A DNA stretch of 64,000 bases from Marinobacter subterrani (GTDB lineage: Bacteria > Pseudomonadota > Gammaproteobacteria > Pseudomonadales > Oleiphilaceae): contig NZ_LFBU01000001.1 of the NCBI RefSeq assembly GCF_001045555.1, forward strand, positions 1,736,001 to 1,800,000, given 5' to 3'. The position numbers and the translations under genes were made by a program. This document shows positions 1 through 64,000 of the stretch, piece after piece (positions within the stretch are counted from its first letter, which is position 1; every line of letters begins with the position of its first letter). Under the pieces are notes generated by a model, which worked only from the letters and a program-made list of their open reading frames with translations, was not told where the DNA came from and made no database searches.

Positions 1-1333
<1,333 letters not shown>

Positions 1334-1337
<4 letters not shown>

Positions 1338-1420
1338 AGCTCAGTCGCGTCGTCCCAGCCTTCGTCGTCTTCGTACTCTTCGTACTGGTTTTCAATCAGC
1401 TCGTCTTCGTAGTCTCGCAT
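1334..1420 (-). CDS. Possible 28-residue acidic peptide
   Basis: An ATG at 1420-1418 opens 28 codons ending at TAG (1336-1334). The start is preceded by AAAAAGGAAAACTGCC, a good ribosome-binding site at normal spacing. Fourteen of 28 residues are Asp or Glu, with three Tyr and one Trp; the peptide runs MRDYEDELIENQ and onward. It lies 119 nt downstream of tRNA-Asp on the same strand, so it could be read through from that promoter. Its stop shares CTAG with the stop of the AraC gene. I do not recognise a family. The strong Shine-Dalgarno and biased composition argue for a real gene, but the length makes chance possible. Confidence 0.45.
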
Positions 1421-1539
1421 GGCAGTTTTCCTTTTTCCCGATTCAGGAACAGGCTAGAGGTGATGTATGACAGATAAATGACAAATAGAGACGCGAGCGA
1501 AGATAGAAGACTAAACAAGGGGCAAACGGGAAGGAAAAA

Positions 1540-1616
1540 TGGCGGAGCGGACGGGACTCGAACCCGCGACCCCCGGCGTGACAGGCCGGTATTCTAACCA
1601 ACTGAACTACCGCTCC
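1540..1616 (-). tRNA. tRNA-Asp (GTC)
   Basis: Reading the minus strand from 1616 gives GGAGCGGTAGTTCAG, an anticodon arm CCGGC-CTGTCAC-GCCGG with anticodon GTC, a TTCGAGT T-loop and a CCGCTCC 3' acceptor strand that pairs with the 5' end. The discriminator base is G and CCA (1542-1540) is encoded. The gene is 77 nt long and nearly identical in layout to Escherichia coli tRNA-Asp. A short T run follows the CCA end. Confidence 0.97.
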
Positions 1617-1754
1617 GTGCGGGTCATCACGTTCTGCCTTCGGGAGGCGGCGCAATCAGGGGTGTGACTGCTTGGTGACAACGAGGGCGCATTATAAAGA
1701 GGCGCCCCGTTATGTCAACGCTTTTCCCGAAAAAAGTTCGCAAGTCTTATGCGG

Positions 1755-2786
1755 TTACATGGCATCGACCATGGCGTCCTTGCCCTGCGCGGTTTTACGG
1801 TATTCGATGGGAGTCATTGCCGACCAGCGTTTGAAAGCCCGGTAGAAGGTGCTCGGCTCTGAGAAGCCAGTGAGATAGACGATTTCATCAATGGATTCAT
1901 CGGTGGTGGCCAGCAGTTGACGGGCCAGCCGATACCGGAAATCAGCCAGCACCTGGTTGAAGCTGGTTTCAGCCTCGGTGAGGCGGGTACGCAACGTACG
2001 AGGCTTGATGCCGAGGCGCTCGGCCACCGCATCCAGGGTTACCTCGCCGCTGTCCAGCAGCTCCGCGATAATCCGTTCAACCTGTCCGACAATGTCTTTC
2101 TTCTCGAGCCGAGCCACCTGCTCGCTGGCAAACCGCTCATGGAGATCCAGAAGCTCTGGCTCAGCATGGGGCGATGCATGGGATAACAGCGCCACGGGGA
2201 AATACAGCCGGTTCTCCTCAGCGCCGAAGGAAACGTCACAGCCGAGCACTACCCGCACATGGTCCTGGCCTTCGGCCCGTTCATGCTCAAACTCGATGCG
2301 GGAGGGCTGGAAGGTATCGTCGGTGATCGAACGAAAAAAAGTAATCAGGCCCTGAACAAAACATTCATTGAAGTGCTTAAGCCGGCGGACATCATCCGAC
2401 GCGGCATCCAGTACCATGCAGGCATTGTCACCCTCAATGAAAAAATCGGTATTGGCCGCATCGCTCAGCAGGCGCTGGTAGTTCTGGGCTCGCCGCAACC
2501 CCTCGCCGAAAGTCGGGCTGCTCAGAAAAAGGTATTCCAACACCTGGCCTTTATAGGCGGGTAACAACTGGCCAAGATGCAGCCCGACATCAGGATCGCC
2601 GGAAACATCCTCAACGGCCTGCCAGAAGTACATCTGGGCGCTGTGGGGCGTTCGAAGCTGCTCGGTATAAACGTATTTCTCATCCACGCCAAGACGGCTG
2701 AAAATGGCATCGGTGTCGATTCCCTTCTTTTTCATCGCCTCATAGATCAGGCGCAACATCACTCCCGCGTCACGAAGTTCCTGCAT
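1755..2786 (-). CDS. AraC-family transcriptional regulator
   Basis: 343 residues with the same architecture as the regulator at 288-1337: an arabinose-binding-like N-terminal domain (about 20-210) and a C-terminal AraC DNA-binding domain (about 245-335). The recognition segment reads ESIDEIVYLTGFSEPSTFYR, followed by the conserved Phe-Lys-Arg-Trp and a Thr-Pro-Ile-Glu-Tyr-Arg end. The start ATG (2786-2784) is preceded by GGGATC. It is divergent from the MaoC-like gene at 3050, which is its most likely target (inference). No ligand can be predicted. Confidence 0.85.
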   Translation of the reverse strand: MQELRDAGVMLRLIYEAMKKKGIDTDAIFSRLGVDEKYVYTEQLRTPHSAQMYFWQAVEDVSGDPDVGLHLGQLLPAYKGQVLEYLFLSSPTFGEGLRRAQNYQRLLSDAANTDFFIEGDNACMVLDAASDDVRRLKHFNECFVQGLITFFRSITDDTFQPSRIEFEHERAEGQDHVRVVLGCDVSFGAEENRLYFPVALLSHASPHAEPELLDLHERFASEQVARLEKKDIVGQVERIIAELLDSGEVTLDAVAERLGIKPRTLRTRLTEAETSFNQVLADFRYRLARQLLATTDESIDEIVYLTGFSEPSTFYRAFKRWSAMTPIEYRKTAQGKDAMVDAM

Positions 2787-3049
2787 AAGATCCCGCTTTT
2801 TATTGGTTTACTGCTACTTTGACCGACCGGACACCCGTCCGGGTACGCCAGGCCAATGCCTGTTCCGGCGGGGTTTGCCAAACTTGCCGGGCCCCAATAC
2901 TGCGCCCTGTAAGACAATCGTCTTATAGTAGAGCATATCAGGCCACGAACACAGAGTTGTACCAGATTGTAAGCAGGACTAGCCCGATAAGACACCACCA
3001 AGCCACAGGTGCCATAATGACCAGCGTCGGATGTGACGGAGAACAAGCC
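2787..3049. other. Divergent intergenic region between AraC regulator and MaoC gene
   Basis: This 263-bp gap should hold both promoters. The only symmetric element I see is AAGAC-AATC-GTCTT at 2911-2924, a short inverted repeat that could be an operator. I do not see a small gene or RNA in it. Confidence 0.3.
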
Positions 3050-3922
3050 ATGGCAGAAACTCTCGTTTATCACAATTCGCCACCCTCACTACTGCCGCTC
3101 TACGGCAAGGCACTGCTGGCGAGGCAGGAAAAGGGCGGGAGCATGACAATCCCGGACTTGTCGGCGTGCCTGCGGGGCGCCAGCACAGGCGGCGATAGCC
3201 TCAAGCGTTACCGGAAGGTATGCGGATTCACGCCGCACAGCCACCTGCCGCTCACCTGGCCCCATGTACTGGCATTCCCCCTGCACCTGAAACTCCTGAC
3301 CGACGATCGCTTTCCACTGCCATTGCTGGGGCTGGTCCACCTGCGCAACACCATCACCCAGTACCGGCGTGTCGGCGCCGGGGAAAACCTGGATATCAGC
3401 GTCTGTCTGGGCAATGAAACGCACACCACCCGGGGTGTGGAGTTTGATCTGATTACCGAAGCCCGTTCGGCAGGCAGGCTGGTCTGGGAGGAAGCAAGCA
3501 CTACCCTGTTTCGGCAACCACAGAAAGATGGCGAACCGACGGGCAAGAAGGCACCACCAGAACTGGAGCGCTATCCCCACACAGTGAGCCTGTCTGCACC
3601 AGAATCCATTGGCCGCCAGTACGCCCGGGTATCCGGCGACAGCAACCCGATCCACATGCACGCCCTCAGCGCCAAAGCCTTCGGTTTCCCCCGGGCAATT
3701 GCGCACGGCATGTGGACCAAAGCCCACGCACTGGCAGTGCTGGAGCAACAGAAAGGCTGGCGCCCGGGCGCGATCAGGGCAGCCTGTCAGTTCAAGAAGC
3801 CGCTTTTTCTGCCGGGCACGGCTCAGCTGAACTGGAAGACCGGGGAATCAGGCTGGGATTATCAGGTGCTGAACGCGAAAGGCGACGCGCCGCATCTGAG
3901 CGGGCGCATCGACTGGCTCTAG
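3050..3922 (+). CDS. MaoC-like acyl-CoA hydratase/dehydratase
   Basis: 290 residues from the ATG at 3050, chosen because GGAG lies at good spacing before it; an upstream in-frame ATG at 3017 is less well placed. The C-terminal half holds the hydratase-2 signature: YARVSGDSNPIHMH and then FPRAIAHGMW, with the Asp and His expected to be catalytic. The protein has the two-hot-dog layout of longer MaoC proteins, with a diverged N-terminal half. Likely role is hydration or dehydration of an enoyl/3-hydroxyacyl-CoA (or ACP) in fatty acid metabolism; the substrate is unknown. Its stop overlaps the stop of the convergent kinase gene (CTAG at 3919-3922). Confidence 0.8.
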   Translation: MAETLVYHNSPPSLLPLYGKALLARQEKGGSMTIPDLSACLRGASTGGDSLKRYRKVCGFTPHSHLPLTWPHVLAFPLHLKLLTDDRFPLPLLGLVHLRNTITQYRRVGAGENLDISVCLGNETHTTRGVEFDLITEARSAGRLVWEEASTTLFRQPQKDGEPTGKKAPPELERYPHTVSLSAPESIGRQYARVSGDSNPIHMHALSAKAFGFPRAIAHGMWTKAHALAVLEQQKGWRPGAIRAACQFKKPLFLPGTAQLNWKTGESGWDYQVLNAKGDAPHLSGRIDWL

Positions 3923-5502
3923 GCTTTTGGTGCCGCGTCCTCCGGGGTGCAGGGAGCACCCTGGGCGCCGGCAACCGGAAGGGTAAAGTAAAAACAGGCA
4001 CCGCCGTCTTCCGGGCGCTGGAAACCGATATCCCCGCCCTGGGCCTGAATCAGCGAGCGGCAGGTAGAGAGCCCGATGCCCATACCATCATCCTTGGTGG
4101 TAAAAAACGGCAGGAACAGCTTTTCTTCGGCATCTTCCGGCAAACCCACACCGTGGTCGCGAACCTGGATTCGCACACAGGTATCGCCCTGCCTGCTGGC
4201 CGATACCTCAACCGGCGCGGCAGAGCTCACACTACTGGTCGCCTCCAGGGCATTCCGTATGAGGTTGAGCGCCACTTGCTGGACCTGAATCGGATCAGCC
4301 ATCACATCCGGCATATCGTCAGGTACCACAAGCTCTATGGCACCTTTGTTATTGCGCATGTCCACCTCGGCAAACTGCCGGGTGTCCTCCAGAAGCGCCG
4401 AGACCGAAAGCACTTCCTTGCCGGTTACCGGTTTCTTCATGAACCGCCGGATCCGGCGGATAATTTCGCTGGCCCGATGGGATTGCGCCTCGATCTTGTC
4501 CAGGGTCTCCTGAAGCAGCCCCATATCCGCGGTTTCTTTCGCCATCATCCGCTTGGCGACCCGGGCGTAGTTGGTAATCGCCGTTAACGGCTGATTCACT
4601 TCGTGGGCAACACCGGCGGCCATTTCACCCATGGTGGTCAGGCGTGAGGTATGCGCCAGCTGGTCCCGCTGCTCCTGAACCAGATGCCGGGCCTCTTCCA
4701 GGGCCCGCTCGCTGTCCAGCTCGGCAGTAATGTCCCTGAACACCACGACAGCGCCATGGAGCTCGTCGCCGTCCAGCTTGGGGGTAGACCGATATTCCGC
4801 CGGAAAGCCGGTGCCATCGGCCCGCAGCATGCGGATATCCCGCTGGTTCTCGGCTACCCCCTGCTGGCAGGTTGCTTTTACCGGAAGACTGTCCGGATTA
4901 TCCCCGGCCGTGGCGAAATGGGTTGCAAAAAAGTTGCGGCCGATCAGCTCCTCCACCGGAGCCCCCATAATGAGCGCCGCCGCCGGATTCGCGAATTCGA
5001 TCAGGCCATTCTCATCAAGGCCGTAAATGCCCTCGCTGATCGAGTTAAGGATGCGGGCCTGGTCACTCTGAAGCTCACGGTTACGGGCTTGCAGCTCTCT
5101 TTCAAGGCGGATGACCGAGGCGTGGGTCTTAACCCGGGCGATCACTTCCTGGGATTGGAACGGCTTGGAAATATAGTCAGCGCCGCCCAGGGAAAAGCCC
5201 TTTACCTTGGCCTGCAGGTCATCAAGGGCAGACAGGAAGACAACGGCGCAGTCGGCCGTCTGGGAATCGGCCTTGAGGCGCTCACAGACTTCATAACCGT
5301 CCATCTCCGGCATCATGATATCCAGGAGGATTACTTCAGGCTGGTGGCGGTGGGCAAGATCCAGTGCCTTTTCGCCTTCATTGGCAATCAACAGCCGGTA
5401 ACCTTTATCTTTCAGGGTCTCATAAAGGACTTTGAGGTTCTGCGGATTGTCGTCCACAAGCAGAACCGTCACCTCTGAGTTCTCGCTGACAGCTTCAGTC
5501 AT
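3919..5502 (-). CDS. Cytoplasmic histidine kinase with N-terminal receiver and PAS domains
   Basis: 527 residues without membrane segments. Order: receiver domain (about 12-130; phosphoacceptor Asp61 in LLDIMMPEMDG, Lys113 in SKPF), PAS domain (about 145-260, ending FRDITA), DHp domain with H-box MGEMAAGVAHEVNQPLTAI (His300), and HATPase (about 395-510) with N-box NLIRNALEAT and G-boxes GVGLP and GMGIGLS. The short coiled segment before the H-box is typical of the FixL-like group. It lies 45 bp downstream of the FixJ-type regulator on the same strand, so the two probably form one system. The N-terminal receiver may let another kinase feed in. Signal unknown. Confidence 0.9.
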   Translation of the reverse strand: MTEAVSENSEVTVLLVDDNPQNLKVLYETLKDKGYRLLIANEGEKALDLAHRHQPEVILLDIMMPEMDGYEVCERLKADSQTADCAVVFLSALDDLQAKVKGFSLGGADYISKPFQSQEVIARVKTHASVIRLERELQARNRELQSDQARILNSISEGIYGLDENGLIEFANPAAALIMGAPVEELIGRNFFATHFATAGDNPDSLPVKATCQQGVAENQRDIRMLRADGTGFPAEYRSTPKLDGDELHGAVVVFRDITAELDSERALEEARHLVQEQRDQLAHTSRLTTMGEMAAGVAHEVNQPLTAITNYARVAKRMMAKETADMGLLQETLDKIEAQSHRASEIIRRIRRFMKKPVTGKEVLSVSALLEDTRQFAEVDMRNNKGAIELVVPDDMPDVMADPIQVQQVALNLIRNALEATSSVSSAAPVEVSASRQGDTCVRIQVRDHGVGLPEDAEEKLFLPFFTTKDDGMGIGLSTCRSLIQAQGGDIGFQRPEDGGACFYFTLPVAGAQGAPCTPEDAAPKA

Positions 5503-5547
5503 ATATTCAGGGCCGGTTAAAAAAGTAACCGTATGATGCCGGCGGGA

Positions 5548-6174
5548 TCACCCGGCGTCGATAAGGTCCTTTACGGACAGGACCATACGGACAAGATGTG
5601 CAAGGGAATGGGTGCCCATCTTGTGCATGACGCGGGAGCGGTGAATCTCCACAGTGCGCTGGCTGATCTCCAGCTCAATGGCGATGACCTTGTTGGCCTG
5701 ACCGGCAATCATACGGTCCATGATTTCGTGCTCTCTCGGAGTCAGGCTGTTGATACGCCGAATAATTTCCTGCTTCTCATCCAGCGATTTGCGCTGTTCC
5801 AGGTCCTGCCTCAGCGCCGCCTCGATCTTTTCCAGCAGCGCCTCTTCCCGGTAGGGCTTCTGGATGAAATCTACAGCCCCCTCTTTCATGGCATCTACCG
5901 CCATGGGCACGTCACCGTGGCCCGTGACAAAGATAATAGGCAGAATTGAATGCTTTTCGTTCAGTTTCTTCTGCAACTCCATACCGTCCATGCCGGGCAT
6001 TCGGATATCCAGCACAATGCAGCCGGCCATCCTGTCGGTATAGTCCTTCAGGAAAGCGGTTGCACTCTCATAGGTCTTGACCGGCTTGCCGTCGGATTTA
6101 AGCAGTAGCTCCAGGGAGTCGCGGACTGCCTCATCGTCCTCTACCACGTACACGGTTTGCTGAATATCAGTCAT
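5548..6174 (-). CDS. FixJ-family response regulator (LuxR-type output)
   Basis: 208 residues. Receiver domain at about 7-120 with the acidic pair Glu12-Asp13, phosphoacceptor Asp56 in IVLDIRMPGMDG and Lys in FIQKPY. The C-terminal LuxR/FixJ helix-turn-helix (about 140-205) includes LTPREHEIMDRMIAGQANK and ISQRTVEIHRSRVMHKM. It is placed between the Lon-like protease gene (39 bp upstream) and the histidine kinase (45 bp downstream), all on one strand, which suggests a single transcription unit. Target genes are not visible from the sequence. Confidence 0.92.
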   Translation of the reverse strand: MTDIQQTVYVVEDDEAVRDSLELLLKSDGKPVKTYESATAFLKDYTDRMAGCIVLDIRMPGMDGMELQKKLNEKHSILPIIFVTGHGDVPMAVDAMKEGAVDFIQKPYREEALLEKIEAALRQDLEQRKSLDEKQEIIRRINSLTPREHEIMDRMIAGQANKVIAIELEISQRTVEIHRSRVMHKMGTHSLAHLVRMVLSVKDLIDAG

Positions 6175-6213
6175 GGATGTGTTCTCTCCTGTCCGTTTTC
6201 TTGTGATTGCCGG

Positions 6214-8649
6214 TCAGTGAATTGACGGGTCTTTGTGGTCATCACGGGCATGTTCCTGGCGCTCGTGTTCCCGCATTTTTTCAAGTCGTTGCTGGATAAT
6301 GCCAAAAACGCTCTGCTTCGGGTACCTGCCTTTTTCATCCACCTTGCCCGCCGGTTTTCCAAGCAGCAGGGTTATGGCCTCCTCCACACGGGCAACCGAA
6401 TAAACCGCAAACCGGCCTGCGCGCACCGCCTTTACCACTTCGCTGTCGAGCATCAGGTTCTGCACGTTGGTGGCGGGCACAATGACCCCCTGGGTGCCTG
6501 AAAGCCCGCCCTTGAGATGGCAGGTGGTGAAAAAACCTTCCACTTTCTCATTCACGCCACCGATCGGCTGAACCTCGCCGAACTGGTTGACCGACCCGGT
6601 AATCGCCAGGTCCTGACGCACCGGAATTCCCGACAGGGAAGAAACCAACGCACACAACTCTGCAAGGGAGGCACTATCACCATCCACCTCGCCGTAATTC
6701 TGCTCGAAGGTCAGGCTGGCCGACAGGTGCATCGGGTCATTAACCGCAAAGTGCGAAGCCAGCCAGGAGCTAAGAATCATCACGCCCTTGGAGTGAAGGT
6801 TACCGCCAAGCTTTACATCCCGCTCGATATCCATCACCGCGCCATCTCCATAATAGCAGGTAGCGGTGACGCGATTGGAAAGGCCGAATTCGAAACCGCC
6901 GGTAGACAGAACCGACAAGGCATTCACCTGCCCCACACAGGTTCCTTCCGTAGTGACAAGGGTCGAGCCATCCCGGATGGAATCATAGAACTGGTCGCGG
7001 ATCCGGCTACTCCGGTATTTGGCGCTTTCCAGCGCCCGCTCCACGTGCATATCCTGGATCAGACGCGCGCCGGCCTGCCTGGCCCAGAAATCCGATTCCC
7101 GCAACAGGTTGGCGATATCCGCCGCATGCAGGGACAGACGGTCCTGATGCTCCGCCATGCGCGCGCTGTGTTCAATAACCCGGGCAACCGCCTTGTTCGA
7201 ACAGTGCAGCAATTTTTTCTCGCTCACCAGGCTGGCAATGAACTTGGCATACAGCAGTTGGCTGTCATCGGAGCGGTACATCTCGTTTTCAAAATCCGCG
7301 GTTACCCGGAACAGCTCGGCAAATTCCGAATCGTACTCCTGCAACAGCATCCAGGTTTCGCGGTCACCAAACAGGACAATCTTGACATCCAGCGGGACCG
7401 ATTCCGGCTCGATGGAAATGGTGCCGGACAGCGTCAATTCACGCTCGAGAGAGTTGATCTGAATCGACCTGGAGCGCAAGGCACGCTTCAGGCCATCCCA
7501 TACGAACGGCTGCTCCAGTACCTTGATGGCGTCCATAAGCAGATAACCACCATTAGCCCGGTGCAGGCTGCCCGGGCGAATCAGTGAGAAGTCGGTGAAT
7601 ACGGTGCCCTTGTAGGTAACATTTTCAACGTAGCCGAACAGGTTGTGGTAGGTGGGATTATCCTCAACCACCATGGGCACTTCGTTGGTCTTCTGGTGGA
7701 CCAGCACATTCACCAGATAACGACGGGGCATCTTCTTGTCGAGGGATGCGTAGGCAATCGCTGCCTGCTCCTCGTTGTCGTCCAGGAATATCTCAAGGTT
7801 CTCCACCATATCGGCCCGGACTGCCTCGAAATAGGCAACCACGTCGGGAAGGTCCTTGTATTTCTCGATCAGTTCATCGACCTGGTGGCCTGAGATACCC
7901 TCCAGGGTCTCCTGGTTCAGCGCCTGCTGTTTATCCGCGTATTCCTGCTCCCAGTCCGCAAGCTTGCGCAGGGCCTGCCGGAGTTTTTTCTCCAGCTTGT
8001 TAATGATGTCTTCAAACTTGTCACGCTGCTCATCGGTCAGCGCCTGGAACGATTCAACTGTGTGCGGCTCGTCGCCATTCATGGCAACCAGCCGGTAACC
8101 ACCGGGCGTGGTTACGGTCAGGCTGACCTTTTTACGCCTGGCTTGGGCGGCCACTTTTTCGAGCTCATCTTCCTGCTTCTTGCCGTATTCGTTCTTCAGT
8201 TGTTCGGAGCGCTCAAGAAAACTGTCGCTGTCAAAGGTCTGGGGAATGACCTTGACCAGCCGGCTCATCAGCTTTTCCATATCCTGTTTGAGTTCCGTTC
8301 CCCGGCCTGCGGGAAGCTGTAGCAGCTTCGGAATCCGCGGATCCTTGAAGTTGGCCACATAGCACCAGTCATGGCTTTGCTGATCGGTATCCACATGATG
8401 TTCCAGGTAACGCAGCATCATGGTGCGCTTTCCCAAACCATTGCGACCAACGGCATACACGTTGTACCCGCCATGGGGCATGGCCAGGGCGAAACGCACG
8501 GCTTCCTGGGCCCGGTTCTGGCCCACGATTTCGGCCAGGGGTTCCAGTTGCCTGGTGGTTTTAAACGGCAGATCTTTCAGAACACAGGCTTTGTAAAGCT
8601 GGTGCAGGGACAGTGACTTCAAGGTTCGGTCCTGTAACGGTTGACTCAT
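6214..8649 (-). CDS. Lon-like ATP-dependent protease (LonB-type, AAA plus Lon proteolytic domain)
   Basis: 811 residues from the ATG at 8649. The N-terminal region has a nucleotide-binding motif VGRNGLGKRT soon after NRAQEAVRFA, followed by a long helical insertion (about 190-290) rich in Lys and Glu. The C-terminal proteolytic domain has the Ser-Lys dyad: Ser659 in EVDGDSAS and Lys702 in GGVNEKVEGFF, 43 residues apart as in E. coli Lon (Ser679/Lys722). The family is a cytoplasmic protease distinct from classical Lon, with no Lon N-terminal substrate domain. A longer upstream start exists but lacks a ribosome-binding site. It is followed at 39 bp by the response regulator gene. Divergent from the PilZ gene. 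Confidence 0.9.
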   Translation of the reverse strand: MSQPLQDRTLKSLSLHQLYKACVLKDLPFKTTRQLEPLAEIVGQNRAQEAVRFALAMPHGGYNVYAVGRNGLGKRTMMLRYLEHHVDTDQQSHDWCYVANFKDPRIPKLLQLPAGRGTELKQDMEKLMSRLVKVIPQTFDSDSFLERSEQLKNEYGKKQEDELEKVAAQARRKKVSLTVTTPGGYRLVAMNGDEPHTVESFQALTDEQRDKFEDIINKLEKKLRQALRKLADWEQEYADKQQALNQETLEGISGHQVDELIEKYKDLPDVVAYFEAVRADMVENLEIFLDDNEEQAAIAYASLDKKMPRRYLVNVLVHQKTNEVPMVVEDNPTYHNLFGYVENVTYKGTVFTDFSLIRPGSLHRANGGYLLMDAIKVLEQPFVWDGLKRALRSRSIQINSLERELTLSGTISIEPESVPLDVKIVLFGDRETWMLLQEYDSEFAELFRVTADFENEMYRSDDSQLLYAKFIASLVSEKKLLHCSNKAVARVIEHSARMAEHQDRLSLHAADIANLLRESDFWARQAGARLIQDMHVERALESAKYRSSRIRDQFYDSIRDGSTLVTTEGTCVGQVNALSVLSTGGFEFGLSNRVTATCYYGDGAVMDIERDVKLGGNLHSKGVMILSSWLASHFAVNDPMHLSASLTFEQNYGEVDGDSASLAELCALVSSLSGIPVRQDLAITGSVNQFGEVQPIGGVNEKVEGFFTTCHLKGGLSGTQGVIVPATNVQNLMLDSEVVKAVRAGRFAVYSVARVEEAITLLLGKPAGKVDEKGRYPKQSVFGIIQQRLEKMREHERQEHARDDHKDPSIH

Positions 8650-8866
8650 TGGCCGGTCATTGTAGATTCTGCGGTCGGCCCTGTCGCGTTTGGCGCGCAG
8701 ATTTCTGGCGTTGCCCGCAATACCCGGCAATATGCCGGGCAGTTCACAGTTTTGCCGATGTTCATTTTTCAGGCAGTTGTTCCGGGACTACACTTCATCT
8801 CCCGGCGGTTCAGAAACCTCCGCGCCGGGCAACAACAACGACAATGCACGCAACGGATGCCAGCGT

Positions 8867-9244
8867 ATGACCAGCGATTCCGCAGAGCGCAGAATCAAGG
8901 ATCGTTATCCCGCTTCCTGCCTGAAGGTGCAGCTTCGGGAACGCGGTTTTTTGGGCCGCGGCAAGCACCCGACCCCGGTTTCCTGCCTCGACATGAACCG
9001 TTACGGCATGGCCGTGCTCTGCCCCAGGCCCGTGGAACCGGGCGTTCGCCTGTTTATGGATTTTAATGGTAAATACATCAGCGAATCACGGGTGTGCGCC
9101 CGGGTGGTGGAATGCCACCCTTACCAGACCGGTTATCGCCTGAGCGTCCAGTTCAGCTATTGTCTGGACAAGAAGGGCTATTCACGCACTGTCGACAATG
9201 CCCTGTCGCGGATTGAAGGCTTCTACAACCGGTTTGCCAGCTGA
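8867..9244 (+). CDS. PilZ-domain protein
   Basis: 125 residues from the ATG at 8867; the frame is open further upstream but that part does not look like protein. The N terminus carries ERRIKDRYPA, matching the RxxxR cyclic di-GMP-binding motif of PilZ domains, and DMNRYGMAV stands where the DxSxxG motif is expected, with Asn in place of Ser. The rest forms the expected beta-barrel pattern. Likely a small cyclic di-GMP receptor; its partner is unknown. It is one of three candidate cyclic di-GMP proteins in this window. Confidence 0.7.
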   Translation: MTSDSAERRIKDRYPASCLKVQLRERGFLGRGKHPTPVSCLDMNRYGMAVLCPRPVEPGVRLFMDFNGKYISESRVCARVVECHPYQTGYRLSVQFSYCLDKKGYSRTVDNALSRIEGFYNRFAS

Positions 9245-9259
9245 GCCAGCCGTTCAGGT

Positions 9260-9730
9260 TCACACCAGCCCGGCGTCGAGGCTTGCAGCGACATACATCC
9301 CCAGTTCCCGGCATTGATCTTCAAACTCAGCCCGATACTCACCCCGACAGATCAGAGGCTCCTGGATCAGTTTCCAGCGTAGCCCGGTGGTAATGCTTGC
9401 AATTGCCCGATTGGTGCCCGTGCCGTCATGTCCGGCGCGGATATAGTAGGCAAAGGGCAAGCCCTGGGTTTTCTCGAGGCATGGATAGTAGCTGCGATCG
9501 AAGAAGTCCTTTAAGGCACCACTCATATACCCGAGATTCTCAGTAGTACCCAGAATGATGGCATCACACGCGAGAACGTCTTCTGGGCCGGCGTCCATGG
9601 GGGCAAGTACCTTTACCTCAACGCCTTCAATGTCTTCATGGCAGGCGCCCTGCTCGGCCGCCTCTCGAAGCTTGAGTGTGTTTGGGGAAGGAACATGAGC
9701 GACGATCAGTAATCTCTTTTTTGCTTCCAT
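9260..9730 (-). CDS. Flavodoxin-like NAD(P)H-dependent oxidoreductase
   Basis: 156 residues. It begins with a Rossmann-like strand (RLLIVAHVPSPNT), where the loop after the strand would bind the FMN phosphate. The segment CDAIILGTTENLGYMSGALK followed by Asp-Phe-Phe-Asp-Arg is typical of flavodoxin/NADPH-dependent FMN reductase proteins, and YIRAGHDGTG would form the third flavin loop. Probably a cytoplasmic electron carrier or quinone-type reductase; substrate unknown. It is convergent with the PilZ gene, with a 15-bp gap. Confidence 0.8.
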   Translation of the reverse strand: MEAKKRLLIVAHVPSPNTLKLREAAEQGACHEDIEGVEVKVLAPMDAGPEDVLACDAIILGTTENLGYMSGALKDFFDRSYYPCLEKTQGLPFAYYIRAGHDGTGTNRAIASITTGLRWKLIQEPLICRGEYRAEFEDQCRELGMYVAASLDAGLV

Positions 9731-9960
9731 ACCGACTCTGATTTGTAGCTGAAGAGAAAAAGTGAGCGCTCATTGAGTATGAATTCATTCTGCCGCCAGC
9801 TCAAACCAGAGGGAGAGACAGAGAGCACAGATGCTTAATATTTGAGCAGCACAGAGCAAAAAAAAGGCGATCTGTTACGAGAGCTTTTAAAGGATCTGGA
9901 CCGATACCCCACAAAGACTTCTGCTTACCATAGATTGGACAATCAGAGGAGGAGAAGTCG
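9731..9960. other. Intergenic region before small unknown gene
   Basis: 230 bp holding the divergent promoters of the flavodoxin-like gene and the small gene at 9961. The palindrome GATTGGACAATC-like element (GATTG at 9933-9937, CAATC at 9940-9944) sits just before the ribosome-binding site. No other gene seen. Confidence 0.25.
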
Positions 9961-10221
9961 ATGCGATATCTAAACAGTAAAAAACTGCAGGAACTCTATC
10001 GTCGAATGACATACAGGAAGTGGATCAAGAGTCAGTTGCAGCAGGCTGGTGGCGAAGAGTACCTCAAGCGCCTGGAGGTCGACATTGGTGCTGAACCGGG
10101 CCACTTCAGGAGGGAGCTGGAAAAAGGGTTATTACCTGGCAGGAAAGTCGAGGGTAACAATGGCGCGGCAGGCCTGGATTTACGCCTGCCGCCCATAGTG
10201 GCTTTGCTTAAAAAGGTTTAG
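9961..10221 (+). CDS. Small basic protein of unknown function
   Basis: 86 residues. The start ATG is preceded by AGAGGAGGAG, a very strong ribosome-binding site, which is the main argument that the gene is real. The protein is basic in its N-terminal half ([15 protein letters not shown]) and has a Gly/Asn-rich linker before a hydrophobic tail. I do not recognise a family. It is convergent with recA and its stop overlaps the recA stop by 4 nt. A 9-bp perfect stem (10165-10173 with 10184-10192) lies in its 3' coding part and may be the recA transcript end, so the last codons are under two constraints. Confidence 0.5.
10165..10192 (-). terminator. Stem-loop downstream of recA
   Basis: GCGGCAGGC (10165-10173) and GCCTGCCGC (10184-10192) form a perfect 9-bp stem with a 10-nt loop, 26 nt past the recA stop on the recA strand. 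There is no T run right after it, so it is not a textbook intrinsic terminator; it may stabilise the recA mRNA end. It lies within the convergent small gene. Confidence 0.35.
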
Positions 10222-11264
10222 AGCAACTCGCCGCTCGCTTCTGCAGGCGCTTCTTCGGCTTCTTTTTTGGAGACCGGCTTCGGCATCAGCTTGTCACGAA
10301 CCGCCGCTTCAATTTCGTTGGCAATATCCAGGTTTTCTTCCAGGAACTTGCAGGCATTGGCCTTACCCTGGCCAATCTTGTCACCCTTGTAGGCGTACCA
10401 GGCACCGGACTTGTCAACAAAGCCTTCCTTCACGCCCATGTCGAGCACCTCAGCCATGTGATAGATGCCCTTGCCGTACATGATCTGGAACTCGGCCTGC
10501 TTGAACGGCGGGGAGACCTTGTTCTTGACCACTTTAACGCGGGTCTCGTTACCGACGACCTCATCGCCGTCCTTCACGGAACCGATGCGGCGGATGTCGA
10601 GGCGGACGGAAGCGTAGAATTTCAGGGCGTTACCACCGGTGGTGGTCTCGGGACTGCCGAACATAACACCGATTTTCATACGGATCTGGTTGATGAAAAT
10701 CATCAGACAGTTGGCGTGCTTGACGTTGCCCGTCAGCTTCCGCAGCGCCTGGGACATCAGTCGCGCCTGCAGGCCAACGTGGCTGTCGCCCATCTCGCCT
10801 TCGATTTCGGCTTTCGGCGTCAGGGCAGCCACGGAATCCACGATGATCACGTCGACCGCGTTGGAGCGCACCAGCATATCGGCAATTTCCAGCGCCTGCT
10901 CACCGGTATCCGGCTGGGAGACCAGCAGATCGTCAACGTTAACGCCCAGCTTTTCCGCATAGATCGGATCCAGAGCGTGCTCGGCATCAACAAAGGCACA
11001 GGTTTTACCTGCTTTTTGAGCCTCGGCAATCACCTGCAGGGTCAATGTGGTTTTACCTGAGCTTTCCGGGCCATAGATTTCACAGATCCGGCCGTAAGGC
11101 AGGCCGCCAATGCCCAGGGCAACGTCCAGCCCGAGGGAGCCGGTGGAGACCGCAGGAATGGCTTCACGGGGCTGATCGCCCATTTTCATCACGGCGCCCT
11201 TGCCGAACTGACGTTCGATCTGGCCCAGTGCTGCGCTCAATGCTTTCTTGCGGTTGTCTTCCAT
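10218..11264 (-). CDS. recA: Recombinase RecA
   Basis: 348 residues, the usual RecA length. The ATG at 11264 ([20 protein letters not shown]) is chosen because it matches the family N terminus; a longer in-frame start at 11294 would add ten unrelated residues. Walker A is GPESSGKT at 65-72; the DNA-binding loop region and acidic C-terminal tail ([12 protein letters not shown]) are present. RecA forms filaments on single-stranded DNA, drives strand exchange and triggers LexA self-cleavage. A LexA box lies 100 bp upstream. The gene follows pncC on the same strand, as in Pseudomonas. No recX follows; instead a convergent small gene overlaps the stop. Confidence 0.99.
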
Positions 11265-11363
11265 CAGTGCAAAACCCTCTGTCGCCCGGGCCACCGGAAG
11301 CCTTTGGCACTTCGGCGGCGAAATAGTGAATCGGGAGGCCGTACAGCGTAACCGGCCAATTCC

Positions 11364-11379
11364 CTGTATATTTGAACAG
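11364..11379 (-). promoter_or_regulatory. LexA (SOS) box upstream of recA
   Basis: CTGTATATTTGAACAG matches the gammaproteobacterial LexA consensus CTG-N10-CAG with an AT-rich core. It is 100 bp upstream of the recA start and 51 bp downstream of the pncC stop, so it should give recA its own SOS-inducible promoter. Confidence 0.9.
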
Positions 11380-11430
11380 TATTAAAACATAACCTGCGGA
11401 TGAGACCAACCCCTCCCGATGTGAAAGCGG

Positions 11431-11931
11431 TCAGGGTTCATCGAGAAACCCGTTAACTCCTTGAAGCGCAAAGAGAACGGACTGCCGCCGGACCTGATCC
11501 CGATCACCCTCGAAGTGTTGTACCACCGCCATGGTGGTTGCCGGACTGCTGCCCCAGGCAAACCAGACCGTACCCACGGGCTTTTCCTCGCTACCGCCCC
11601 CGGGCCCTGCCACACCGCTGATGGCAACCGCAATATCGGCACCCGTGGCCACCAGGGCACCGGCCACCATTTCCCGCACCACCGGTTCACTGACGGCACC
11701 GTGTTCATCCAGCGATTTCCGGGTCACTCCCAATAGTCCCTGCTTGGCCTCATTGCTGTAGGTTACCAATCCTCCAAGAACATAAGCCGAGGATCCGGCC
11801 CGGTCGGTCAGTACCTTGGCAACCCAGCCGCCGGTGCAGCTTTCCGCGGTAACAACCGTACGGCCCAGTTGAGCCAATCGCTCACCGAGGCGATTGCCCG
11901 CGTCTTCCAATTCGTGATCGCTGGCCAGCAT
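11431..11931 (-). CDS. pncC: Nicotinamide-nucleotide amidohydrolase PncC (CinA C-terminal domain protein)
   Basis: 166 residues, the single-domain CinA C-terminal type. [21 protein letters not shown] carries the conserved Ser-Cys-Thr-Gly-Gly active-site region, and [11 protein letters not shown] and [12 protein letters not shown] follow as expected. The enzyme deamidates nicotinamide mononucleotide to nicotinate mononucleotide in the NAD salvage pathway. The start ATG (11931) is preceded by AAGGAGG. It lies directly upstream of recA on the same strand and is divergent from mutS, with 81 bp between starts, the same neighbourhood as in Pseudomonas. Confidence 0.92.
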
Positions 11932-12012
11932 AATGACCTCCTTCGTTTCATCGCGGCGGTTATTTTCTTACAATTCACGCCTTCATCCAAAGCAAGGCTA
12001 CCGGACCCGTTC

Positions 12013-14646
12013 ATGTCAGCAGCTCAGACCGATCTTTCCAAGCACACCCCGATGATGCAGCAGTACCTGAAGATCAAGGGCCAGCACCCCAGTGAACTGG
12101 TGTTCTACCGCATGGGGGATTTCTACGAGCTGTTCTACGAAGACGCCAAGAAAGCGGCCGAGCTTATGGATATCACCCTCACCGCGCGGGGCCAGTCCGG
12201 GGGCAACCCGATCCCCATGGCGGGCATCCCCTATCACTCCTCTGAGGGTTACATTGCCCGGCTGGTGCGGGCAGGTCAATCCATCGCCATTTGTGAACAG
12301 ATCGGCGACCCGGCGACCAGCAAAGGACCGGTTGACCGGCAGGTGGTGCGGATCGTTACCCCGGGTACCCTGAGTGACGACGCCTACCTGGAAGACCGTC
12401 GCGACAACCTGCTGGTGGCCATCTATAACCATCGGGAACAGTTCGGTTTTGCCTCGCTCGATATCTCCAGCGGTCGCCTTACCGTCTCAGAGCTGGAAAA
12501 CCTGGATGGCCTGCAAGGAGAGCTCCAGCGCCTTCGGCCTGCGGAAATCCTGATCAGTGAGGATTTTCCCTACCAGGAGGTACTGGAAGGCTTTACCGGA
12601 ATTCGCCGCCAGGGCCCCTGGCTGTTCGAACCCGACACAGCGCGGCGGGTGATCACCCAGCAGCTGCAAGTGAGGGATCTGACCGGTTTCGGCTGCGAAG
12701 ACCTGAACCTGGCAGTCTGTGCGGCAGGCTGCCTGCTGCAGTACGCCAAGGAGACCCAGCGCACAGCCCTGCCCCATATTCGCAAGCTGACCCGTGAACG
12801 TCGCGATGAAGCGGTGATCCTGGATGCCGCCAGCCGCCGCAATCTGGAAATCGACACCAACCTGATGGGCGGCCACCAGTACACCCTGGCCTGGGTGATG
12901 GATCGTACCGCCACCTCCATGGGTGGTCGGGAATTGCGGCGCTGGCTGAACCGACCGCTGCGGGATGTGGCGATTGTCCGCCAGCGCCAGCAGGCCGTTT
13001 CGGCGCTCCTGGACGGGTTTCACTACGAACCCGTGCACGATCTGCTGAAAGCCGTGGGGGACATTGAGCGGGTACTGGCACGAGTCGCCCTCCGTTCAGC
13101 ACGACCGCGGGACCTGGCGCGGCTTCGAGACGCCTTCCAGGCCCTGCCAGACCTGCAGGAAACCCTGAAACCGGTCAATTCCCACCATGTCGTCAAGCTG
13201 GCCACCACGATCGGCGAATACCCCGAACTGGCGGACCTGCTGGAGCGATCCATCATCCACAACCCGCCGGTGGTTATCCGTGAGGGCGGCGTCATTCGGG
13301 AAGGCTTCGACGAAGAGCTGGACGAGCTTCGCAACATCAGCGAGAACGCCGGCCAGTACCTACTGGATGTGGAAACCCGGGAACGGGAACGCACCGGCAT
13401 CAGCACTCTGAAGGTAGGCTACAACCGGGTACACGGCTACTACATCGAAATCAGTCGGGCCCAGTCGGACCAGGCGCCGGTGGATTACATTCGCCGGCAG
13501 ACCCTTAAGAACGCCGAGCGCTTCATCACGCCGGAACTGAAGGAGTTCGAGGATAAGGCCCTGAGCGCCAAGAGCCGGGCCCTGGCGCGGGAAAAAGGCC
13601 TGTACGACGAGGTACTGGAAACCGTCGCCGGACAGCTTGCACCCCTGCAGGACGCGGCCCAGGCGCTTGCCGAGCTGGATGTGCTGAGCAATTTTGCCGA
13701 GCGTGCCACCTCCTTGCGCTTTTCGGCCCCGGAATTCAGCGAATCCCCGGGCTTTGACATCGAGCAGGGCCGCCACCCGGTGGTTGAGCAATTGCTGGAT
13801 GAGCCTTTCGTGCCCAATGATCTGCTGATGGATACCCGGAGGCGCATGCTGGTGATCACTGGCCCGAACATGGGCGGTAAATCCACTTACATGCGCCAGG
13901 CGGCACTGATTGCCCTGCTCGCCTACACCGGCAGCTTCGTACCCGCCAACCGCGCGGTGATCGGCCCGGTGGACCGGATCTTCACCCGGATGGGCTCCTC
14001 GGACGACATCGCCGGCGGCCGCTCCACCTTCATGGTGGAAATGACCGAGACCGCCAACATCCTGCATAACGCCACCGAGCACAGTCTGGTTCTGATGGAC
14101 GAAGTGGGCCGCGGCACCAGCACTTTCGATGGCCTGTCACTGGCCTGGGCGACCGCGGAGCACCTGGCCCGGGAAATCCGCTGCTACACCCTGTTTGCCA
14201 CCCACTATTTCGAGCTCACCCAACTGGCCGATGAGCTGCAGCACGCCGTCAATGTGCACCTCACGGCCACCGAGCACGATGACAGCATCGTGTTCCTGCA
14301 CAATGTCCATGACGGCCCGGCCAGCCAGAGTTACGGGCTGCAGGTGGCCAAGCTCGCAGGCGTGCCTCAGGATGTGATCCGCAACGCCAAAACCCAGCTT
14401 TCCCATCTGGAAGGCAGCGCAAGCCCGGCGGCGCCGGCAAAGACGCGCACCACGCCAACAAAAAGCGACGCAGCCCAGCCGGCACCGGCCAGGCAGGTTA
14501 GTGAACCCGTCTATCAGGGCGACATGTTTGCGAGCGTCGAACCAAGCGCCGTGGAAGAAGCCCTCAAAGACCTGGACGTCGACGGATTAACCCCCCGCGA
14601 GGCGATGAACCGGCTGTACGAATTGAAAGCCCTGATGAAGAAATAG
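12013..14646 (+). CDS. mutS: DNA mismatch repair protein MutS
   Basis: 877 residues from the ATG at 12013. The mismatch-binding motif is [14 protein letters not shown] near the N terminus (Phe-Tyr-Glu). The ATPase domain has Walker [10 protein letters not shown] (617-625), the conserved [14 protein letters not shown] segment, Walker [14 protein letters not shown] and the ATHYFEL motif. A Pro/Ala/Thr-rich linker (about 805-835) precedes the C-terminal tetramerisation segment. The longer open frame back to 11869 overlaps pncC and lacks family similarity, so the later start is used. Acts with MutL in post-replicative repair. fdxA follows, as in Pseudomonas. Confidence 0.98.
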
Positions 14647-14797
14647 CGGAAAATTGATCTGTGTAATAAGGTTATAGCAGCCTAACGCTTGCGGCAGTGC
14701 GGGTCGCTCCCTACAATATCGCGCACCAAAATATAACGGCGGCGCTCGAACGGCGCTCCTGATGAGACTGACCGACCACTGGACCAGGGATCTGACT

Positions 14798-15121
14798 ATG
14801 GCGTTTATCGTTACTGATAACTGCATCAAGTGTAAATACACGGACTGCGTGGAAGTCTGCCCGGTAGACTGCTTCTACGAAGGCCCGAACTTTCTGGTAA
14901 TTGACCCGGACGAGTGTATCGACTGCGCCCTGTGCGAGCCAGAGTGCCCGGCCGAAGCCATCTTCTCGGAAGACGAGCTGCCCGCCGATCAGGTCCAGTT
15001 TGTGGAACTGAATGCCGATCTGGCCGCAAAATGGCCGAACATCACCGAGAAGAAAGACCCGCTGCCGGACGCCGAAGAATGGGATGGCAAGCCGAACAAG
15101 CTCCAGTACCTGGAGAAGTGA
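14798..15121 (+). CDS. fdxA: Seven-iron ferredoxin FdxA
   Basis: 107 residues, the standard FdxA length. [20 protein letters not shown] and the following Cys-Pro-Val-Asp-Cys give the first cluster region, and [12 protein letters not shown] gives the second; the pattern is that of ferredoxins carrying one [3Fe-4S] and one [4Fe-4S] cluster. The C-terminal extension ending [12 protein letters not shown] is typical of the Azotobacter/Pseudomonas type. Cytoplasmic electron carrier; physiological partner not known for most species. A strong terminator follows. Confidence 0.97.
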
Positions 15122-15141
15122 TAGCGCAGATCGGGGTATGA

Positions 15142-15170
15142 AAAAGGGAAGCCGCGGCTTCCCTTTTCTT
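15142..15170. terminator. Intrinsic terminator after fdxA
   Basis: A perfect 26-bp palindrome (15142-15167) with a GC core and an A/T-rich base ends in TTTTCTTT on the plus strand and in a T run on the minus strand. It can terminate both fdxA (plus) and the LysE gene (minus), whose stop is at 15194. Confidence 0.88.
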
Positions 15171-15193
15171 TGCCCGATTGATTTTCGAAGGCG

Positions 15194-15832
15194 TCAGATG
15201 CTGGCCAGCTTCGCCCCCATGGCCACGAAGAATCCGCCGGTCAGGCCGTTCAGCACCCGCTTCATCCGTGTGGTCATGCCCAGCCCCCGGAAAGTGACCA
15301 TCACCCAGGCCAGACCGCACTGCCAGAGCATCGCCAGCAGAAAATGCACGCCGGCCAGCATCAGGGACTGCTGAAAGGCGTTACCCGCCGGGTCCACAAA
15401 CTGTGGCAACAGGGCCATATAGAACAGTGCCGTCTTCGGATTCAGTACATTCGACAGCAAGCCCTCCCGGAAGGACACCGCCACGGTCAGCTCCCGGCGG
15501 GCCATCGGCTCCGCGTTTGCCGCCGGTGCGGCACCACGGCGAAGGGCCTGGCGTAGCGAGCCGATGCCCAGCCACACCAGATAACAGGCTCCGGCCCATT
15601 TCAGGGCCGAAAAGGCCCAGGCGGTTTCCACCAGCAGAAGGGAAATACCCAGAGCCGAGAGGGCAGCATGAATGAACAGCCCACTGCAGATACCCACACT
15701 GGTCACGCAACCATCCCGAAAACCGCCACGGCCGGTATTGCGCATCACCAACAGGGTATCAACACCGGGCGTGATGGTAAGCAAGGTAATGGCGACCAGA
15801 TAGGCCCAGAACAGATCCGGGATCAACATCAT
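15194..15832 (-). CDS. LysE/RhtB-family amino acid exporter
   Basis: 212 residues with about six hydrophobic segments. The N-terminal TITPGVDTLLVMRNT matches the conserved LysE signature, followed by Gly-Gly-Arg-Asp-Gly and a second helix (about 40-65). The SNVLNPKTALFYMALLPQFV segment is the second hallmark of the family. It would export an amino acid or homoserine-lactone-like compound across the inner membrane; substrate unpredictable. Two adjacent ATG codons (15832 and 15829) could serve as start; GAGAGG spacing favours the second. Confidence 0.88.
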   Translation of the reverse strand: MMLIPDLFWAYLVAITLLTITPGVDTLLVMRNTGRGGFRDGCVTSVGICSGLFIHAALSALGISLLLVETAWAFSALKWAGACYLVWLGIGSLRQALRRGAAPAANAEPMARRELTVAVSFREGLLSNVLNPKTALFYMALLPQFVDPAGNAFQQSLMLAGVHFLLAMLWQCGLAWVMVTFRGLGMTTRMKRVLNGLTGGFFVAMGAKLASI

Positions 15833-15888
15833 GCCCTCTCAAACTCTGATACGAAACGCTCCAGAAGGCCCGACCCCTCATCGAAAAA

Positions 15889-16923
15889 TCAGGCCTCCTG
15901 CTGGAGAATCCTGCGCACGGCAGCGGATTTGTAAAAAGGTGCAAGCCGCCGACGAAGCAGGGCCTCAACATAACCCTCTTCCCGCAAGACGTCTATAACC
16001 GGAATTGCGTAGGCATCGATCTCCGCCATCACCACTTCCCGGGTGACACCCATGTCCCCCAGCAGATCCGTGATCGGGCGCTCGCCATACTTCACAAACA
16101 GGTGAGAGACCACAGCCCGGGCGCAGCCCTCGAAGTAGCCGGTCTTGCGAAACTGCAGCCAGAACTCGTAACCCAGCACCACAAACTCCTGCAATTCCAC
16201 ATCGCCAAGACCCTCGTGCAGTTCCGCGATGGTGCGGTCCTCCAGCGACACCCAGGCGGCCATCACGCTGTCCCGCAGCTCGTCATCCGACAAGGCACGA
16301 TGCAGGAACTGCTCACTGCGGCTGATCAGGCCGGGCAGGCTGTCCGACAGCCAGGTCTTCAGACGCCGCTCAAAGGTTTCATCCAGACCGGGCACGGCCC
16401 TGTTGGCCATGCGCTTGCCAAACTTCATCATCGAGCCAACACCCGGTACGGACTTGGTGATCAGGTTGTCTTCGTACAGATAGTTGACCAGGCCGTGGTA
16501 GACCACGTTGGACACCAGTTCCTGGTAAACCGGGTGGGCCATGATCTCGCTGATCACCCGGTCGCGCTGCTGCCGAAGTTCCAGAGCCTCCTCGAGAAAG
16601 CCCGTCGCCTGTTCACGGGTGATGATCTCACCCAGGGTGGTTCTGGACTGCACCTCGGCGTTGAGCACTTCGGTGGCCATTTCCGCTGCAAGCTCGGGAA
16701 TGCCGGCATCCAGTTCCATATCCATGACTATGCGCTGGATGACGCCCATCACCTGCTCTTCAGAGGTGATGCGGTTCAGGGTTATCTCACCGGCATAGCC
16801 CCAGAGCTCATCCAGCTCCTGCTCCAGAAACTTGCGCAGCTTTGCGCCTTTGAGCGAGGCCAGCTCATGCTTCACATGCTGCTCCAACAGTTGGCTGGCG
16901 AGATCCGCTTTGCCTTTGGTCAT
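15889..16923 (-). CDS. Conserved-looking protein of unknown function, all-helical
   Basis: 344 residues, soluble, predicted to be almost wholly helical from its heptad-like Leu pattern and many Glu/Arg. The N-terminal part begins MTKGKADLASQLLEQHVKHE. The middle (about 130-165) has a hydrophobic stretch around ELVSNVVYHGLVNYLYEDN followed by a basic GSMMKFGKRMANR segment, which could touch a membrane. No catalytic motif, no known domain recognised. Start chosen as the first ATG of the frame. It stands alone: DegV lies 140 bp upstream on the same strand's far side and LysE 56 bp downstream, with no functional hint from either. Confidence 0.7.
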   Translation of the reverse strand: MTKGKADLASQLLEQHVKHELASLKGAKLRKFLEQELDELWGYAGEITLNRITSEEQVMGVIQRIVMDMELDAGIPELAAEMATEVLNAEVQSRTTLGEIITREQATGFLEEALELRQQRDRVISEIMAHPVYQELVSNVVYHGLVNYLYEDNLITKSVPGVGSMMKFGKRMANRAVPGLDETFERRLKTWLSDSLPGLISRSEQFLHRALSDDELRDSVMAAWVSLEDRTIAELHEGLGDVELQEFVVLGYEFWLQFRKTGYFEGCARAVVSHLFVKYGERPITDLLGDMGVTREVVMAEIDAYAIPVIDVLREEGYVEALLRRRLAPFYKSAAVRRILQQEA

Positions 16924-17019
16924 GGCGTCAGTTGTCCTGTGGTTGGATTAAAAAACAATGCACAGAGGCTAACACGAAGCCCCGGGTCAGCAGTTTGCCA
17001 AAACTACAGGAGAGCGGCT

Positions 17020-17046
17020 GCGGCCGGGCCAGTCGAAGCCGGCCGC
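17020..17046 (-). other. GC-rich inverted repeat downstream of degV-like gene
   Basis: GCGGCCGG (17020-17027) and CCGGCCGC (17039-17046) form a perfect 8-bp stem with an 11-nt loop, 17 nt past the stop of the DegV gene. No T run follows, so it may be an mRNA-end stabiliser or a factor-dependent terminator rather than an intrinsic terminator. Confidence 0.35.
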
Positions 17047-17063
17047 AGGTTATGGTGAGGTGA

Positions 17064-18014
17064 TTACTGGAATTCGCTGAAGCTGTGCGGCTCGGCGGCC
17101 AGCGCCAGGCACAGGCTGCCAGGACCGACGTAGATACTGCTGGTGATGCCCATCTGGGAGAGTAACAGTTCCACGCCATTGCGCTCGCAGGCATCCCGAA
17201 GTCGGTTGAGCCCGGGGAGATCCTCGATCTCGGTCCAGGTCAGGCCACAAGAGAGGCTCACGTAGGGCGTCAACAGGCCGGCTTCCACTCGGGCAGCGGC
17301 ATAATTCATCACCTTCTCCACCGCCATATCAAAACTCCGGGTTTTGACCGCCGGCAAGCCATCTGCGCCCTGCCCGAAGATCACCGGGGTAATGTTCAGC
17401 GCCTTGCCCAGGAAGGCGACCAGCGCCGACACACTCTTGTCGCCACGGCGCCGGGCCCGTTCACGGATATAGTGCAGGTCCCGGGGAATCACGCAGGTGT
17501 AAATCTTGTCGGTAAAGGTTTCGACTTCGTGACGAAGGGCATTCTTCGATAACTTCTGGTCAATCAGGCTGAGGGTGTGCGCCGCCAGCAAGCCCTGGCC
17601 GGCAAAAATCTGTTTGCTGTCAATCACCCGCATGAAGAACCGGCCCTCGCGTCCCGCCGCGTCCCGCGCCTTCTGGTAATTCGACAGCACGCTGTTCATG
17701 GCCTCGGTAGCGTTCTGGAAAATCAGGCTTCGGGTTTTTGTGACCGTTTCACAAATGGCGAGATCAAACTGGGTAACAATTTTTTCCATGAACAGATCAT
17801 GGATCTGCTCGGCGGTGTAAGCCCGAGTTTCCGCCTGGTGGCCTTTCTGCAGCAAGCCACTCTGGTAAAACTCCTGGGTTCGCACCGGGTCATGCTCGTC
17901 GGTGTAGGTCTGGCCGTCAATCACCGCAGTAACAGGAAGGATGAACAGGTCGTGTTTGCGGCTGAATTCGTAAGGCAGGTCACAGGCAGAATCAACGATC
18001 AAACCAACTCGCAT
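17064..18014 (-). CDS. DegV-family fatty-acid-binding protein
   Basis: 316 residues. The N terminus MRVGLIVDSACDLPYEF is the DegV signature, with the Asp-Ser pair at the start of the ligand site, and the C-terminal domain holds VSLSCGLTWTEIEDLPGL and ITSSIYVGPGSLCLAL, matching the family end. DegV proteins bind a fatty acid and in Gram-positive bacteria serve as FakB partners of a FakA kinase; no FakA homologue is visible here. This protein is longer than most DegV members (about 280), with an insertion in the middle. Role here unknown. Confidence 0.8.
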   Translation of the reverse strand: MRVGLIVDSACDLPYEFSRKHDLFILPVTAVIDGQTYTDEHDPVRTQEFYQSGLLQKGHQAETRAYTAEQIHDLFMEKIVTQFDLAICETVTKTRSLIFQNATEAMNSVLSNYQKARDAAGREGRFFMRVIDSKQIFAGQGLLAAHTLSLIDQKLSKNALRHEVETFTDKIYTCVIPRDLHYIRERARRRGDKSVSALVAFLGKALNITPVIFGQGADGLPAVKTRSFDMAVEKVMNYAAARVEAGLLTPYVSLSCGLTWTEIEDLPGLNRLRDACERNGVELLLSQMGITSSIYVGPGSLCLALAAEPHSFSEFQ

Positions 18015-18110
18015 GGTGGGCCTCCAGCTCAGGGCTGCCCCTTAACCGGAAGCGCCCTTTCTTGTCATTATTTTTTATGCCGATCAGTCTTGCATAACCT
18101 GGCCGGAATT

Positions 18111-18959
18111 TCAGCACCCCTCCGGTTTTCCTGCAGAGAATGTCATATCCAGCTCGCGGAGGTTGCGCCTGAGGAGTTCCCGGTTGTCCTGCTGCCAGGG
18201 GTGAAAGCCCTCGCGAAAGTAGGCCAGAAATTCCGGCAGGCACTGGCGCAGAACCCCGGGCTTGCCCCAGAGAAAATTGATGCCGCCGGCCCAGGTACGG
18301 AGGCTCCAGAGTTTGCCATCCGCCTTCAGAAGGCTGCAGGTGTTCAGGAAGGTGTACTTGAAGAAGTTCCAGGTAACGAACAGGAAGACAACCCGACGCA
18401 GTCGTTCATTGCCGACGCATTGCCGGTAAACGTCAAAGGCAACGGATTTATGTTCGGTTTCCTCGATGGCGTGCCAGCGCCAGAGCTGTGCCATGGCCGG
18501 GGAGGCCCCTTCCATCCACTCCGGATGACTCAGGATGGCATTGGCCAGAACGGCTGTGTAATGTTCGGCACCACAGGTGCCCGCGAGCTGCCGGCTCGGT
18601 GGCAGCTTTGTCACCCATTCCATGTGTTTTCGGAACCGCCTGTCCAGGGCATCAATATCATAGCCCCGGGCCTTCAGTGCCTCGTTGTAGCCCTTGTGTT
18701 CGCGGCTATGGAGCGCCTCCTGGCCAATGAAGCCGCGAATCTCGGCCTTCAGCTTGGGGTCGTCGATCCGGTCCCGGTACAGACGAACGGCATCGATGAA
18801 CTGCTGCTCTCCGTCCGGAAACTGTAGCGAGAGGGCATTGAAAAACGCCGTCCGGAAGGCGTCGTTGCCGTGCCAGAGCGTTTTAAGATCTTCACTGACA
18901 TCAAACCGCAGATGCCTCGGCTCAACGGACACGCCCTCGGGCGTGGAGCTGATGGTCAT
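18111..18959 (-). CDS. Metal-dependent hydrolase family protein (PF10118-like)
   Basis: 282 residues. The pattern FIGQEALHSREHKGYNEAL, an internal AEHYTA and WHAIEETEHKSVAFDV gives paired Glu-xx-His motifs that would coordinate a di-metal centre, as expected for the family annotated as predicted metal-dependent hydrolases. The helical bundle and the ferritin-like spacing of these motifs suggest an oxygenase-like fold, but no activity is established. The start ATG (18959) is preceded by CAGGAGGCAG, a near-perfect ribosome-binding site. It lies between degV and an acyl-CoA synthetase gene, so a lipid-related role is possible (inference). Confidence 0.72.
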   Translation of the reverse strand: MTISSTPEGVSVEPRHLRFDVSEDLKTLWHGNDAFRTAFFNALSLQFPDGEQQFIDAVRLYRDRIDDPKLKAEIRGFIGQEALHSREHKGYNEALKARGYDIDALDRRFRKHMEWVTKLPPSRQLAGTCGAEHYTAVLANAILSHPEWMEGASPAMAQLWRWHAIEETEHKSVAFDVYRQCVGNERLRRVVFLFVTWNFFKYTFLNTCSLLKADGKLWSLRTWAGGINFLWGKPGVLRQCLPEFLAYFREGFHPWQQDNRELLRRNLRELDMTFSAGKPEGC

Positions 18960-19241
18960 GACTGCCTCCTGTTTTTTAATCTTGTTATCCGTAATGAACA
19001 GTGGAGAAAAATTGATCAGCGCCGATCAGTTTAAACCTGAAATCCGGGACGAAGGAAGGGAACCCGGGTAAAGCTTCGACAAATTGTCACAAAATGACAT
19101 ATCGCCAAAACCGAGCCCGGAGATTGAAACCGGAAACCAGCAGCCAGGAAGAAAAAAGGAGGCACAAGGCCTCCGAAGGACACACAGGGGGTTGGCGACA
19201 GAGGCGCTGGCTGCACCAGAGCGGCGCCGCCAGCCAGCGAA
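18960..19241. other. Intergenic region between acyl-CoA synthetase and PF10118 genes
   Basis: 282 bp. It holds the terminator of the acyl-CoA synthetase gene (19151-19174) and, nearer 18960, the promoter region of the downstream minus-strand gene. I see nothing else. Confidence 0.4.
19151..19174 (-). terminator. Intrinsic terminator of acyl-CoA synthetase gene
   Basis: On the minus strand GGAGGC-CTTGT-GCCTCC is followed at once by TTTTTTC. Stem arms are 19169-19174 and 19158-19163. It lies 67 bp past the stop of the acyl-CoA synthetase gene. Confidence 0.82.
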
Positions 19242-20870
19242 TCAGTCCAGGTCTTTGGCCTGATCCCTCAGCACGAACTTCTGGATTTTGCCCGTGGAAG
19301 TCTTGGGCAGCTCCGAGAAGACGACGGTTTTGGGTACCTTGAACCGCGCCAGATGCTCGCGACAGAAGGCGATAATGTCTTCCTCGCTCACCTGGCCGGC
19401 CTCCGGCTTGAGGGTTACAAAGGCGCAGGGAGTTTCGCCCCACTTCTCATCCGGCCGTGCAACCACCGCCGCCTCGAGAACGGCCGGGTGGCGGTATAGG
19501 GTATCCTCGACCTCAATGGTGGAGATGTTCTCACCACCGGAGATGATGATGTCCTTGAGCCGGTCCTTGATTTCCATATAACCGTCTTCGTGCCACACGG
19601 CCAGGTCACCGGTGTGGAACCAGCCGCCCCGGAACGCTTCTTCGGTGGCCTTGGGGTTCTTCAGATAACCTTTCATGACGGTATTACCGCGCAGGAAGAT
19701 CTCACCGATGGTCTTGCCGTCTTTGGGCACCGGTTCCATGGTGTTCGGGTCACCGACCATGGTGCCGGCCAGAGTGTGATAGCGAACCCCCTGGCGAGCT
19801 TTCTTGCGGGCACGATCATGCAGTGGCAGCGAATCCCACTCGGACTTCCACGCGCAAACGGTCACCGGACCATAGACTTCGGTCAGGCCGTACACGTGAG
19901 TCACCTGGATACCCATTTCTTCGATGGCTCCAATGACCTGTGCGGGGGGCGCCGCACCGGCTGTCATGGACTTCACGTCGTGATCGATGCCCGCCTTGGC
20001 GGATTCCGGCACGTTCAGCAGCGCGTTGAGGACAATGGGAGCACCACACATGTGGGTGACCTGGTGATCACGAATCAGCTGCAGGATCTTCTCCGGATCA
20101 ACGCGGCGCAGGCAAACGTGAGTACCGGCCATGGCGGTGATGGTCCAGGGGAAGCACCAGCCGTTGCAATGGAACATCGGCAATGTCCACAGGTACACCG
20201 GGTGCATGTCCATGGACCAGACGGCCTGGTTGCCAAGGGCATTGAGGTAAGCGCCGCGGTGGTGATAGACCACACCTTTCGGATTGCCGGTAGTGCCGGA
20301 TGTGTAGTTCAGGGAGATTGCATCCCACTCGTTCTCAGGGAAGCTCCACTGGAACGCCGGATCGCCTTCCTGCAGGAAGGCTTCGTAATCGAGATCGCTG
20401 ACCTGAACGCCCTCGCCGTACTCGGGATCGTCCACATCAATGACCAATGGCTTGGTGTCCAGCCTGCTGACGGCGTCCTTGATCACCTCACCGAATTCCC
20501 GGTCGGCAATCACAACCCTGGCCTCACCGTGCTCCAGCATGAAGGCAATGGCCTCGGCATCCAGACGAACATTCAGGGTATTCAGCACCGCACCGATCAT
20601 GGGAACCCCGAAATGGGCTTCCACCATGGCGGGAATATTCGGCAGCATGACGGCGACGGTATCACCGCGTCCGATGCCGCGCCCTTTGAGGGCAGAGGCC
20701 AGACGGCGACAGCGCTCGTAGGTCTGCGCCCAGGTGTAACGGATGGCCCCGTGAATTACCGCGGGGTACTCCGGGTAAACGGTAGCGGTACGTTCGATAA
20801 AATCGACGGGAGATTGAACGGCGTAGTTGGCGTCGACGGGCGCCAGGCCCTGATCAAATATCGAGGTCAT
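19242..20870 (-). CDS. Acyl-CoA synthetase (medium/long-chain fatty-acid-CoA ligase family)
   Basis: 542 residues of the AMP-forming ANL superfamily. The adenylate-binding P-loop is YTSGTTGNPKGVVYHHRG (about 178-195); further motifs are HVYGLTEVYGP, WFHTGDLAVWHEDG and KDRLKDIIISGGENIS; the C-terminal lysine motif is PKTSTGKIQKF. The conserved Trp and His positions near HCNGWCFPW resemble AlkK-type medium-chain ligases rather than classical FadD. It activates a carboxylic acid as acyl-AMP and then acyl-CoA in the cytoplasm. It is divergent from the kinase/regulator pair at 21023-22772, which probably controls it (inference). Followed by an intrinsic terminator. Confidence 0.88.
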   Translation of the reverse strand: MTSIFDQGLAPVDANYAVQSPVDFIERTATVYPEYPAVIHGAIRYTWAQTYERCRRLASALKGRGIGRGDTVAVMLPNIPAMVEAHFGVPMIGAVLNTLNVRLDAEAIAFMLEHGEARVVIADREFGEVIKDAVSRLDTKPLVIDVDDPEYGEGVQVSDLDYEAFLQEGDPAFQWSFPENEWDAISLNYTSGTTGNPKGVVYHHRGAYLNALGNQAVWSMDMHPVYLWTLPMFHCNGWCFPWTITAMAGTHVCLRRVDPEKILQLIRDHQVTHMCGAPIVLNALLNVPESAKAGIDHDVKSMTAGAAPPAQVIGAIEEMGIQVTHVYGLTEVYGPVTVCAWKSEWDSLPLHDRARKKARQGVRYHTLAGTMVGDPNTMEPVPKDGKTIGEIFLRGNTVMKGYLKNPKATEEAFRGGWFHTGDLAVWHEDGYMEIKDRLKDIIISGGENISTIEVEDTLYRHPAVLEAAVVARPDEKWGETPCAFVTLKPEAGQVSEEDIIAFCREHLARFKVPKTVVFSELPKTSTGKIQKFVLRDQAKDLD

Positions 20871-20952
20871 TGCGTGGTCCTCTTCAGTGCTGTTGTTCTT
20901 ATGGCGTATTCAGGAATATCGCTAAACTGGCTATACTTCGGGCTGGCCAGAA

Positions 20953-21013
20953 TAGTATTGGATAGAATAAATACTAGAAATTATACCAATGTATTATAGT
21001 TACTTTACTATAA
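20953..21013. promoter_or_regulatory. AT-rich inverted repeats in the divergent acyl-CoA synthetase/kinase promoter region
   Basis: Two AT-rich inverted repeats lie 39 bp apart centre to centre: TAGTAT (20953-20958) with ATACTA (20971-20976), and TTATAGT (20994-21000) with ACTATAA (21007-21013). They share a TAGTA/TACTA-like core and stand out from the GC-rich surroundings. Candidate operators for the FixJ-type regulator at 22116 or for promoter opening; no direct evidence. Confidence 0.4.
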
Positions 21014-21022
21014 AGATAAGCC

Positions 21023-22123
21023 ATGAACGATGTTCCCCCTTCAAGTGTATTTAGTTTGCACGACGCTGACCCGCAACCCGGATTGATCCTGGATGGGGCG
21101 GGTACCGTCATGGTGGGGAACCGTGCCGCCAGGAATCTGTGCCAGACAGCCGGCCTGACTTCGCCCCACAGGCTCCTGCCAACCAACGCCCAGGCACTGG
21201 TGAACGCTTCGCTGGAGCAGAACCGTGCTATTGAAAACGTGGAATCCCGGATTCCCTCGGAGCTTTCCGAAACCATCCTGATGTGGACATTCATCCCGGA
21301 TGCCGAAACCGCCCGGGTTCTGGCACGGGCACGAGACGCCACGCAAGATGTCCTGACCCAGGAAGAGGCCACCCGTTCCAACCGCCTGTACCGGCTGATC
21401 ACAGAGAACACCACCGATCTCATATCCCGCCACGCTCCGGACGGACGCTTTATCGATGCCACGCCCGCCTCATGGCGACTGCTGGGCTACTGGCCGGAAG
21501 AACTGCGGGGCAAACCGCTCGAAGAGGTCTTTCGCGGCAACCACGTCACTCAGAAACTGACGGAAACCCGCAATCTGCTCCGGGATGACGGCTACGCCAC
21601 CATGACCCTGGAGATCATCCACCGGGACGGATCCCGCCGCTGGTTCGAGATTGCCAGTCGGGCTATCCGGGAAACTTACACCGGCGCCGTAATTGAGGTC
21701 ATCAGCGTATCCAGGGATATCACCGCCGATCCGGTGCTGCTGGAACAGGTACTGATCAATCTGATCCGCAACGGCATTGAAGCCACGATCGAAGCCCGGG
21801 GCGAAGAAGCCCAGAGCGCACCTGCGCAGATTGTCATAACCACCTGCATCAACGATCAGAACGAAACCCTCATTGAAGTCACGGATGAAGGTCCGGGCCT
21901 GGACGAGCAGGGCATCCGCCAGATGTTTCAACCGTTCTACACCAGCAAGCCCCAGGGACTGGGCCTTGGCCTGTCCATGAGCCGTTCGATCATTGAAGGC
22001 TTTGGTGGCTTCCTGGATGCCCGCCCGGCCGCAACCGGTGGCCTGTCCCTGATCTGCCGGTTCCCGGCAAGCCAGAGTCAAAAGCACAGAACCGCAACCA
22101 CGGAGAACCAGCCCAATGCGTGA
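21023..22123 (+). CDS. PAS-domain histidine kinase lacking its DHp (phosphoacceptor) domain
   Basis: 366 residues, no membrane segment. Two PAS-like domains (about 8-110 and 118-235; the second ends VSRDITA) run directly into the N-box of a HATPase domain (DPVLLEQVLINLIRNGIEAT at 236-255). G-boxes DEGPGLD and GLGLGLSMSRSI are intact. There is no H-box or helical dimerisation region. In the kinase at 3919-5502 about 140 residues separate the same two landmarks (DITA and ADP), so roughly 420 bp appear to be missing in frame; the junction at about 21716-21730 falls on residues common to both sides. It may be unable to autophosphorylate. It overlaps the regulator gene by 8 nt. Confidence 0.8.
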   Translation: MNDVPPSSVFSLHDADPQPGLILDGAGTVMVGNRAARNLCQTAGLTSPHRLLPTNAQALVNASLEQNRAIENVESRIPSELSETILMWTFIPDAETARVLARARDATQDVLTQEEATRSNRLYRLITENTTDLISRHAPDGRFIDATPASWRLLGYWPEELRGKPLEEVFRGNHVTQKLTETRNLLRDDGYATMTLEIIHRDGSRRWFEIASRAIRETYTGAVIEVISVSRDITADPVLLEQVLINLIRNGIEATIEARGEEAQSAPAQIVITTCINDQNETLIEVTDEGPGLDEQGIRQMFQPFYTSKPQGLGLGLSMSRSIIEGFGGFLDARPAATGGLSLICRFPASQSQKHRTATTENQPNA

Positions 22124-22772
22124 ACACTCTGCCTCGGACGCCACCACCGTCTACGTTGTTGACGACGACGCCGGCATGCTGGAATCCACCCAATGGTTAC
22201 TGGAATCGGTCGGCCTGAACGTGGAGGCCTACAGTGACGGCCGGAAATTTCTGGACGCGGTGGGCAACAAGACAGCCGGCTGCGTGGTATTGGATGTGAG
22301 GATGCCGGGGCTCGGCGGCCTGAACGTTCAGGAGGAGCTTCAGAAGCGAGGACTGGACCTGCCCATCATCTTTGTCTCCGGCCATGCCGATGTGCCCATT
22401 GTAGTCAGGGCGTTCAAATCCGGTGCTTTCGATTTTATCGAAAAGCCGTTCAACGAACAGCTGCTGCTGGACAGCGTTCAGCAGGCCCTTCAGGAACATC
22501 ACCAGTCCGGCACACAGCTTCAGGGCGATGAGGCAACCGAAGCCCTGCTGGCCACCCTCACCCGGCGGGAAAAGGACGTGTTTCTGCCACTGGCCCAGGG
22601 TTACACCAGCCGGGAAATCGCCGACCAGCTGGATGTCAGTGTAAAGACGATTGACCTGTACCGGGCGCGGGTGATGAAACGCCTGGGCGCGGATCGGCTA
22701 CCGGATGTCACCGGTACCGCCATTGCCGCCGGGCTGCTCGACCCGCTGGACCTGCGTAGGGAAAAGAACTGA
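22116..22772 (+). CDS. FixJ-family response regulator (LuxR-type output)
   Basis: 218 residues. Receiver domain at about 11-125 with acidic residues Asp16-Asp18, phosphoacceptor Asp60 in VVLDVRMPGLGG, Thr/Ser replaced by Ser in FVSGHADVP and Lys in FIEKPF. The LuxR-type helix-turn-helix (about 150-205) includes LTRREKDVFLPLAQGYTSRE and VSVKTIDLYRARVMKRL. The gene starts inside the end of the upstream kinase gene (8-nt overlap), so translation is probably coupled. Because that kinase lacks a phosphoacceptor His, the regulator may depend on another kinase. Likely target is the divergent acyl-CoA synthetase operon (inference). Confidence 0.92.
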   Translation: MREHSASDATTVYVVDDDAGMLESTQWLLESVGLNVEAYSDGRKFLDAVGNKTAGCVVLDVRMPGLGGLNVQEELQKRGLDLPIIFVSGHADVPIVVRAFKSGAFDFIEKPFNEQLLLDSVQQALQEHHQSGTQLQGDEATEALLATLTRREKDVFLPLAQGYTSREIADQLDVSVKTIDLYRARVMKRLGADRLPDVTGTAIAAGLLDPLDLRREKN

Positions 22773-22778
22773 ACGGCC

Positions 22779-24194
22779 CTAACCCGCCGCAGCCTGAACA
22801 TCGTGAGCCAACACTCCCAGCCTTGCCACGGCCTGCTCTATACGTTCACACCAGGGGTTGGCGCTGTTCAGTCTCAGGCAGTTCTCGTATTTATTGGCCG
22901 TGGAGAACATCAGCCCCGGTGCCACGTTGATGTCTTCGGCCCTGGCCCTGTGGTAAACCTCCGTGCCGGAAACACGGTCCGGCAACTGCACCCAGAGTAC
23001 AAACCCGCCCTGGGGTCGACTCACAGCGGTACCTTCCGGAAATGCCCGGGCCACGGCTGTGCGCATACGCTCTGTCGACTCGCGATAGTGCTGACGAGCT
23101 GACCGCAGATAGCGATCATAACCGCCCTGCTCAAGAAAATGCGCCACCGCCATCTGCGGAATGGAAGACGTGGCCAAGTTGACGAAATACTTGTGCTGCC
23201 GGGCGCTGGCCATATAGCGGCCAGGCACCATCCAGCCAAGACGCAGACCCGGTGAAATGGTTTTCGAAAAAGAGCTGCAGTAAATCACATTATCGGTGCG
23301 ATCAAAGGCCTTGGCCGGTCTCGGCCGGTCCCCGGAGTGATGCAGATCACCATAGATATCGTCTTCAATAAGCGGAACAGCGGCAGCCGCCAGCATGGAG
23401 ACCAGTTGCTTCTTACGCTCGTCGGACATTCGCGCGCCCATGGGATTGCTGTGATTGGTCACCACCACACAGGCTTTCAGGGGCCACTGCTCGAGCGCCA
23501 GTTGCAAGCCTTCAAGGCTCAGACCCTCGGATGGATGCGTCGGGATTTCGATAACCTTCAGCCCGACCACTTCCAGGGCCTGCAGAATGCCAGGGAATGA
23601 CGGCGACTCCACCGCCACAATGTCACCCGGCTGGGTAACCGCACGCAGCGCGAGGATGATCGCCTCCTGGGCACCGTTGGTGGCGAGCACATCGTCCGGG
23701 GTTACCGGCACCCCGAGGGTCGCCATCCGCTGGGCAATCTGCCGCCGGAACGATTCCTTGCCCGGAAAGGCATAGTCCAGCGTTTCCAGGCCCCGTCGTG
23801 CCGCCCAGAGCGTGCTGTGCTGGATCTGCCGCAGCGGCAGGTAATCCGGGTGGGGAATCGCCGTGGCCAGCGGCACCATGCGCTTCTGCTCGTCGGCGCA
23901 CAGGTCCAGGGTCATTTCCCGGGCGCTGACTGGCACCGGGCGGCTGCGGTGCCGGCGCATGACCGGCTCGGGTGCATCCACGGTCGGCAGCCTTACGAAG
24001 TAGCCACTGCGCTCTCGGGCCTGCAGAAAGCCCCGGGCTTCGAGGGTCTGGTGCGCCTGAAGGATGGTCGAGATGCTCACGCCGAACTGCCGACTGAGCA
24101 TGCGCACGCCCGGCAATCGATCCCCGTCGCGGTAGACTCCGTCTCGGATCAACTCCTGGATCTGATCCGCCACCTGATTGTAAAGAATGCCCAT
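22779..24194 (-). CDS. MocR-type regulator (GntR helix-turn-helix fused to aminotransferase-like domain)
   Basis: 471 residues from the ATG at 24194 (MGILYNQVADQIQELIRDGV), which has GGGGAA at good distance; an ATG nine codons upstream is possible. The N-terminal winged helix (about 1-70) holds LPGVRMLSRQFGVSISTILQ. The rest is a class I aminotransferase fold with ATNGAQEAI, EDDIYGDLH and the PLP lysine in CSSFSKTISPGLRLGW. Such proteins use PLP as a sensor rather than a catalyst. It is divergent from a PhzF-like gene, and the space between them holds a 10-bp inverted repeat, a usual arrangement for this family and its target. Confidence 0.9.
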   Translation of the reverse strand: MGILYNQVADQIQELIRDGVYRDGDRLPGVRMLSRQFGVSISTILQAHQTLEARGFLQARERSGYFVRLPTVDAPEPVMRRHRSRPVPVSAREMTLDLCADEQKRMVPLATAIPHPDYLPLRQIQHSTLWAARRGLETLDYAFPGKESFRRQIAQRMATLGVPVTPDDVLATNGAQEAIILALRAVTQPGDIVAVESPSFPGILQALEVVGLKVIEIPTHPSEGLSLEGLQLALEQWPLKACVVVTNHSNPMGARMSDERKKQLVSMLAAAAVPLIEDDIYGDLHHSGDRPRPAKAFDRTDNVIYCSSFSKTISPGLRLGWMVPGRYMASARQHKYFVNLATSSIPQMAVAHFLEQGGYDRYLRSARQHYRESTERMRTAVARAFPEGTAVSRPQGGFVLWVQLPDRVSGTEVYHRARAEDINVAPGLMFSTANKYENCLRLNSANPWCERIEQAVARLGVLAHDVQAAAG

Positions 24195-24278
24195 GAACAG
24201 TTCCCCGTGTTCGGACGCCACCGATATATTGCACCAGAACGGAAGCCTGTCCGTGCAGTACAGACACCCTCGAAAATG

Positions 24279-24315
24279 ACCGGTACAGATACCTTCAATT
24301 TTAACCTGTACCGGT
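24279..24315. promoter_or_regulatory. Inverted repeat between MocR and PhzF genes (putative MocR operator)
   Basis: ACCGGTACAG (24279-24288) and CTGTACCGGT (24306-24315) form a perfect 10-bp inverted repeat with a 17-bp spacer. A further half site GTACAG lies at 24258-24263, 25 bp before the GTACAG inside the left arm. MocR regulators often bind a mix of direct and inverted repeats in the divergent promoter region. Confidence 0.6.
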
Positions 24316-24427
24316 TCAAAAAGAGATTGTCTGGGTCTGTTATGACAGTCCGCTCACTCTCTACAATAATCGCAGCATCAGAGACAGCTTTCCGAGCCAA
24401 CTAAACAACAGATCAGGAGAAAAGACC

Positions 24428-25234
24428 ATGATTCAGCCCCTCTATCAGGTTGATGCTTTTACCAGCAGGATTTTCGGTGGCAACCCGGCCGCGGTTATGC
24501 CGCTGGAAAGCTGGCTTCCAGACGAAACCATGCTAGCGCTTGCCATCGAGAACAACCTCTCCGAAACCGCCTTTTTCGTGCGGCTGCCGGAAGGGGACGA
24601 AGCCGATTTTCACATTCGCTGGTTCACTCCGGGCATCGAAGTACCCTTGTGCGGCCACGCCACCCTGGCCAGCGCCTGGGTCATCTTCAACAAACTTGGC
24701 TGGAACAAGGAGCAGATCCGCTTTCGCTCCAAAAGCGGCCCACTCTCCGTCCGGCAGGCAGATGATGGCTGGCTGGTGTTGGATTTTCCGAATTATGCTT
24801 GCCAGGAGCAGCCAACGCCGGCACTGATTCGGGAAGCCCTGGAAGGTGCGCCTGATACCGCGTTCTTTGTTCCAAACGACACCAATTACATGGTGGTTCT
24901 CGAAGACGAAGCTGCTGTGCGGGCTGCCCAGCCGGATATACGAAAACTGAAACAACTGGGCAATCTGGGACTGATTGTGACCGCACCGGGTACGGCGTGC
25001 GATTTCGTCAGTCGTTACTTTGCTCCGGGTGGAGGCATTGATGAGGACCCCGTGACAGGCTCCATTCACAGCGTACTGGTGCCCTACTGGTCAGAAAAAC
25101 TGGGCAAGACGCGGCTGGACGCCCGGCAGATTTCGGCCCGGGGCGGTGTCCTGCGCTGCGAACTGAAAAGCGATCGGGTCGACATCGCCGGTCAGGCGGC
25201 CTTCTACATGGAAGGCTCCGTCTACCTGCCCTGA
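24428..25234 (+). CDS. PhzF-family isomerase-like protein
   Basis: 268 residues. IFGGNPAAVMPLE near the N terminus, then ENNLSETAFFV with the conserved catalytic Glu, WFTPGIEVPLCGHATLASAW and, in the C-terminal half, SRYFAPGGGIDEDPVTGSIH. These are all the PhzF/YddE signature regions. The family has a two-domain fold like diaminopimelate epimerase and catalyses isomerisations; apart from PhzF itself few substrates are known. There is no phenazine cluster here. The divergent MocR regulator suggests that its substrate is an amino acid or amine derivative (inference). Confidence 0.88.
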   Translation: MIQPLYQVDAFTSRIFGGNPAAVMPLESWLPDETMLALAIENNLSETAFFVRLPEGDEADFHIRWFTPGIEVPLCGHATLASAWVIFNKLGWNKEQIRFRSKSGPLSVRQADDGWLVLDFPNYACQEQPTPALIREALEGAPDTAFFVPNDTNYMVVLEDEAAVRAAQPDIRKLKQLGNLGLIVTAPGTACDFVSRYFAPGGGIDEDPVTGSIHSVLVPYWSEKLGKTRLDARQISARGGVLRCELKSDRVDIAGQAAFYMEGSVYLP

Positions 25235-25237
25235 GAC

Positions 25238-25279
25238 TGGTATACTGCCCGCCGTTTTCCTTCGATTGGCGGGCAGTAT
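25238..25279 (+). promoter_or_regulatory. Promoter-like site and 12-bp hairpin covering the start of the flavoprotein gene
   Basis: ATACTGCCCGCC (25242-25253) and GGCGGGCAGTAT (25268-25279) form a perfect 12-bp inverted repeat with a 14-nt loop. The right arm spans the ribosome-binding region and the first two bases of the start codon at 25278. The left arm overlaps TGGTATACT (25238-25246), a good extended -10 element. It may be an operator over the promoter or, in read-through RNA from the PhzF gene, a hairpin that hides the start codon. Confidence 0.55.
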
Positions 25280-26471
25280 GGCGGCAGGTTCAGCATCACA
25301 GTACGACGTAATCATCCTCGGTGCCGGCGCCGCAGGGTTGATGTGCGCGGCGACCGCCGGCTATCGCGGGCGCCGGGTGCTGGTGCTGGACCACGCCAAC
25401 AAGCCGGGCAAGAAAATCCTCATGTCCGGCGGGGGGCGCTGCAACTTCACCAACCTGAACAGCACGCCCGCCAACTTCCTGTCGGACAACCCGCACTACT
25501 GCATTTCTGCACTCAAGCGCTACACCCCCCAGGACTTTCTGGAACTGGTGGAACGCCACGGCATTGAGCATGAGGAGAAGGCGCCCGGCCAGTTGTTCTG
25601 CAAGGACAGCGCCAGGGACATCCTCAACATGCTGCTGACCGAATGCGAGTGGGCAGGGGCGGAAGTGAGAATGAAAACAACGGTCGAACGCATTACTGAA
25701 ACCGACACCGGCTATCGCCTGCGCGTCGGCTCCGGCGATCTCACCTGTGAATCCCTGGTGATCGCCACCGGTGGCCTTTCCATCCCCACCATGGGCGCCA
25801 CCGCCTTTGGCTACCGGGTAGCCGAGCAGTTCGGCCTGGAAATACTGCCCACCCGCGCAGGCCTGGTACCCTTTACCTTGCAGCCGGAGCTGAAAGAACA
25901 GCTCGCACCATTATCCGGTGTCAGTTGCCCTGTCGATGTGCAATGCCACGACCAGCAATTCCGGGAACCCATGCTGGTCACCCATCGCGGGCTCAGCGGC
26001 CCGGCCATGCTCCAGATCTCCAGTTTCTGGGAACCGGGCGACAGCCTGGCCATCAATCTGCTGCCGGCCTGCCGCATCAAGGATGACCTGCTGAACCTGC
26101 GGAAAACCCGCCCGCAATCGACCATTGCAAACTACCTGACCCAGCACCTGCCAAAGCGGTTTGCCCTGGCCTTCAACGAATTGCAGGGCTGGACCGGTCC
26201 CTTGCAGGGCTACAAGAATAGCGATATTGAACAGGTTGCCGATGTTCTGGGCCGATGGTCGATCAAGCCGGCTGGCACCGAAGGGTACCGCACAGCGGAG
26301 GTCACGCTCGGTGGCGTCGACACCCGCCAGCTCTCCTCCAAAACCATGGCAGTGCTGGAACGTCCAAACCTGTATTTTATCGGTGAGGTGGTGGATGTAA
26401 CCGGGCACCTGGGTGGCCACAACTTCCAATGGGCCTGGGCGTCTGGTGTAGCGGCAGGCCACAATGCCTGA
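25278..26471 (+). CDS. HI0933/BaiN-like FAD-dependent oxidoreductase
   Basis: 397 residues from the ATG at 25278. The FAD-binding motif is VIILGAGAAGLMCAA at the N terminus, followed by PGKKILMSGGGRCNFTN, the hallmark of the HI0933-like (BaiN) flavoproteins. A second dinucleotide region is LVIATGGLSIPTMGATAFGY, and the end has YFIGEVVDVTGHLGGHNFQW. Family members include proteins annotated as aminoacetone oxidase and bile-acid reductase BaiN; the true role in most bacteria is unknown. The gene lies 43 bp after the PhzF-like gene, and its start codon is inside a perfect 12-bp hairpin, so its expression may be controlled separately. Confidence 0.88.
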   Translation: MAAGSASQYDVIILGAGAAGLMCAATAGYRGRRVLVLDHANKPGKKILMSGGGRCNFTNLNSTPANFLSDNPHYCISALKRYTPQDFLELVERHGIEHEEKAPGQLFCKDSARDILNMLLTECEWAGAEVRMKTTVERITETDTGYRLRVGSGDLTCESLVIATGGLSIPTMGATAFGYRVAEQFGLEILPTRAGLVPFTLQPELKEQLAPLSGVSCPVDVQCHDQQFREPMLVTHRGLSGPAMLQISSFWEPGDSLAINLLPACRIKDDLLNLRKTRPQSTIANYLTQHLPKRFALAFNELQGWTGPLQGYKNSDIEQVADVLGRWSIKPAGTEGYRTAEVTLGGVDTRQLSSKTMAVLERPNLYFIGEVVDVTGHLGGHNFQWAWASGVAAGHNA

Positions 26472-26489
26472 TCAAACCTGGAGATAACC

Positions 26490-26897
26490 ATGAAAAACAC
26501 AGGACACTGCCTTTGCGGCCGGATCACATTCGAGATTGAGGGCAAGCTGGCACCGATCGAATTGTGCCACTGCAGCCAGTGCCGCAGAGCCCAGGGCACC
26601 GCCTTTGCGGCCAATATTCCGGTGACGGCGAGCAGGTTCCACCTGCTCACCGGAGAGGAGAGCCTGTCTCGTTTCGAGTCTTCACCGGGCAAGGAGCGGG
26701 TCTTCTGCCAAAGCTGTGGCTCCCCGATTTTCAGCAGAAGAAATAGCTTTCCCGATGTGCTTCGTGTGCGTGCGGGGCTCCTTGACGGACCGCTGGATGC
26801 GCCATTGGCAGGCCACGCGTTCACCGATTCCAAAGCGGACTGGTGGCAGATCACCGATGACCTGCCCCAGTTTCCCGGTAAGCGAAATGAACCCTGA
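26490..26897 (+). CDS. GFA-family (glutathione-dependent formaldehyde-activating enzyme-like) protein
   Basis: 135 residues. The zinc-binding cysteines appear as GHCLCGRITFE, CHCSQCRRAQGTAFAANI and FCQSCGSPIFS, the standard three-part pattern of the family. Start ATG at 26490 follows CTGGAGATAACC, a good ribosome-binding site. The family was named for formaldehyde-glutathione adduct formation, but many members have no proven activity. It is 18 bp behind the flavoprotein gene, so the two probably share a transcript. Confidence 0.88.
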   Translation: MKNTGHCLCGRITFEIEGKLAPIELCHCSQCRRAQGTAFAANIPVTASRFHLLTGEESLSRFESSPGKERVFCQSCGSPIFSRRNSFPDVLRVRAGLLDGPLDAPLAGHAFTDSKADWWQITDDLPQFPGKRNEP

Positions 26898-26933
26898 CGC
26901 GGGGAAACCCTTGTGGGCGCCAGCGAAGGCCAG

Positions 26934-28463
26934 TCAAACGTCCTGATAGATGTCCCTGTACTGATCCCGGAGCTGCTTCTTCTGGACCTTACCCATGGTG
27001 TTGCGGGGCAAGGCTTCCACAAAGAAGACCCGCTTGGGCTGTTTGAATTTGGCCAGATGACCCGCCAACGCCTTGATGACACCGGCCTCTTCCAGCTTCT
27101 CCCCCGGCAGGAGCACCACAATGGCTGTCACACCCTCGCCAAAGTCCGGGTGCGGTACACCAATGACCGCCGACTCCATCACTTCCGGCATGGCATCGAT
27201 CACCTGTTCCACTTCTTTCGGATAAACGTTGAAGCCACCGGAGATCACCAGGTCCTTGTCGCGGCCTACGATCTGGACATAGCCACGCTCGTCGACCAAA
27301 GCCAGATCACCGGTCACGAAGAACCCGTCATCGAGCAATTCTGCCTTGGTCTTCTCCGGCATGCGCCAGTAACCCTTGAAAACGTTCGGGCCGCGCACTT
27401 CCAGCATGCCGATTTCACCCTGGGGTAAGGGCTGATGGTCGCCGGTTTCCGAATTGGTAATGCGGACTTCCACGCCGGGAAGGGGCATGCCCACGGTTCC
27501 GGCGATACGGTCGCCTTCGTACGGGTTCGAGGTGTTCATGTTGGTTTCCGTCATGCCATAACGTTCCAGAATGGCATGGCCCGTACGCTGCTCGAACTGC
27601 TGGTGGGTTTCCGCAGTCAGCGGCGCCGAACCCGAGGTGAATAACCGCATGTTGGCGGTCAGTTCCGGGGTCAGGCGGTCATCCTGGAGCAGCCTTGTGT
27701 AGAAGGTTGGCACCCCCATCAGCGATGTGCCCTCCGGCATGGCGGCAATTATCGTATCCACGTCGAATTTCGACATGAAGTACATGCTGCCGCCGGCCAA
27801 AAGAATTACGTTGCAGGCGACGAACAGGCCGTGGGTATGGAAGATCGGCAGGGCGTGAATCAGCCGGTCGTTTTCTGTGAAGCGCCAGGCCTCGACCAGG
27901 CTCATACCATTCGAACGCAGGTTCCTGTGGGTCAGCATGGCCCCCTTGGAACGACCGGTGGTGCCCGACGTGTAGAGAATGGCTGCCAGGTCATCATCGC
28001 TACGCGCTTCAATACCCTTGAACGGCTCGGCATTGGCAGCAACATCCATCAGTGAGCCGTCGGCATTGGTGCCGAGCGTTTCAACACAGGGGCACCCTGT
28101 TTCGGCGGCAACGGCCTTTGCAGCCTCCAGGGCCGCCGGCTGGCACACAAACAGCGCAGGCTCGGCATCGCCCAGGAAATAGCCAATTTCATCGGCGGTA
28201 TAGCCAGTGTTCAGGGGCAGGTATACACCGCCCACGCGCAGAGTCGCGAGGTACAGGAGAATGGCCTCCGGGCTTTTGTCGACCTGAACCGCCACCCGGT
28301 CGCCGGGTTTGACTCCAAGCTGCTTCAGGGCACCGGCAATCCGCTCGGTGATACCCAGCGCGTCTGCGTAAGAATAGATTTTGCCCTCAGGGGTGGTGAT
28401 GAAGTTCGCCGTTCCGCGGTCCTCCATCCTGGTGGCGAAGGTATCAAACAGGTTCTGGTTCAT
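26934..28463 (-). CDS. matB: Malonyl-CoA synthetase MatB
   Basis: 509 residues of the ANL superfamily. Motifs: YTSGTTGRSKGAMLTHRN (P-loop), ERYGMTETNMNTSNPYEGDR, FVTGDLALVDERGYVQIVGR, DKDLVISGGFNVYPKE and the C-terminal lysine motif RNTMGKVQKKQLR. The region RYGMTETNMNTSNPY is typical of malonyl-CoA ligases, in which an Arg binds the second carboxylate. It converts malonate, ATP and CoA to malonyl-CoA. It is the last gene of the mat operon and its start overlaps the end of matA by 4 nt, so translation is coupled. Confidence 0.92.
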   Translation of the reverse strand: MNQNLFDTFATRMEDRGTANFITTPEGKIYSYADALGITERIAGALKQLGVKPGDRVAVQVDKSPEAILLYLATLRVGGVYLPLNTGYTADEIGYFLGDAEPALFVCQPAALEAAKAVAAETGCPCVETLGTNADGSLMDVAANAEPFKGIEARSDDDLAAILYTSGTTGRSKGAMLTHRNLRSNGMSLVEAWRFTENDRLIHALPIFHTHGLFVACNVILLAGGSMYFMSKFDVDTIIAAMPEGTSLMGVPTFYTRLLQDDRLTPELTANMRLFTSGSAPLTAETHQQFEQRTGHAILERYGMTETNMNTSNPYEGDRIAGTVGMPLPGVEVRITNSETGDHQPLPQGEIGMLEVRGPNVFKGYWRMPEKTKAELLDDGFFVTGDLALVDERGYVQIVGRDKDLVISGGFNVYPKEVEQVIDAMPEVMESAVIGVPHPDFGEGVTAIVVLLPGEKLEEAGVIKALAGHLAKFKQPKRVFFVEALPRNTMGKVQKKQLRDQYRDIYQDV

Positions 28464-29821
28464 TTCTCAAGTTCTCCCTGGAACAGTTTCCGGCCAAGCT
28501 TGCTCAGTTCACGCACACTGGAGGAGCAGACAATCTCACCCCTGGTCGAGTATTTTTCGTTATTGCGCTCGATATTTTCCAGTACATACAGGTAGTTAAC
28601 CATTAGCCCTGCAGACTGTTTCATGCCACTCTCCGAGACATCGCCAAGCCAGTTAATCCGGTGCAGCTCGGCGCCGTTACCAAGGTGAAACCGGGCTACC
28701 GGGTTGAGCGGCAGATTTGATCCGTTCTTTTCCTTCAACAGGTAGCGGGCAGCCAGTGGCCGTACCACCTCGTTCAGGCGTTCTGCCAGTTCCGGTTGGC
28801 TGGTCCATTCCGGGTTATCCAGATGGCTCAGTACCTCCTGGGCTTCAGGCGTCAGCAGGCCCGAATCCGGATGATAGGTTTTCTCCAGCCAGCTGCGGAA
28901 CATAGGCAGTGGCGACAGGGTCACGAAGTTCTTCAGGTTCGGCAGTTCCTGCTTCAGCTCCTGCACAACCTGCTTGATCAGGAAGTTGCCGAAGGAAATT
29001 CCCCGCAATCCGGTCTGGCAATTGCTGATCCCGAAGAACGCCGCCGAGTCCGCCAGTTGGGGGGCTTCGATGTCGTAACGGTCGTGGGCCAGAATGGGCT
29101 GAATCTTGTCGGGAATGCCCTTGGTCAGCGCCACTTCCACAAAAATCAGCGGTTCATCACCGATGGCAGGGTGAAAAAAACCAAAGCAGCGCCGATCACG
29201 GTTATCCAGCCGGCGTCGCAGGTCCTCCCAGCCCTGAATCTTGTGCACGGCCTCGTACCGGATGATTTTCTCCAGAATCGAGGCAGGCGTGGTCCAGTCA
29301 ATGCGCCGGAGTACCAGAAAGCCCCGGTTGAACCAGGATCCGAAGAGGTGGATGAAGTCCGCGTTTATCGGCTCAAAATCCTTGTGACCCTGCATCAGTT
29401 TCAGGAAATCCTGGCGCATCTTCACCAGCTCATAGGTCGCCCCCTGGGCAAGGTTGAGCCGCCGAAGAAGCTCCTGCCGGAGCGGTTCACTGACCGCAAA
29501 CAGCTTTGCCAGGTGCTTGTTGCAACGGTCCGCTTTGTACAACCGGTAGGCTTCGTCGATCTTGTCCGGATCGGCTGCAAAGTTTTTCGCCAGCGACCCG
29601 AAAAACGCCCGCTTGTTGTCGTCATCAAGCGACTCGTAGATGTCCAGCGCGCGGCTGGCCATAACGATACTGGCCGCCTCACCGTCACTGTTGAGCAACT
29701 CCTGACAGGCAGTCTCCAGATCCTTGTGGTCGTAGGCCGTCTTCCTGGTGCCGAATTTTCGCTGCAACGCCTCACGCTGAGTGATGCTGCTGAACAGCTC
29801 TTGCAAGAAACTCATATTCAT
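28460..29821 (-). CDS. matA: Malonyl-CoA decarboxylase MatA
   Basis: 453 residues, the usual length for the MCD family. The N-terminal helical domain (about 1-180) precedes the catalytic domain, with conserved stretches CFGFFHPAIGDEPLIFVEVA (about 215-235), FFGISNCQTGLRGISFGNFL and, near the end, ARFHLGNGAELHRINWLGD. The catalytic Ser/His pair known in the family should lie in these last two segments. It releases acetyl-CoA and CO2 from malonyl-CoA. Two ATG codons (29821, 29815) are possible starts. It follows the TRAP permease gene by 22 bp and overlaps matB by 4 nt. Confidence 0.93.
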   Translation of the reverse strand: MNMSFLQELFSSITQREALQRKFGTRKTAYDHKDLETACQELLNSDGEAASIVMASRALDIYESLDDDNKRAFFGSLAKNFAADPDKIDEAYRLYKADRCNKHLAKLFAVSEPLRQELLRRLNLAQGATYELVKMRQDFLKLMQGHKDFEPINADFIHLFGSWFNRGFLVLRRIDWTTPASILEKIIRYEAVHKIQGWEDLRRRLDNRDRRCFGFFHPAIGDEPLIFVEVALTKGIPDKIQPILAHDRYDIEAPQLADSAAFFGISNCQTGLRGISFGNFLIKQVVQELKQELPNLKNFVTLSPLPMFRSWLEKTYHPDSGLLTPEAQEVLSHLDNPEWTSQPELAERLNEVVRPLAARYLLKEKNGSNLPLNPVARFHLGNGAELHRINWLGDVSESGMKQSAGLMVNYLYVLENIERNNEKYSTRGEIVCSSSVRELSKLGRKLFQGELEK

Positions 29822-29843
29822 AGTGATGTCTCAGGTTCTGGTG

Positions 29844-31181
29844 TCAGGTGCCAACGCCCATGATGAGATTCGGCAGCCACAGGGCAATCTGGGGGAAGAA
29901 GCAGAGCAGGACGATGCCCAGAATCATGCAGAGTGCATAGGGCAGGCTTCCCATAAGAATGTCCCTGAGCGCGATATCAGGAGCAATACCCTTGATGATG
30001 AACAAATTCAGACCCACCGGCGGCGTAATCAGGCCGATCTCCAGGTTGATGGTCAGAATGACCGCAAACCAGTAGGGATCGAAATTCGCTGCGACAATGA
30101 TCGGTAACAGGATCGGCGCCGCCATTACAATGACCGCCACCGGCGGCAGGAAGAAACCGGCTACCAGCAGGAAGAGGTTGATCACACCCATCAGTACCCA
30201 GCGGTTCACTTCAAGGTCGGCAATGGCCTGGGCGACGGTCTGGGTGATGAACAGGGACGACAGCGCAAAAGCGAAGATCTCGGCAGTCGCAATGATCAGC
30301 ATAATCATCACGCTCTCGCGAAGGGCATCGCGCATGATGTTGCCCAACGGCTTGACCTGCCACATACGATACACGATGACCGCAAGACCCAGGCACAGGA
30401 AGGCTCCGACGCCGGCCGCCTCGGAAGGGGTAGCCACCCCGCCATAGAGCGCAAACAGAATCCCCATGACCACCAACAGGAACGGAATCACCCGCACCAG
30501 GGCCTTGAGGTTGCCTTCGACATTTTCCTTGATCTGGGCGGCCGCCTCAGCCACCGGGTTCGGGGTGTTATAGCCACCGGCGAGCTTGCAGGCAATCAGG
30601 GTCCAGACCATGAACAGCCCCGCCAGCATGAGCCCCGGGACAGCTCCGGCGATAAACAGGCGGCCGATTGAGGTCTCGGTCGAGATGCCGTAGACAATCA
30701 TGGTCACCGAAGGTGGGATAAGAATGCCGAGGGTACCACCGGCCGCGATACAACCAGCCGCCACGCCGTCGGGATACCCGCGCTTGCGCATCTCGGGAAT
30801 ACCCAGCTTGCCGATGGCAGCACTCGTTGCCGGCGATGATCCGGAGAGCGCTGCGAAAATCGAGCAGGCGGCAATGTTGGAAATCGCCAGGCCGCCCGGC
30901 AGCTTGCCCATCCAGAGGTCCAGCGAACGATACAGGTCACGGCCCGTCGGCGAGGACGCCACCGCCGCACCCATCAGGATGAACATGGGTATGGCCACAA
31001 AGCCGAAAGAGGCCACACTGGCGAAAAAGGTTTCACCAAAATAGATCAGTTCTCTGACACCACGATCAAGAACCAGAGCACCCAGCGAAACAGCCCCGAG
31101 CGCAAACGCGATCGGCGTTCCGATAGCCATCAACACCAGCAAAACCACAACAACGAGAATACCGCTAGTTACCGGATCCAT
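29844..31181 (-). CDS. matM: TRAP transporter large permease (DctM-type), malonate uptake
   Basis: 445 residues with about twelve membrane segments. Conserved DctM features include FVAIPMFILMGA, SPATSAAIGKLGIPEM, GYPDGVAAGCIAAGGTLGIL followed by Ile-Pro-Pro-Ser, and near the end IGLITPPVGLNLFIIKGIA. It is the ion-coupled subunit of a tripartite ATP-independent transporter. It lies 2 bp after the small permease gene and before matA and matB. Gene order P-Q-M-A-B is that of the Sinorhizobium meliloti malonate operon, which supports malonate as substrate (inference from context). Confidence 0.9.
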   Translation of the reverse strand: MDPVTSGILVVVVLLVLMAIGTPIAFALGAVSLGALVLDRGVRELIYFGETFFASVASFGFVAIPMFILMGAAVASSPTGRDLYRSLDLWMGKLPGGLAISNIAACSIFAALSGSSPATSAAIGKLGIPEMRKRGYPDGVAAGCIAAGGTLGILIPPSVTMIVYGISTETSIGRLFIAGAVPGLMLAGLFMVWTLIACKLAGGYNTPNPVAEAAAQIKENVEGNLKALVRVIPFLLVVMGILFALYGGVATPSEAAGVGAFLCLGLAVIVYRMWQVKPLGNIMRDALRESVMIMLIIATAEIFAFALSSLFITQTVAQAIADLEVNRWVLMGVINLFLLVAGFFLPPVAVIVMAAPILLPIIVAANFDPYWFAVILTINLEIGLITPPVGLNLFIIKGIAPDIALRDILMGSLPYALCMILGIVLLCFFPQIALWLPNLIMGVGT

Positions 31182-31183
31182 GA

Positions 31184-31705
31184 TTAGAGCTCCAACCGCA
31201 GAATTTCAGCGACGTATTGCAGCGACAACAGCGACGCTCCGACTGCCACCGGCAAAATTGCCGGCCAAAGCGGCGGATTCCAGACGGTGCCCGTGGTCCA
31301 GTCGGCGGCATAGGCCTCATAGAAGTAATACCAGCACCCGTATGCCAGAGCCAGACAGAAGGCCAGGCCCACCAGGGACGCCGATATACGCATCAGTCGT
31401 TTGGGCAATCCCTTCAATGCATCGGGCAAGACCGTTACCGCAACATGCCCACCTGTTTTAAGCACATAGGGGGTTCCCAGCAGCATGGAGGCGCTGATGG
31501 CAAAGGTGGTGAATTCGGTTTGCCAGACAGTGCTCTCACCCATCACGTAGCGCATGAACACCATGTGGACAACAGAAAGAACACCGAGGGCAAGGAGGGC
31601 GCCCGCCAGAATAGCGGAGGCAACCGATATGGCGTCCATGCAGCGGATATACCCACCGGGTATACCGCGCTCCGAAGCTCGACGATAACTGGAAGATTGG
31701 GACAT
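31184..31705 (-). CDS. matQ: TRAP transporter small permease (DctQ-type), malonate uptake
   Basis: 173 residues with four hydrophobic segments, as expected for the DctQ subunit. The second segment has FMRYVMGESTVWQTEF, close to the family pattern R-x-x-x-x-x-S-x-x-W-x-E-E. It pairs with the large permease, whose gene follows after 2 bp. A GC-rich hairpin separates it from the upstream binding-protein gene. Confidence 0.88.
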   Translation of the reverse strand: MSQSSSYRRASERGIPGGYIRCMDAISVASAILAGALLALGVLSVVHMVFMRYVMGESTVWQTEFTTFAISASMLLGTPYVLKTGGHVAVTVLPDALKGLPKRLMRISASLVGLAFCLALAYGCWYYFYEAYAADWTTGTVWNPPLWPAILPVAVGASLLSLQYVAEILRLEL

Positions 31706-31738
31706 AAACGAAAACCGGCGAAAGTTGTTACAACCCCG

Positions 31739-31754
31739 CCCGGCGAAGGCCGGG
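31739..31754 (-). other. Intercistronic hairpin between TRAP binding-protein and permease genes
   Basis: CCCGGC (31739-31744) and GCCGGG (31749-31754) form a perfect stem with a four-base loop in the 87-bp gap. In binding-protein-dependent uptake operons such hairpins commonly protect the upstream message and lower permease expression; that role is inferred here. Confidence 0.4.
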
Positions 31755-31792
31755 ACAGGGCGTGATGCACTACAGAATCCGTAACCGAGGTG

Positions 31793-32791
31793 TTATTCCA
31801 CCGCCAGCGCGGCATCAATCAGGGCTTGCCCGTTGGGGACATTTTCCGCGAAGGTTTTGTAGGAGCTCTTCTTGGCGATATCGAGCCATGCCTGATAGTT
31901 TTCCGGAGACATGTTGACCACTTTCACGCCATTCTCGGAGAACACATCAATCATCTTCTGGTCGAGCCCTGCAGCTTCTTTTGCGAAGTACTCTTCCGCC
32001 TTCTGGCCAGCCGCGGCCAACGCCGCCTGCTGCTCCTCATTCAGGTTGTCCCAGCTACGCTCGGAGATCAGCACAGGCTCATACATGAACCAGAGTGCGT
32101 TCTCGCCCGGCGCCGTCAGGCAGGTGACCTGCTCGTAGATGCGGTAGGATACGAAAGAACCTGAGGAGGTGTTGGCACCATCGAGCACGCCTGTCTGCAT
32201 CGCGGTGTAGATTTCGGATGACGGCATGGAGGCAATCGATGCGCCAGCGGTTGCCAGCATTTCGTCAAACGCCGGACCGGCGGCGCGCAGGGTTTGTCCC
32301 TCAACGGTGTCTGGTGAGGTAATGCACTGTTTATTGGAGGCGAAGCCGCCTGCAAGCCATGCATCCGCCAGCACCCTGGCACCCGCGTCGTTAATGACTT
32401 TCTTGATCATATCCATGAACTTGGAATCGTTCAGACGCTGGGCACGCTCATGGTTGCGCACCAGACCCGGCATCAAGGTTGCCGAGAACTCCGGGTGACG
32501 ACCACTGGCATAGTCCAGCGGCAGAGAAATCATGTCGACCCGGCCACGCACCAGGGCACCCCACTGTTCTTTGGCTTTGAACAGCGACTGGCCCGGATAG
32601 ACCTGAAGCTCCAGACCCACGTCAGCTTTGGCGACTTCCCGGGCCATCAGCTGGACCATTTCATCCCGGACATCCCCTTTACCACCCGGGAACTGGTGTG
32701 AAACGCGCAAAACGGTATCCGCCGCAGCAATACCGGAAAAAAACACGGAAAGGGAGGCCGCTATGGCCAACTTAGCGAAAGGCATTTTCAT
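31793..32791 (-). CDS. matP: TRAP transporter periplasmic binding protein (DctP-type), malonate uptake
   Basis: 332 residues with a signal peptide (about 1-24, ending GIAAA). The DctP signature follows: LRVSHQFPGGKGDVRDEM, a central LRAAGPAFDEMLATAGA region where the conserved Arg that binds substrate carboxylate is expected, and SSEIYTAMQTGVLDGANTS. It captures a dicarboxylate in the periplasm and delivers it to the MatQM permease. The start ATG has CGGAGA at good spacing. First gene of the mat operon, divergent from the GntR regulator, with a palindromic operator candidate between them. Confidence 0.92.
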   Translation of the reverse strand: MKMPFAKLAIAASLSVFFSGIAAADTVLRVSHQFPGGKGDVRDEMVQLMAREVAKADVGLELQVYPGQSLFKAKEQWGALVRGRVDMISLPLDYASGRHPEFSATLMPGLVRNHERAQRLNDSKFMDMIKKVINDAGARVLADAWLAGGFASNKQCITSPDTVEGQTLRAAGPAFDEMLATAGASIASMPSSEIYTAMQTGVLDGANTSSGSFVSYRIYEQVTCLTAPGENALWFMYEPVLISERSWDNLNEEQQAALAAAGQKAEEYFAKEAAGLDQKMIDVFSENGVKVVNMSPENYQAWLDIAKKSSYKTFAENVPNGQALIDAALAVE

Positions 32792-32836
32792 CGTTTTGTC
32801 TCCGTAATTGTTTTTGTAGTATCAATCAGACTGATC

Positions 32837-32866
32837 TGATGTATACATCATTAGACTTGATGTATA
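32837..32866. promoter_or_regulatory. Putative GntR operator between matP and regulator gene
   Basis: TGATGTATACATCA (32837-32850) is a perfect 14-bp palindrome, and its left half recurs as TGATGTATA at 32858-32866, 21 bp further on. GntR/FadR-type regulators bind short palindromes with a TGTATACA-like core, and it lies 46 bp upstream of matP and 82 bp upstream of the regulator start. Confidence 0.72.
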
Positions 32867-32931
32867 TTCTTGTCAACACCTATTGACTAAAGTATGACCA
32901 AAACGGTTTTACCACGGGCAGGGAAAAAACA

Positions 32932-33606
32932 ATGAAACGCTCGAATACCCAGAAGCTGAAAGACGCTCTTGAAGAAGACATTATCAACGGCCGCCTGTTG
33001 CCAGGTGAAAAGCTGGACCACGATGCCCTCGCCAGACAATATGGCGTGTCCAGGACGCCCATTCGCGAAGCCGTACAGCAGTTAGTAGTGAGCGGCCTGG
33101 TGAACGTACAACCGAAAAGAGGCACGTTCGTCGCCAAAATGAGCCTGGATCAGTTGATCGAGATGTTTGAAGTCATGGCGGAACTGGAGGGTATGTGCGG
33201 CCGGTTGGCAGCAAGAAGGATTCAGGCCGCTGAGCTGGAAGCCCTTCGTGCAGCCCTGCTTCGCTGCGAAGATCCCGAAGTCATGGCTGAGCCTGACGAC
33301 TATTACTACGAAAATGAAGAATTCCACAACTGCATCTACACCGCCAGCCACAACCAGTTTCTTGCAACCGAGGCACGCCAGCTCAAACAACGCCTGAAGC
33401 CCTACCGCCGTCTGCAACTGCAGGCTCGCAATCGGGTTTCCAACTCAAGTGAAGAGCACCGGAAGATCTTTCGGGCCATAGAAACCGGCCAGGAGCGGGA
33501 AGCCGAGCAGTACCTGAAAGAGCATGTGCTGATCCAGGGCACCCGGTTCAGCGACTTCGTCTCCCAGGTCAAGGCCTTTGGCAATTCCTCCCAGCTCGCT
33601 TCCTGA
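32932..33606 (+). CDS. GntR-family regulator (FCD type) of malonate genes
   Basis: 224 residues. Winged helix-turn-helix at about 5-72 with the GntR signature EDIINGRLLPGEKLDHDALA and GVSRTPIREAVQQLV. The C-terminal FCD domain (about 80-205) has Glu/Asp/His positions for a metal and carboxylate ligand, including EFHNCIYTASHN and SSEEHRKIFRAIE. It is divergent from matP and an operator-like palindrome lies between them. By analogy with MatR and GtrA of rhizobia it should respond to malonate or a related acid (inference). Confidence 0.88.
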   Translation: MKRSNTQKLKDALEEDIINGRLLPGEKLDHDALARQYGVSRTPIREAVQQLVVSGLVNVQPKRGTFVAKMSLDQLIEMFEVMAELEGMCGRLAARRIQAAELEALRAALLRCEDPEVMAEPDDYYYENEEFHNCIYTASHNQFLATEARQLKQRLKPYRRLQLQARNRVSNSSEEHRKIFRAIETGQEREAEQYLKEHVLIQGTRFSDFVSQVKAFGNSSQLAS

Positions 33607-33635
33607 GAGGGCCAGAGAAGAATTGCCAGAACGGG

Positions 33636-34487
33636 TTAGCGCAGAATAACCAGCGGCTTTTTGGCGGTTTTCAGCATGGTGGTGGTGGTACTGCCCACCA
33701 GAAACTGCCGGATGCGGGAATGGCCATAGGCGCCCATAACCAGAATGTCGATGCCGTGCTCTTGCTGGTAGGCGTGCAACGCGGGCTCCACATCGCCGGC
33801 CCGGATTGCCAGAGTGATCTCGGATTCCAGCCCTGCCAGCATTTTCTCGGCCTTCCTTAGCTGCTCCCAGCGGTCGTTGGTATCCGGTCCAATCATCACC
33901 AGATGCAACGGCATGCCTTTCAGAACCGGGCTGCCGGCCAGCAATTCCACGCCCTTGAACGCTGTGGCACTGCCATCAAACGCCAGCATGGCGCTGCGGG
34001 GCGCGGTATATTCGTCCGGTACCAGCAGGATTGGGCGGTGCATACTTCGAATCACCGTCTCCAACTGGCTGCCGATGTGGATATCACGCTCGGAGCTGCT
34101 CTCGCCATGCAGGCCCATGACCAGGAGGCGGGTCTGATTTTCCAGCGCCAGCAGGGACTCGGTCAGGTCGCCGTGGCGCTGACGCTGGACCACGTCTGTG
34201 ATACTGGCTCCGCTGACCCGTTTCTGTGCCTCATCCAGCATGTGATGGCCGTGCTCCAGGGCCAGCTTGGCGCGTTTGCGGTCCAGTTCTGCCAGATCTT
34301 CGAGCAGCTGTTCACGACTGCCCAGGCCGATGTTTCCGGCGAGATCCGGTTCTGCCGGGTAACGTTCTTCATCAAGCACATGCAGCAGCAGCATGGGCGT
34401 TTCCATGTGCTTGCTGGCCCAGGCGGCGTAATCGCAGACCGCAGGGGCGGCCTGGGAGCCATCAATACAGGCAACTACTCGTAACAT
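33636..34487 (-). CDS. Tandem universal stress protein
   Basis: 283 residues from the ATG at 34487, which follows GCGAGGTTGAG; the longer frame up to 34562 adds an Asn/His-rich stretch that is not family-like. Two UspA domains: about 1-145 and 150-283. The second has the ATP-binding motif GAYGHSRIRQFLVGSTT (G-2x-G-9x-G-S/T), the first has a degenerate GLHGESSSERDIHIGS. It lies 76 bp after the SulP permease gene on the same strand. A paired SulP permease and Usp protein is a common arrangement in marine Proteobacteria and may link transport to stress or energy state (inference). Confidence 0.88.
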   Translation of the reverse strand: MLRVVACIDGSQAAPAVCDYAAWASKHMETPMLLLHVLDEERYPAEPDLAGNIGLGSREQLLEDLAELDRKRAKLALEHGHHMLDEAQKRVSGASITDVVQRQRHGDLTESLLALENQTRLLVMGLHGESSSERDIHIGSQLETVIRSMHRPILLVPDEYTAPRSAMLAFDGSATAFKGVELLAGSPVLKGMPLHLVMIGPDTNDRWEQLRKAEKMLAGLESEITLAIRAGDVEPALHAYQQEHGIDILVMGAYGHSRIRQFLVGSTTTTMLKTAKKPLVILR

Positions 34488-34563
34488 CTCAACCTCGCCC
34501 TCATGATCCTTGTGATTGTTATTCTGGCTGCCATCGTTGTTGGATTCTCTGGTCTGTGTCATG

Positions 34564-36051
34564 TCAGTGCCCCATCAGCTGGTCAACGGCGTCCGGCTTA
34601 TCGTGCACGCCAAACCGGTCAACAATCGTGGCACTGGCTTCGTTCAGCCCGATAACCTCAACTTCTGCGCCTTCACGGCGGAATTTGATCACGGCTTTGT
34701 CCAGGGCACCCACTGCCGTGATATCCCAGAAGTGCGCCCGGCTCAGGTCAATCACCACATTATCGACTGCTTCCTTGAAATCAAAGGATTCCGTGAATTT
34801 TTCCGAGGAGCTGAAGAACACCTGGCCCACAACGCGATAGGTGCGGGTGTCGGTGGCCTCATCCAGCTCGGAGGCCACCAGCATGTAGTGGCCCACTTTG
34901 TTAGCGAAGAAGAGGGCTGCCAGCAGCACGCCGGCCAGCACACCGAAGGCCAGGTTATGGGTGGCAACCACAACCACAACCGTTACCAGCATTACGATAT
35001 TGGTGGAAAGAGGATGCTTGCGCAGGTTGCGGATGGAATCCCACGAGAAGGTGCCAATCGACACCATGATCATCACCGCCACCAGGGCGGCCATGGGAAT
35101 CTGAACCAGCCACTGGTCCAGAACCATTACCATCACCAGCAGGAATGCACCGGCAGTCAGCGTTGAAAGTCGTGTCCGCCCACCTGACTTGATGTTGATA
35201 ATGGACTGCCCAATCATGGCGCAGCCGGCCATACCACCGAGCAGGCCAGAGCCGATGTTGGCAATGCCCTGCCCCTTACACTCACGATTGCGGTCACTGG
35301 TGGTATCCGTCAGGTCGTCCACGATGGTTGCGGTCATCATGGATTCCAGCAAACCAACAACGGCCAGCCCCACGGAATAAGGCAGGATAATCATCAGGGT
35401 TTCCAGGTTCAGGGGCACATCGGGCCACAGGAAAATCGGCAGCGTATCCGGCAACTCGCCCATATCACCTACGGTGCGGATGTCCAGATTCAGGTACATG
35501 GCAACGCCGGTCAGAACAACGATGCACACCAGGGGTGACGGTAAAATCTTGCCAATCCTGGGCAGCAGCGGGAACAGATAGATGATGCCCAGGCCGGCTG
35601 CGGTCATCGCGTAAACATGCCAGGTGACATTGGTCAGCTCTGGCAACTGCGCCATAAAAATCAGGATCGCCAGTGCGTTTACAAACCCGGTAACCACCGA
35701 CCGGGAAACAAACCGCATCAAGCCGCCAAGCTGCAGGTAACCGGCCGCAATCTGGATAACACCAGTCAGCAACGTTGCAGCTAAGAGGTATTCAAGGCCA
35801 TGCTCCTTGACCAGCGTCACCATCAACAGGGCCATGGCGCCCGTCGCCGCAGAGATCATACCCGGGCGCCCGCCCACGAAGGCAATAATCACCGCAATAC
35901 AGAAAGAGGCGTAAAGACCCACTTTGGGATCGACCCCGGCAATGATCGAGAAGGCAATGGCCTCCGGGATCAGTGCCAGCGCCACGACAATACCGGCGAG
36001 TACATCGCCACGAATGTTGGAAAGCCAGTTGGCTTTTAAGGAATTCACCAT
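34564..36051 (-). CDS. SulP-family anion permease with STAS domain
   Basis: 495 residues with about ten to twelve membrane segments (about 15-400) and a C-terminal STAS domain (about 415-490). The N terminus carries [20 protein letters not shown], the SulP signature, and the middle has [20 protein letters not shown]. The STAS part includes [20 protein letters not shown]. SulP proteins move sulfate, bicarbonate or dicarboxylates; this clade with an Ile-Pro-Glu-Ala-Ile-Ala-Phe start is often found with Usp genes and bicarbonate transport has been suggested. Substrate not assignable here. Confidence 0.85.
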
Positions 36052-36379
36052 AATCTCGGGTTTCCAGATTGCTGAGAAAAAAAATGAGACAAAAGCGAGA
36101 TGGCACCCAACCTATCTCACGTTGGCTACAGGCATATTGCTCAGGGTATTAACCGGAGGAAGAGGAGTCTGAACGCTAGGGCGGAAGGATCGTCACGGTT
36201 CTGGTTTGCTGCACGGTTGATGATAATCAGGTAACTGCGAATTTCAGGGTCGCGAAGCTTACCAGACCGCCACCCGGAAAGTAAGGCGGTTAGGGGTATA
36301 CTCTTAGAGGCCTAACGACCGACTCCCTCTGCTGCTATCATCAGAACATTCATTGTTTAAGAGGAGCTTGCACCACCCC
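36052..36379. other. Intergenic region between SulP and DUF4010 genes
   Basis: 328 bp that must hold the SulP promoter (minus) and the promoter of the plus-strand gene. TATACT at 36297-36302 is a good -10 candidate for the plus strand, flanked by the inverted repeat GTTAGG (36289-36294) and CCTAAC (36311-36316), which could be an operator. I see no open reading frame with a ribosome-binding site and no RNA gene. Confidence 0.35.
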
Positions 36380-37660
36380 ATGGATGACGTTGCTTCCCAG
36401 TTTCTGGCCGGAAACCAGACCACCCTCAACCTGGCCGTTGCCCTTTTGTTGGGTGCCATCATCGGCCTGGAGCGGGGCTGGGATGCCCGGGAACAGAAAT
36501 CCGGCGAGCGGATTGCCGGCATCCGCACCTTTGCCCTGGTGGGCCTGCTGGGCGGTATGTCGGCATTACTGGCCCGGGAAATTACCGAGTGGGCGTTTCC
36601 CGTCTTGCTGATCAGCGTGGTGGCCATGGCGGTTGTGGCCTACAGTGAGCGGCTGGCGCATATTCGCAATTTCAGCATCACCGGCATGGTGGGCATGGTG
36701 CTCACCTTCTGCTTCGGCGCAGTGGCGGTTGCCGTCGACCCTGTGATCGCCTCCGCCGCCGCGGTTGTCACCGCCATCATTCTGGACAAAAAGGAAGAGA
36801 TACACGGCTGGGTCAACAAGCTGAAAGATTATGAGCTGGACGCGGGGCTCAAGCTGTTGCTGATTTCCGTGGTGATGCTGCCCCTACTGCCCAATGAGAA
36901 AATGGGCCCGGGCGGTGTGCTCAATCCCCGGGAAATCTGGTGGATGGTGGTGATGATCGCCTCCATCTCCTTTGTCGGTTACTTCGCGATCCGGCTGGCC
37001 GGCACGCGCAAGGGCATCCTGTTTACCAGCCTGTTTGCCGGGCTGAGCTCCTCCACCGCCCTCACCCTGCACTTTGCCCGCCAGGCCTCGAAAAATCCGC
37101 ATCTGAACGCCCAGTTTGCCACCGGCATCCTGATTGCCTGCGGCACCATGTTTCCCCGAATTCTGGTTTACTGTTTTGTGATCAACCGGGACCTGTTGCC
37201 CAGTCTGATCTGGCCAGTCGTGGTGATGAGCGCCCTGCTGTATGTGCCGGCCTTTTTCATCTGGCGCAGGAACAATCGCGAGCTCCAGGTCAGCCAGCCA
37301 ACCCTGAACCAGAACCCTCTGGATCTCAGTTCGGCCCTGGTGTTCGGGCTGTTGCTTACCGCCATTCTGCTGTTAGGCGAGTTTCTGGGAAACTGGCTGG
37401 GCAACGCCGGCATCTACGCCCTGGCCGCCACGTCCGGGATTGCCGACGTAGACGCCATTACCCTGTCGCTCACCCGCATGTCCAACAACAGTCTGGCCAT
37501 GAACACGGCGGTGATCGGTATCGTAATCGCCGCCGCCACCAATAATCTGGTCAAATCCGGCCTGGCCGGTTTCATTGGCAACCGCCAGACCGGGCTGTTG
37601 GTGGGCGTGCCGATGGGACTGTCCCTGGTGGCAGGCCTGCTGGCCGCCTGGTTGCAGTAA
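36380..37660 (+). CDS. MgtC/SapB-type DUF4010 membrane protein
   Basis: 426 residues with about twelve membrane segments. The N-terminal part has LGAIIGLERGWDAREQ, the MgtC/SapB-like motif, and GIRTFALVGLLGGMSALL; the C-terminal half matches the DUF4010 domain (SSSTALTLHFAR, GIADVDAITLSLTRMS). Start taken at ATG 36380, with GAGGAG 13 nt upstream, a rather long spacing; no better start is visible. The family is annotated as a possible transporter, without a proven function. Stands alone between the SulP and alkB genes. Confidence 0.8.
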   Translation: MDDVASQFLAGNQTTLNLAVALLLGAIIGLERGWDAREQKSGERIAGIRTFALVGLLGGMSALLAREITEWAFPVLLISVVAMAVVAYSERLAHIRNFSITGMVGMVLTFCFGAVAVAVDPVIASAAAVVTAIILDKKEEIHGWVNKLKDYELDAGLKLLLISVVMLPLLPNEKMGPGGVLNPREIWWMVVMIASISFVGYFAIRLAGTRKGILFTSLFAGLSSSTALTLHFARQASKNPHLNAQFATGILIACGTMFPRILVYCFVINRDLLPSLIWPVVVMSALLYVPAFFIWRRNNRELQVSQPTLNQNPLDLSSALVFGLLLTAILLLGEFLGNWLGNAGIYALAATSGIADVDAITLSLTRMSNNSLAMNTAVIGIVIAAATNNLVKSGLAGFIGNRQTGLLVGVPMGLSLVAGLLAAWLQ

Positions 37661-37664
37661 AGAG

Positions 37665-38315
37665 TTACCGGGCTCTGCGGAAAGTCAGGTTGTAGCGGCA
37701 GGCCCCGGTCAGCGGGTGCTCGCCCGCCTTCAGGGTTAACACCCCGTGATACCGCAGGCGGGCCGGACCACCCCACACCACCACATCACCATGGGCGAGC
37801 GGAACCTTGATGGGGCGCTCGTTGCGTTTCAGCCCGCCAAACTGGAACACCACCGGCAAGCCCAGGGAAACCGATACGATGGGCTGGCTGAAATCCTGTT
37901 CGTCCCTGTCCTGGTGCAGCCCCATTTTAGCGCCCGGCCGGTAGCAATTGATCAGGCACGAGTCCGGCTCAAAACCCGGAAAACCCGCGGCATCCGCCGC
38001 CCTCCCGGCAAACCTGTAAAGAGCTTCCGGCATCGCCGGCCAGGGCTGGTCAGAAACCGGGTCCTCTGGCTGGTAGCGATAACCCCGGCTGTCGGTCACC
38101 CAGCCCTGCTCACCGCAGCAACTCATGGCCACCGACATGGTGTGGCCGCCGGGGGTCTTCATCTGCCGAAGCGGGGCCTGGGCCGTCACTTGCCGAATGC
38201 CGGCCAGAAGCTGATCCGTCTCCGCCAGGGCGAACTGGCGCAGCACCACGGCACCCTCCATCAGGCTTTCGCAGGTCGGCTCCGGTGGCAGTTCCGCAAA
38301 CAGGTCGTGTGTCAT
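37665..38315 (-). CDS. alkB: AlkB-type 2-oxoglutarate-dependent DNA dealkylase
   Basis: 216 residues, the length of E. coli AlkB. The iron ligands are in GLHQDRDEQDFSQPIVSVSL (His-x-Asp), and the last part contains the distal His and the 2-oxoglutarate-binding RYNLTFRRAR (R-x5-R). NCYRPGAKMGLHQD is strongly conserved in AlkB. It removes methyl and etheno adducts from DNA bases by oxidation. It is convergent with the DUF4010 gene (4-bp gap) and there is no adaptive-response regulator (ada) nearby. Confidence 0.93.
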   Translation of the reverse strand: MTHDLFAELPPEPTCESLMEGAVVLRQFALAETDQLLAGIRQVTAQAPLRQMKTPGGHTMSVAMSCCGEQGWVTDSRGYRYQPEDPVSDQPWPAMPEALYRFAGRAADAAGFPGFEPDSCLINCYRPGAKMGLHQDRDEQDFSQPIVSVSLGLPVVFQFGGLKRNERPIKVPLAHGDVVVWGGPARLRYHGVLTLKAGEHPLTGACRYNLTFRRAR

Positions 38316-38435
38316 AACTTGTGACTTTTCATGGAAAAACAGAAAAAACAGCGGCGAGGGTCTACGCTATTTACTATCGAGTGCCACGGCGATGCCCTGT
38401 CGTCTTACGCCAATGTACACCCGCAAGGATCAACC

Positions 38436-41261
38436 ATGCATCGAAAACGCCAGTCGGCCCAGATATCACTGGCCCTTCTGATTGCATCGGCGATCACCCT
38501 CGGCATGCTCGTGCTGACGGTCGTGTTAATTGCCCAGAGCTTCCGGGGCATGGAGGCCGCCAAGGTATCCGCCGCCAGCGCCACGGCAAAACAGCTTGCG
38601 GTCAGTGTTGATGACCGGATTCATTCCATCACCGCACCGCCATCAACCGCCCTTGCGGTTCTCAGTCACGATTCCCTCGCTGGCGCACAGACGTTGGCCC
38701 GCCGCCTTGAGCGATTGCCGGTACTGGCAGACATTCTGCAGAGCAGCAACATCGTCAGCGCGGTCTACGCCGGTTATCCGAGCGGCGACTTCGTTCTCCT
38801 GCGCAAGGTTCGAAGTTCGGGCACCCTGCAGTTTCCCGACGCCCCGGAAGCAACCCGCTATGTGCTCCAGACCATTACCCGGAGTTCCGGTGAGATCCCG
38901 GGGGAATGGCGGTTCTACAACGCCGACATGCAACTGATCAAGCGCATCCCGGTGCCCGCCTACACCTATGATCCCCGGACTCGCCCCTGGTTCAAGGCGG
39001 CGAAGGTGTCCGAATCAACCGAGCTGTCCGCGCCCTATGCCTTTTTCACCACCCGGGAGACCGGCATTACCCTCTCCCGCAAAGCGTCGCCGGAGACCGG
39101 CGGCGCAGGCACCATCTTCGGGATCGACGTCACCGTCACTGACCTGAGTAGCCAGTTGGCGGAGCTGCGACAAACCCCCAACACCCGGATTGCGATTGTT
39201 AACCGGGAGCACCAGGTGCTGGCCGATTCCGGCAACCGCAACCACCCCGGCCCGGCCATTGCCGGGGCACTGAATCAGGCGGGAGAGGACATTGCGGGTA
39301 GCCCCGTGAACCAGTTCACGGCCGAAGGGCGGGACTGGTACGGCATGACCGAGCCGCTCGGCGCGCTTCAGCAAGAAGAGCTGACCATCGCGGTGGCGAT
39401 TCCGGCCGACGAACTGCTGGCCGAGGTCTGGCAGGCCCTGGCCCGGCAAACGGTCATCGCCGGCCTGATTGCCCTGCTTCTGCTGGTGGTCGGCTGGTTC
39501 CTGGGCCGCCAGGTCGGCCGCCCGCTGGAGCACCTCACCGACCAGGTCAGCCGGCTGTCGCGGTTCCGGTTTGATACGCCCATCCGGTCCGATTCCCATA
39601 TCCGGGAAGCCCGCCAGCTCAGTGTGGCGCTGGATGATATGGCCAAAACCATCCGTAGCTTCCAGAGCATCGCCACCGTGCTCAATCGGGGCCAGGACCT
39701 CAACAACCTGCTGCAGGATATCCTGGAGCAGATCGTTCACATTCTTGGCCAGGAGCGGGGCGGCATTTACCTGTTCAGCCGCCAGCAGGAGCGGCTCACG
39801 CTGGCCGTGAAGCAGAAACTGGAACTGCCGGAAACCATCGACGGGCTGCCGGCAGACAGTGACGATAATGAAGTTATCCGGCTGCTCCGCCAGCGCACCT
39901 CCGGCCACCCGGTATTTGCCATCCTGCGCAACCGGCGCAAGCGGCTGATCGGCGTGCTGGCAATCGAGATGGAACTGGGCGCCAACACCCAACTGAGTGA
40001 TGACCTGATTGTGTTTGTCGATGAGATTGCCGGTTCCGCCGCCGTTGCCATAGAAACCCGGGAGCTAATTGAAAGCCAGCAGGCCCTTCTGGAAGGCATT
40101 ATCCGGCTGGTGGCCAACGCCATCGACGCCAAATCGCCCTATACCGGCGGGCACTGCGAGCGGGTGCCGAAGCTTGCCCAGATGCTGGTCGACGAAGCCC
40201 TGGTCAGTGACGACCTGGCTTTTGGTTCCTTCAGCATGACCGAGGAACAACGGCAGGAATTCCATCTGGCCGCCTGGTTGCACGATTGCGGCAAGATCAC
40301 CAGCCCGGAATATGTGGTCGACAAGGCCGTCAAACTGGAAACCATCCACAACCGGGTCCATGAGATACGCACCCGGTTTGAAGTGCTGTGGCGGGATGCG
40401 GAAATCCATTATCTCAACCGGCTCCTGGTCGGTGACTATGAATCCGCGGCAGAGCGGGAACGCCGGGAAACCCGGGCTCGCCTGCAAGACGAGTTTGAAT
40501 TTATCGCCCGGTCCAATCAGGGCGGCGAGTTCATGCACGAGGCGGACATCGAACGGATCCGCACCATCGGCCGACAAACCTGGCTGCGCCATTTCAGCGA
40601 CCGCCTTGGCCTGTCACCGGATGAACAACAGGCCCTGAAGGATGTTCCGGCGCCGCCACTGCCGGCCACCGAACCGCTGCTTGCAGACAAACCGGAGCAT
40701 CTAAGGCCCTGGGGAGAACATATTCCTCCGGTTCGCAGGGACGACCCACGCAACCGCTGGGGCTTCGACATGGCGCTGCCGGAATACCAATACAACCGCG
40801 GCGAGCTACACAATCTTACCGTGGCAAAAGGCACTCTGACCGACGAAGAGCGCTTCAAGATCAACGAGCATATTGTGCAGACCATCTGCATGCTTGACGC
40901 CCTGCCCCTGCCAGACCGGCTGGCCAATGTGCCAAGACTGGCAGGAACCCATCACGAGCGGATGGACGGCAACGGCTACCCCTGCGGCCTGACCGCCGCC
41001 GAGATGAGCGTTCCCGAGCGGATCATGGCGATTGCCGATGTGTTCGAGGCGCTGACTGCCGTGGACCGGCCCTACAAGGAGGGCAAGACTCTCACCGAGT
41101 CACTGACCATCATGGACAGGATGGTGGAGGACGGCCATCTCGATCGAGCTGCCTTTGAGCTGTTTGTCCGATCAGGCACCTACCAACGCTACGCCGAAGC
41201 GCACCTGCGCCCCGAGCAGATCGACCCCGTCGATGAAAGCCTTTTCATGAAGCCGGGCTGA
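38436..41261 (+). CDS. Membrane-bound dCache-HAMP-GAF-HD-GYP phosphodiesterase
   Basis: 941 residues from the ATG at 38436 (AAGGAT at good distance). One N-terminal membrane segment (about 12-33), a periplasmic sensor (about 35-335, Cache-like with YTYDPRTRPWFKAA), a second membrane helix (about 339-357, TVIAGLIALLLLVVGWFLG), HAMP, a GAF domain (about 410-550) and a C-terminal HD-GYP domain with HCERV, LHDCGKIT (about 614-621) and HHERMDGNGYP (about 838-848). Between these two last motifs there are about 220 residues where about 65 are usual, so the domain has a long insertion. Expected to hydrolyse cyclic di-GMP in response to a periplasmic ligand. Confidence 0.86.
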   Translation: MHRKRQSAQISLALLIASAITLGMLVLTVVLIAQSFRGMEAAKVSAASATAKQLAVSVDDRIHSITAPPSTALAVLSHDSLAGAQTLARRLERLPVLADILQSSNIVSAVYAGYPSGDFVLLRKVRSSGTLQFPDAPEATRYVLQTITRSSGEIPGEWRFYNADMQLIKRIPVPAYTYDPRTRPWFKAAKVSESTELSAPYAFFTTRETGITLSRKASPETGGAGTIFGIDVTVTDLSSQLAELRQTPNTRIAIVNREHQVLADSGNRNHPGPAIAGALNQAGEDIAGSPVNQFTAEGRDWYGMTEPLGALQQEELTIAVAIPADELLAEVWQALARQTVIAGLIALLLLVVGWFLGRQVGRPLEHLTDQVSRLSRFRFDTPIRSDSHIREARQLSVALDDMAKTIRSFQSIATVLNRGQDLNNLLQDILEQIVHILGQERGGIYLFSRQQERLTLAVKQKLELPETIDGLPADSDDNEVIRLLRQRTSGHPVFAILRNRRKRLIGVLAIEMELGANTQLSDDLIVFVDEIAGSAAVAIETRELIESQQALLEGIIRLVANAIDAKSPYTGGHCERVPKLAQMLVDEALVSDDLAFGSFSMTEEQRQEFHLAAWLHDCGKITSPEYVVDKAVKLETIHNRVHEIRTRFEVLWRDAEIHYLNRLLVGDYESAAERERRETRARLQDEFEFIARSNQGGEFMHEADIERIRTIGRQTWLRHFSDRLGLSPDEQQALKDVPAPPLPATEPLLADKPEHLRPWGEHIPPVRRDDPRNRWGFDMALPEYQYNRGELHNLTVAKGTLTDEERFKINEHIVQTICMLDALPLPDRLANVPRLAGTHHERMDGNGYPCGLTAAEMSVPERIMAIADVFEALTAVDRPYKEGKTLTESLTIMDRMVEDGHLDRAAFELFVRSGTYQRYAEAHLRPEQIDPVDESLFMKPG

Positions 41262-41310
41262 AAAACACGTATATTCTGTAAGCTGATCCATTCCTGGTAA
41301 GGACAATTTA

Positions 41311-42090
41311 ATGCTGTTTGCAATCATCGTTGGCGGCCTGATCGGTTACGCCTTTGGCAAATTCACGGGCTTTCTGGTGGGTGCGGCAATCGGCGCCTTC
41401 GCCTTCAATCGTCTCAAGCGCCGTTTGGTCGGCAAGCTCCAGAGCATCCAGTCCGGCTTTGTTGACTCGGTTTTTGCGGTAATGGGCGCACTCTGCAAGG
41501 CCGACGGGGTTATCTCCCGGGATGAAATCCAGATGGCGGAGACCATGTTTGTGCGCTTCCGCCTGAACGAAGAGCAAAGAGCCAGGGCCAGGGCCGCATT
41601 CAACCGGGGCAAGGAGCCGGGCTTCGATCTGGAGGCAGAGCTCAATCGGTTCCTGCAGGCCAGCGGCCGGCAGCCCGCTTTCCTGCAGATGTTCCTCCAG
41701 GTGCAGGTTTCCGCGGTGGCCGCAGACGGTGTGGTGCATCCGGCCGAACATGAGATGCTGGTACGAATTGCCCGGGGCCTGGGCCTGCCCGAGAGCCAGG
41801 TCGACCAACTGGAAGCGATGCTCCGGGGTGCCCACACCCATCGGGCCGGCGCCGGCCAGCCCTCCTCGGCGGACCAGATCAGTGATGCCTACAAGGTTCT
41901 GGGCGTCGCGCCCTCTGCCAGCGATGTGGAGCTCAAGAAGGCCTACCGCAAGCTGATGAGTGAAAACCATCCGGACAAACTGGCAGGTCGCGGCTTGCCC
42001 GAAAGCATGCGGGAAATGGCCGAGGAGCGCACCCGGGAAATCAGCCATGCCTACGATGTGGTCAAGGAAGCGCGGAAGAAGTCCGCGTAA
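41311..42090 (+). CDS. djlA: DjlA-like co-chaperone (TerB and J domains)
   Basis: 259 residues. A Gly-rich hydrophobic N terminus (about 2-32) serves as a membrane anchor with GxxxG-type spacing, as in DjlA. A TerB-like helical domain follows (about 50-145; the two acidic motifs CKADGVISRDE and AADGVVHPAEH are evident). The J domain (about 190-255) has YKVLGVAPSASDVELKKAYR and the invariant His-Pro-Asp in SENHPDKL. It should recruit DnaK to the inner membrane. Length and order match DjlA of other gammaproteobacteria. The ATG is preceded by TAAGGAC. Confidence 0.92.
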   Translation: MLFAIIVGGLIGYAFGKFTGFLVGAAIGAFAFNRLKRRLVGKLQSIQSGFVDSVFAVMGALCKADGVISRDEIQMAETMFVRFRLNEEQRARARAAFNRGKEPGFDLEAELNRFLQASGRQPAFLQMFLQVQVSAVAADGVVHPAEHEMLVRIARGLGLPESQVDQLEAMLRGAHTHRAGAGQPSSADQISDAYKVLGVAPSASDVELKKAYRKLMSENHPDKLAGRGLPESMREMAEERTREISHAYDVVKEARKKSA

Positions 42091-42102
42091 CGTCTTGCCC
42101 GG

Positions 42103-42711
42103 TCAGAACCAGCGCGGCACCCGCACCCGGTAACGCTCGTAGTCCTCCCCGAATCTGTCCGCCAGTGCCTTTTCTTCCTCCCGGGCCTGGCGGGTAATCA
42201 CCAGCACGCCGGCGATGAGGCACACCAGGGAAAACACACTGGGCAGGGCCAGGAAAAACCCGAACTGCCCCGCCATTACCGCCAGGAACACCGGGTTCCG
42301 GGAACGCGAGAAAGGCCCTTCGGTCAGCAGTTTTTGCTGGTCAGTGCCGGGGGCAATACCGGAGCGCCAGTCCTCGTGCATATAGGCCTGCAGGTAGTTG
42401 GCGACGGCGAACGCACCTAACAGTAACAGCATGCCCGCCAACAGCACCGGCCAGTGATAGAGCCAGTCGAATACGCCCAGCCAGCCGTCAATGTCGGCAA
42501 AAATCCGCACCACGCAAACACCCAGGATAAGTGCCCGGAACACGTTGAAGATATGCCGGTGCCACCAGGGCGCACTGCCACGCTCACCATAATTGATGTG
42601 GGAAAACTGCATGCGCCGGAACAGTCCCAGGCTCCGGCCGGCAAACTGCAGGCCGATCATCAGGAAAAAGATGCCAAGGAAGTGGCGTACGAGAGGTTCT
42701 GTAAATTCCAT
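42103..42711 (-). CDS. Isoprenylcysteine methyltransferase-like membrane protein
   Basis: 202 residues from the ATG at 42711 (a TTG five codons upstream also exists). Four to five membrane segments; the C-terminal GPFSRSRNPVFLAVMAGQFG is the phospholipid/isoprenylcysteine methyltransferase (PEMT/ICMT) signature, in which the Arg-Asn-Pro would sit at the S-adenosylmethionine site, and EEEKALADRFGEDYERYRVR is its usual end. Bacterial members are mostly uncharacterised; a methyltransferase role is inferred from the motif. It is convergent with the djlA-like gene. Confidence 0.82.
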   Translation of the reverse strand: MEFTEPLVRHFLGIFFLMIGLQFAGRSLGLFRRMQFSHINYGERGSAPWWHRHIFNVFRALILGVCVVRIFADIDGWLGVFDWLYHWPVLLAGMLLLLGAFAVANYLQAYMHEDWRSGIAPGTDQQKLLTEGPFSRSRNPVFLAVMAGQFGFFLALPSVFSLVCLIAGVLVITRQAREEEKALADRFGEDYERYRVRVPRWF

Positions 42712-42990
42712 CGGGGTCGCTGACAATAAGTTAAGGCTGCCAGCTTATTACCTGACAGGGTTTATGAAAAGTGCCAGGAAGGAGCGACTGATTCAAAACT
42801 CAGTCATAGCTACGCAAAATGACATGTTGCGATCTTTTGCAATGCAGTAGAGTGAAAGCGACGGATCCGCTCTGAATTGGACACAGATACCGACAACTGC
42901 CATATTTTACAGGAAGTTCGGCAATAAACTGCCCTCTGCACCGAACCAAGACCCAAGGCCGTTCGTATTTCAAATGAAAAGGACATTGTA

Positions 42991-44859
42991 TTGAGCCCGG
43001 CCATGCGTGACAGCGAAGTCCTGGTGACCCATCACAAGGCGCTGATGGAACTGAGCCACAACATTGGTTTCATCGAGATGGCCCGCCCCCGAAAGCTGGC
43101 CGCCCTCACAGAATTGTGTACCCGGCTGCTTGGCGTGAAGCGGGCCAGTGTCTGGGTGTTTCCTCCCGAGCGCGACCGCATAACCTGTGAATGGTTGCAC
43201 GATGAGGCGCAGCCCGGCAGCAATAGTTGCGTCCCGCAGGACGACTCCGGCGTCAATCTGTTCCGGTCTGACCACCCCGAGTACTTTCGTGCCATTACGG
43301 CAGAACGGGTGATTGCGGTGGACGATGCCCAGAATGATCCCCGCACCCGGTCTTTCGACCGGGGCTACCTGTCGGTCCAGAATATTCACGCCATGCTGGA
43401 CGCCCCCATCTTCGATGGCGAACATCTCAGCGGCGTGATCTGCCTTGAATCCCATAAATGCCGGGAGTGGTCCGTTCCCGACATTTCTCTGGCGGTCGCC
43501 ATTGCTGACACCGTCAGCCTGATGAATACCCACGAAGCCTGGCTACGATCGAAACGCGCCCTCGACTACGTCAAGCGTTACGACTCCCTCACCGGCCTCG
43601 CCAACATGGACTCACTGCGGGATCGCATCGGCCACCTGGTGCACAAGATCAGGCGCCGGGGGTCTGGCAGCCTGGCCTTGCTCTGGATTGATGTGGACCG
43701 CCTGAAGGTTATCAACGACGGGCTTGGCCCCCAGGCGGGGGATCAGGTTATTGCCGATATCGGCCAGAGGCTGAAAGAGATTCAACTGGCCGGCAAGGAC
43801 TTCCTTGCCCGTATCGGCGGCGATGAATTCGCGATGGTCATCCGCAACTACACCCTGCCCGGCTTCCTGGAGGAAGTAACCCGGGAAATCCAGAGCCGCA
43901 TTCGCCAGCCGATCCGGGTGTCCGAACAGAGCCTGAACGTTAGCGCCAGTATGGGCATCTGCCATTATCCCGGAGACTGCCAGGAACCGGAAGAACTGCT
44001 CCGGGGCGCCGAAGCCGCCATGTATCACGCCAAACGCCAGGGCCGGAATCGATCCACTCTGTTCGATTCCGAAATACAGATGACCGCGCGCTCGCGTTTC
44101 GCCCTGGAAAGTGACCTGCGTGAGGCCTTGCAATCCGGTTCTCTGGATGTGTTCTATCAACCGATTATGGACAGCACAGGGCGAGCGGTTGAAAGCATGG
44201 AAGCGCTGGTTCGATGGCAACACCGGGAACGCGGCTGGCTCTCGCCCATTGAGTTTCTGGATGTGGCGCGCAACGCCGGGCTGATGTACCAGTTGGGAGC
44301 CTGCGTGTTGAAACGTGTCTGTGCCAACTGGCGCGAAGCCAGAGAGAGGGGCATCCACCTGCCGACCATCTCGGTCAATCTGTCTGCAGAGCAGGTACTG
44401 GTTCCGGAGCTGCCGGAACTGGTTCAGCAGATTTGCAGGGACCAGCAGATGCCGGTCAGCGCACTGCAGTTCGAAGTGACCGAGGATTCCATTCAGGGCG
44501 ACTTCGGGGTGATCGGCAAGGTACTGGAGCAGTTGGTCGCGGCCGGTGCCGAACTGGCTATCGACGATTTCGGTACTGGTTACTCCTCGCTCTCCCGGCT
44601 CAAAAGCCTGCCGTTTTCCCGGATCAAGATCGATCGGTCGTTCATCAAGGGCCTGCCGGATGATGAGAACGACTGTGCCATTACCCTCTCCATCATTGGT
44701 CTGGCAGGGGGACTTGGGCTGTCGGTAGTAGCCGAGGGGGTTGAAACCGAAGCCCATGAAACCTGGCTGTTCGAGAAAGGCTGCGACTACCTGCAGGGTT
44801 ACCGGTACAGCAGGCCCCAGCCGTTTTCAGACATTATCCAGCGTTATTTCGCGGGCTGA
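42991..44859 (+). CDS. GAF-GGDEF-EAL protein (cyclic di-GMP turnover)
   Basis: 622 residues from TTG at 42991, chosen because AAAAGGA lies 7 nt upstream; the first ATG (43003) is 19 nt from it. GAF domain at about 25-175, GGDEF domain at about 195-355 with intact RIGGDEF (276-280), EAL domain at about 370-620 with ESMEALVRWQ (EAL at 404-406) and DDFGTGYSSLSRLK. Both catalytic motifs look intact. The residues before GGDEF read AGKD, so the RxxD inhibitory site is missing. No membrane segment. It may make or break cyclic di-GMP depending on the GAF ligand. Confidence 0.93.
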   Translation: MSPAMRDSEVLVTHHKALMELSHNIGFIEMARPRKLAALTELCTRLLGVKRASVWVFPPERDRITCEWLHDEAQPGSNSCVPQDDSGVNLFRSDHPEYFRAITAERVIAVDDAQNDPRTRSFDRGYLSVQNIHAMLDAPIFDGEHLSGVICLESHKCREWSVPDISLAVAIADTVSLMNTHEAWLRSKRALDYVKRYDSLTGLANMDSLRDRIGHLVHKIRRRGSGSLALLWIDVDRLKVINDGLGPQAGDQVIADIGQRLKEIQLAGKDFLARIGGDEFAMVIRNYTLPGFLEEVTREIQSRIRQPIRVSEQSLNVSASMGICHYPGDCQEPEELLRGAEAAMYHAKRQGRNRSTLFDSEIQMTARSRFALESDLREALQSGSLDVFYQPIMDSTGRAVESMEALVRWQHRERGWLSPIEFLDVARNAGLMYQLGACVLKRVCANWREARERGIHLPTISVNLSAEQVLVPELPELVQQICRDQQMPVSALQFEVTEDSIQGDFGVIGKVLEQLVAAGAELAIDDFGTGYSSLSRLKSLPFSRIKIDRSFIKGLPDDENDCAITLSIIGLAGGLGLSVVAEGVETEAHETWLFEKGCDYLQGYRYSRPQPFSDIIQRYFAG

Positions 44860-44995
44860 TCCGGCACCACATGGCAAACACCAGGATCCCGGACGTGGGC
44901 CGGTCCAGGTGGTGTACCGGGTAGACATGCCGGTTTGTGGACAATCAGCAGGTGCGCGTCGTGGAACAGAACCGGGAGTGGATTCGTCGCTTGTT

Positions 44996-47900
44996 TCAGC
45001 GATTGCTACCCCTGCCAAACCACCTGCCGAGGGCCTGGCCCGAGCGGTTACCCAGCACCAGCAGTGCCGGTGTCAGCAGCAGCGTCAGTATGGTGGCAAA
45101 GGTCAGGCCTCCGGCGATGGCGCTGGACAACTGCGTCCACCACTGGGTGGATGGTGCCCCGACGCCGAGGGAAGGCGTCAGGAGATCGACATTCACCCCC
45201 AGTACCATGGGCATCAGCCCCAGCACTGTGGTGATGGCGGTGAGCAGGACTGGCCGCAAGCGCAGGCAGCCGGTTTCCAGGGCGGCCTCATAGGCCGCGA
45301 GCCCCTGCTTGCGCATTTCGTTGTAGGTATCGATCAGGATGATGTTGTTGTTCACCACAATACCCGATAGGGCGATGATGCCCATGCCGACCATCACGAT
45401 GCCGAACGCCTGCCCGTTGACCAGCAACCCCAGAAGCACCCCGGCGGTGGAAAGCACAATGGCCGACAGAATCAGGAAGGTCTGGTAGAGCGAATTGAAC
45501 TGGGTGACCAGGATCAGCAGCATAAGGCCGATGGCCACCAGAAACGCCGTCACCAGAAAATTGGCGGCCTGCTGCTGATCCTCGTTTTCACCGGCGAATG
45601 TTACCGAAATGCCCTCGGGAAGTTCGGGCATTTCCGCCTGTAGCGAGCGCAACAGTTCGTCCACGCGACGGCCCGGGGCCAGATCGGACTTGATGGTCAC
45701 GGTGCGCTGGCCATCCACCCGGACAATACTCCCGGTCTTGTTTCCCGGCTGAAGATCGACGAACTGCGACAGTGGCACCTGGCCCCGGGCAGTGTGAATG
45801 GTCTGCCGCTGAAGGTGGTCCAGCTCCCGCCAGTTGTTGGGCACCCGCACCACAATATCCACCTCATCCCGGACATCCTCCGGGCGATAGGTCGCCAGCA
45901 TCAGACCATTGGTCACCAGGCGCACCGCACTGCCAATACCCAGCACATCAGTTCCGAACCGGGCTGCCGCCTCCCGATCCACCTGCAACCGCCACTCGAT
46001 GCCAGGCAGGCTCCGGTCGTCCTCGATATCTACAAAACCACCCAGATCCCGCATATGAGCTTCGATTTTGTCCACATAGCCATTGAGATTGTCTGCCGAG
46101 CGACTGCTCACCTGCAGCTCGATGGGTTTGCCCTCGTTCGGGCCACCCTCCTGCTTGCGAAACTCCAGCTCAACGCCCGGAATGTCTGCCGTCAGCGCGC
46201 GGAAATCCTCCAGAATGGCACTGGCGGGGCGCCGGGTGAACCAGTCAGTAAACTGGAACTGCAGAACTCCGATCACATCCGGTGCCATCTGGGTACTGGC
46301 ACTGACCATGGAACGCGCGTAGAGAGCCTTAACCTCCGGCATACCCTGTAGCCGCCGCTCCACCTCACGAACAATCGCATCCCGCTCCCACACCGACAGA
46401 TCGCCTCTGGCGCGCACCTGCACCTGGGCCGAATCCGGTTCAACACTGGGAAAGAATTCCACGCCATGATTGAAACGGGCATAGGCGGCGTAGATCAGCG
46501 CGATCACACACAACACGCCAACCAGTGTCAGCCCCGGCCACTTCAACAGCACCGACAGCAAACCGCGATAGCCTTGCATCAGCCGGCCGGTTGTCTGCCC
46601 CTGCCGGACCCGACGACCACCGCTGATGCTGCCCAGTACCGGCAGGAACACCAGTGCCATCGCCAGCGATGCCGCCAGACAGATAATGACCGTCAACGGC
46701 AGGAACTGCATGAACTCGCCCACCACGCCGGGCCAGAACAGCAAAGGCACGAATACCGCAAGCGTGGTCGCCGTGGAGGCAATGATCGGCCAGGCCATCC
46801 GGCTCGCGGCTTCGGCCCAGGCGCCTTTCACCGTCTGGCCATCCGACAGGTTCCGGTCCGCCAGTTCAGACACCACAATGGCGCCATCGACCAGCATGCC
46901 GGCCACCAGGATCAGGCTGAACAGCACCACGATATTGAGGGTGAGCCCCATACTCCAGATCACCAGAATCCCGGTCAGGAATGCCCCCGGGATGGTGAGC
47001 CCTACCATTACCGCGGAACGCGGGCCCATGGCGGCAATGACCACAATAATCACCAGCACAATGGCCGTGAGGACGTTGTTCAGCAGGTCGCTGAGAATGT
47101 CACGCACTTCCTCGGACTGATCCATGATGTAGCGGATCTCAAGGCTGTCCGGAAGCCGTTGCCTGGCCTGGGCAACAAGCTCCCGGATCTGGGCAATGGT
47201 TTCGATGATGTTGGCCCCGGCGCGCTTGGAAACTTCCAGCACCAGGGCCGGCTCCCCGTTTATGCGGGCAAAACCGGTCGGGTCCTTGAAGGTGCGCTGG
47301 AGCATGGCGACATCCCCGAAGGTCACCACGGTATCGCCATCCACCTTGACCGGCATGGACATCACATCCTCGATGGTCTCGATCACCCCGGGCACTTTCA
47401 GGGCCATGCGACCGTGCCCGGTGTCCAGGGAACCGGCCGCCACCAGCTGATTGTTGCGCGTTACCAGTGACGCCAACTGGTCGAAATCAATGCCATAGCT
47501 TTCCAGAACCTGGGGATCCACCACGATTTCCAGAAGATCTTCCCGATCACCGCCGATCTCCACTTCCAGCACTTCCGGTATGGACTCTATGGCATCCTGG
47601 AACCGCCGGGCAATGGTTATCAGCTCCCGCTCGGACAATGGCCCAGACAACCCGATAGACAGCACCGGAAACAGCGATACGTTGATCTCGTTCACCCGGG
47701 GCTCGTCGGCTTCCCGGGGCAACTTGGCGCGTGCGGTGTCCACTTTCTCACGCACATCCTGCAGGGCTTTGTCCGGATCAAAGCCGGCATCAAACTCCAG
47801 CATCACCGAGGCATGCCCTTCCGATGCTATACCACGCATTTCCTTGATCCCCTCGAGGGATCGCAGCTCCTGCTCCATGGGCCGCACCAGCAGGCGCTCG

Positions 47901-48079
47901 GCGTCCTCCGGGCTGATGCCCTCCAGGGTCATGGACACATAGATCATCGGAATGGTGACGTCGGGATTGGCTTCCTTGGGGATAGCCTGAAATGCGGCGA
48001 TGCCACCGAGAATCAGAAACAGCAGGGTCAGCAAGGTGGTACGGCTGCGGTCAATGGCCGCAAAGATCAGCGCGCGCAT
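44996..48079 (-). CDS. RND-family efflux permease
   Basis: 1027 residues, with two sets of membrane segments and two large periplasmic loops as in AcrB. The N terminus is rather short. The fourth membrane helix has AGMLVDGAIVVSELA, with Asp398 present but the second Asp of AcrB replaced by Gly; helix ten has IALSGIVVNNNIILID instead of a Lys. Both features belong to a branch away from AcrB, also common in marine bacteria. It exports toxic compounds using the proton gradient; substrates unknown. It lies 5 bp after the adaptor gene. No outer-membrane channel gene is adjacent. Confidence 0.9.
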   Translation of the reverse strand: MRALIFAAIDRSRTTLLTLLFLILGGIAAFQAIPKEANPDVTIPMIYVSMTLEGISPEDAERLLVRPMEQELRSLEGIKEMRGIASEGHASVMLEFDAGFDPDKALQDVREKVDTARAKLPREADEPRVNEINVSLFPVLSIGLSGPLSERELITIARRFQDAIESIPEVLEVEIGGDREDLLEIVVDPQVLESYGIDFDQLASLVTRNNQLVAAGSLDTGHGRMALKVPGVIETIEDVMSMPVKVDGDTVVTFGDVAMLQRTFKDPTGFARINGEPALVLEVSKRAGANIIETIAQIRELVAQARQRLPDSLEIRYIMDQSEEVRDILSDLLNNVLTAIVLVIIVVIAAMGPRSAVMVGLTIPGAFLTGILVIWSMGLTLNIVVLFSLILVAGMLVDGAIVVSELADRNLSDGQTVKGAWAEAASRMAWPIIASTATTLAVFVPLLFWPGVVGEFMQFLPLTVIICLAASLAMALVFLPVLGSISGGRRVRQGQTTGRLMQGYRGLLSVLLKWPGLTLVGVLCVIALIYAAYARFNHGVEFFPSVEPDSAQVQVRARGDLSVWERDAIVREVERRLQGMPEVKALYARSMVSASTQMAPDVIGVLQFQFTDWFTRRPASAILEDFRALTADIPGVELEFRKQEGGPNEGKPIELQVSSRSADNLNGYVDKIEAHMRDLGGFVDIEDDRSLPGIEWRLQVDREAAARFGTDVLGIGSAVRLVTNGLMLATYRPEDVRDEVDIVVRVPNNWRELDHLQRQTIHTARGQVPLSQFVDLQPGNKTGSIVRVDGQRTVTIKSDLAPGRRVDELLRSLQAEMPELPEGISVTFAGENEDQQQAANFLVTAFLVAIGLMLLILVTQFNSLYQTFLILSAIVLSTAGVLLGLLVNGQAFGIVMVGMGIIALSGIVVNNNIILIDTYNEMRKQGLAAYEAALETGCLRLRPVLLTAITTVLGLMPMVLGVNVDLLTPSLGVGAPSTQWWTQLSSAIAGGLTFATILTLLLTPALLVLGNRSGQALGRWFGRGSNR

Positions 48080-48084
48080 TCGGC

Positions 48085-49167
48085 CTAACCCCTGTCTTCG
48101 GCTGCGTTAACCGGCACCACCCTCTCCCCGGCACTGACGAAACCGCCGCCCCGGGTAATGAGGCGGATTTCATCCGGCAAACCGGTAACCCAGGCCCCCT
48201 CGGTGGATACGCTCAGAAGTCTCACCTCACCAAAAGCAACACGGTTCTCGCCGTTCACGTATTTCACCCCTGGGCGTCCATCGTCGCCCAGCGAAAGGTA
48301 GGCGGGTGAAATAAACATCGCCTTCACCTCTGGCAGTGCGACCCGGAGACTGGCGCTGCCGCCGGCTACCCGTCGCCGGTCGGGGTTTTCAACGGCAACC
48401 TGCACCGCAAAGCTCCGGGTCTCCTCGGAGGCTGCGCTGGCGACAAATGTCACCACCCCGGACAACCGTCTGCCATCGAGCAGATCGACGCGAACCGGCC
48501 GGCCGGGGACTACGTTGGCCACCGACTGTTGGGGAATCTGAGCGGTCGCCTTGAGCCGGTCGACCTGCACCAACTGGAACAGCGGTGAGCCCACCTGCAC
48601 AAAATCGCCGGTGTCCACGGACTTGCTGTTGATGACTCCATCGAAGGGTGCTTCCGGGGTCAGGTTACTGACCGCCTGCCGGGCAACTGCCAGTTCGGCA
48701 TTGGCTGCCGCCAACTCGCTTTCAAGGGTCAGAACGTCAGACTGGGCAGCAAGATTGTCGGCCCTCAACCGGCGGGCGGCAGCCAGGTCGGCTTCCAACT
48801 GACGTACCCGGGACTGCCAGCGGAGCACTTCAGCGCTTCGCCCCTCATCGGAAATCGTAAGCAGTGTCTGGCCGGCCCGGACCTGCTCGCCCAGCCCAAC
48901 CGCAAGGGATTCCACCCGGCCAGACACCTGGGCACTGAGCATGACCGAATTCCAGGGCTCCAGTTGGCCCTGCAACAACAAACCCGGCTCATAGAGCCTT
49001 GCCGTCAGGGTTTCCACCTGCACCCGTGTCAAATGCTGGTCTTCGCCGCCCTGGCGTTCCGGAGCCTCATCACGGGCCACCTCCACCTCGCCAGCGGCCA
49101 GCCAGACCACCAGGGCAATTACAATCAATAGCGACAGGCCGAGAGAACCCCATTTTGTTTTGGTCAT
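48085..49167 (-). CDS. RND efflux periplasmic adaptor (HlyD/MFP family)
   Basis: 360 residues. One N-terminal membrane segment (about 8-26), then a biotinyl-lipoyl half (GRVESLAVGLGEQVRAGQTL), a short helical hairpin (about 105-155), the second lipoyl half (TPEAPFDGVINSKSVDTGDF) and a beta-barrel domain. No lipobox Cys is seen, so it is probably anchored by the helix. It links the permease, whose gene is 5 bp downstream, with an outer membrane channel. A perfect 18-bp palindrome lies 37 bp upstream of the start and may bind a regulator. Confidence 0.9.
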   Translation of the reverse strand: MTKTKWGSLGLSLLIVIALVVWLAAGEVEVARDEAPERQGGEDQHLTRVQVETLTARLYEPGLLLQGQLEPWNSVMLSAQVSGRVESLAVGLGEQVRAGQTLLTISDEGRSAEVLRWQSRVRQLEADLAAARRLRADNLAAQSDVLTLESELAAANAELAVARQAVSNLTPEAPFDGVINSKSVDTGDFVQVGSPLFQLVQVDRLKATAQIPQQSVANVVPGRPVRVDLLDGRRLSGVVTFVASAASEETRSFAVQVAVENPDRRRVAGGSASLRVALPEVKAMFISPAYLSLGDDGRPGVKYVNGENRVAFGEVRLLSVSTEGAWVTGLPDEIRLITRGGGFVSAGERVVPVNAAEDRG

Positions 49168-49203
49168 GGAAATTTTGAGTCCTTTCGTGAAGCTGTCAGA
49201 AAA

Positions 49204-49221
49204 AACCGATAATTATCGGTT
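49204..49221. promoter_or_regulatory. Perfect 18-bp palindrome upstream of efflux operon
   Basis: AACCGATAATTATCGGTT reads the same on both strands. It lies between the divergent efflux adaptor gene (start 49167) and the ilvGM leader (49294). Length and symmetry are those of a dimeric repressor operator such as a TetR- or MarR-type site. No regulator gene is adjacent. Confidence 0.55.
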
Positions 49222-49293
49222 GCATCAGGCTAAAAACGTGGGGTAGATTCTACACAGAATCTTTTAACGAATTCAGAGCTGACTGTCGATTTT

Positions 49294-49386
49294 ATGAATC
49301 TCAACGCAGTGATTGTCCTTGTGAAGCTTGTCCTGGTGGTCGTGGTACCGTCCGGGGGCTTCTGCGTGGACAAGCGGGTGAGATAG
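49294..49386 (+). CDS. ilvL: ilvGM leader peptide
   Basis: A 30-codon frame with 10 Val and 4 Leu plus one Ile codon. It begins MNLNAVIVLVKLVLVVVVPS and ends in a Gly/Lys/Arg-rich tail, resembling the E. coli IlvL leader in the order of a Val/Ile run followed by Pro and a Gly-containing basic tail. The run Val-Val-Val-Val (49333-49344) falls just before the antiterminator strand at 49352, where a stalled ribosome would decide the RNA fold. It was not large enough to be called on length alone; the coupling with the attenuator supports it. Confidence 0.85.
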   Translation: MNLNAVIVLVKLVLVVVVPSGGFCVDKRVR

Positions 49387-49449
49387 CGACAAACCTGACA
49401 AGACACCAGAAGCCCCCGGCACCGAAAGGTCCCGGGGGTTTCTTTTTTT
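49352..49449 (+). promoter_or_regulatory. Transcription attenuator of ilvGM
   Basis: Antiterminator: CCGGGGGCTTCTG (49352-49364) is a perfect 13-nt complement of CAGAAGCCCCCGG (49407-49419). The second strand also forms the left arm of the terminator hairpin (49413-49438, CCCCCGG with CCGGGGG and an inner ACC-GAAA-GGT), followed by TTTCTTTTTTT at 49439-49449. The two folds exclude each other. With low charged Val/Leu/Ile tRNA, stalling in the leader should favour the antiterminator and allow ilvGM transcription. Confidence 0.88.
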
Positions 49450-49476
49450 AGGGCAAAAGAAAAGGGAAAAACGACC

Positions 49477-51177
49477 ATGAACGGCGCACAGCACATTCTT
49501 GACGCGTTCCACCGCCACAACATCCGCACGGTTTTTGGCTACCCGGGCGGCTGCATCATGCCGCTTTACGACGCGCTGGTGGATGATGTGGGTGTGGAGC
49601 ATGTGCTGTGCCGCCACGAACAGGTCTGTGCCCTCGCCGCCGACGGCTATGCCCGGGCCAGCGGCGAGCTGGGGGTATGTATTGCCACTTCCGGCCCCGG
49701 TGCCACCAACCTGATCACTGGTGTTGCCAACGCTCACCGGGATTCCATCCCCATGCTGGTGATCACCGGCCAGGTGCCTTCGGGCCTGATCGGCACCGAC
49801 GCCTTCCAGGAAACCGACGTACTGGGCATGACCCTGGGCATCGTCAAACACAGCTACCTGATTGACGACGCGGACAGCCTGCCCGCCGTCATGGAAGAGG
49901 CGATCGAACTGGCCCAAAGCGGTCGCCCCGGGCCGGTCTGGATTGATATTCCCAAAGACCTGTTGCTGGCCGACGTTGCCGATGCGCCTCTCCCGCAGCC
50001 CGAAGCTCAGATCAGCAATTGCCCGGACATGACCGAAGCCCTGGCCATGCTGCGCTCAGCCCGCAAGCCCCTGCTCTATACCGGCGGTGGTATCAGCCTG
50101 GCCCACGCCGAGGACAGCTTCCGGACCTTTGCCGAATCCTCCGCCCTGCCAGCGGTAGTGACCCTGAAGGGCATCGGCAACCCCGGCAAACACAATCCTT
50201 ACAACCTCGGCATGCTGGGCATGCACGGCTCCCGGGCTGCCAACAAAGCCGTGGACGAGTGCGACCTGTTGCTGGTCATCGGCGCCCGCCTGGACGATCG
50301 CGCCACCGGCAAACTGGATGGCTTCGCCCCCAACGCCAGAATGATCCACATTGACGCCGATGCCGCCGAAATCAACAAACTGCGCCCGGCCGACCTGGCC
50401 ATCCGCGGGGAGTTGAATGACATTCTCGAGGCGTTGACCAAAGCATTGCAGGACAGGCCACTGGCCATCAGCGACTGGCAGAAACAGTGCCGAACCTGGC
50501 ATACCACGGGCGGCTTCCATGCGGCGGATAACGATGATCCGATGGCCCCGATCACCGGCCCTGCCTTTATCCGCCAGCTCTCCCGGATTGCCCCGGATGA
50601 TACCGTGATCGCTTGCGATGTCGGCCAGCACCAGATGTGGGTCGCCCAGCACTACGAATTCGATCACCCACGCCACCACCTCACCAGCGGCGGCCTGGGT
50701 ACCATGGGGTTCGGCCTGCCAGCCGCCATCGGCGCCCAGTTTGCTGACCGCAATAGCACCGTCATCAACGTGACCGGTGATGGCTCGTTCATGATGAACG
50801 CCCAGGAACTGGCCACCATCCGCCGCTACAACCTGCCGCTGAAACTGATCGTCATGGACAACCAGTGCCTGGGCATGGTGCGCCAGCAGCAGGAACTCTT
50901 CTACAACAACCGGGAAAGCCAGATAAACCTGGACGACAACCCGGATTTTGTCGCCATGGCCCGGGCCTTCGATATCCCGGCCCTGCGCATCGAACGCACC
51001 GACCAGATCCGCCGCGGCATCGAAACCATCCTGGCCTACAACGGCCCGATGCTGCTGCACGTGGCCATCAGCCGGGAAGAGAACGTCTGGCCCATCGTCA
51101 AACCTGGCGCCAGCAATACCGACATGATCGACGAAACCGCCCGCACGTCCAAAGCCAGCAAGGAGCATGTTGCATGA
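49477..51177 (+). CDS. ilvG: Acetolactate synthase large subunit (IlvG type)
   Basis: 566 residues. The N terminus MNGAQHILDAF, then VFGYPGGCIMPLYDAL and CRHEQ with the catalytic Glu48 that activates thiamine diphosphate. GDGSFMMNAQELATIRRYN (about 434-452) is the thiamine-diphosphate/Mg motif. The start and IGTDAFQETDVLG resemble IlvG (isozyme II) more than IlvB or IlvI. It condenses two pyruvates to acetolactate, or pyruvate and 2-oxobutyrate, the first common step of valine, leucine and isoleucine synthesis. Translation follows AAAGGG; ilvM overlaps its stop. Controlled by the upstream leader and attenuator. Confidence 0.94.
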   Translation: MNGAQHILDAFHRHNIRTVFGYPGGCIMPLYDALVDDVGVEHVLCRHEQVCALAADGYARASGELGVCIATSGPGATNLITGVANAHRDSIPMLVITGQVPSGLIGTDAFQETDVLGMTLGIVKHSYLIDDADSLPAVMEEAIELAQSGRPGPVWIDIPKDLLLADVADAPLPQPEAQISNCPDMTEALAMLRSARKPLLYTGGGISLAHAEDSFRTFAESSALPAVVTLKGIGNPGKHNPYNLGMLGMHGSRAANKAVDECDLLLVIGARLDDRATGKLDGFAPNARMIHIDADAAEINKLRPADLAIRGELNDILEALTKALQDRPLAISDWQKQCRTWHTTGGFHAADNDDPMAPITGPAFIRQLSRIAPDDTVIACDVGQHQMWVAQHYEFDHPRHHLTSGGLGTMGFGLPAAIGAQFADRNSTVINVTGDGSFMMNAQELATIRRYNLPLKLIVMDNQCLGMVRQQQELFYNNRESQINLDDNPDFVAMARAFDIPALRIERTDQIRRGIETILAYNGPMLLHVAISREENVWPIVKPGASNTDMIDETARTSKASKEHVA

Positions 51178-51452
51178 ACCCGAAAAGCCAGCCTTCGACA
51201 CCCAGCTATACCATCAACTGCCGCATGACCCAGGAAGCCGCGGCCCTGGAGCGGCTCTGCCAGGTAGTCCGCATACGCGGGTTCCGGATTGCCACCATGG
51301 CAGTGGAGACCGCCGGGGAGTATCTGGATATCGTCCTGACCCTGGAAGGCACTCGTCCGATTGCGATGTTGCAGTCGCAACTGGAGAAGCTGCATACGGT
51401 TGCCGAGGTTGCCTTGGGGTCTGGTTCTGTGGCCCGGTCTCGTTCGGCCTGA
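51174..51452 (+). CDS. ilvM: Acetolactate synthase small regulatory subunit (IlvM type)
   Basis: 92 residues starting at ATG 51174, which overlaps the ilvG stop (ATGA). It is a single ACT domain: YTINCRMTQEAAALERLCQV, then RGFRIATMAVE and a terminal LEKLHTVAEVAL. Length fits IlvM (about 87) rather than the longer IlvH. The subunit activates the large subunit and may confer feedback control. No aminotransferase (ilvE) or dehydratase (ilvD) gene follows; a repeat region follows instead. Confidence 0.88.
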   Translation: MNPKSQPSTPSYTINCRMTQEAAALERLCQVVRIRGFRIATMAVETAGEYLDIVLTLEGTRPIAMLQSQLEKLHTVAEVALGSGSVARSRSA

Positions 51453-51498
51453 GGCTTCGGGGGTATCGTCCTTTCTGCAGCCTGAGATTTGTCGGGCA

Positions 51499-51593
51499 GG
51501 TACGGGGGTGGGGGTATCTTGTCTTCGGGGAAAAGCAACTCGCTGCGCTCAGACATCTTTTCCCTGTCAGAAAAGATACCCCCACCCCCTACC
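51499..51593 (+). repeat. Long hairpin repeat, copy A
   Basis: A 22-nt left arm (51499-51520, GGTACGGGGGTGGGGGTATC plus TT) pairs with the right arm at 51573-51593 with one bulged base. The loop carries AACTCGCTGCGCTCAGACAT (51537-51556) followed by CTTTTCC. The same core, with one base changed, recurs in the opposite orientation in the hairpin at 51745-51833. Confidence 0.7.
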
Positions 51594-51626
51594 GACGGGC
51601 AGCATCGATATTTCTGAAGAACAAGT

Positions 51627-51699
51627 TTGTAGGTCGGATTAGCGAAGCGTAATCCGACAAAAACTGCTGGATTACGCCTGCGGCTAATCCAACCTACAA
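51627..51699. repeat. REP-like doublet (two hairpins within an outer stem)
   Basis: Outer arms TTGTAGGT (51627-51634) and ACCTACAA (51692-51699) enclose two hairpins: GTCGGATTA (51633-51641) with TAATCCGAC (51650-51658), and TGGATTA (51668-51674) with TAATCCA (51685-51691). The GTAGGTCGGATTA/TAATCCGAC motif is of the kind repeated through many proteobacterial genomes as intergenic REP-like elements. Confidence 0.75.
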
Positions 51700-51744
51700 A
51701 AGCACACAAATCTTTAAACCTGTGAACCCGCGTTGCACGTCGGC

Positions 51745-51833
51745 GCGGGGTGGCTTGTGGATTTTTCGCCGGAAAAAGATGTCTGAGCGAAGCGAGTTAC
51801 TTTTTCCAAGAAAAACTCCACCTGCCACCCCGC
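51745..51833 (-). repeat. Long hairpin repeat, copy B (inverted relative to copy A)
   Basis: GCGGGGTGGC (51745-51754) and GCCACCCCGC (51824-51833) are perfect complements; inside, GTGGA (51757-51761) pairs with TCCAC (51818-51822). The loop holds GGAAAAAGATGTCTGAGCGA (51771-51790), the reverse complement of the core in the element at 51499-51593. Confidence 0.7.
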
Positions 51834-51894
51834 AAGCCCGCCCCTCAACCCACAGGCTACAGGGACGGAAACTCCGAAGTTAAAGACCCTGACG

Positions 51895-52338
51895 TTACCA
51901 GGCCTTATAGGGCAGGAACTTCCCGTTCATGGTCACAACAACACGGTCACCCTTCGGATTCTCTTCCTTCTCGATATCCATGGTGAAGTCGATGGCACTC
52001 ATGATGCCGTCACCGAATTTCTCATGGATCAGTTCTTTCATGGTATCGCCGTAGACGCCAACCACCTCATACAGGCGATAGATCAGCGGATCCTGCGGAA
52101 CGGCACCATCCCAGGCTTTCTTCGGGCACACTTGCAGGGCCTCGGCCACGGACTTGTCCAGGCCAAGGGTTTCACAGAGCGCCAGGGCCTTGTCTTCCGT
52201 CAAACTATTCATGCCCAGGCACGCCGACGTGGTAAACACCGGGGACATGCTGATGGCCTTGGCCAGGCCCTCCCAGGAAACGCCCTGGGTAGCTTTGGCT
52301 TCAAGGATCTTCGCGGTCATCAACTCCTTGTTCATCAT
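51895..52338 (-). CDS. cynS: Cyanate hydratase (cyanase)
   Basis: 147 residues (146 if the second ATG, at 52335, is used; GAGAGGA precedes both). The C-terminal catalytic half has PLIYRLYEVVGVYGDTMKEL, with the Arg and Glu of the active site, and GIMSAIDFTMDIE with the active-site Ser. The N-terminal helical half has the usual helix-turn-helix-like segment (VSWEGLAKAISMS). Cyanase converts cyanate and bicarbonate to ammonia and CO2, acting as a decamer. No cynT carbonic anhydrase or cynR regulator is adjacent; it is the last gene after algC on this strand, 147 bp away. Confidence 0.95.
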   Translation of the reverse strand: MMNKELMTAKILEAKATQGVSWEGLAKAISMSPVFTTSACLGMNSLTEDKALALCETLGLDKSVAEALQVCPKKAWDGAVPQDPLIYRLYEVVGVYGDTMKELIHEKFGDGIMSAIDFTMDIEKEENPKGDRVVVTMNGKFLPYKAW

Positions 52339-52485
52339 GACTGGTTCCTCTCATTGTGATTGAAATAGGGCACGCGCCCCGCCCTGAACGGGCTTTCTGC
52401 ACTGTTAAGGTGCAGGCTTCCTTGTGCGGGCGCGTACGGGACACACTGAGAGGTTACTCAGCAGAGTTTGTACCAACTTTTGCGG
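52339..52485. other. Gap between algC and cynS
   Basis: 147 bp containing two short inverted repeats: CTGCAC with GTGCAG, and CTGAG with CTCAG. Neither has a T run on the minus strand, so no clear terminator separates algC from cynS; the cynS promoter should also be here. Confidence 0.3.
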
Positions 52486-53841
52486 TCAGTTGCGGCCGGC
52501 CTGCTCCATGGCAGTCAGCAATTCCATGGTTTTCTCCTTCATCAGGGCGATATCGCCCCGGGATTCCACGTTCAACCGGACCACCGGCTCGGTGTTGGAC
52601 ATGCGGAGGTTGAACCGCCAGCGTTCAAATTCCACGCTCAGGCCATCGACATGGCCGACCGAGACCGCATCGGCGCCGTAGATTTCTTCGATGGCCTCGA
52701 TCAGCCGGGCGGGATCGTCCACGGTCCGGTTGATCTCGCCACTGGCCGGGTAGGCCTCTATGCGGGCATCAATCAGCGATGACAGGGTCTGGCCGCTCTG
52801 GCACAGGCGCTCGGCAACCAGGAGCCAGGGGATCATGCCACTGTCGCAGTAGGCGAAGTCGCGGAAGTAGTGGTGTGCGCTCATTTCGCCCCCATAAAGG
52901 GCGTCTTCATCACGCATCCTCTGTTTGATAAAGGCATGGCCGGTTTTGCACTCGATGGCCTTGCCGCCTGCGGCCTGCACCAGATCCCGGGTGTTCCAGG
53001 TCAGGCGTGGGTCGTGGATAATCCGGCCACCGCCCATTTTGCGCAGGAACTGGTCTGCCAGCAGGCCGACGATGTAATAGCCTTCGATAAACCGGCCCTT
53101 CTCATCAAAGAAGAAGCAGCGGTCGTAGTCGCCATCCCAGGCAATCCCCATGTCCGCACCTTCGCGCAACACAGCCTCGGCGGTTACCGCCCGGTTCTCT
53201 TCCAGCAGGGGATTGGGCACACCGTTGGGAAAATGGCCATCGGGCTGATGATGCAGCCGCACAAACTCGAACGGCAGCCGTCGGGCAAGTGCATCAATCA
53301 CCGGCCCGGCACCACCATTGCCGGCATTCACCACGATTTTGAGCGGGCTCAACGCTCCCTCGTCTACAAGCCCCAGCAGGTGATTGATGTAATCCACTTC
53401 AATGGTCAGGCATTCCGAGCGCCCGAACGTCGGCGCATCTTCAAACGGCCCGTGAACCCGGTCGCGAAGGGTGTTGAGACCATTATCCGAACTGATCGGC
53501 CGGGATTCCGGCCCCACCAGTTTCATGCCATTGTGGTCTTTCGGATTGTGGCTGGCGGTAACCATGATGCCGCCATCCATGTTGTAGTAACTGGTGGCGA
53601 AGTACACCTGTTCGGTGCCACACAGCCCGATGTCGTAGACGTCAGCGCCCGCTGCCTTGAGTCCGGCGCTCAGCGCGGTGGCGATCTCGGGGCTGGAAAG
53701 CCGGATATCGTAGCCAACAACCACTCGCTTCGCGGCCGTCAGATCGACATAGGCACGGCCGATGCGCTCGGCCAGTTCGGGGTTCAGTTGATCCGGCACA
53801 CGGCCACGCAGGTCGTAGGCTTTAAAACAGGACAAATCCAT
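52486..53841 (-). CDS. algC: Phosphomannomutase/phosphoglucomutase AlgC
   Basis: 451 residues from the ATG at 53841, preceded by GGGAGACA; a ten-codon longer frame has no support. The phosphoserine active site is GIMVTASHNPKDHNG (Ser97), the metal loop is AWDGDYDRCFFFD, the sugar-binding loop is GEMSAHHYF and the C-terminal phosphate loop is RMSNTEPVVRLNVE. It makes mannose-1-phosphate for alginate (and glucose-1-phosphate for other glycans). In Pseudomonas algC lies away from the alginate operon; here it follows algA after 83 bp on the same strand. Confidence 0.95.
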   Translation of the reverse strand: MDLSCFKAYDLRGRVPDQLNPELAERIGRAYVDLTAAKRVVVGYDIRLSSPEIATALSAGLKAAGADVYDIGLCGTEQVYFATSYYNMDGGIMVTASHNPKDHNGMKLVGPESRPISSDNGLNTLRDRVHGPFEDAPTFGRSECLTIEVDYINHLLGLVDEGALSPLKIVVNAGNGGAGPVIDALARRLPFEFVRLHHQPDGHFPNGVPNPLLEENRAVTAEAVLREGADMGIAWDGDYDRCFFFDEKGRFIEGYYIVGLLADQFLRKMGGGRIIHDPRLTWNTRDLVQAAGGKAIECKTGHAFIKQRMRDEDALYGGEMSAHHYFRDFAYCDSGMIPWLLVAERLCQSGQTLSSLIDARIEAYPASGEINRTVDDPARLIEAIEEIYGADAVSVGHVDGLSVEFERWRFNLRMSNTEPVVRLNVESRGDIALMKEKTMELLTAMEQAGRN

Positions 53842-53883
53842 AACAGTGTCTCCCAAAATTCCTGTTAACATCCATCACGCACG

Positions 53884-53911
53884 CTCCGCCCGGGCAGGCC
53901 CGGGAACGGAG
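53884..53911. other. GC-rich hairpin between algA and algC
   Basis: CTCCG-CCCGGGC-AG-GCCCGGG-AA-CGGAG forms a 12-bp stem with a two-base bulge in the 83-bp gap between algA and algC. No T run follows in either direction, so it is probably an mRNA stability or processing element rather than a terminator. Confidence 0.4.
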
Positions 53912-53924
53912 TTTGCGAGCCGTT

Positions 53925-55388
53925 TCACACCCGTTCGGACATCACCGGAATTGCCTGTTCCTTCACATCCGCCTGCGGTGTGGACCGGCCATACCGGTCG
54001 TCCAGGCGTTCGATATCGTCTTCACCCAGGTAGGCACCAGACTGCACCTCGATCAGCTCCAGCGGAATCCGTCCCGGGTTGAACAGGCGGTGCACCGAGC
54101 CGATAGGGATGTAGGTGGATTCGTTCTCCGACAACAGAAAGGTCTCTTGATCGCGGGTCACCTCGGCGGTACCACGAACAATGATCCAGTGCTCCGCACG
54201 GTGATTGTGTTTTTGCAGCGACAGCCGTTCACCGGGCTTGACGGTGATGCGCTTGACCTGGAACCGGTTGCCAGTATCGATGCTGTCGTAGCTGCCCCAG
54301 GGGCGATAGACCTGCCGATGAGTCCGGGTTTCCGGGCGCTGTTGGCCGTTCAGCCGGGCCACCAGTTTTTTCACATCCTGGACATTGTCCCGGTGGGCCA
54401 CCATCACCGCATCCTTGGTGTCGACCACGACCAGATCCTTGACCCCCAGCAGGGCAACAAGTTTGTCCGAGGCATGCACCAGGCAGCCACTGGCACCTTC
54501 CAGGCAGGCGTCGCCCACCACTGCGTTGGCCTGGTCGTCCTTGGTGGTCACGTCCCAGATCGTTGACCAGGAGCCAACATCGCTCCAGCCGGCGTCCATG
54601 GGCACCAGCAGGGCCCTGGAGGTCTTTTCCATGACCGCGTAGTCAATGGAGTCGTCCGGGCAGTGTTCGAAAATTTCCGGCGGAATACGGGTGAAGGCCA
54701 TGTCCCGGCTGAAGCTCCGGGCCGCCAGCAGGCAGGTGTCGTAGATATCCGGGCTGTGTTTCTTGAGCTCCGACAGATAGCTGTCTGCGCGGAACATGAA
54801 CATGCCGCTGTTCCAGTAATAGCCGCCGGCCGAGAGCAACGCAGCGGCCTTTTCCGCATCTGGCTTCTCGATAAAGCGCGATACCGGCCTGGCCCCGCCG
54901 GGCGCCGCTCCCGACTGACCGGCCGCGATATACCCGTAACCGGTTTCCGGGCGCGTGGGTGTGATGCCAAACAGCACCAGGCCACCGGATCGGGCCACTT
55001 CCTCCCCTTTGACGACCGCAGCGCGGAAAGCCTCGGTATCTTCTATGGCATGATCTGCCGGCAGGATCAACATAATCGCTTTGGGATCCTTGCGGGCGAC
55101 CTCTATGGCGGCCAGCGCAACCGCCGGTGCGGTATTGCGCCCGAATGGTTCCAGCAAAATCGACATGGGCTCCCGGCCGATCGCCGCCAACTGCTCCTTG
55201 ACGATGAACCGGTGCTCGTCGTTGGCCACCACCACCGGCGCTTCAAGATCATCAACGGGCAGCCGGCTCAGGGTCTGCTGCAACATGCTTTGCTCTCCCA
55301 CCAGCGGGAGAAACTGTTTCGGGTAGGCCTGGCGCGACAGCGGCCAGAGTCTGGAACCGCTACCACCTGAGAGAATGACTGGAATCAT
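53925..55388 (-). CDS. algA: Bifunctional mannose-6-phosphate isomerase / GDP-mannose pyrophosphorylase AlgA
   Basis: 487 residues (Pseudomonas AlgA has 481). The nucleotidyltransferase half (about 1-285) begins MIPVILSGGSGSRLWPLSR, the GDP-mannose pyrophosphorylase signature, and has VSRFIEKPDAEKA. The isomerase half (about 330-465) is a cupin with LSLQKHNHRAEHWIIVRG, whose His residues would hold zinc. The protein supplies GDP-mannose for alginate. It is 96 bp after algL. In Pseudomonas algA also ends the operon; here algC follows. Confidence 0.96.
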   Translation of the reverse strand: MIPVILSGGSGSRLWPLSRQAYPKQFLPLVGEQSMLQQTLSRLPVDDLEAPVVVANDEHRFIVKEQLAAIGREPMSILLEPFGRNTAPAVALAAIEVARKDPKAIMLILPADHAIEDTEAFRAAVVKGEEVARSGGLVLFGITPTRPETGYGYIAAGQSGAAPGGARPVSRFIEKPDAEKAAALLSAGGYYWNSGMFMFRADSYLSELKKHSPDIYDTCLLAARSFSRDMAFTRIPPEIFEHCPDDSIDYAVMEKTSRALLVPMDAGWSDVGSWSTIWDVTTKDDQANAVVGDACLEGASGCLVHASDKLVALLGVKDLVVVDTKDAVMVAHRDNVQDVKKLVARLNGQQRPETRTHRQVYRPWGSYDSIDTGNRFQVKRITVKPGERLSLQKHNHRAEHWIIVRGTAEVTRDQETFLLSENESTYIPIGSVHRLFNPGRIPLELIEVQSGAYLGEDDIERLDDRYGRSTPQADVKEQAIPVMSERV

Positions 55389-55484
55389 TGTCCTGCTCCT
55401 TTGCTCTTCGATTGGCTGCCCCGGAGATATTCCGTGGGCAGGTTCCGGGGCGACCGAAGACGGCTCCGGGCCCCTCAGGGATAT

Positions 55485-56666
55485 TTATGTGTCACGTAAT
55501 TTGAGATCGCCCGGCGGGTTGGGCCTCGCGTCGACGGGCCATAACGGGTCAACCCGGTACAGATAGGAAATGTCCCCACCCAGCCGGGTGGATTTCATCG
55601 GCCGCAGGTCTTCCAGGAAGCCAGACATGCCCTCGACATCCCCCCACATCACCTGCCAGGGTTCCATCCAGGCGAGTGACCAGGACTTGTAGAGCCCGTC
55701 TGTGATCTGTTCATACCCCACCAGGTCACCGACAAGTTCCGGAGATTCAAGTCCGGCAACGACGTTTCTTGCCAGCGCGTGGAACTCACTCTGGTAGTCA
55801 TCATGCAGCGGGTAGCCGTTCACCTCCGCAAAGGTCGCGATCATCGTCAGGGGCTGCATGGCGTAATTAAGGTATTCCAGGGCCCGGGTTTCCCGGCTGA
55901 GCTCTCTGGGCAGGTAACCCTCCGGGTTGATCTGCCCCATGGCTTCGTCAAATTTCGCCAGCGACCAGCTCCAGTCACCACATTCCTGGGTCGCCACCGC
56001 CGCCGACATGACCGCCCAGGCAGCCCAGTAATCATGGTTGTTGACCTTCTCGGGGTCTCGGTCGGTGTAGTAGGCGCGAACGCCATCACTGAGCTGCCGG
56101 AACCAGCGTTCAATCCGCTCTGACTGAGCGGCGTCAAGCGCCCCTTCGGGCGCAGACGCAGCGGCCCGCAGATAGGCGTTGGCCGCGGCCGCCAAGGCCC
56201 ATTTCCGCACCGCCTGGCCAACATGATTGATATCGTCGGTCAGCAGCGCATCCGCACTGGCCCAGGCATCCAGATTGTCCATCACGCAATTCAGTGCGGG
56301 TATGCCATCGCCGTCCACCTGATAATCGTCCGTGGCGGCGATCACGGCTTTCTCAAAGCTGCGAATCTTTTCGGTGGCCTCCTTGTAGGCCAGCTGGGCC
56401 TCCTCGTTGAGTTCGTTTCGGGCATCGTCGCTGCCCTGATACTTGCTGGTGAATGACAAGCCACCCACATGGGGCTCCACCCGCTCGCAATCGTAATCGC
56501 CACCGTCATCCCGCGCCGGAATCTGGTAGTAGCCCGCCGGTGCGCGCAGTTCGCCCTCAATGCACTGGCCGGCGTGGACCGTGCTTACTCCGAAAACTGT
56601 GGATACCGCTGCCGTCAAAAGTGTCCGGCGCCATTGTCCCGGCCCGGACCGTTGTCGGATCTTCAT
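55485..56666 (-). CDS. algL: Alginate lyase AlgL
   Basis: 393 residues with a signal peptide (about 1-32, basic start then a hydrophobic run ending VHA). The catalytic motif NNHDYWAAW is at 209-217, and the family pattern of helices (alpha/alpha toroid) is clear, including CGDWSWSLAKFDEAM. It degrades polymannuronate in the periplasm by beta-elimination, clearing stray polymer during secretion. Somewhat longer than Pseudomonas AlgL (367), with an extended N-terminal part. Lies 33 bp after algX. Confidence 0.93.
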   Translation of the reverse strand: MKIRQRSGPGQWRRTLLTAAVSTVFGVSTVHAGQCIEGELRAPAGYYQIPARDDGGDYDCERVEPHVGGLSFTSKYQGSDDARNELNEEAQLAYKEATEKIRSFEKAVIAATDDYQVDGDGIPALNCVMDNLDAWASADALLTDDINHVGQAVRKWALAAAANAYLRAAASAPEGALDAAQSERIERWFRQLSDGVRAYYTDRDPEKVNNHDYWAAWAVMSAAVATQECGDWSWSLAKFDEAMGQINPEGYLPRELSRETRALEYLNYAMQPLTMIATFAEVNGYPLHDDYQSEFHALARNVVAGLESPELVGDLVGYEQITDGLYKSWSLAWMEPWQVMWGDVEGMSGFLEDLRPMKSTRLGGDISYLYRVDPLWPVDARPNPPGDLKLRDT

Positions 56667-56699
56667 GGCTATCCTCTCCTTCCACTGGGTGAATGTGCG

Positions 56700-58124
56700 T
56701 CAGATATCCTGACGCCGACATATCTTCGCAGTGACCGTGAGCCCCTCACTGACCTGCTCGGGTTCAAGTTCGAGATCCAGTGACATGAACTTCTCGTCGT
56801 TCCAGTCCGGACCTTCCGGGAGCTCGAAAACGAATCGCCCCGGGGTTTCCACGCGATCGCCATATTCCATGTCCACCCGGTCATTGCGACCGAAGACGAA
56901 CCAGATGGAGGCTTCCACTTCCTTTACGGCGGGGTCACTGAACTGCAGGTCCACCACATAGTCGTCGCTGGGCATCTCGATGAACTGGCCACCGCCGTTG
57001 TAGAGCACCTCGTTGACACCGGATTCTATGGTTGTGGTTTCCTGCAATACCGGCTTGGTGCCTTCACAACCGCCACTGACCAACGGCGTCACCTGTCGAT
57101 AAAATTCGCTGCTGTCCAGGTTGTGGTAGGCGGGCACCTCCCAGATCAGAATCTTCGGGGGTGACTGGCGGAAGTTGTCAGACATCAGATACTCGAACAT
57201 GGATCCGTCATAACTGCCCCCGGCAACCGCCACGTTGAGGATCTCCACGCCCAGGAATTCCTGGAGCGAGCCCACAAAGTTGTAATCCTGGGCGCCCTTG
57301 CTGTTACTGGTTCCCACCAGTGTGATCGGTGGCAGCCCCTGGTCACCAAACAGCGCACTGGCGCCCGCTGCCGCCCCGGTACCGGAAGATTCCGTGCGGA
57401 ACTCGTCGACATACTGGGAGCCGTAGGCGAACCCACAGATTCGGCGCGCCGCATCCTGCAGCGAACCGTCCTTGCGGATCAGGCCGGACCGGTAGGTAAC
57501 GAACTCCTGTTTCGAAAGCGACTGGTACACGGGCATTTTTTTGATCCTGTCAGCCACCAGTCTTGCGGTGCGCCGGGCACCGTAGGGTGTCCAGTGGTGA
57601 TCACGCTTGAAGTAATAGGCCTCCTCGCCGGTCGGCTGCCCCAGCAACGGGGTCAGATCCGGCACCACCAGCCCGGCCTGGCGAAACCGTTCGAGCGCCG
57701 CCCCATAGCTATGCCGGGCCAGGCTCCAGTTAAACGGCACCGGTGAGGTGTCCGGCAAGCGGTCGGGATGCACCAGCCCTTTCGTCGGCTGGAATACCAT
57801 CACCAGCTCCGTGCCGGTGGTCTTTTTCAGGTGCTGCGCAAACCGTTTGAGGTGCCTGAGACCTTCCAGGTCAGGCCCGAACTGCTCCACCAGTTCGGCC
57901 TCAGACCTGAACAGCCAGCCGTCCTCCCCCGGTACCAGCATCTTAAAGTTCTTCAGATAACTGGTGTCGTAGCTTGCCGGGGAGGCGGTCGCCGGGCACA
58001 AATCACAGCATCGCTGGATGTCGTACTCCGGCGGCTCAACAGCGCTGGACGACGAGGCCCAGCCGCCGACCAGAGCGGCCAGTAACAGCAGCCAGAACCC
58101 GCGATATGGCAAACCCTGCTTCAT
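56700..58124 (-). CDS. algX: Alginate O-acetyltransferase AlgX
   Basis: 474 residues, the same length as Pseudomonas AlgX. Signal peptide about 1-28. The SGNH-like hydrolase domain has FKRDHHWTPYGARRTA (Asp175, His177) and VGTSNSKGAQDYNF (Ser273), the catalytic triad; the C-terminal carbohydrate-binding module follows (about 350-474). It transfers acetyl groups to mannuronate residues in the periplasm. The ATG overlaps the algF stop by 4 nt. In Pseudomonas algX sits between algG and algL; here it follows algF. Confidence 0.95.
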   Translation of the reverse strand: MKQGLPYRGFWLLLLAALVGGWASSSSAVEPPEYDIQRCCDLCPATASPASYDTSYLKNFKMLVPGEDGWLFRSEAELVEQFGPDLEGLRHLKRFAQHLKKTTGTELVMVFQPTKGLVHPDRLPDTSPVPFNWSLARHSYGAALERFRQAGLVVPDLTPLLGQPTGEEAYYFKRDHHWTPYGARRTARLVADRIKKMPVYQSLSKQEFVTYRSGLIRKDGSLQDAARRICGFAYGSQYVDEFRTESSGTGAAAGASALFGDQGLPPITLVGTSNSKGAQDYNFVGSLQEFLGVEILNVAVAGGSYDGSMFEYLMSDNFRQSPPKILIWEVPAYHNLDSSEFYRQVTPLVSGGCEGTKPVLQETTTIESGVNEVLYNGGGQFIEMPSDDYVVDLQFSDPAVKEVEASIWFVFGRNDRVDMEYGDRVETPGRFVFELPEGPDWNDEKFMSLDLELEPEQVSEGLTVTAKICRRQDI

Positions 58125-58771
58125 ACCGAGGTATCCACCCGGTTCTCAGCCACCACCAAACGTGGCGAACCACCGACATCAATGGCAAACACACTGAATA
58201 CCTTGCCCCGCTGAAGGCTGATCTGAGGGGTTTTGGCGAGCGGCTCACCACTCTGGAAGGCACCCAGCATGATCTTGACGGCATTGATCTCGCGATTATC
58301 GACGTTGAGCGAATCCACCGATTCAATGACAGCAACCTTGCCATCTGCCGTTCTCAGGCTCACACCACCCTCGCTCGTCAGGTTGTAGAACGACAGCAGT
58401 GCTTTTCGGGGGTTATCGAAGGTCACGTCCTTGAGCACTTTCGTCTCACCGGAATCCAGCACAACCGCGGTGTAGAACTCGTTTTTTCCCATACGAACCG
58501 GGGTTGAGTGGCCTGCAACCTCAAGCTGGTAGGTACCGGCCGGAAGGTAGATGTAGGGGCTCGCCGCCAGGGGCTCCACTTCAGTGATAAGCTTGCCGCC
58601 AATCGCAGCCTGGGCCAGCGAGCCGCTGGCATCGGCGTTCACTACTCGGATAAATGCCGCACCGTCCGGTGCTTCGGCCGCGTACAACGCATCCTCGCCG
58701 GCCTGGGCTGTGTTAACGGCGACAACAAGACTGATCAAAACTAACAAGGCAGAGTGCATTAGCATTTTCAT
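58121..58771 (-). CDS. algF: Alginate O-acetylation protein AlgF
   Basis: 216 residues from the ATG at 58771, preceded by GTGAGGATCATCACC; this equals the length of Pseudomonas AlgF. A GTG at 58786 overlapping the algJ stop (GTGA) is an alternative start. Signal peptide about 1-24 ends with Ala-Gln-Ala. It consists of two small beta domains (for example GAAFIRVVNADASGSLAQAA and LRTADGKVAVIESVDSLNVD). AlgF is a periplasmic partner that helps hand acetyl groups between AlgI/AlgJ and AlgX. Confidence 0.93.
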   Translation of the reverse strand: MKMLMHSALLVLISLVVAVNTAQAGEDALYAAEAPDGAAFIRVVNADASGSLAQAAIGGKLITEVEPLAASPYIYLPAGTYQLEVAGHSTPVRMGKNEFYTAVVLDSGETKVLKDVTFDNPRKALLSFYNLTSEGGVSLRTADGKVAVIESVDSLNVDNREINAVKIMLGAFQSGEPLAKTPQISLQRGKVFSVFAIDVGGSPRLVVAENRVDTSV

Positions 58772-58782
58772 GGTGATGATCC

Positions 58783-59934
58783 TCACGGGTTGGTTTCAGA
58801 ATTGCGGCCGGACTTGGCGGCCAGCAGGTTATCCGCCTGACGGAACCATGCCAGGGCCTGGTCAGACTCCAGCGGCTGCGCCAGGTAGCGCTCAGGAAAT
58901 TCCCAGATCACCAACCGGGGCGGGTGATCCTGAAAATCGGACGATTGCAGGTAGTCGGTCATTGGCTGGATCGGCCCTTTGCCCTCATCCGCCACATTGA
59001 TCAGATCCCGTCCCAGGTGCTGCCGTAACGCCCCCGGGAAATTCCAGAGGCGATTGGCACTGTAGCTGGTGCCCACCAGCACCGTTGCGGCCCGGGTTGC
59101 GCCAAACAGGGCTCCGGCATTGCTGGCGGGGCTGGCAGCCAATTCGGTTGTCCGTGGCTTGAGCAGATCCGGTTTCGGGCCGAGTTCGGAAAACGCCGGG
59201 GCCACCGGGATGTAAGTCAGCAGATCCCCCCGGTGCTTGATCGGCTCCGCCACCGAGGTGACATAGGTCTTTTCTCCCCAGGACTGCTGTGGGAAACGGT
59301 CACGGATAAAACTCGCCGCATGCCGGGCAAACAGATCCGCACCCACCGGCGTCCAGTGGGTATCGGTGCGCAGGAACACCCGCTGCCCCTCCCGCTGGGC
59401 CTGCTCCATTGCCGGGGCCAGATCCGGCGCCGCGACGTTTGCGGCCGTCAGGGTTCTCAGGAACCGCTGGTAAAGAGATGTCATCACAGGCTGTGGCCGG
59501 GTGTCGTCGAGCTTTTCCGAGTAGATGCGGGCCTTGGCCGGCACCACCAGTAGCACCAGCGGGATACCCCGGGCGCGCAGGTACTGGCTGACCCGGGTTA
59601 CCCGTTCGAGATTAAGGCTAACCAGATGCTGGTCAGGCCTGGCCGGATAGAACTCCTCGTCACTGAACAGCCAGTCCTGGCGGCCAACCACGACCCCGAG
59701 CCGGCCCTCCTCAAACAGCGAATAGTTGATGGCAGCCCAGAGATTGGTGCCCAGGTCACGGGCCGGGAACCGGTCGTCGTAGTGGCTCTCCAGGTCCCTC
59801 GCCCATTCGCCATTGACCAGGCTCAGGTTGTCCGGCCCCTCATAGCCAGCCAGGGGCCGGACGGACAGCACCCCGAGTACCAGCACCAGGGCGATAAACA
59901 GAAAGGCGGTCAAGGTTGCGGCAGATTTGGTCAT
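58783..59934 (-). CDS. algJ: Alginate O-acetyltransferase AlgJ
   Basis: 383 residues (391 in Pseudomonas). One N-terminal membrane segment (about 8-26) anchors the protein to the periplasmic side. The AlgX/AlgJ-type hydrolase fold has FLRTDTHWTPVGADLF (Asp191, His193) and VLVGTSYSANRLWNF (Ser290). It works with AlgI and AlgX in acetylating alginate. The gene lies 9 bp after algI and ends 4 nt inside a possible GTG start of algF, so translation of I-J-F-X is tightly linked. Confidence 0.95.
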   Translation of the reverse strand: MTKSAATLTAFLFIALVLVLGVLSVRPLAGYEGPDNLSLVNGEWARDLESHYDDRFPARDLGTNLWAAINYSLFEEGRLGVVVGRQDWLFSDEEFYPARPDQHLVSLNLERVTRVSQYLRARGIPLVLLVVPAKARIYSEKLDDTRPQPVMTSLYQRFLRTLTAANVAAPDLAPAMEQAQREGQRVFLRTDTHWTPVGADLFARHAASFIRDRFPQQSWGEKTYVTSVAEPIKHRGDLLTYIPVAPAFSELGPKPDLLKPRTTELAASPASNAGALFGATRAATVLVGTSYSANRLWNFPGALRQHLGRDLINVADEGKGPIQPMTDYLQSSDFQDHPPRLVIWEFPERYLAQPLESDQALAWFRQADNLLAAKSGRNSETNP

Positions 59935-59943
59935 CGCGCCCTC

Positions 59944-61380
59944 TCAGAACTGGAAATAAAGGAATGGTGAAAAGCTCTCGGCGGACAACTTGAGCACCGC
60001 CAGGGCAAACACCGGAACCAGCAGCGGTCCGGTCGCAGAGCGCCAGGCCGGTGCCATGCCCCCCATGGCACCGGGATCGAGCAAACCCCGCCGGCCCAGG
60101 CGATCGCGCAATCCCATCAACGCAATCACACCGTAGGCGAGTGCAAGAATGGCCAGGTTAAGATCACGAATTCCCTGAAGGTACAGGCTACTCAGGCCAG
60201 CACCGTCAAAACTGAACATGGCGCCGTAGAACCCGAAGGCGTCACCCAACGTGGCCGCCCGGAAGGTCACCCAGCCCAGCATCACGAACAGAAACGTGCT
60301 TGCCCATCGGAGCCACCGGAAATCGGCCGGATTACCCGGGACACCCAGCCGGCGCTCGATCGACAACAACAGGCCGTGCCAGGCGCCCCACAACAGGAAG
60401 GTCCAGTTGGCACCGTGCCAGAGGCCACCAAGCAGCATGGTGAGCAGCAGGTTTCGGTAGGTTTTGAAGGTGCTGTTGCGATTGCCACCCAGGGGGATGT
60501 AGAGATAATCCCGCAGCCAGGTCGACAGGCTGATGTGCCAGCGCCGCCAGAACTCAGTAATACTCTGGCTGATGTAAGGCTGATTGAAGTTTTCAGGAAA
60601 CCGGAACCCCATCATCAACCCGAGGCCAATGGCCATATCCGAGTAACCGGAAAAATCGAAATACAGCTGCGCCGTATAGGCCAGGATGCCCAGCCAGGCA
60701 TCCGCCATGGTGGGATCGGCCAGCGCAAAGGCGTTGTCCGCCAGTGGCGCGATGGAGTCGGCAATGAAGACTTTCTTGATAAAGCCCTGCATGAACCTCA
60801 CCGAGCCTTCACCAAACTTCTCCAGGGTGTGGGTGCGCTCGTTAAACTGGTCCGCCAGGTCCTTGTAGCGCAATACCGGGCCGGCAATGAGCTGGGGAAA
60901 CAGCGCAATGAACGCTGCAAAGTCGACGAACCTCCGTGTGGGTTCAGTGTCACCGCGATAGACATCCACCACGTAGGAAATCGCCTGAAACACATAGAAC
61001 GAAATGCCAATCGGCAGAATGATGTTGGCCATCTCCAGCGGCTCACTGCCCGCAGCCACCAACAGCTCATTCAGGCTCTCGACACCGAAATTGGCGTATT
61101 TGAAATACGCCAGGGTGGCAAGATCGCCCGCGACCCCCACGGCAACCCACTTGCGGGCGCCGGCGGTTCCAATACCGGCCCGGTGAATCCCCAGGCCAAT
61201 CAGGTAATTCCACACGGTGACCGCCACGAACAGCACCAGGAAATCGACCCGCCACCAGGCGTAGAAGGCGTAGCTGCCAATCAGGATCACCAGTGAGCGG
61301 TGCCTGAACGGCGTCAGGTAATAGATCCCCAGAAACAGCGGCAGGAACAGGAACAGGAAGATATTGGAGGAAAAGACCAT
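59944..61380 (-). CDS. algI: Alginate O-acetyltransferase membrane protein AlgI (MBOAT)
   Basis: 478 residues with about ten to twelve membrane segments, of the membrane-bound O-acyltransferase family. Key motifs are FFWRRWHIS-type EFWRRWHISLSTWLRDYLYI (His282) and LGGLWHGANWTFLLWG with the invariant His322. It passes acetyl groups from a cytoplasmic donor across the membrane to AlgJ/AlgX. It is about 40 residues shorter at the C terminus than Pseudomonas AlgI (520). Starts 1 bp after the algG stop. Confidence 0.95.
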   Translation of the reverse strand: MVFSSNIFLFLFLPLFLGIYYLTPFRHRSLVILIGSYAFYAWWRVDFLVLFVAVTVWNYLIGLGIHRAGIGTAGARKWVAVGVAGDLATLAYFKYANFGVESLNELLVAAGSEPLEMANIILPIGISFYVFQAISYVVDVYRGDTEPTRRFVDFAAFIALFPQLIAGPVLRYKDLADQFNERTHTLEKFGEGSVRFMQGFIKKVFIADSIAPLADNAFALADPTMADAWLGILAYTAQLYFDFSGYSDMAIGLGLMMGFRFPENFNQPYISQSITEFWRRWHISLSTWLRDYLYIPLGGNRNSTFKTYRNLLLTMLLGGLWHGANWTFLLWGAWHGLLLSIERRLGVPGNPADFRWLRWASTFLFVMLGWVTFRAATLGDAFGFYGAMFSFDGAGLSSLYLQGIRDLNLAILALAYGVIALMGLRDRLGRRGLLDPGAMGGMAPAWRSATGPLLVPVFALAVLKLSAESFSPFLYFQF

Positions 61381-61381
61381 G

Positions 61382-62971
61382 TCAGTTCTCCACCTGCGTA
61401 ACCTTGCCTGTCACAGAGGCCGACGGTTTGATGAAAACCGCCTGGTCCTGATTCAGCAGGGCGTCGAAAATCTGCGTCTGGAAGTGCCCGAGCACACCCT
61501 CAAAATGAATGCCCGCGTCAGATCTTGGGAACCGCATACCCACGTTGTAGAGGGCAATATACTCAGGGTTATCCGATGAAATGGGCCCGCTGGCATTGGA
61601 AGCCAGCTCGCCGCCGACCACCGCCATCGAGACCTCGTAATCGTAGAAATCCTCCTTGAAGTTACGATCGGTGGCCGACAGGTCTTTCAACTGACCGTAT
61701 ATACCCCAGGTGCCATTGAGCACCGCTACGTTGTGGTACAGATCCACGTTGGTACTGTTGCGCACCCGGATACCATTGCGGAGGTTATTCATCAGCCGGT
61801 TGCCCCAGAGCAGGTTGTCCGGAGACTCATACAGCCCAATACCGTCGCCATGATTGTCAAAGGAGACGTTATTGGCCACCACGTTGTTACGGCTTTGACG
61901 ATCCAGCACGATGCCGGACAAGCCGTTGTTATAGCTCCGATTTCCAATAATCCAGCTATTATTGACCTGGCGGGAGATAATGATGCCGTGCTTTTCCCGG
62001 GTGCCGTACACCTCATTGCCGGCGATAATCAGGCCCTCGGAATAATCGTGGGGGTCGATGCCGTACACGATGTTGTCCCGGTAGACGTTATTGACGACGG
62101 CCACGTCTTTGGCTTCATAGCAGTAAAAGCCGTAGTAAAGGTCCTCGAAGGTAGACTCCACCACCCAGGCATGGGGCGCACTGCGTTGCAGGCGGGCGTT
62201 GTCAAAGTCCGAATACTGGGCAATGGCAAAACCATAGGACTTACTCTGGTGGTATCCCAGGCTGGCCATGGTGGTTCCCAGAATGAAGGTCTCACTGCCG
62301 CCCCAGCCAACGAAAAACGGGCGGAAATCCGTTTTTTTCCGGAAGGTGGCCGGGCCGTTGGCTTGTTCCCGCCAGCCCAGGATTTTGCTGTCGATGACAA
62401 ACAACCAGCCATCATTTGCGAAGAACGCCCCCCGCTCCTCGGACAGCCGCAGCGTCTGGTCACGAATCACCAGCGTCGCGCCATGGCGGACCACAAGCGG
62501 CAGCCGGACAATGTAAGTGCCGTCGCCCACCCGCTCCATATAGCGGGCGTCATCGACCTGCCGGTAAACGTCTTCCAGCGTTACCTTGCCGCTGTTCACC
62601 AGGATTGCCTGGGGGTGGGAGAACTGGCGGATTACCCATTCCCGGGCCCGGCCCTCGTCGACAAAGTCGCCCAGTGCACTGACATCACCGATACGTTCCA
62701 CCGTGACGCTGGGTTCCTGATCGGGGCGCCCGGCCAGCCGGGACTCTATCGCCTCACGGGTAAAGCGGGACAGGTCCGGAAGCACGGGATCAGGCCGGTA
62801 CAGGGCCTCGCCGGACTTGATCTGCAAGCCATAGTCTTCAAGCGCTGGCGCCTTTGCCGGAGGCGGGGTGACGGTTTCGCCGGCAATCCCGGCGGCTGCG
62901 CTCGCCGGCCCCGGTACCAACAGGACCGTGATCAACAGAGACAGAACCCTCAATGTTTTCGGGGTTTTCAT
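61382..62971 (-). CDS. algG: Mannuronan C5-epimerase AlgG
   Basis: 529 residues (543 in Pseudomonas). Signal peptide about 1-26. The C-terminal right-handed beta-helix (about 220-500) has many Asn-rich turns such as NNVYRDNIVYGIDPHDYSEG, with the catalytic DPHD motif at 306-309, and the repeats VVANNVSFDNHGDGIGLYES. It turns mannuronate into guluronate residues at polymer level in the periplasm and forms part of the secretion complex. It lies 9 bp after algE and is followed by algI, whereas in Pseudomonas it is followed by algX. Confidence 0.95.
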   Translation of the reverse strand: MKTPKTLRVLSLLITVLLVPGPASAAAGIAGETVTPPPAKAPALEDYGLQIKSGEALYRPDPVLPDLSRFTREAIESRLAGRPDQEPSVTVERIGDVSALGDFVDEGRAREWVIRQFSHPQAILVNSGKVTLEDVYRQVDDARYMERVGDGTYIVRLPLVVRHGATLVIRDQTLRLSEERGAFFANDGWLFVIDSKILGWREQANGPATFRKKTDFRPFFVGWGGSETFILGTTMASLGYHQSKSYGFAIAQYSDFDNARLQRSAPHAWVVESTFEDLYYGFYCYEAKDVAVVNNVYRDNIVYGIDPHDYSEGLIIAGNEVYGTREKHGIIISRQVNNSWIIGNRSYNNGLSGIVLDRQSRNNVVANNVSFDNHGDGIGLYESPDNLLWGNRLMNNLRNGIRVRNSTNVDLYHNVAVLNGTWGIYGQLKDLSATDRNFKEDFYDYEVSMAVVGGELASNASGPISSDNPEYIALYNVGMRFPRSDAGIHFEGVLGHFQTQIFDALLNQDQAVFIKPSASVTGKVTQVEN

Positions 62972-62980
62972 GCGTTCTCC

Positions 62981-64000
62981 TCAAAACCGTTTGGACACAT
63001 CCAGAACCACCCGATGCCTGAGGTCATCGGCCTGCTCGCCATAGGCATCGCCCGGCATGAACACGCCACCGCTCAGACGGACATCAAAAGGTGCCCACGA
63101 GGTGGCGTCATCGCCGTAGTAACCCAGCACCAGATCCACCGATTGGCCAAGGTCGTCGCTGGTGCCGGTAAAGCCGGGCTCGATGAGATCCGAGCGGAGG
63201 GTGCCGGCCTGGTCGGCCAGCCAGTAACGGTGGTAGATCAGGTTGGCATCCCAGGTATCCCGGTCAGATAGCGCGGTGTAGATCGTGGCCACCTTGAGAT
63301 TGCTCCATTCCGGCTGGATTGCCTCACCAAAGCGCTGGACCTGCGAGCGGGTGCCGGTGAAGCGCGAGCGGTTGCTCGCCAGGCTGGTCTGCCGGAACGC
63401 GTCCGTATCGCCCCGTTCACTGCCACCGGAGGCATAGGCACCGTGGGCACCGATAACCCAGCGGGGCGTATCCATCAGTTGGGCCCGCACACCCAGATCC
63501 GCCGCCCACCCGGCAACATCCCGTTCCCGGGCCCGGTAGCCACTGGGGGCAGCGCTGTCCTGGCCAACCACGGAATCGGTGCCTCGCACCGCCCCAACCT
63601 GGGCGAAATACTGAAAAGCATCATGGGAGTGCCAGTCGAAGTAGGCCTGATCGGCCTGAACCGCCGCCCAGGTGAGTGATTCGGTATACATCTCGTCAGA
63701 CGACTGGCCACGCTCTGCGGCTTCTTGGGCCTGGTCGCCGGAACCCTGGCCATGGGTCACCAGAAATCCCAGGTAATGATTCTTGCGCCACTGCCAGCGG
63801 GTTTTCGCGAAGAAGCGGGTAATTTCCTGTTCCTCATCCTGGAGTTCATTGCTGTCCGTGCGCATTTCGGCGAACTTCCGGGCCACACCGACGGTGCTGT
63901 CCAGTAGAGAGGTATCGAAGATCCAGCGGACCAGCGTGATGTCGTCGTCCCACCACAGGCCGGTGTTTTCTTTCAAGCGTTCACGCCCGAAACGAATAGA
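62981..64000 (-). CDS. algE: Alginate export porin AlgE, C-terminal part (cut by window edge)
   Basis: At least 339 codons are present and the frame stays open to the right edge, where RFGRERLKENTGLWWDDDIT is read, so the start lies outside the window. The pattern of alternating beta strands with many Trp/Tyr and the final Arg-Phe at the C terminus is that of an outer-membrane beta-barrel, and GRERL...WWDDDITLVRW is typical of AlgE. It exports the polymer through the outer membrane. Full length in Pseudomonas is about 490 residues, so roughly 150 are missing here. Confidence 0.93.
   Translation of the reverse strand, partial: SIRFGRERLKENTGLWWDDDITLVRWIFDTSLLDSTVGVARKFAEMRTDSNELQDEEQEITRFFAKTRWQWRKNHYLGFLVTHGQGSGDQAQEAAERGQSSDEMYTESLTWAAVQADQAYFDWHSHDAFQYFAQVGAVRGTDSVVGQDSAAPSGYRARERDVAGWAADLGVRAQLMDTPRWVIGAHGAYASGGSERGDTDAFRQTSLASNRSRFTGTRSQVQRFGEAIQPEWSNLKVATIYTALSDRDTWDANLIYHRYWLADQAGTLRSDLIEPGFTGTSDDLGQSVDLVLGYYGDDATSWAPFDVRLSGGVFMPGDAYGEQADDLRHRVVLDVSKRF

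Follow-up and report, generated by a model that had tools for sequence, protein, structure and literature searches.

BfiS/BfiR of Pseudomonas aeruginosa (PA4197/PA4196) is a sensor kinase and regulator pair reported to control biofilm initiation (PMC2774163), and according to a review it activates cafA (PMC10418997). The second PAS domain of BfiS is listed among the candidate fatty-acid binders of a survey (PMC8694187). No signal of BfiS/BfiR was found named in the portions of the literature that our searches covered, and these searches returned no work that treats BfiS and BfiR together with PA4198 or that describes a pair of this type in Marinobacter. Pseudo-histidine kinases such as DivL are derived from kinases and have lost the phosphoacceptor chemistry; DivL keeps the fold of the phosphoacceptor (DHp) domain with a changed residue. 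Searches for natural loss of the DHp gave nothing beyond a report on CpxA. The sensor kinase described here is likewise kinase-derived, but it lacks the whole DHp and occurs in this form in one genome only.

The kinase gene and its relation to BfiS and FixL

The window, a 64,000-nt stretch of the Marinobacter subterrani genome, contains an open frame on the forward strand (21023-22123) that encodes a sensor kinase of 366 aa (P0001), compared with about 500 aa for its orthologues. Pfam finds PAS matches, the best-scoring at residues 139-235, followed directly by HATPase_c at residues 236-350 (21728-22072 +), which covers model positions 2-110 of 111 and includes what we take to be the N, G1, F and G2 boxes at residues 246, 288, 302 and 312. 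The PAS domain recognized by TIGR00229 (residues 119-235; 21377-21727 +) aligns with the second PAS of BfiS. No Pfam match to HisKA was obtained in this protein at E values up to 1, whereas the top full-length relative in the protein search (P0002, 504 aa, 90% over 64% of the query) has HisKA at residues 259-328, between the same landmarks. The original prediction of a kinase that lacks the phosphoacceptor DHp while its frame stays intact is thus borne out, the protein having 138 residues fewer than its relatives. As was also predicted, the other kinase of the window keeps His300 and about 140 residues between the corresponding landmarks, the alignment giving 141 from A260 of DITA to A402 of ADP. 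That kinase belongs to a second FixJ-type pair on the reverse strand (3919-6174), a receiver-PAS-HisKA-HATPase kinase with a LuxR-type regulator, and pairs similar to it are present in many of the listed genus genomes.

Downstream, a FixJ/BfiR-type response regulator of 218 aa with receiver and GerE domains (22116-22772 +) overlaps the kinase gene by the predicted 8 nt (22116-22123). It looks normal, as had been claimed, and contains Asp60 and Lys110, presumably its active-site residues.

By likeness of the kinase, this pair would be of the BfiS/BfiR type. The comparison covered BfiS (P0139, named so by its source). The window kinase matches it at 55% over 220 aa of the PAS part and at 50% over 116 aa of what is left of the CA part; for P0002 the values are 56% over 234 aa (PAS) and 42% over 380 aa (from PAS to CA, DHp included), and the window's other kinase reaches 32%. 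BfiS is longer, with 758 aa, an extra PAS and a complete DHp, while the window protein has two PAS domains and no DHp. The genome G214 has an orthologue of 748 aa whose sequence is the same as that of a protein from Pseudomonas sp. GCEP-101. The intact relatives share the PAS-HisKA-HATPase type and a FixJ-type regulator with FixL/FixJ, and the nearest solved structures are FixL fusions for the kinase and FixJ for the regulator. Scores nevertheless stay below the NCBIfam cut-offs for FixL (equivalog, 850; window kinase 71.7 bits, P0002 162.5) and FixJ (255; regulator 187.5).

The 414-bp gap and what it removed

In an alignment with eight relatives, exactly one 414-bp block (138 codons, in frame) is absent from the window gene. 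The gap of 100-150 residues that had been expected at residue 235 was therefore found, with 138 residues, and the earlier estimate of about 420 bp is corrected to 414 bp. The best match in genome searches, Marinobacter sp. BW6 (91% identity over the PAS part), has the 10-mer TATCACCGCC on both sides of the block, at gene positions 696 and 1110, and the window retains one copy at the junction (21718-21727 +). The exact gap and these flanks support what was originally proposed, a short direct repeat as the site of an in-frame deletion; a repeat does lie at the junction, but it extends beyond the ACCGCC first named, to as much as 10 bp. Taking the BW6 gene as a stand-in for the parent allele, we found only two direct-repeat pairs of 10 bp and none longer, and of 1,098,903 possible deletions of at least 30 bp in that gene, the window gap coincides with one of these two, which goes beyond what chance would give.

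BW6 was dropped as the sole closest relative, several species being about equally near: dS to the window is 0.27-0.71 for five other near relatives versus 0.30-0.43 for BW6. In those five the in-register repeat match is 5, 8, 9, 10 and 6 bp, with the copies always 414 bp apart. Since the repeat, 5-10 bp across the six near relatives, is only 5-9 bp in four of them, the homology in the true parent may have been weaker than it is in BW6. The loci found in named genomes number 33, of which 31 are from Marinobacter and two are remote matches of 28-29%. The landmarks were 414 bp apart in 23/23 loci that our script could read (8 of the 31 Marinobacter loci were unreadable by it), and these included five with a 10-bp run and two with a 9-bp run. 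The frame survives the deletion because both repeat copies encode Ile-Thr-Ala in one frame, and the parental repeat probably comprised at least these shared codons, possibly the full 10 bp.

No other part of the kinase-regulator gene pair is as conserved as the missing segment: omega lies at 0.018-0.053 for six of the seven pairs formed by intact relatives, and the remaining pair is saturated. The segment carries the H-box His268 (P0002 numbering), which is invariant in a 41-row alignment. Its downstream limit was compared with solved structures. Matches to CA domains solved alone (3a0t and 1r62) start at residues 337-340 of the full-length kinase, that is, 31-34 residues before the junction at residue 371, while those to 5idm, 5idj and 6paj start only at residues 367-374, near the junction; 5idm is a CA construct and its match starts at chain residue 36-37. 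In line with these alignments, the N-terminal CA segment belongs to the domain fold. The deletion would thus have taken the linker and the HisKA domain and, judged by the solved structures, about 33 residues from the N-terminal end of the ATP-binding domain. The ATP-binding domain is probably without its N-terminal segment, although Pfam HATPase_c looks nearly complete because the Pfam model starts later than the solved CA domains. The original description of the DHp as cleanly missing therefore holds for the DHp itself, but probably makes the loss too small. A DHp relocated in the genome and a second intact copy of the lost block were both looked for, and neither turned up: the best protein match to the DHp is 33% identical and lies in the kinase at 3919-5502, and the best DNA match to the block is 75% over 72 bases.

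Distribution of the short form and state of the regulator

We searched 124 genomes of the genus with P0002 and found the gene in 90. In 84 of these it matched in one stretch that includes the DHp, the gene of G118 being cut at its start. Four genomes (G020, G082, G106 and G144) have longer frames, of 611-638 aa, in which two matches overlapping on P0002 are found and the DHp is kept; these frames probably contain an extra sensor domain. In G036 the kinase gene is spread over several frames, again with the DHp kept. At that locus (L116, G036:C1:3045500-3052000) both kinase and regulator are affected; the genome is a single contig with 6% contamination, and the frameshifts may be real or sequencing errors. 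Altogether the DHp region is kept in all 89 other Marinobacter genomes that have the gene and is absent only in the window genome (G000). In the protein search, the H-box is present in 120/120 listed matches of 1252, none of which is a protein of 340-400 aa; the database is clustered at 90% identity, so that single variants could stay hidden, and the species is represented by one genome among those searched. The DHp-less kinase is a variant private to one genome in the sets searched. The original prediction had named occurrence of the same short form in many genera as evidence against it; in the part of that comparison covered here no such homologue was seen (0/89 genus genomes, 0/120 listed matches of 1252), and a stable short family is rejected for these sets.

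Genome-by-genome comparison placed the regulator in the same 90 of 124 genomes as the kinase gene, and it was never seen without that gene among the 124. Pairwise omega for PAS, CA and regulator is 0.14, 0.13 and 0.12 between G000 and BW6, and 0.15, 0.13 and 0.10 between BW6 and EhC06. A 13-row tree pairs G000 with BW6 as sisters (99/98) on branches of much the same length (0.052 and 0.059). In a set of seven rows, G000 has 3, 1 and 3 residues that no other row shares (PAS, CA and regulator) and BW6 has 1, 0 and 1, numbers too small for a verdict. This absence of decay in the remaining frame fits a deletion that is young relative to the split of G000 and BW6, and it would equally fit a short protein still under selection. 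Relaxed selection is uninformative as a clock, because omega is an average over all the time that has passed since the lineage and its relatives separated (dS of about 0.3 upwards).

The divergent acyl-CoA synthetase and a candidate operator

Divergent from the kinase gene lies an acyl-CoA synthetase of the PRK08162 type (19242-20870 -), which is conserved as a neighbour and may be a regulated gene. The whole order of kinase, FixJ-type regulator and divergent synthetase is seen in 29 of 31 Marinobacter loci, the exceptions both lying at contig ends, with the synthetase cut in L078 and absent in L089. Counting only its orientation relative to the kinase, the synthetase is divergent in 30 of 31 (one cut), and the remaining locus is cut inside the kinase. 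It also accompanies the kinase-regulator pair divergently in 5/5 order-level orthologue loci (L111-L115), two of which, L111 (Pseudomonas, by protein identity) and L112 (with the same genus label), have the three genes in the same order. In G294, by contrast, a remoter pair (35%) is accompanied by a 61% synthetase that shares its strand. This neighbourhood is a feature seen here and no published criterion for the BfiS type. Given the synthetase neighbour and the PAS2 domain of BfiS as a candidate fatty-acid binder, the arrangement suggests a fatty-acid or acyl-CoA signal for BfiS-type kinases.

The promoter region is conserved, the 152-bp divergent region of the window resembling that of 16 aligned relatives. 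Upstream of the kinase, in the promoter shared with the synthetase, lies a dyad, TATAGT-N6-ACTATA (20995-21012), which is the only match in the genome to TATRGT-N6-ACYATA; a reversed control pattern also matches once. Across the genus an exact dyad match occurs in 60 of 124 genomes. The pair is present in 57 of these, out of 90 genomes that have it, and absent in 3, out of 34 that lack it; the other 33 pair-bearing genomes show no exact match. The place of the dyad is covered for 54 of the 57: it is in this intergenic region in 53 and only elsewhere in one (G019), so that at least 53 of the 90 have it here. The 53 include G118, where the dyad is beside the synthetase and the kinase is on another contig. 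The reversed control matches in 40 of 124 genus genomes, and it is therefore the place of the dyad, not its number, that serves as evidence. Outside the genus the dyad was found in 7 of 10 genomes: at the locus in four of five orthologue genomes (G214, G287, G201 and G255, not G165) and elsewhere in the genome in G294, G156 and G220. The dyad is a good candidate for the operator of the BfiR-type regulator. In G072, a genus genome without the pair, a dyad (G072:C44:56789-56806) lies about 130 bp upstream of an acyl-CoA synthetase and is possibly a left-over operator.

Probable loss of kinase function and its alternatives

We consider it highly probable, at roughly 85%, that a short-homology (slippage) deletion disabled a BfiS-type kinase and orphaned its intact regulator. 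Replication slippage, or another short-homology deletion, between the two in-frame repeat copies would have excised the 414 bp from the gene of a BfiS-type sensor kinase and kept the frame. The product would retain two PAS domains and the ATP-binding boxes and lack the linker, the DHp helices with His268 and the first CA segment; with these gone, neither autophosphorylation, phosphotransfer nor phosphatase action would be expected. As the regulator is intact while the kinase appears disabled, regulator output at the divergent acyl-CoA synthetase/kinase promoter would be set by basal binding or by non-cognate phosphodonors. Judged from the sequence, the lesion most likely kills the kinase and leaves the regulator without a partner, which agrees with the loss of signalling and the orphaned, intact regulator that were originally proposed.

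The evidence was also weighed against other readings. Selected rewiring, with an advantage in losing the kinase and with a different kinase (the FixL-like hybrid at 3919-5502, for example) now driving the regulator, seems unlikely to us. In its favour, no DHp found in the genome is closer than that of the hybrid, and the regulator is free of decay; but an identity of 33% is low for cross-talk, and 45 bp separate the hybrid from its own regulator gene (5548-6174). We see still less reason to regard the short protein as a functional ATP-binding PAS partner, no longer phosphorylating but still able to bind ligand and ATP and to control the regulator, or a different kinase, through contact as an anti-kinase or dominant partner. 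Such a role would suit the intact frame and ATP-binding boxes, a pairwise omega that is not raised and a kinase gene that still overlaps the regulator gene. However, the original suggestion of a new partner protein of this kind gains little from a singleton form (0/89 other genus genomes with the gene) whose deletion cuts about 33 residues into the ATP-binding domain, and from a regulator that never occurs without the kinase gene in 124 genomes. If it were true, the product would be a one-off regulator that senses a ligand through PAS, retains a remnant of the ATP-binding part, and holds the BfiR-type regulator or another kinase by contact and not by phosphate. Least probable is an assembly or sequencing artefact, with the 414 bp present in the cell: while the short allele was found in no other record and one genome represents the species, usual assembly overlaps far exceed a 10-bp repeat, the host genome (4.45 Mb) is assembled in 2 contigs with completeness 100 and contamination 0.08, and the junction looks as a slippage product should.

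Disablement of the kinase by a short-homology deletion is thus preferred, and the finding most likely amounts to lost function and not to a protein of a new kind. Being a lone allele of a single genome, it leaves the general picture unchanged. It would nonetheless represent a clean natural gene dissection: since Ile-Thr-Ala borders the lost segment on either side and can set an in-frame repeat around the catalytic core, one event can make a PAS-CA fragment from a sensor kinase and spare the downstream regulator. The locus may thereby provide a natural kinase-minus state of a BfiS/BfiR-type system, in which the conserved synthetase neighbour and the dyad make a fatty-acid or acyl-CoA link directly testable.
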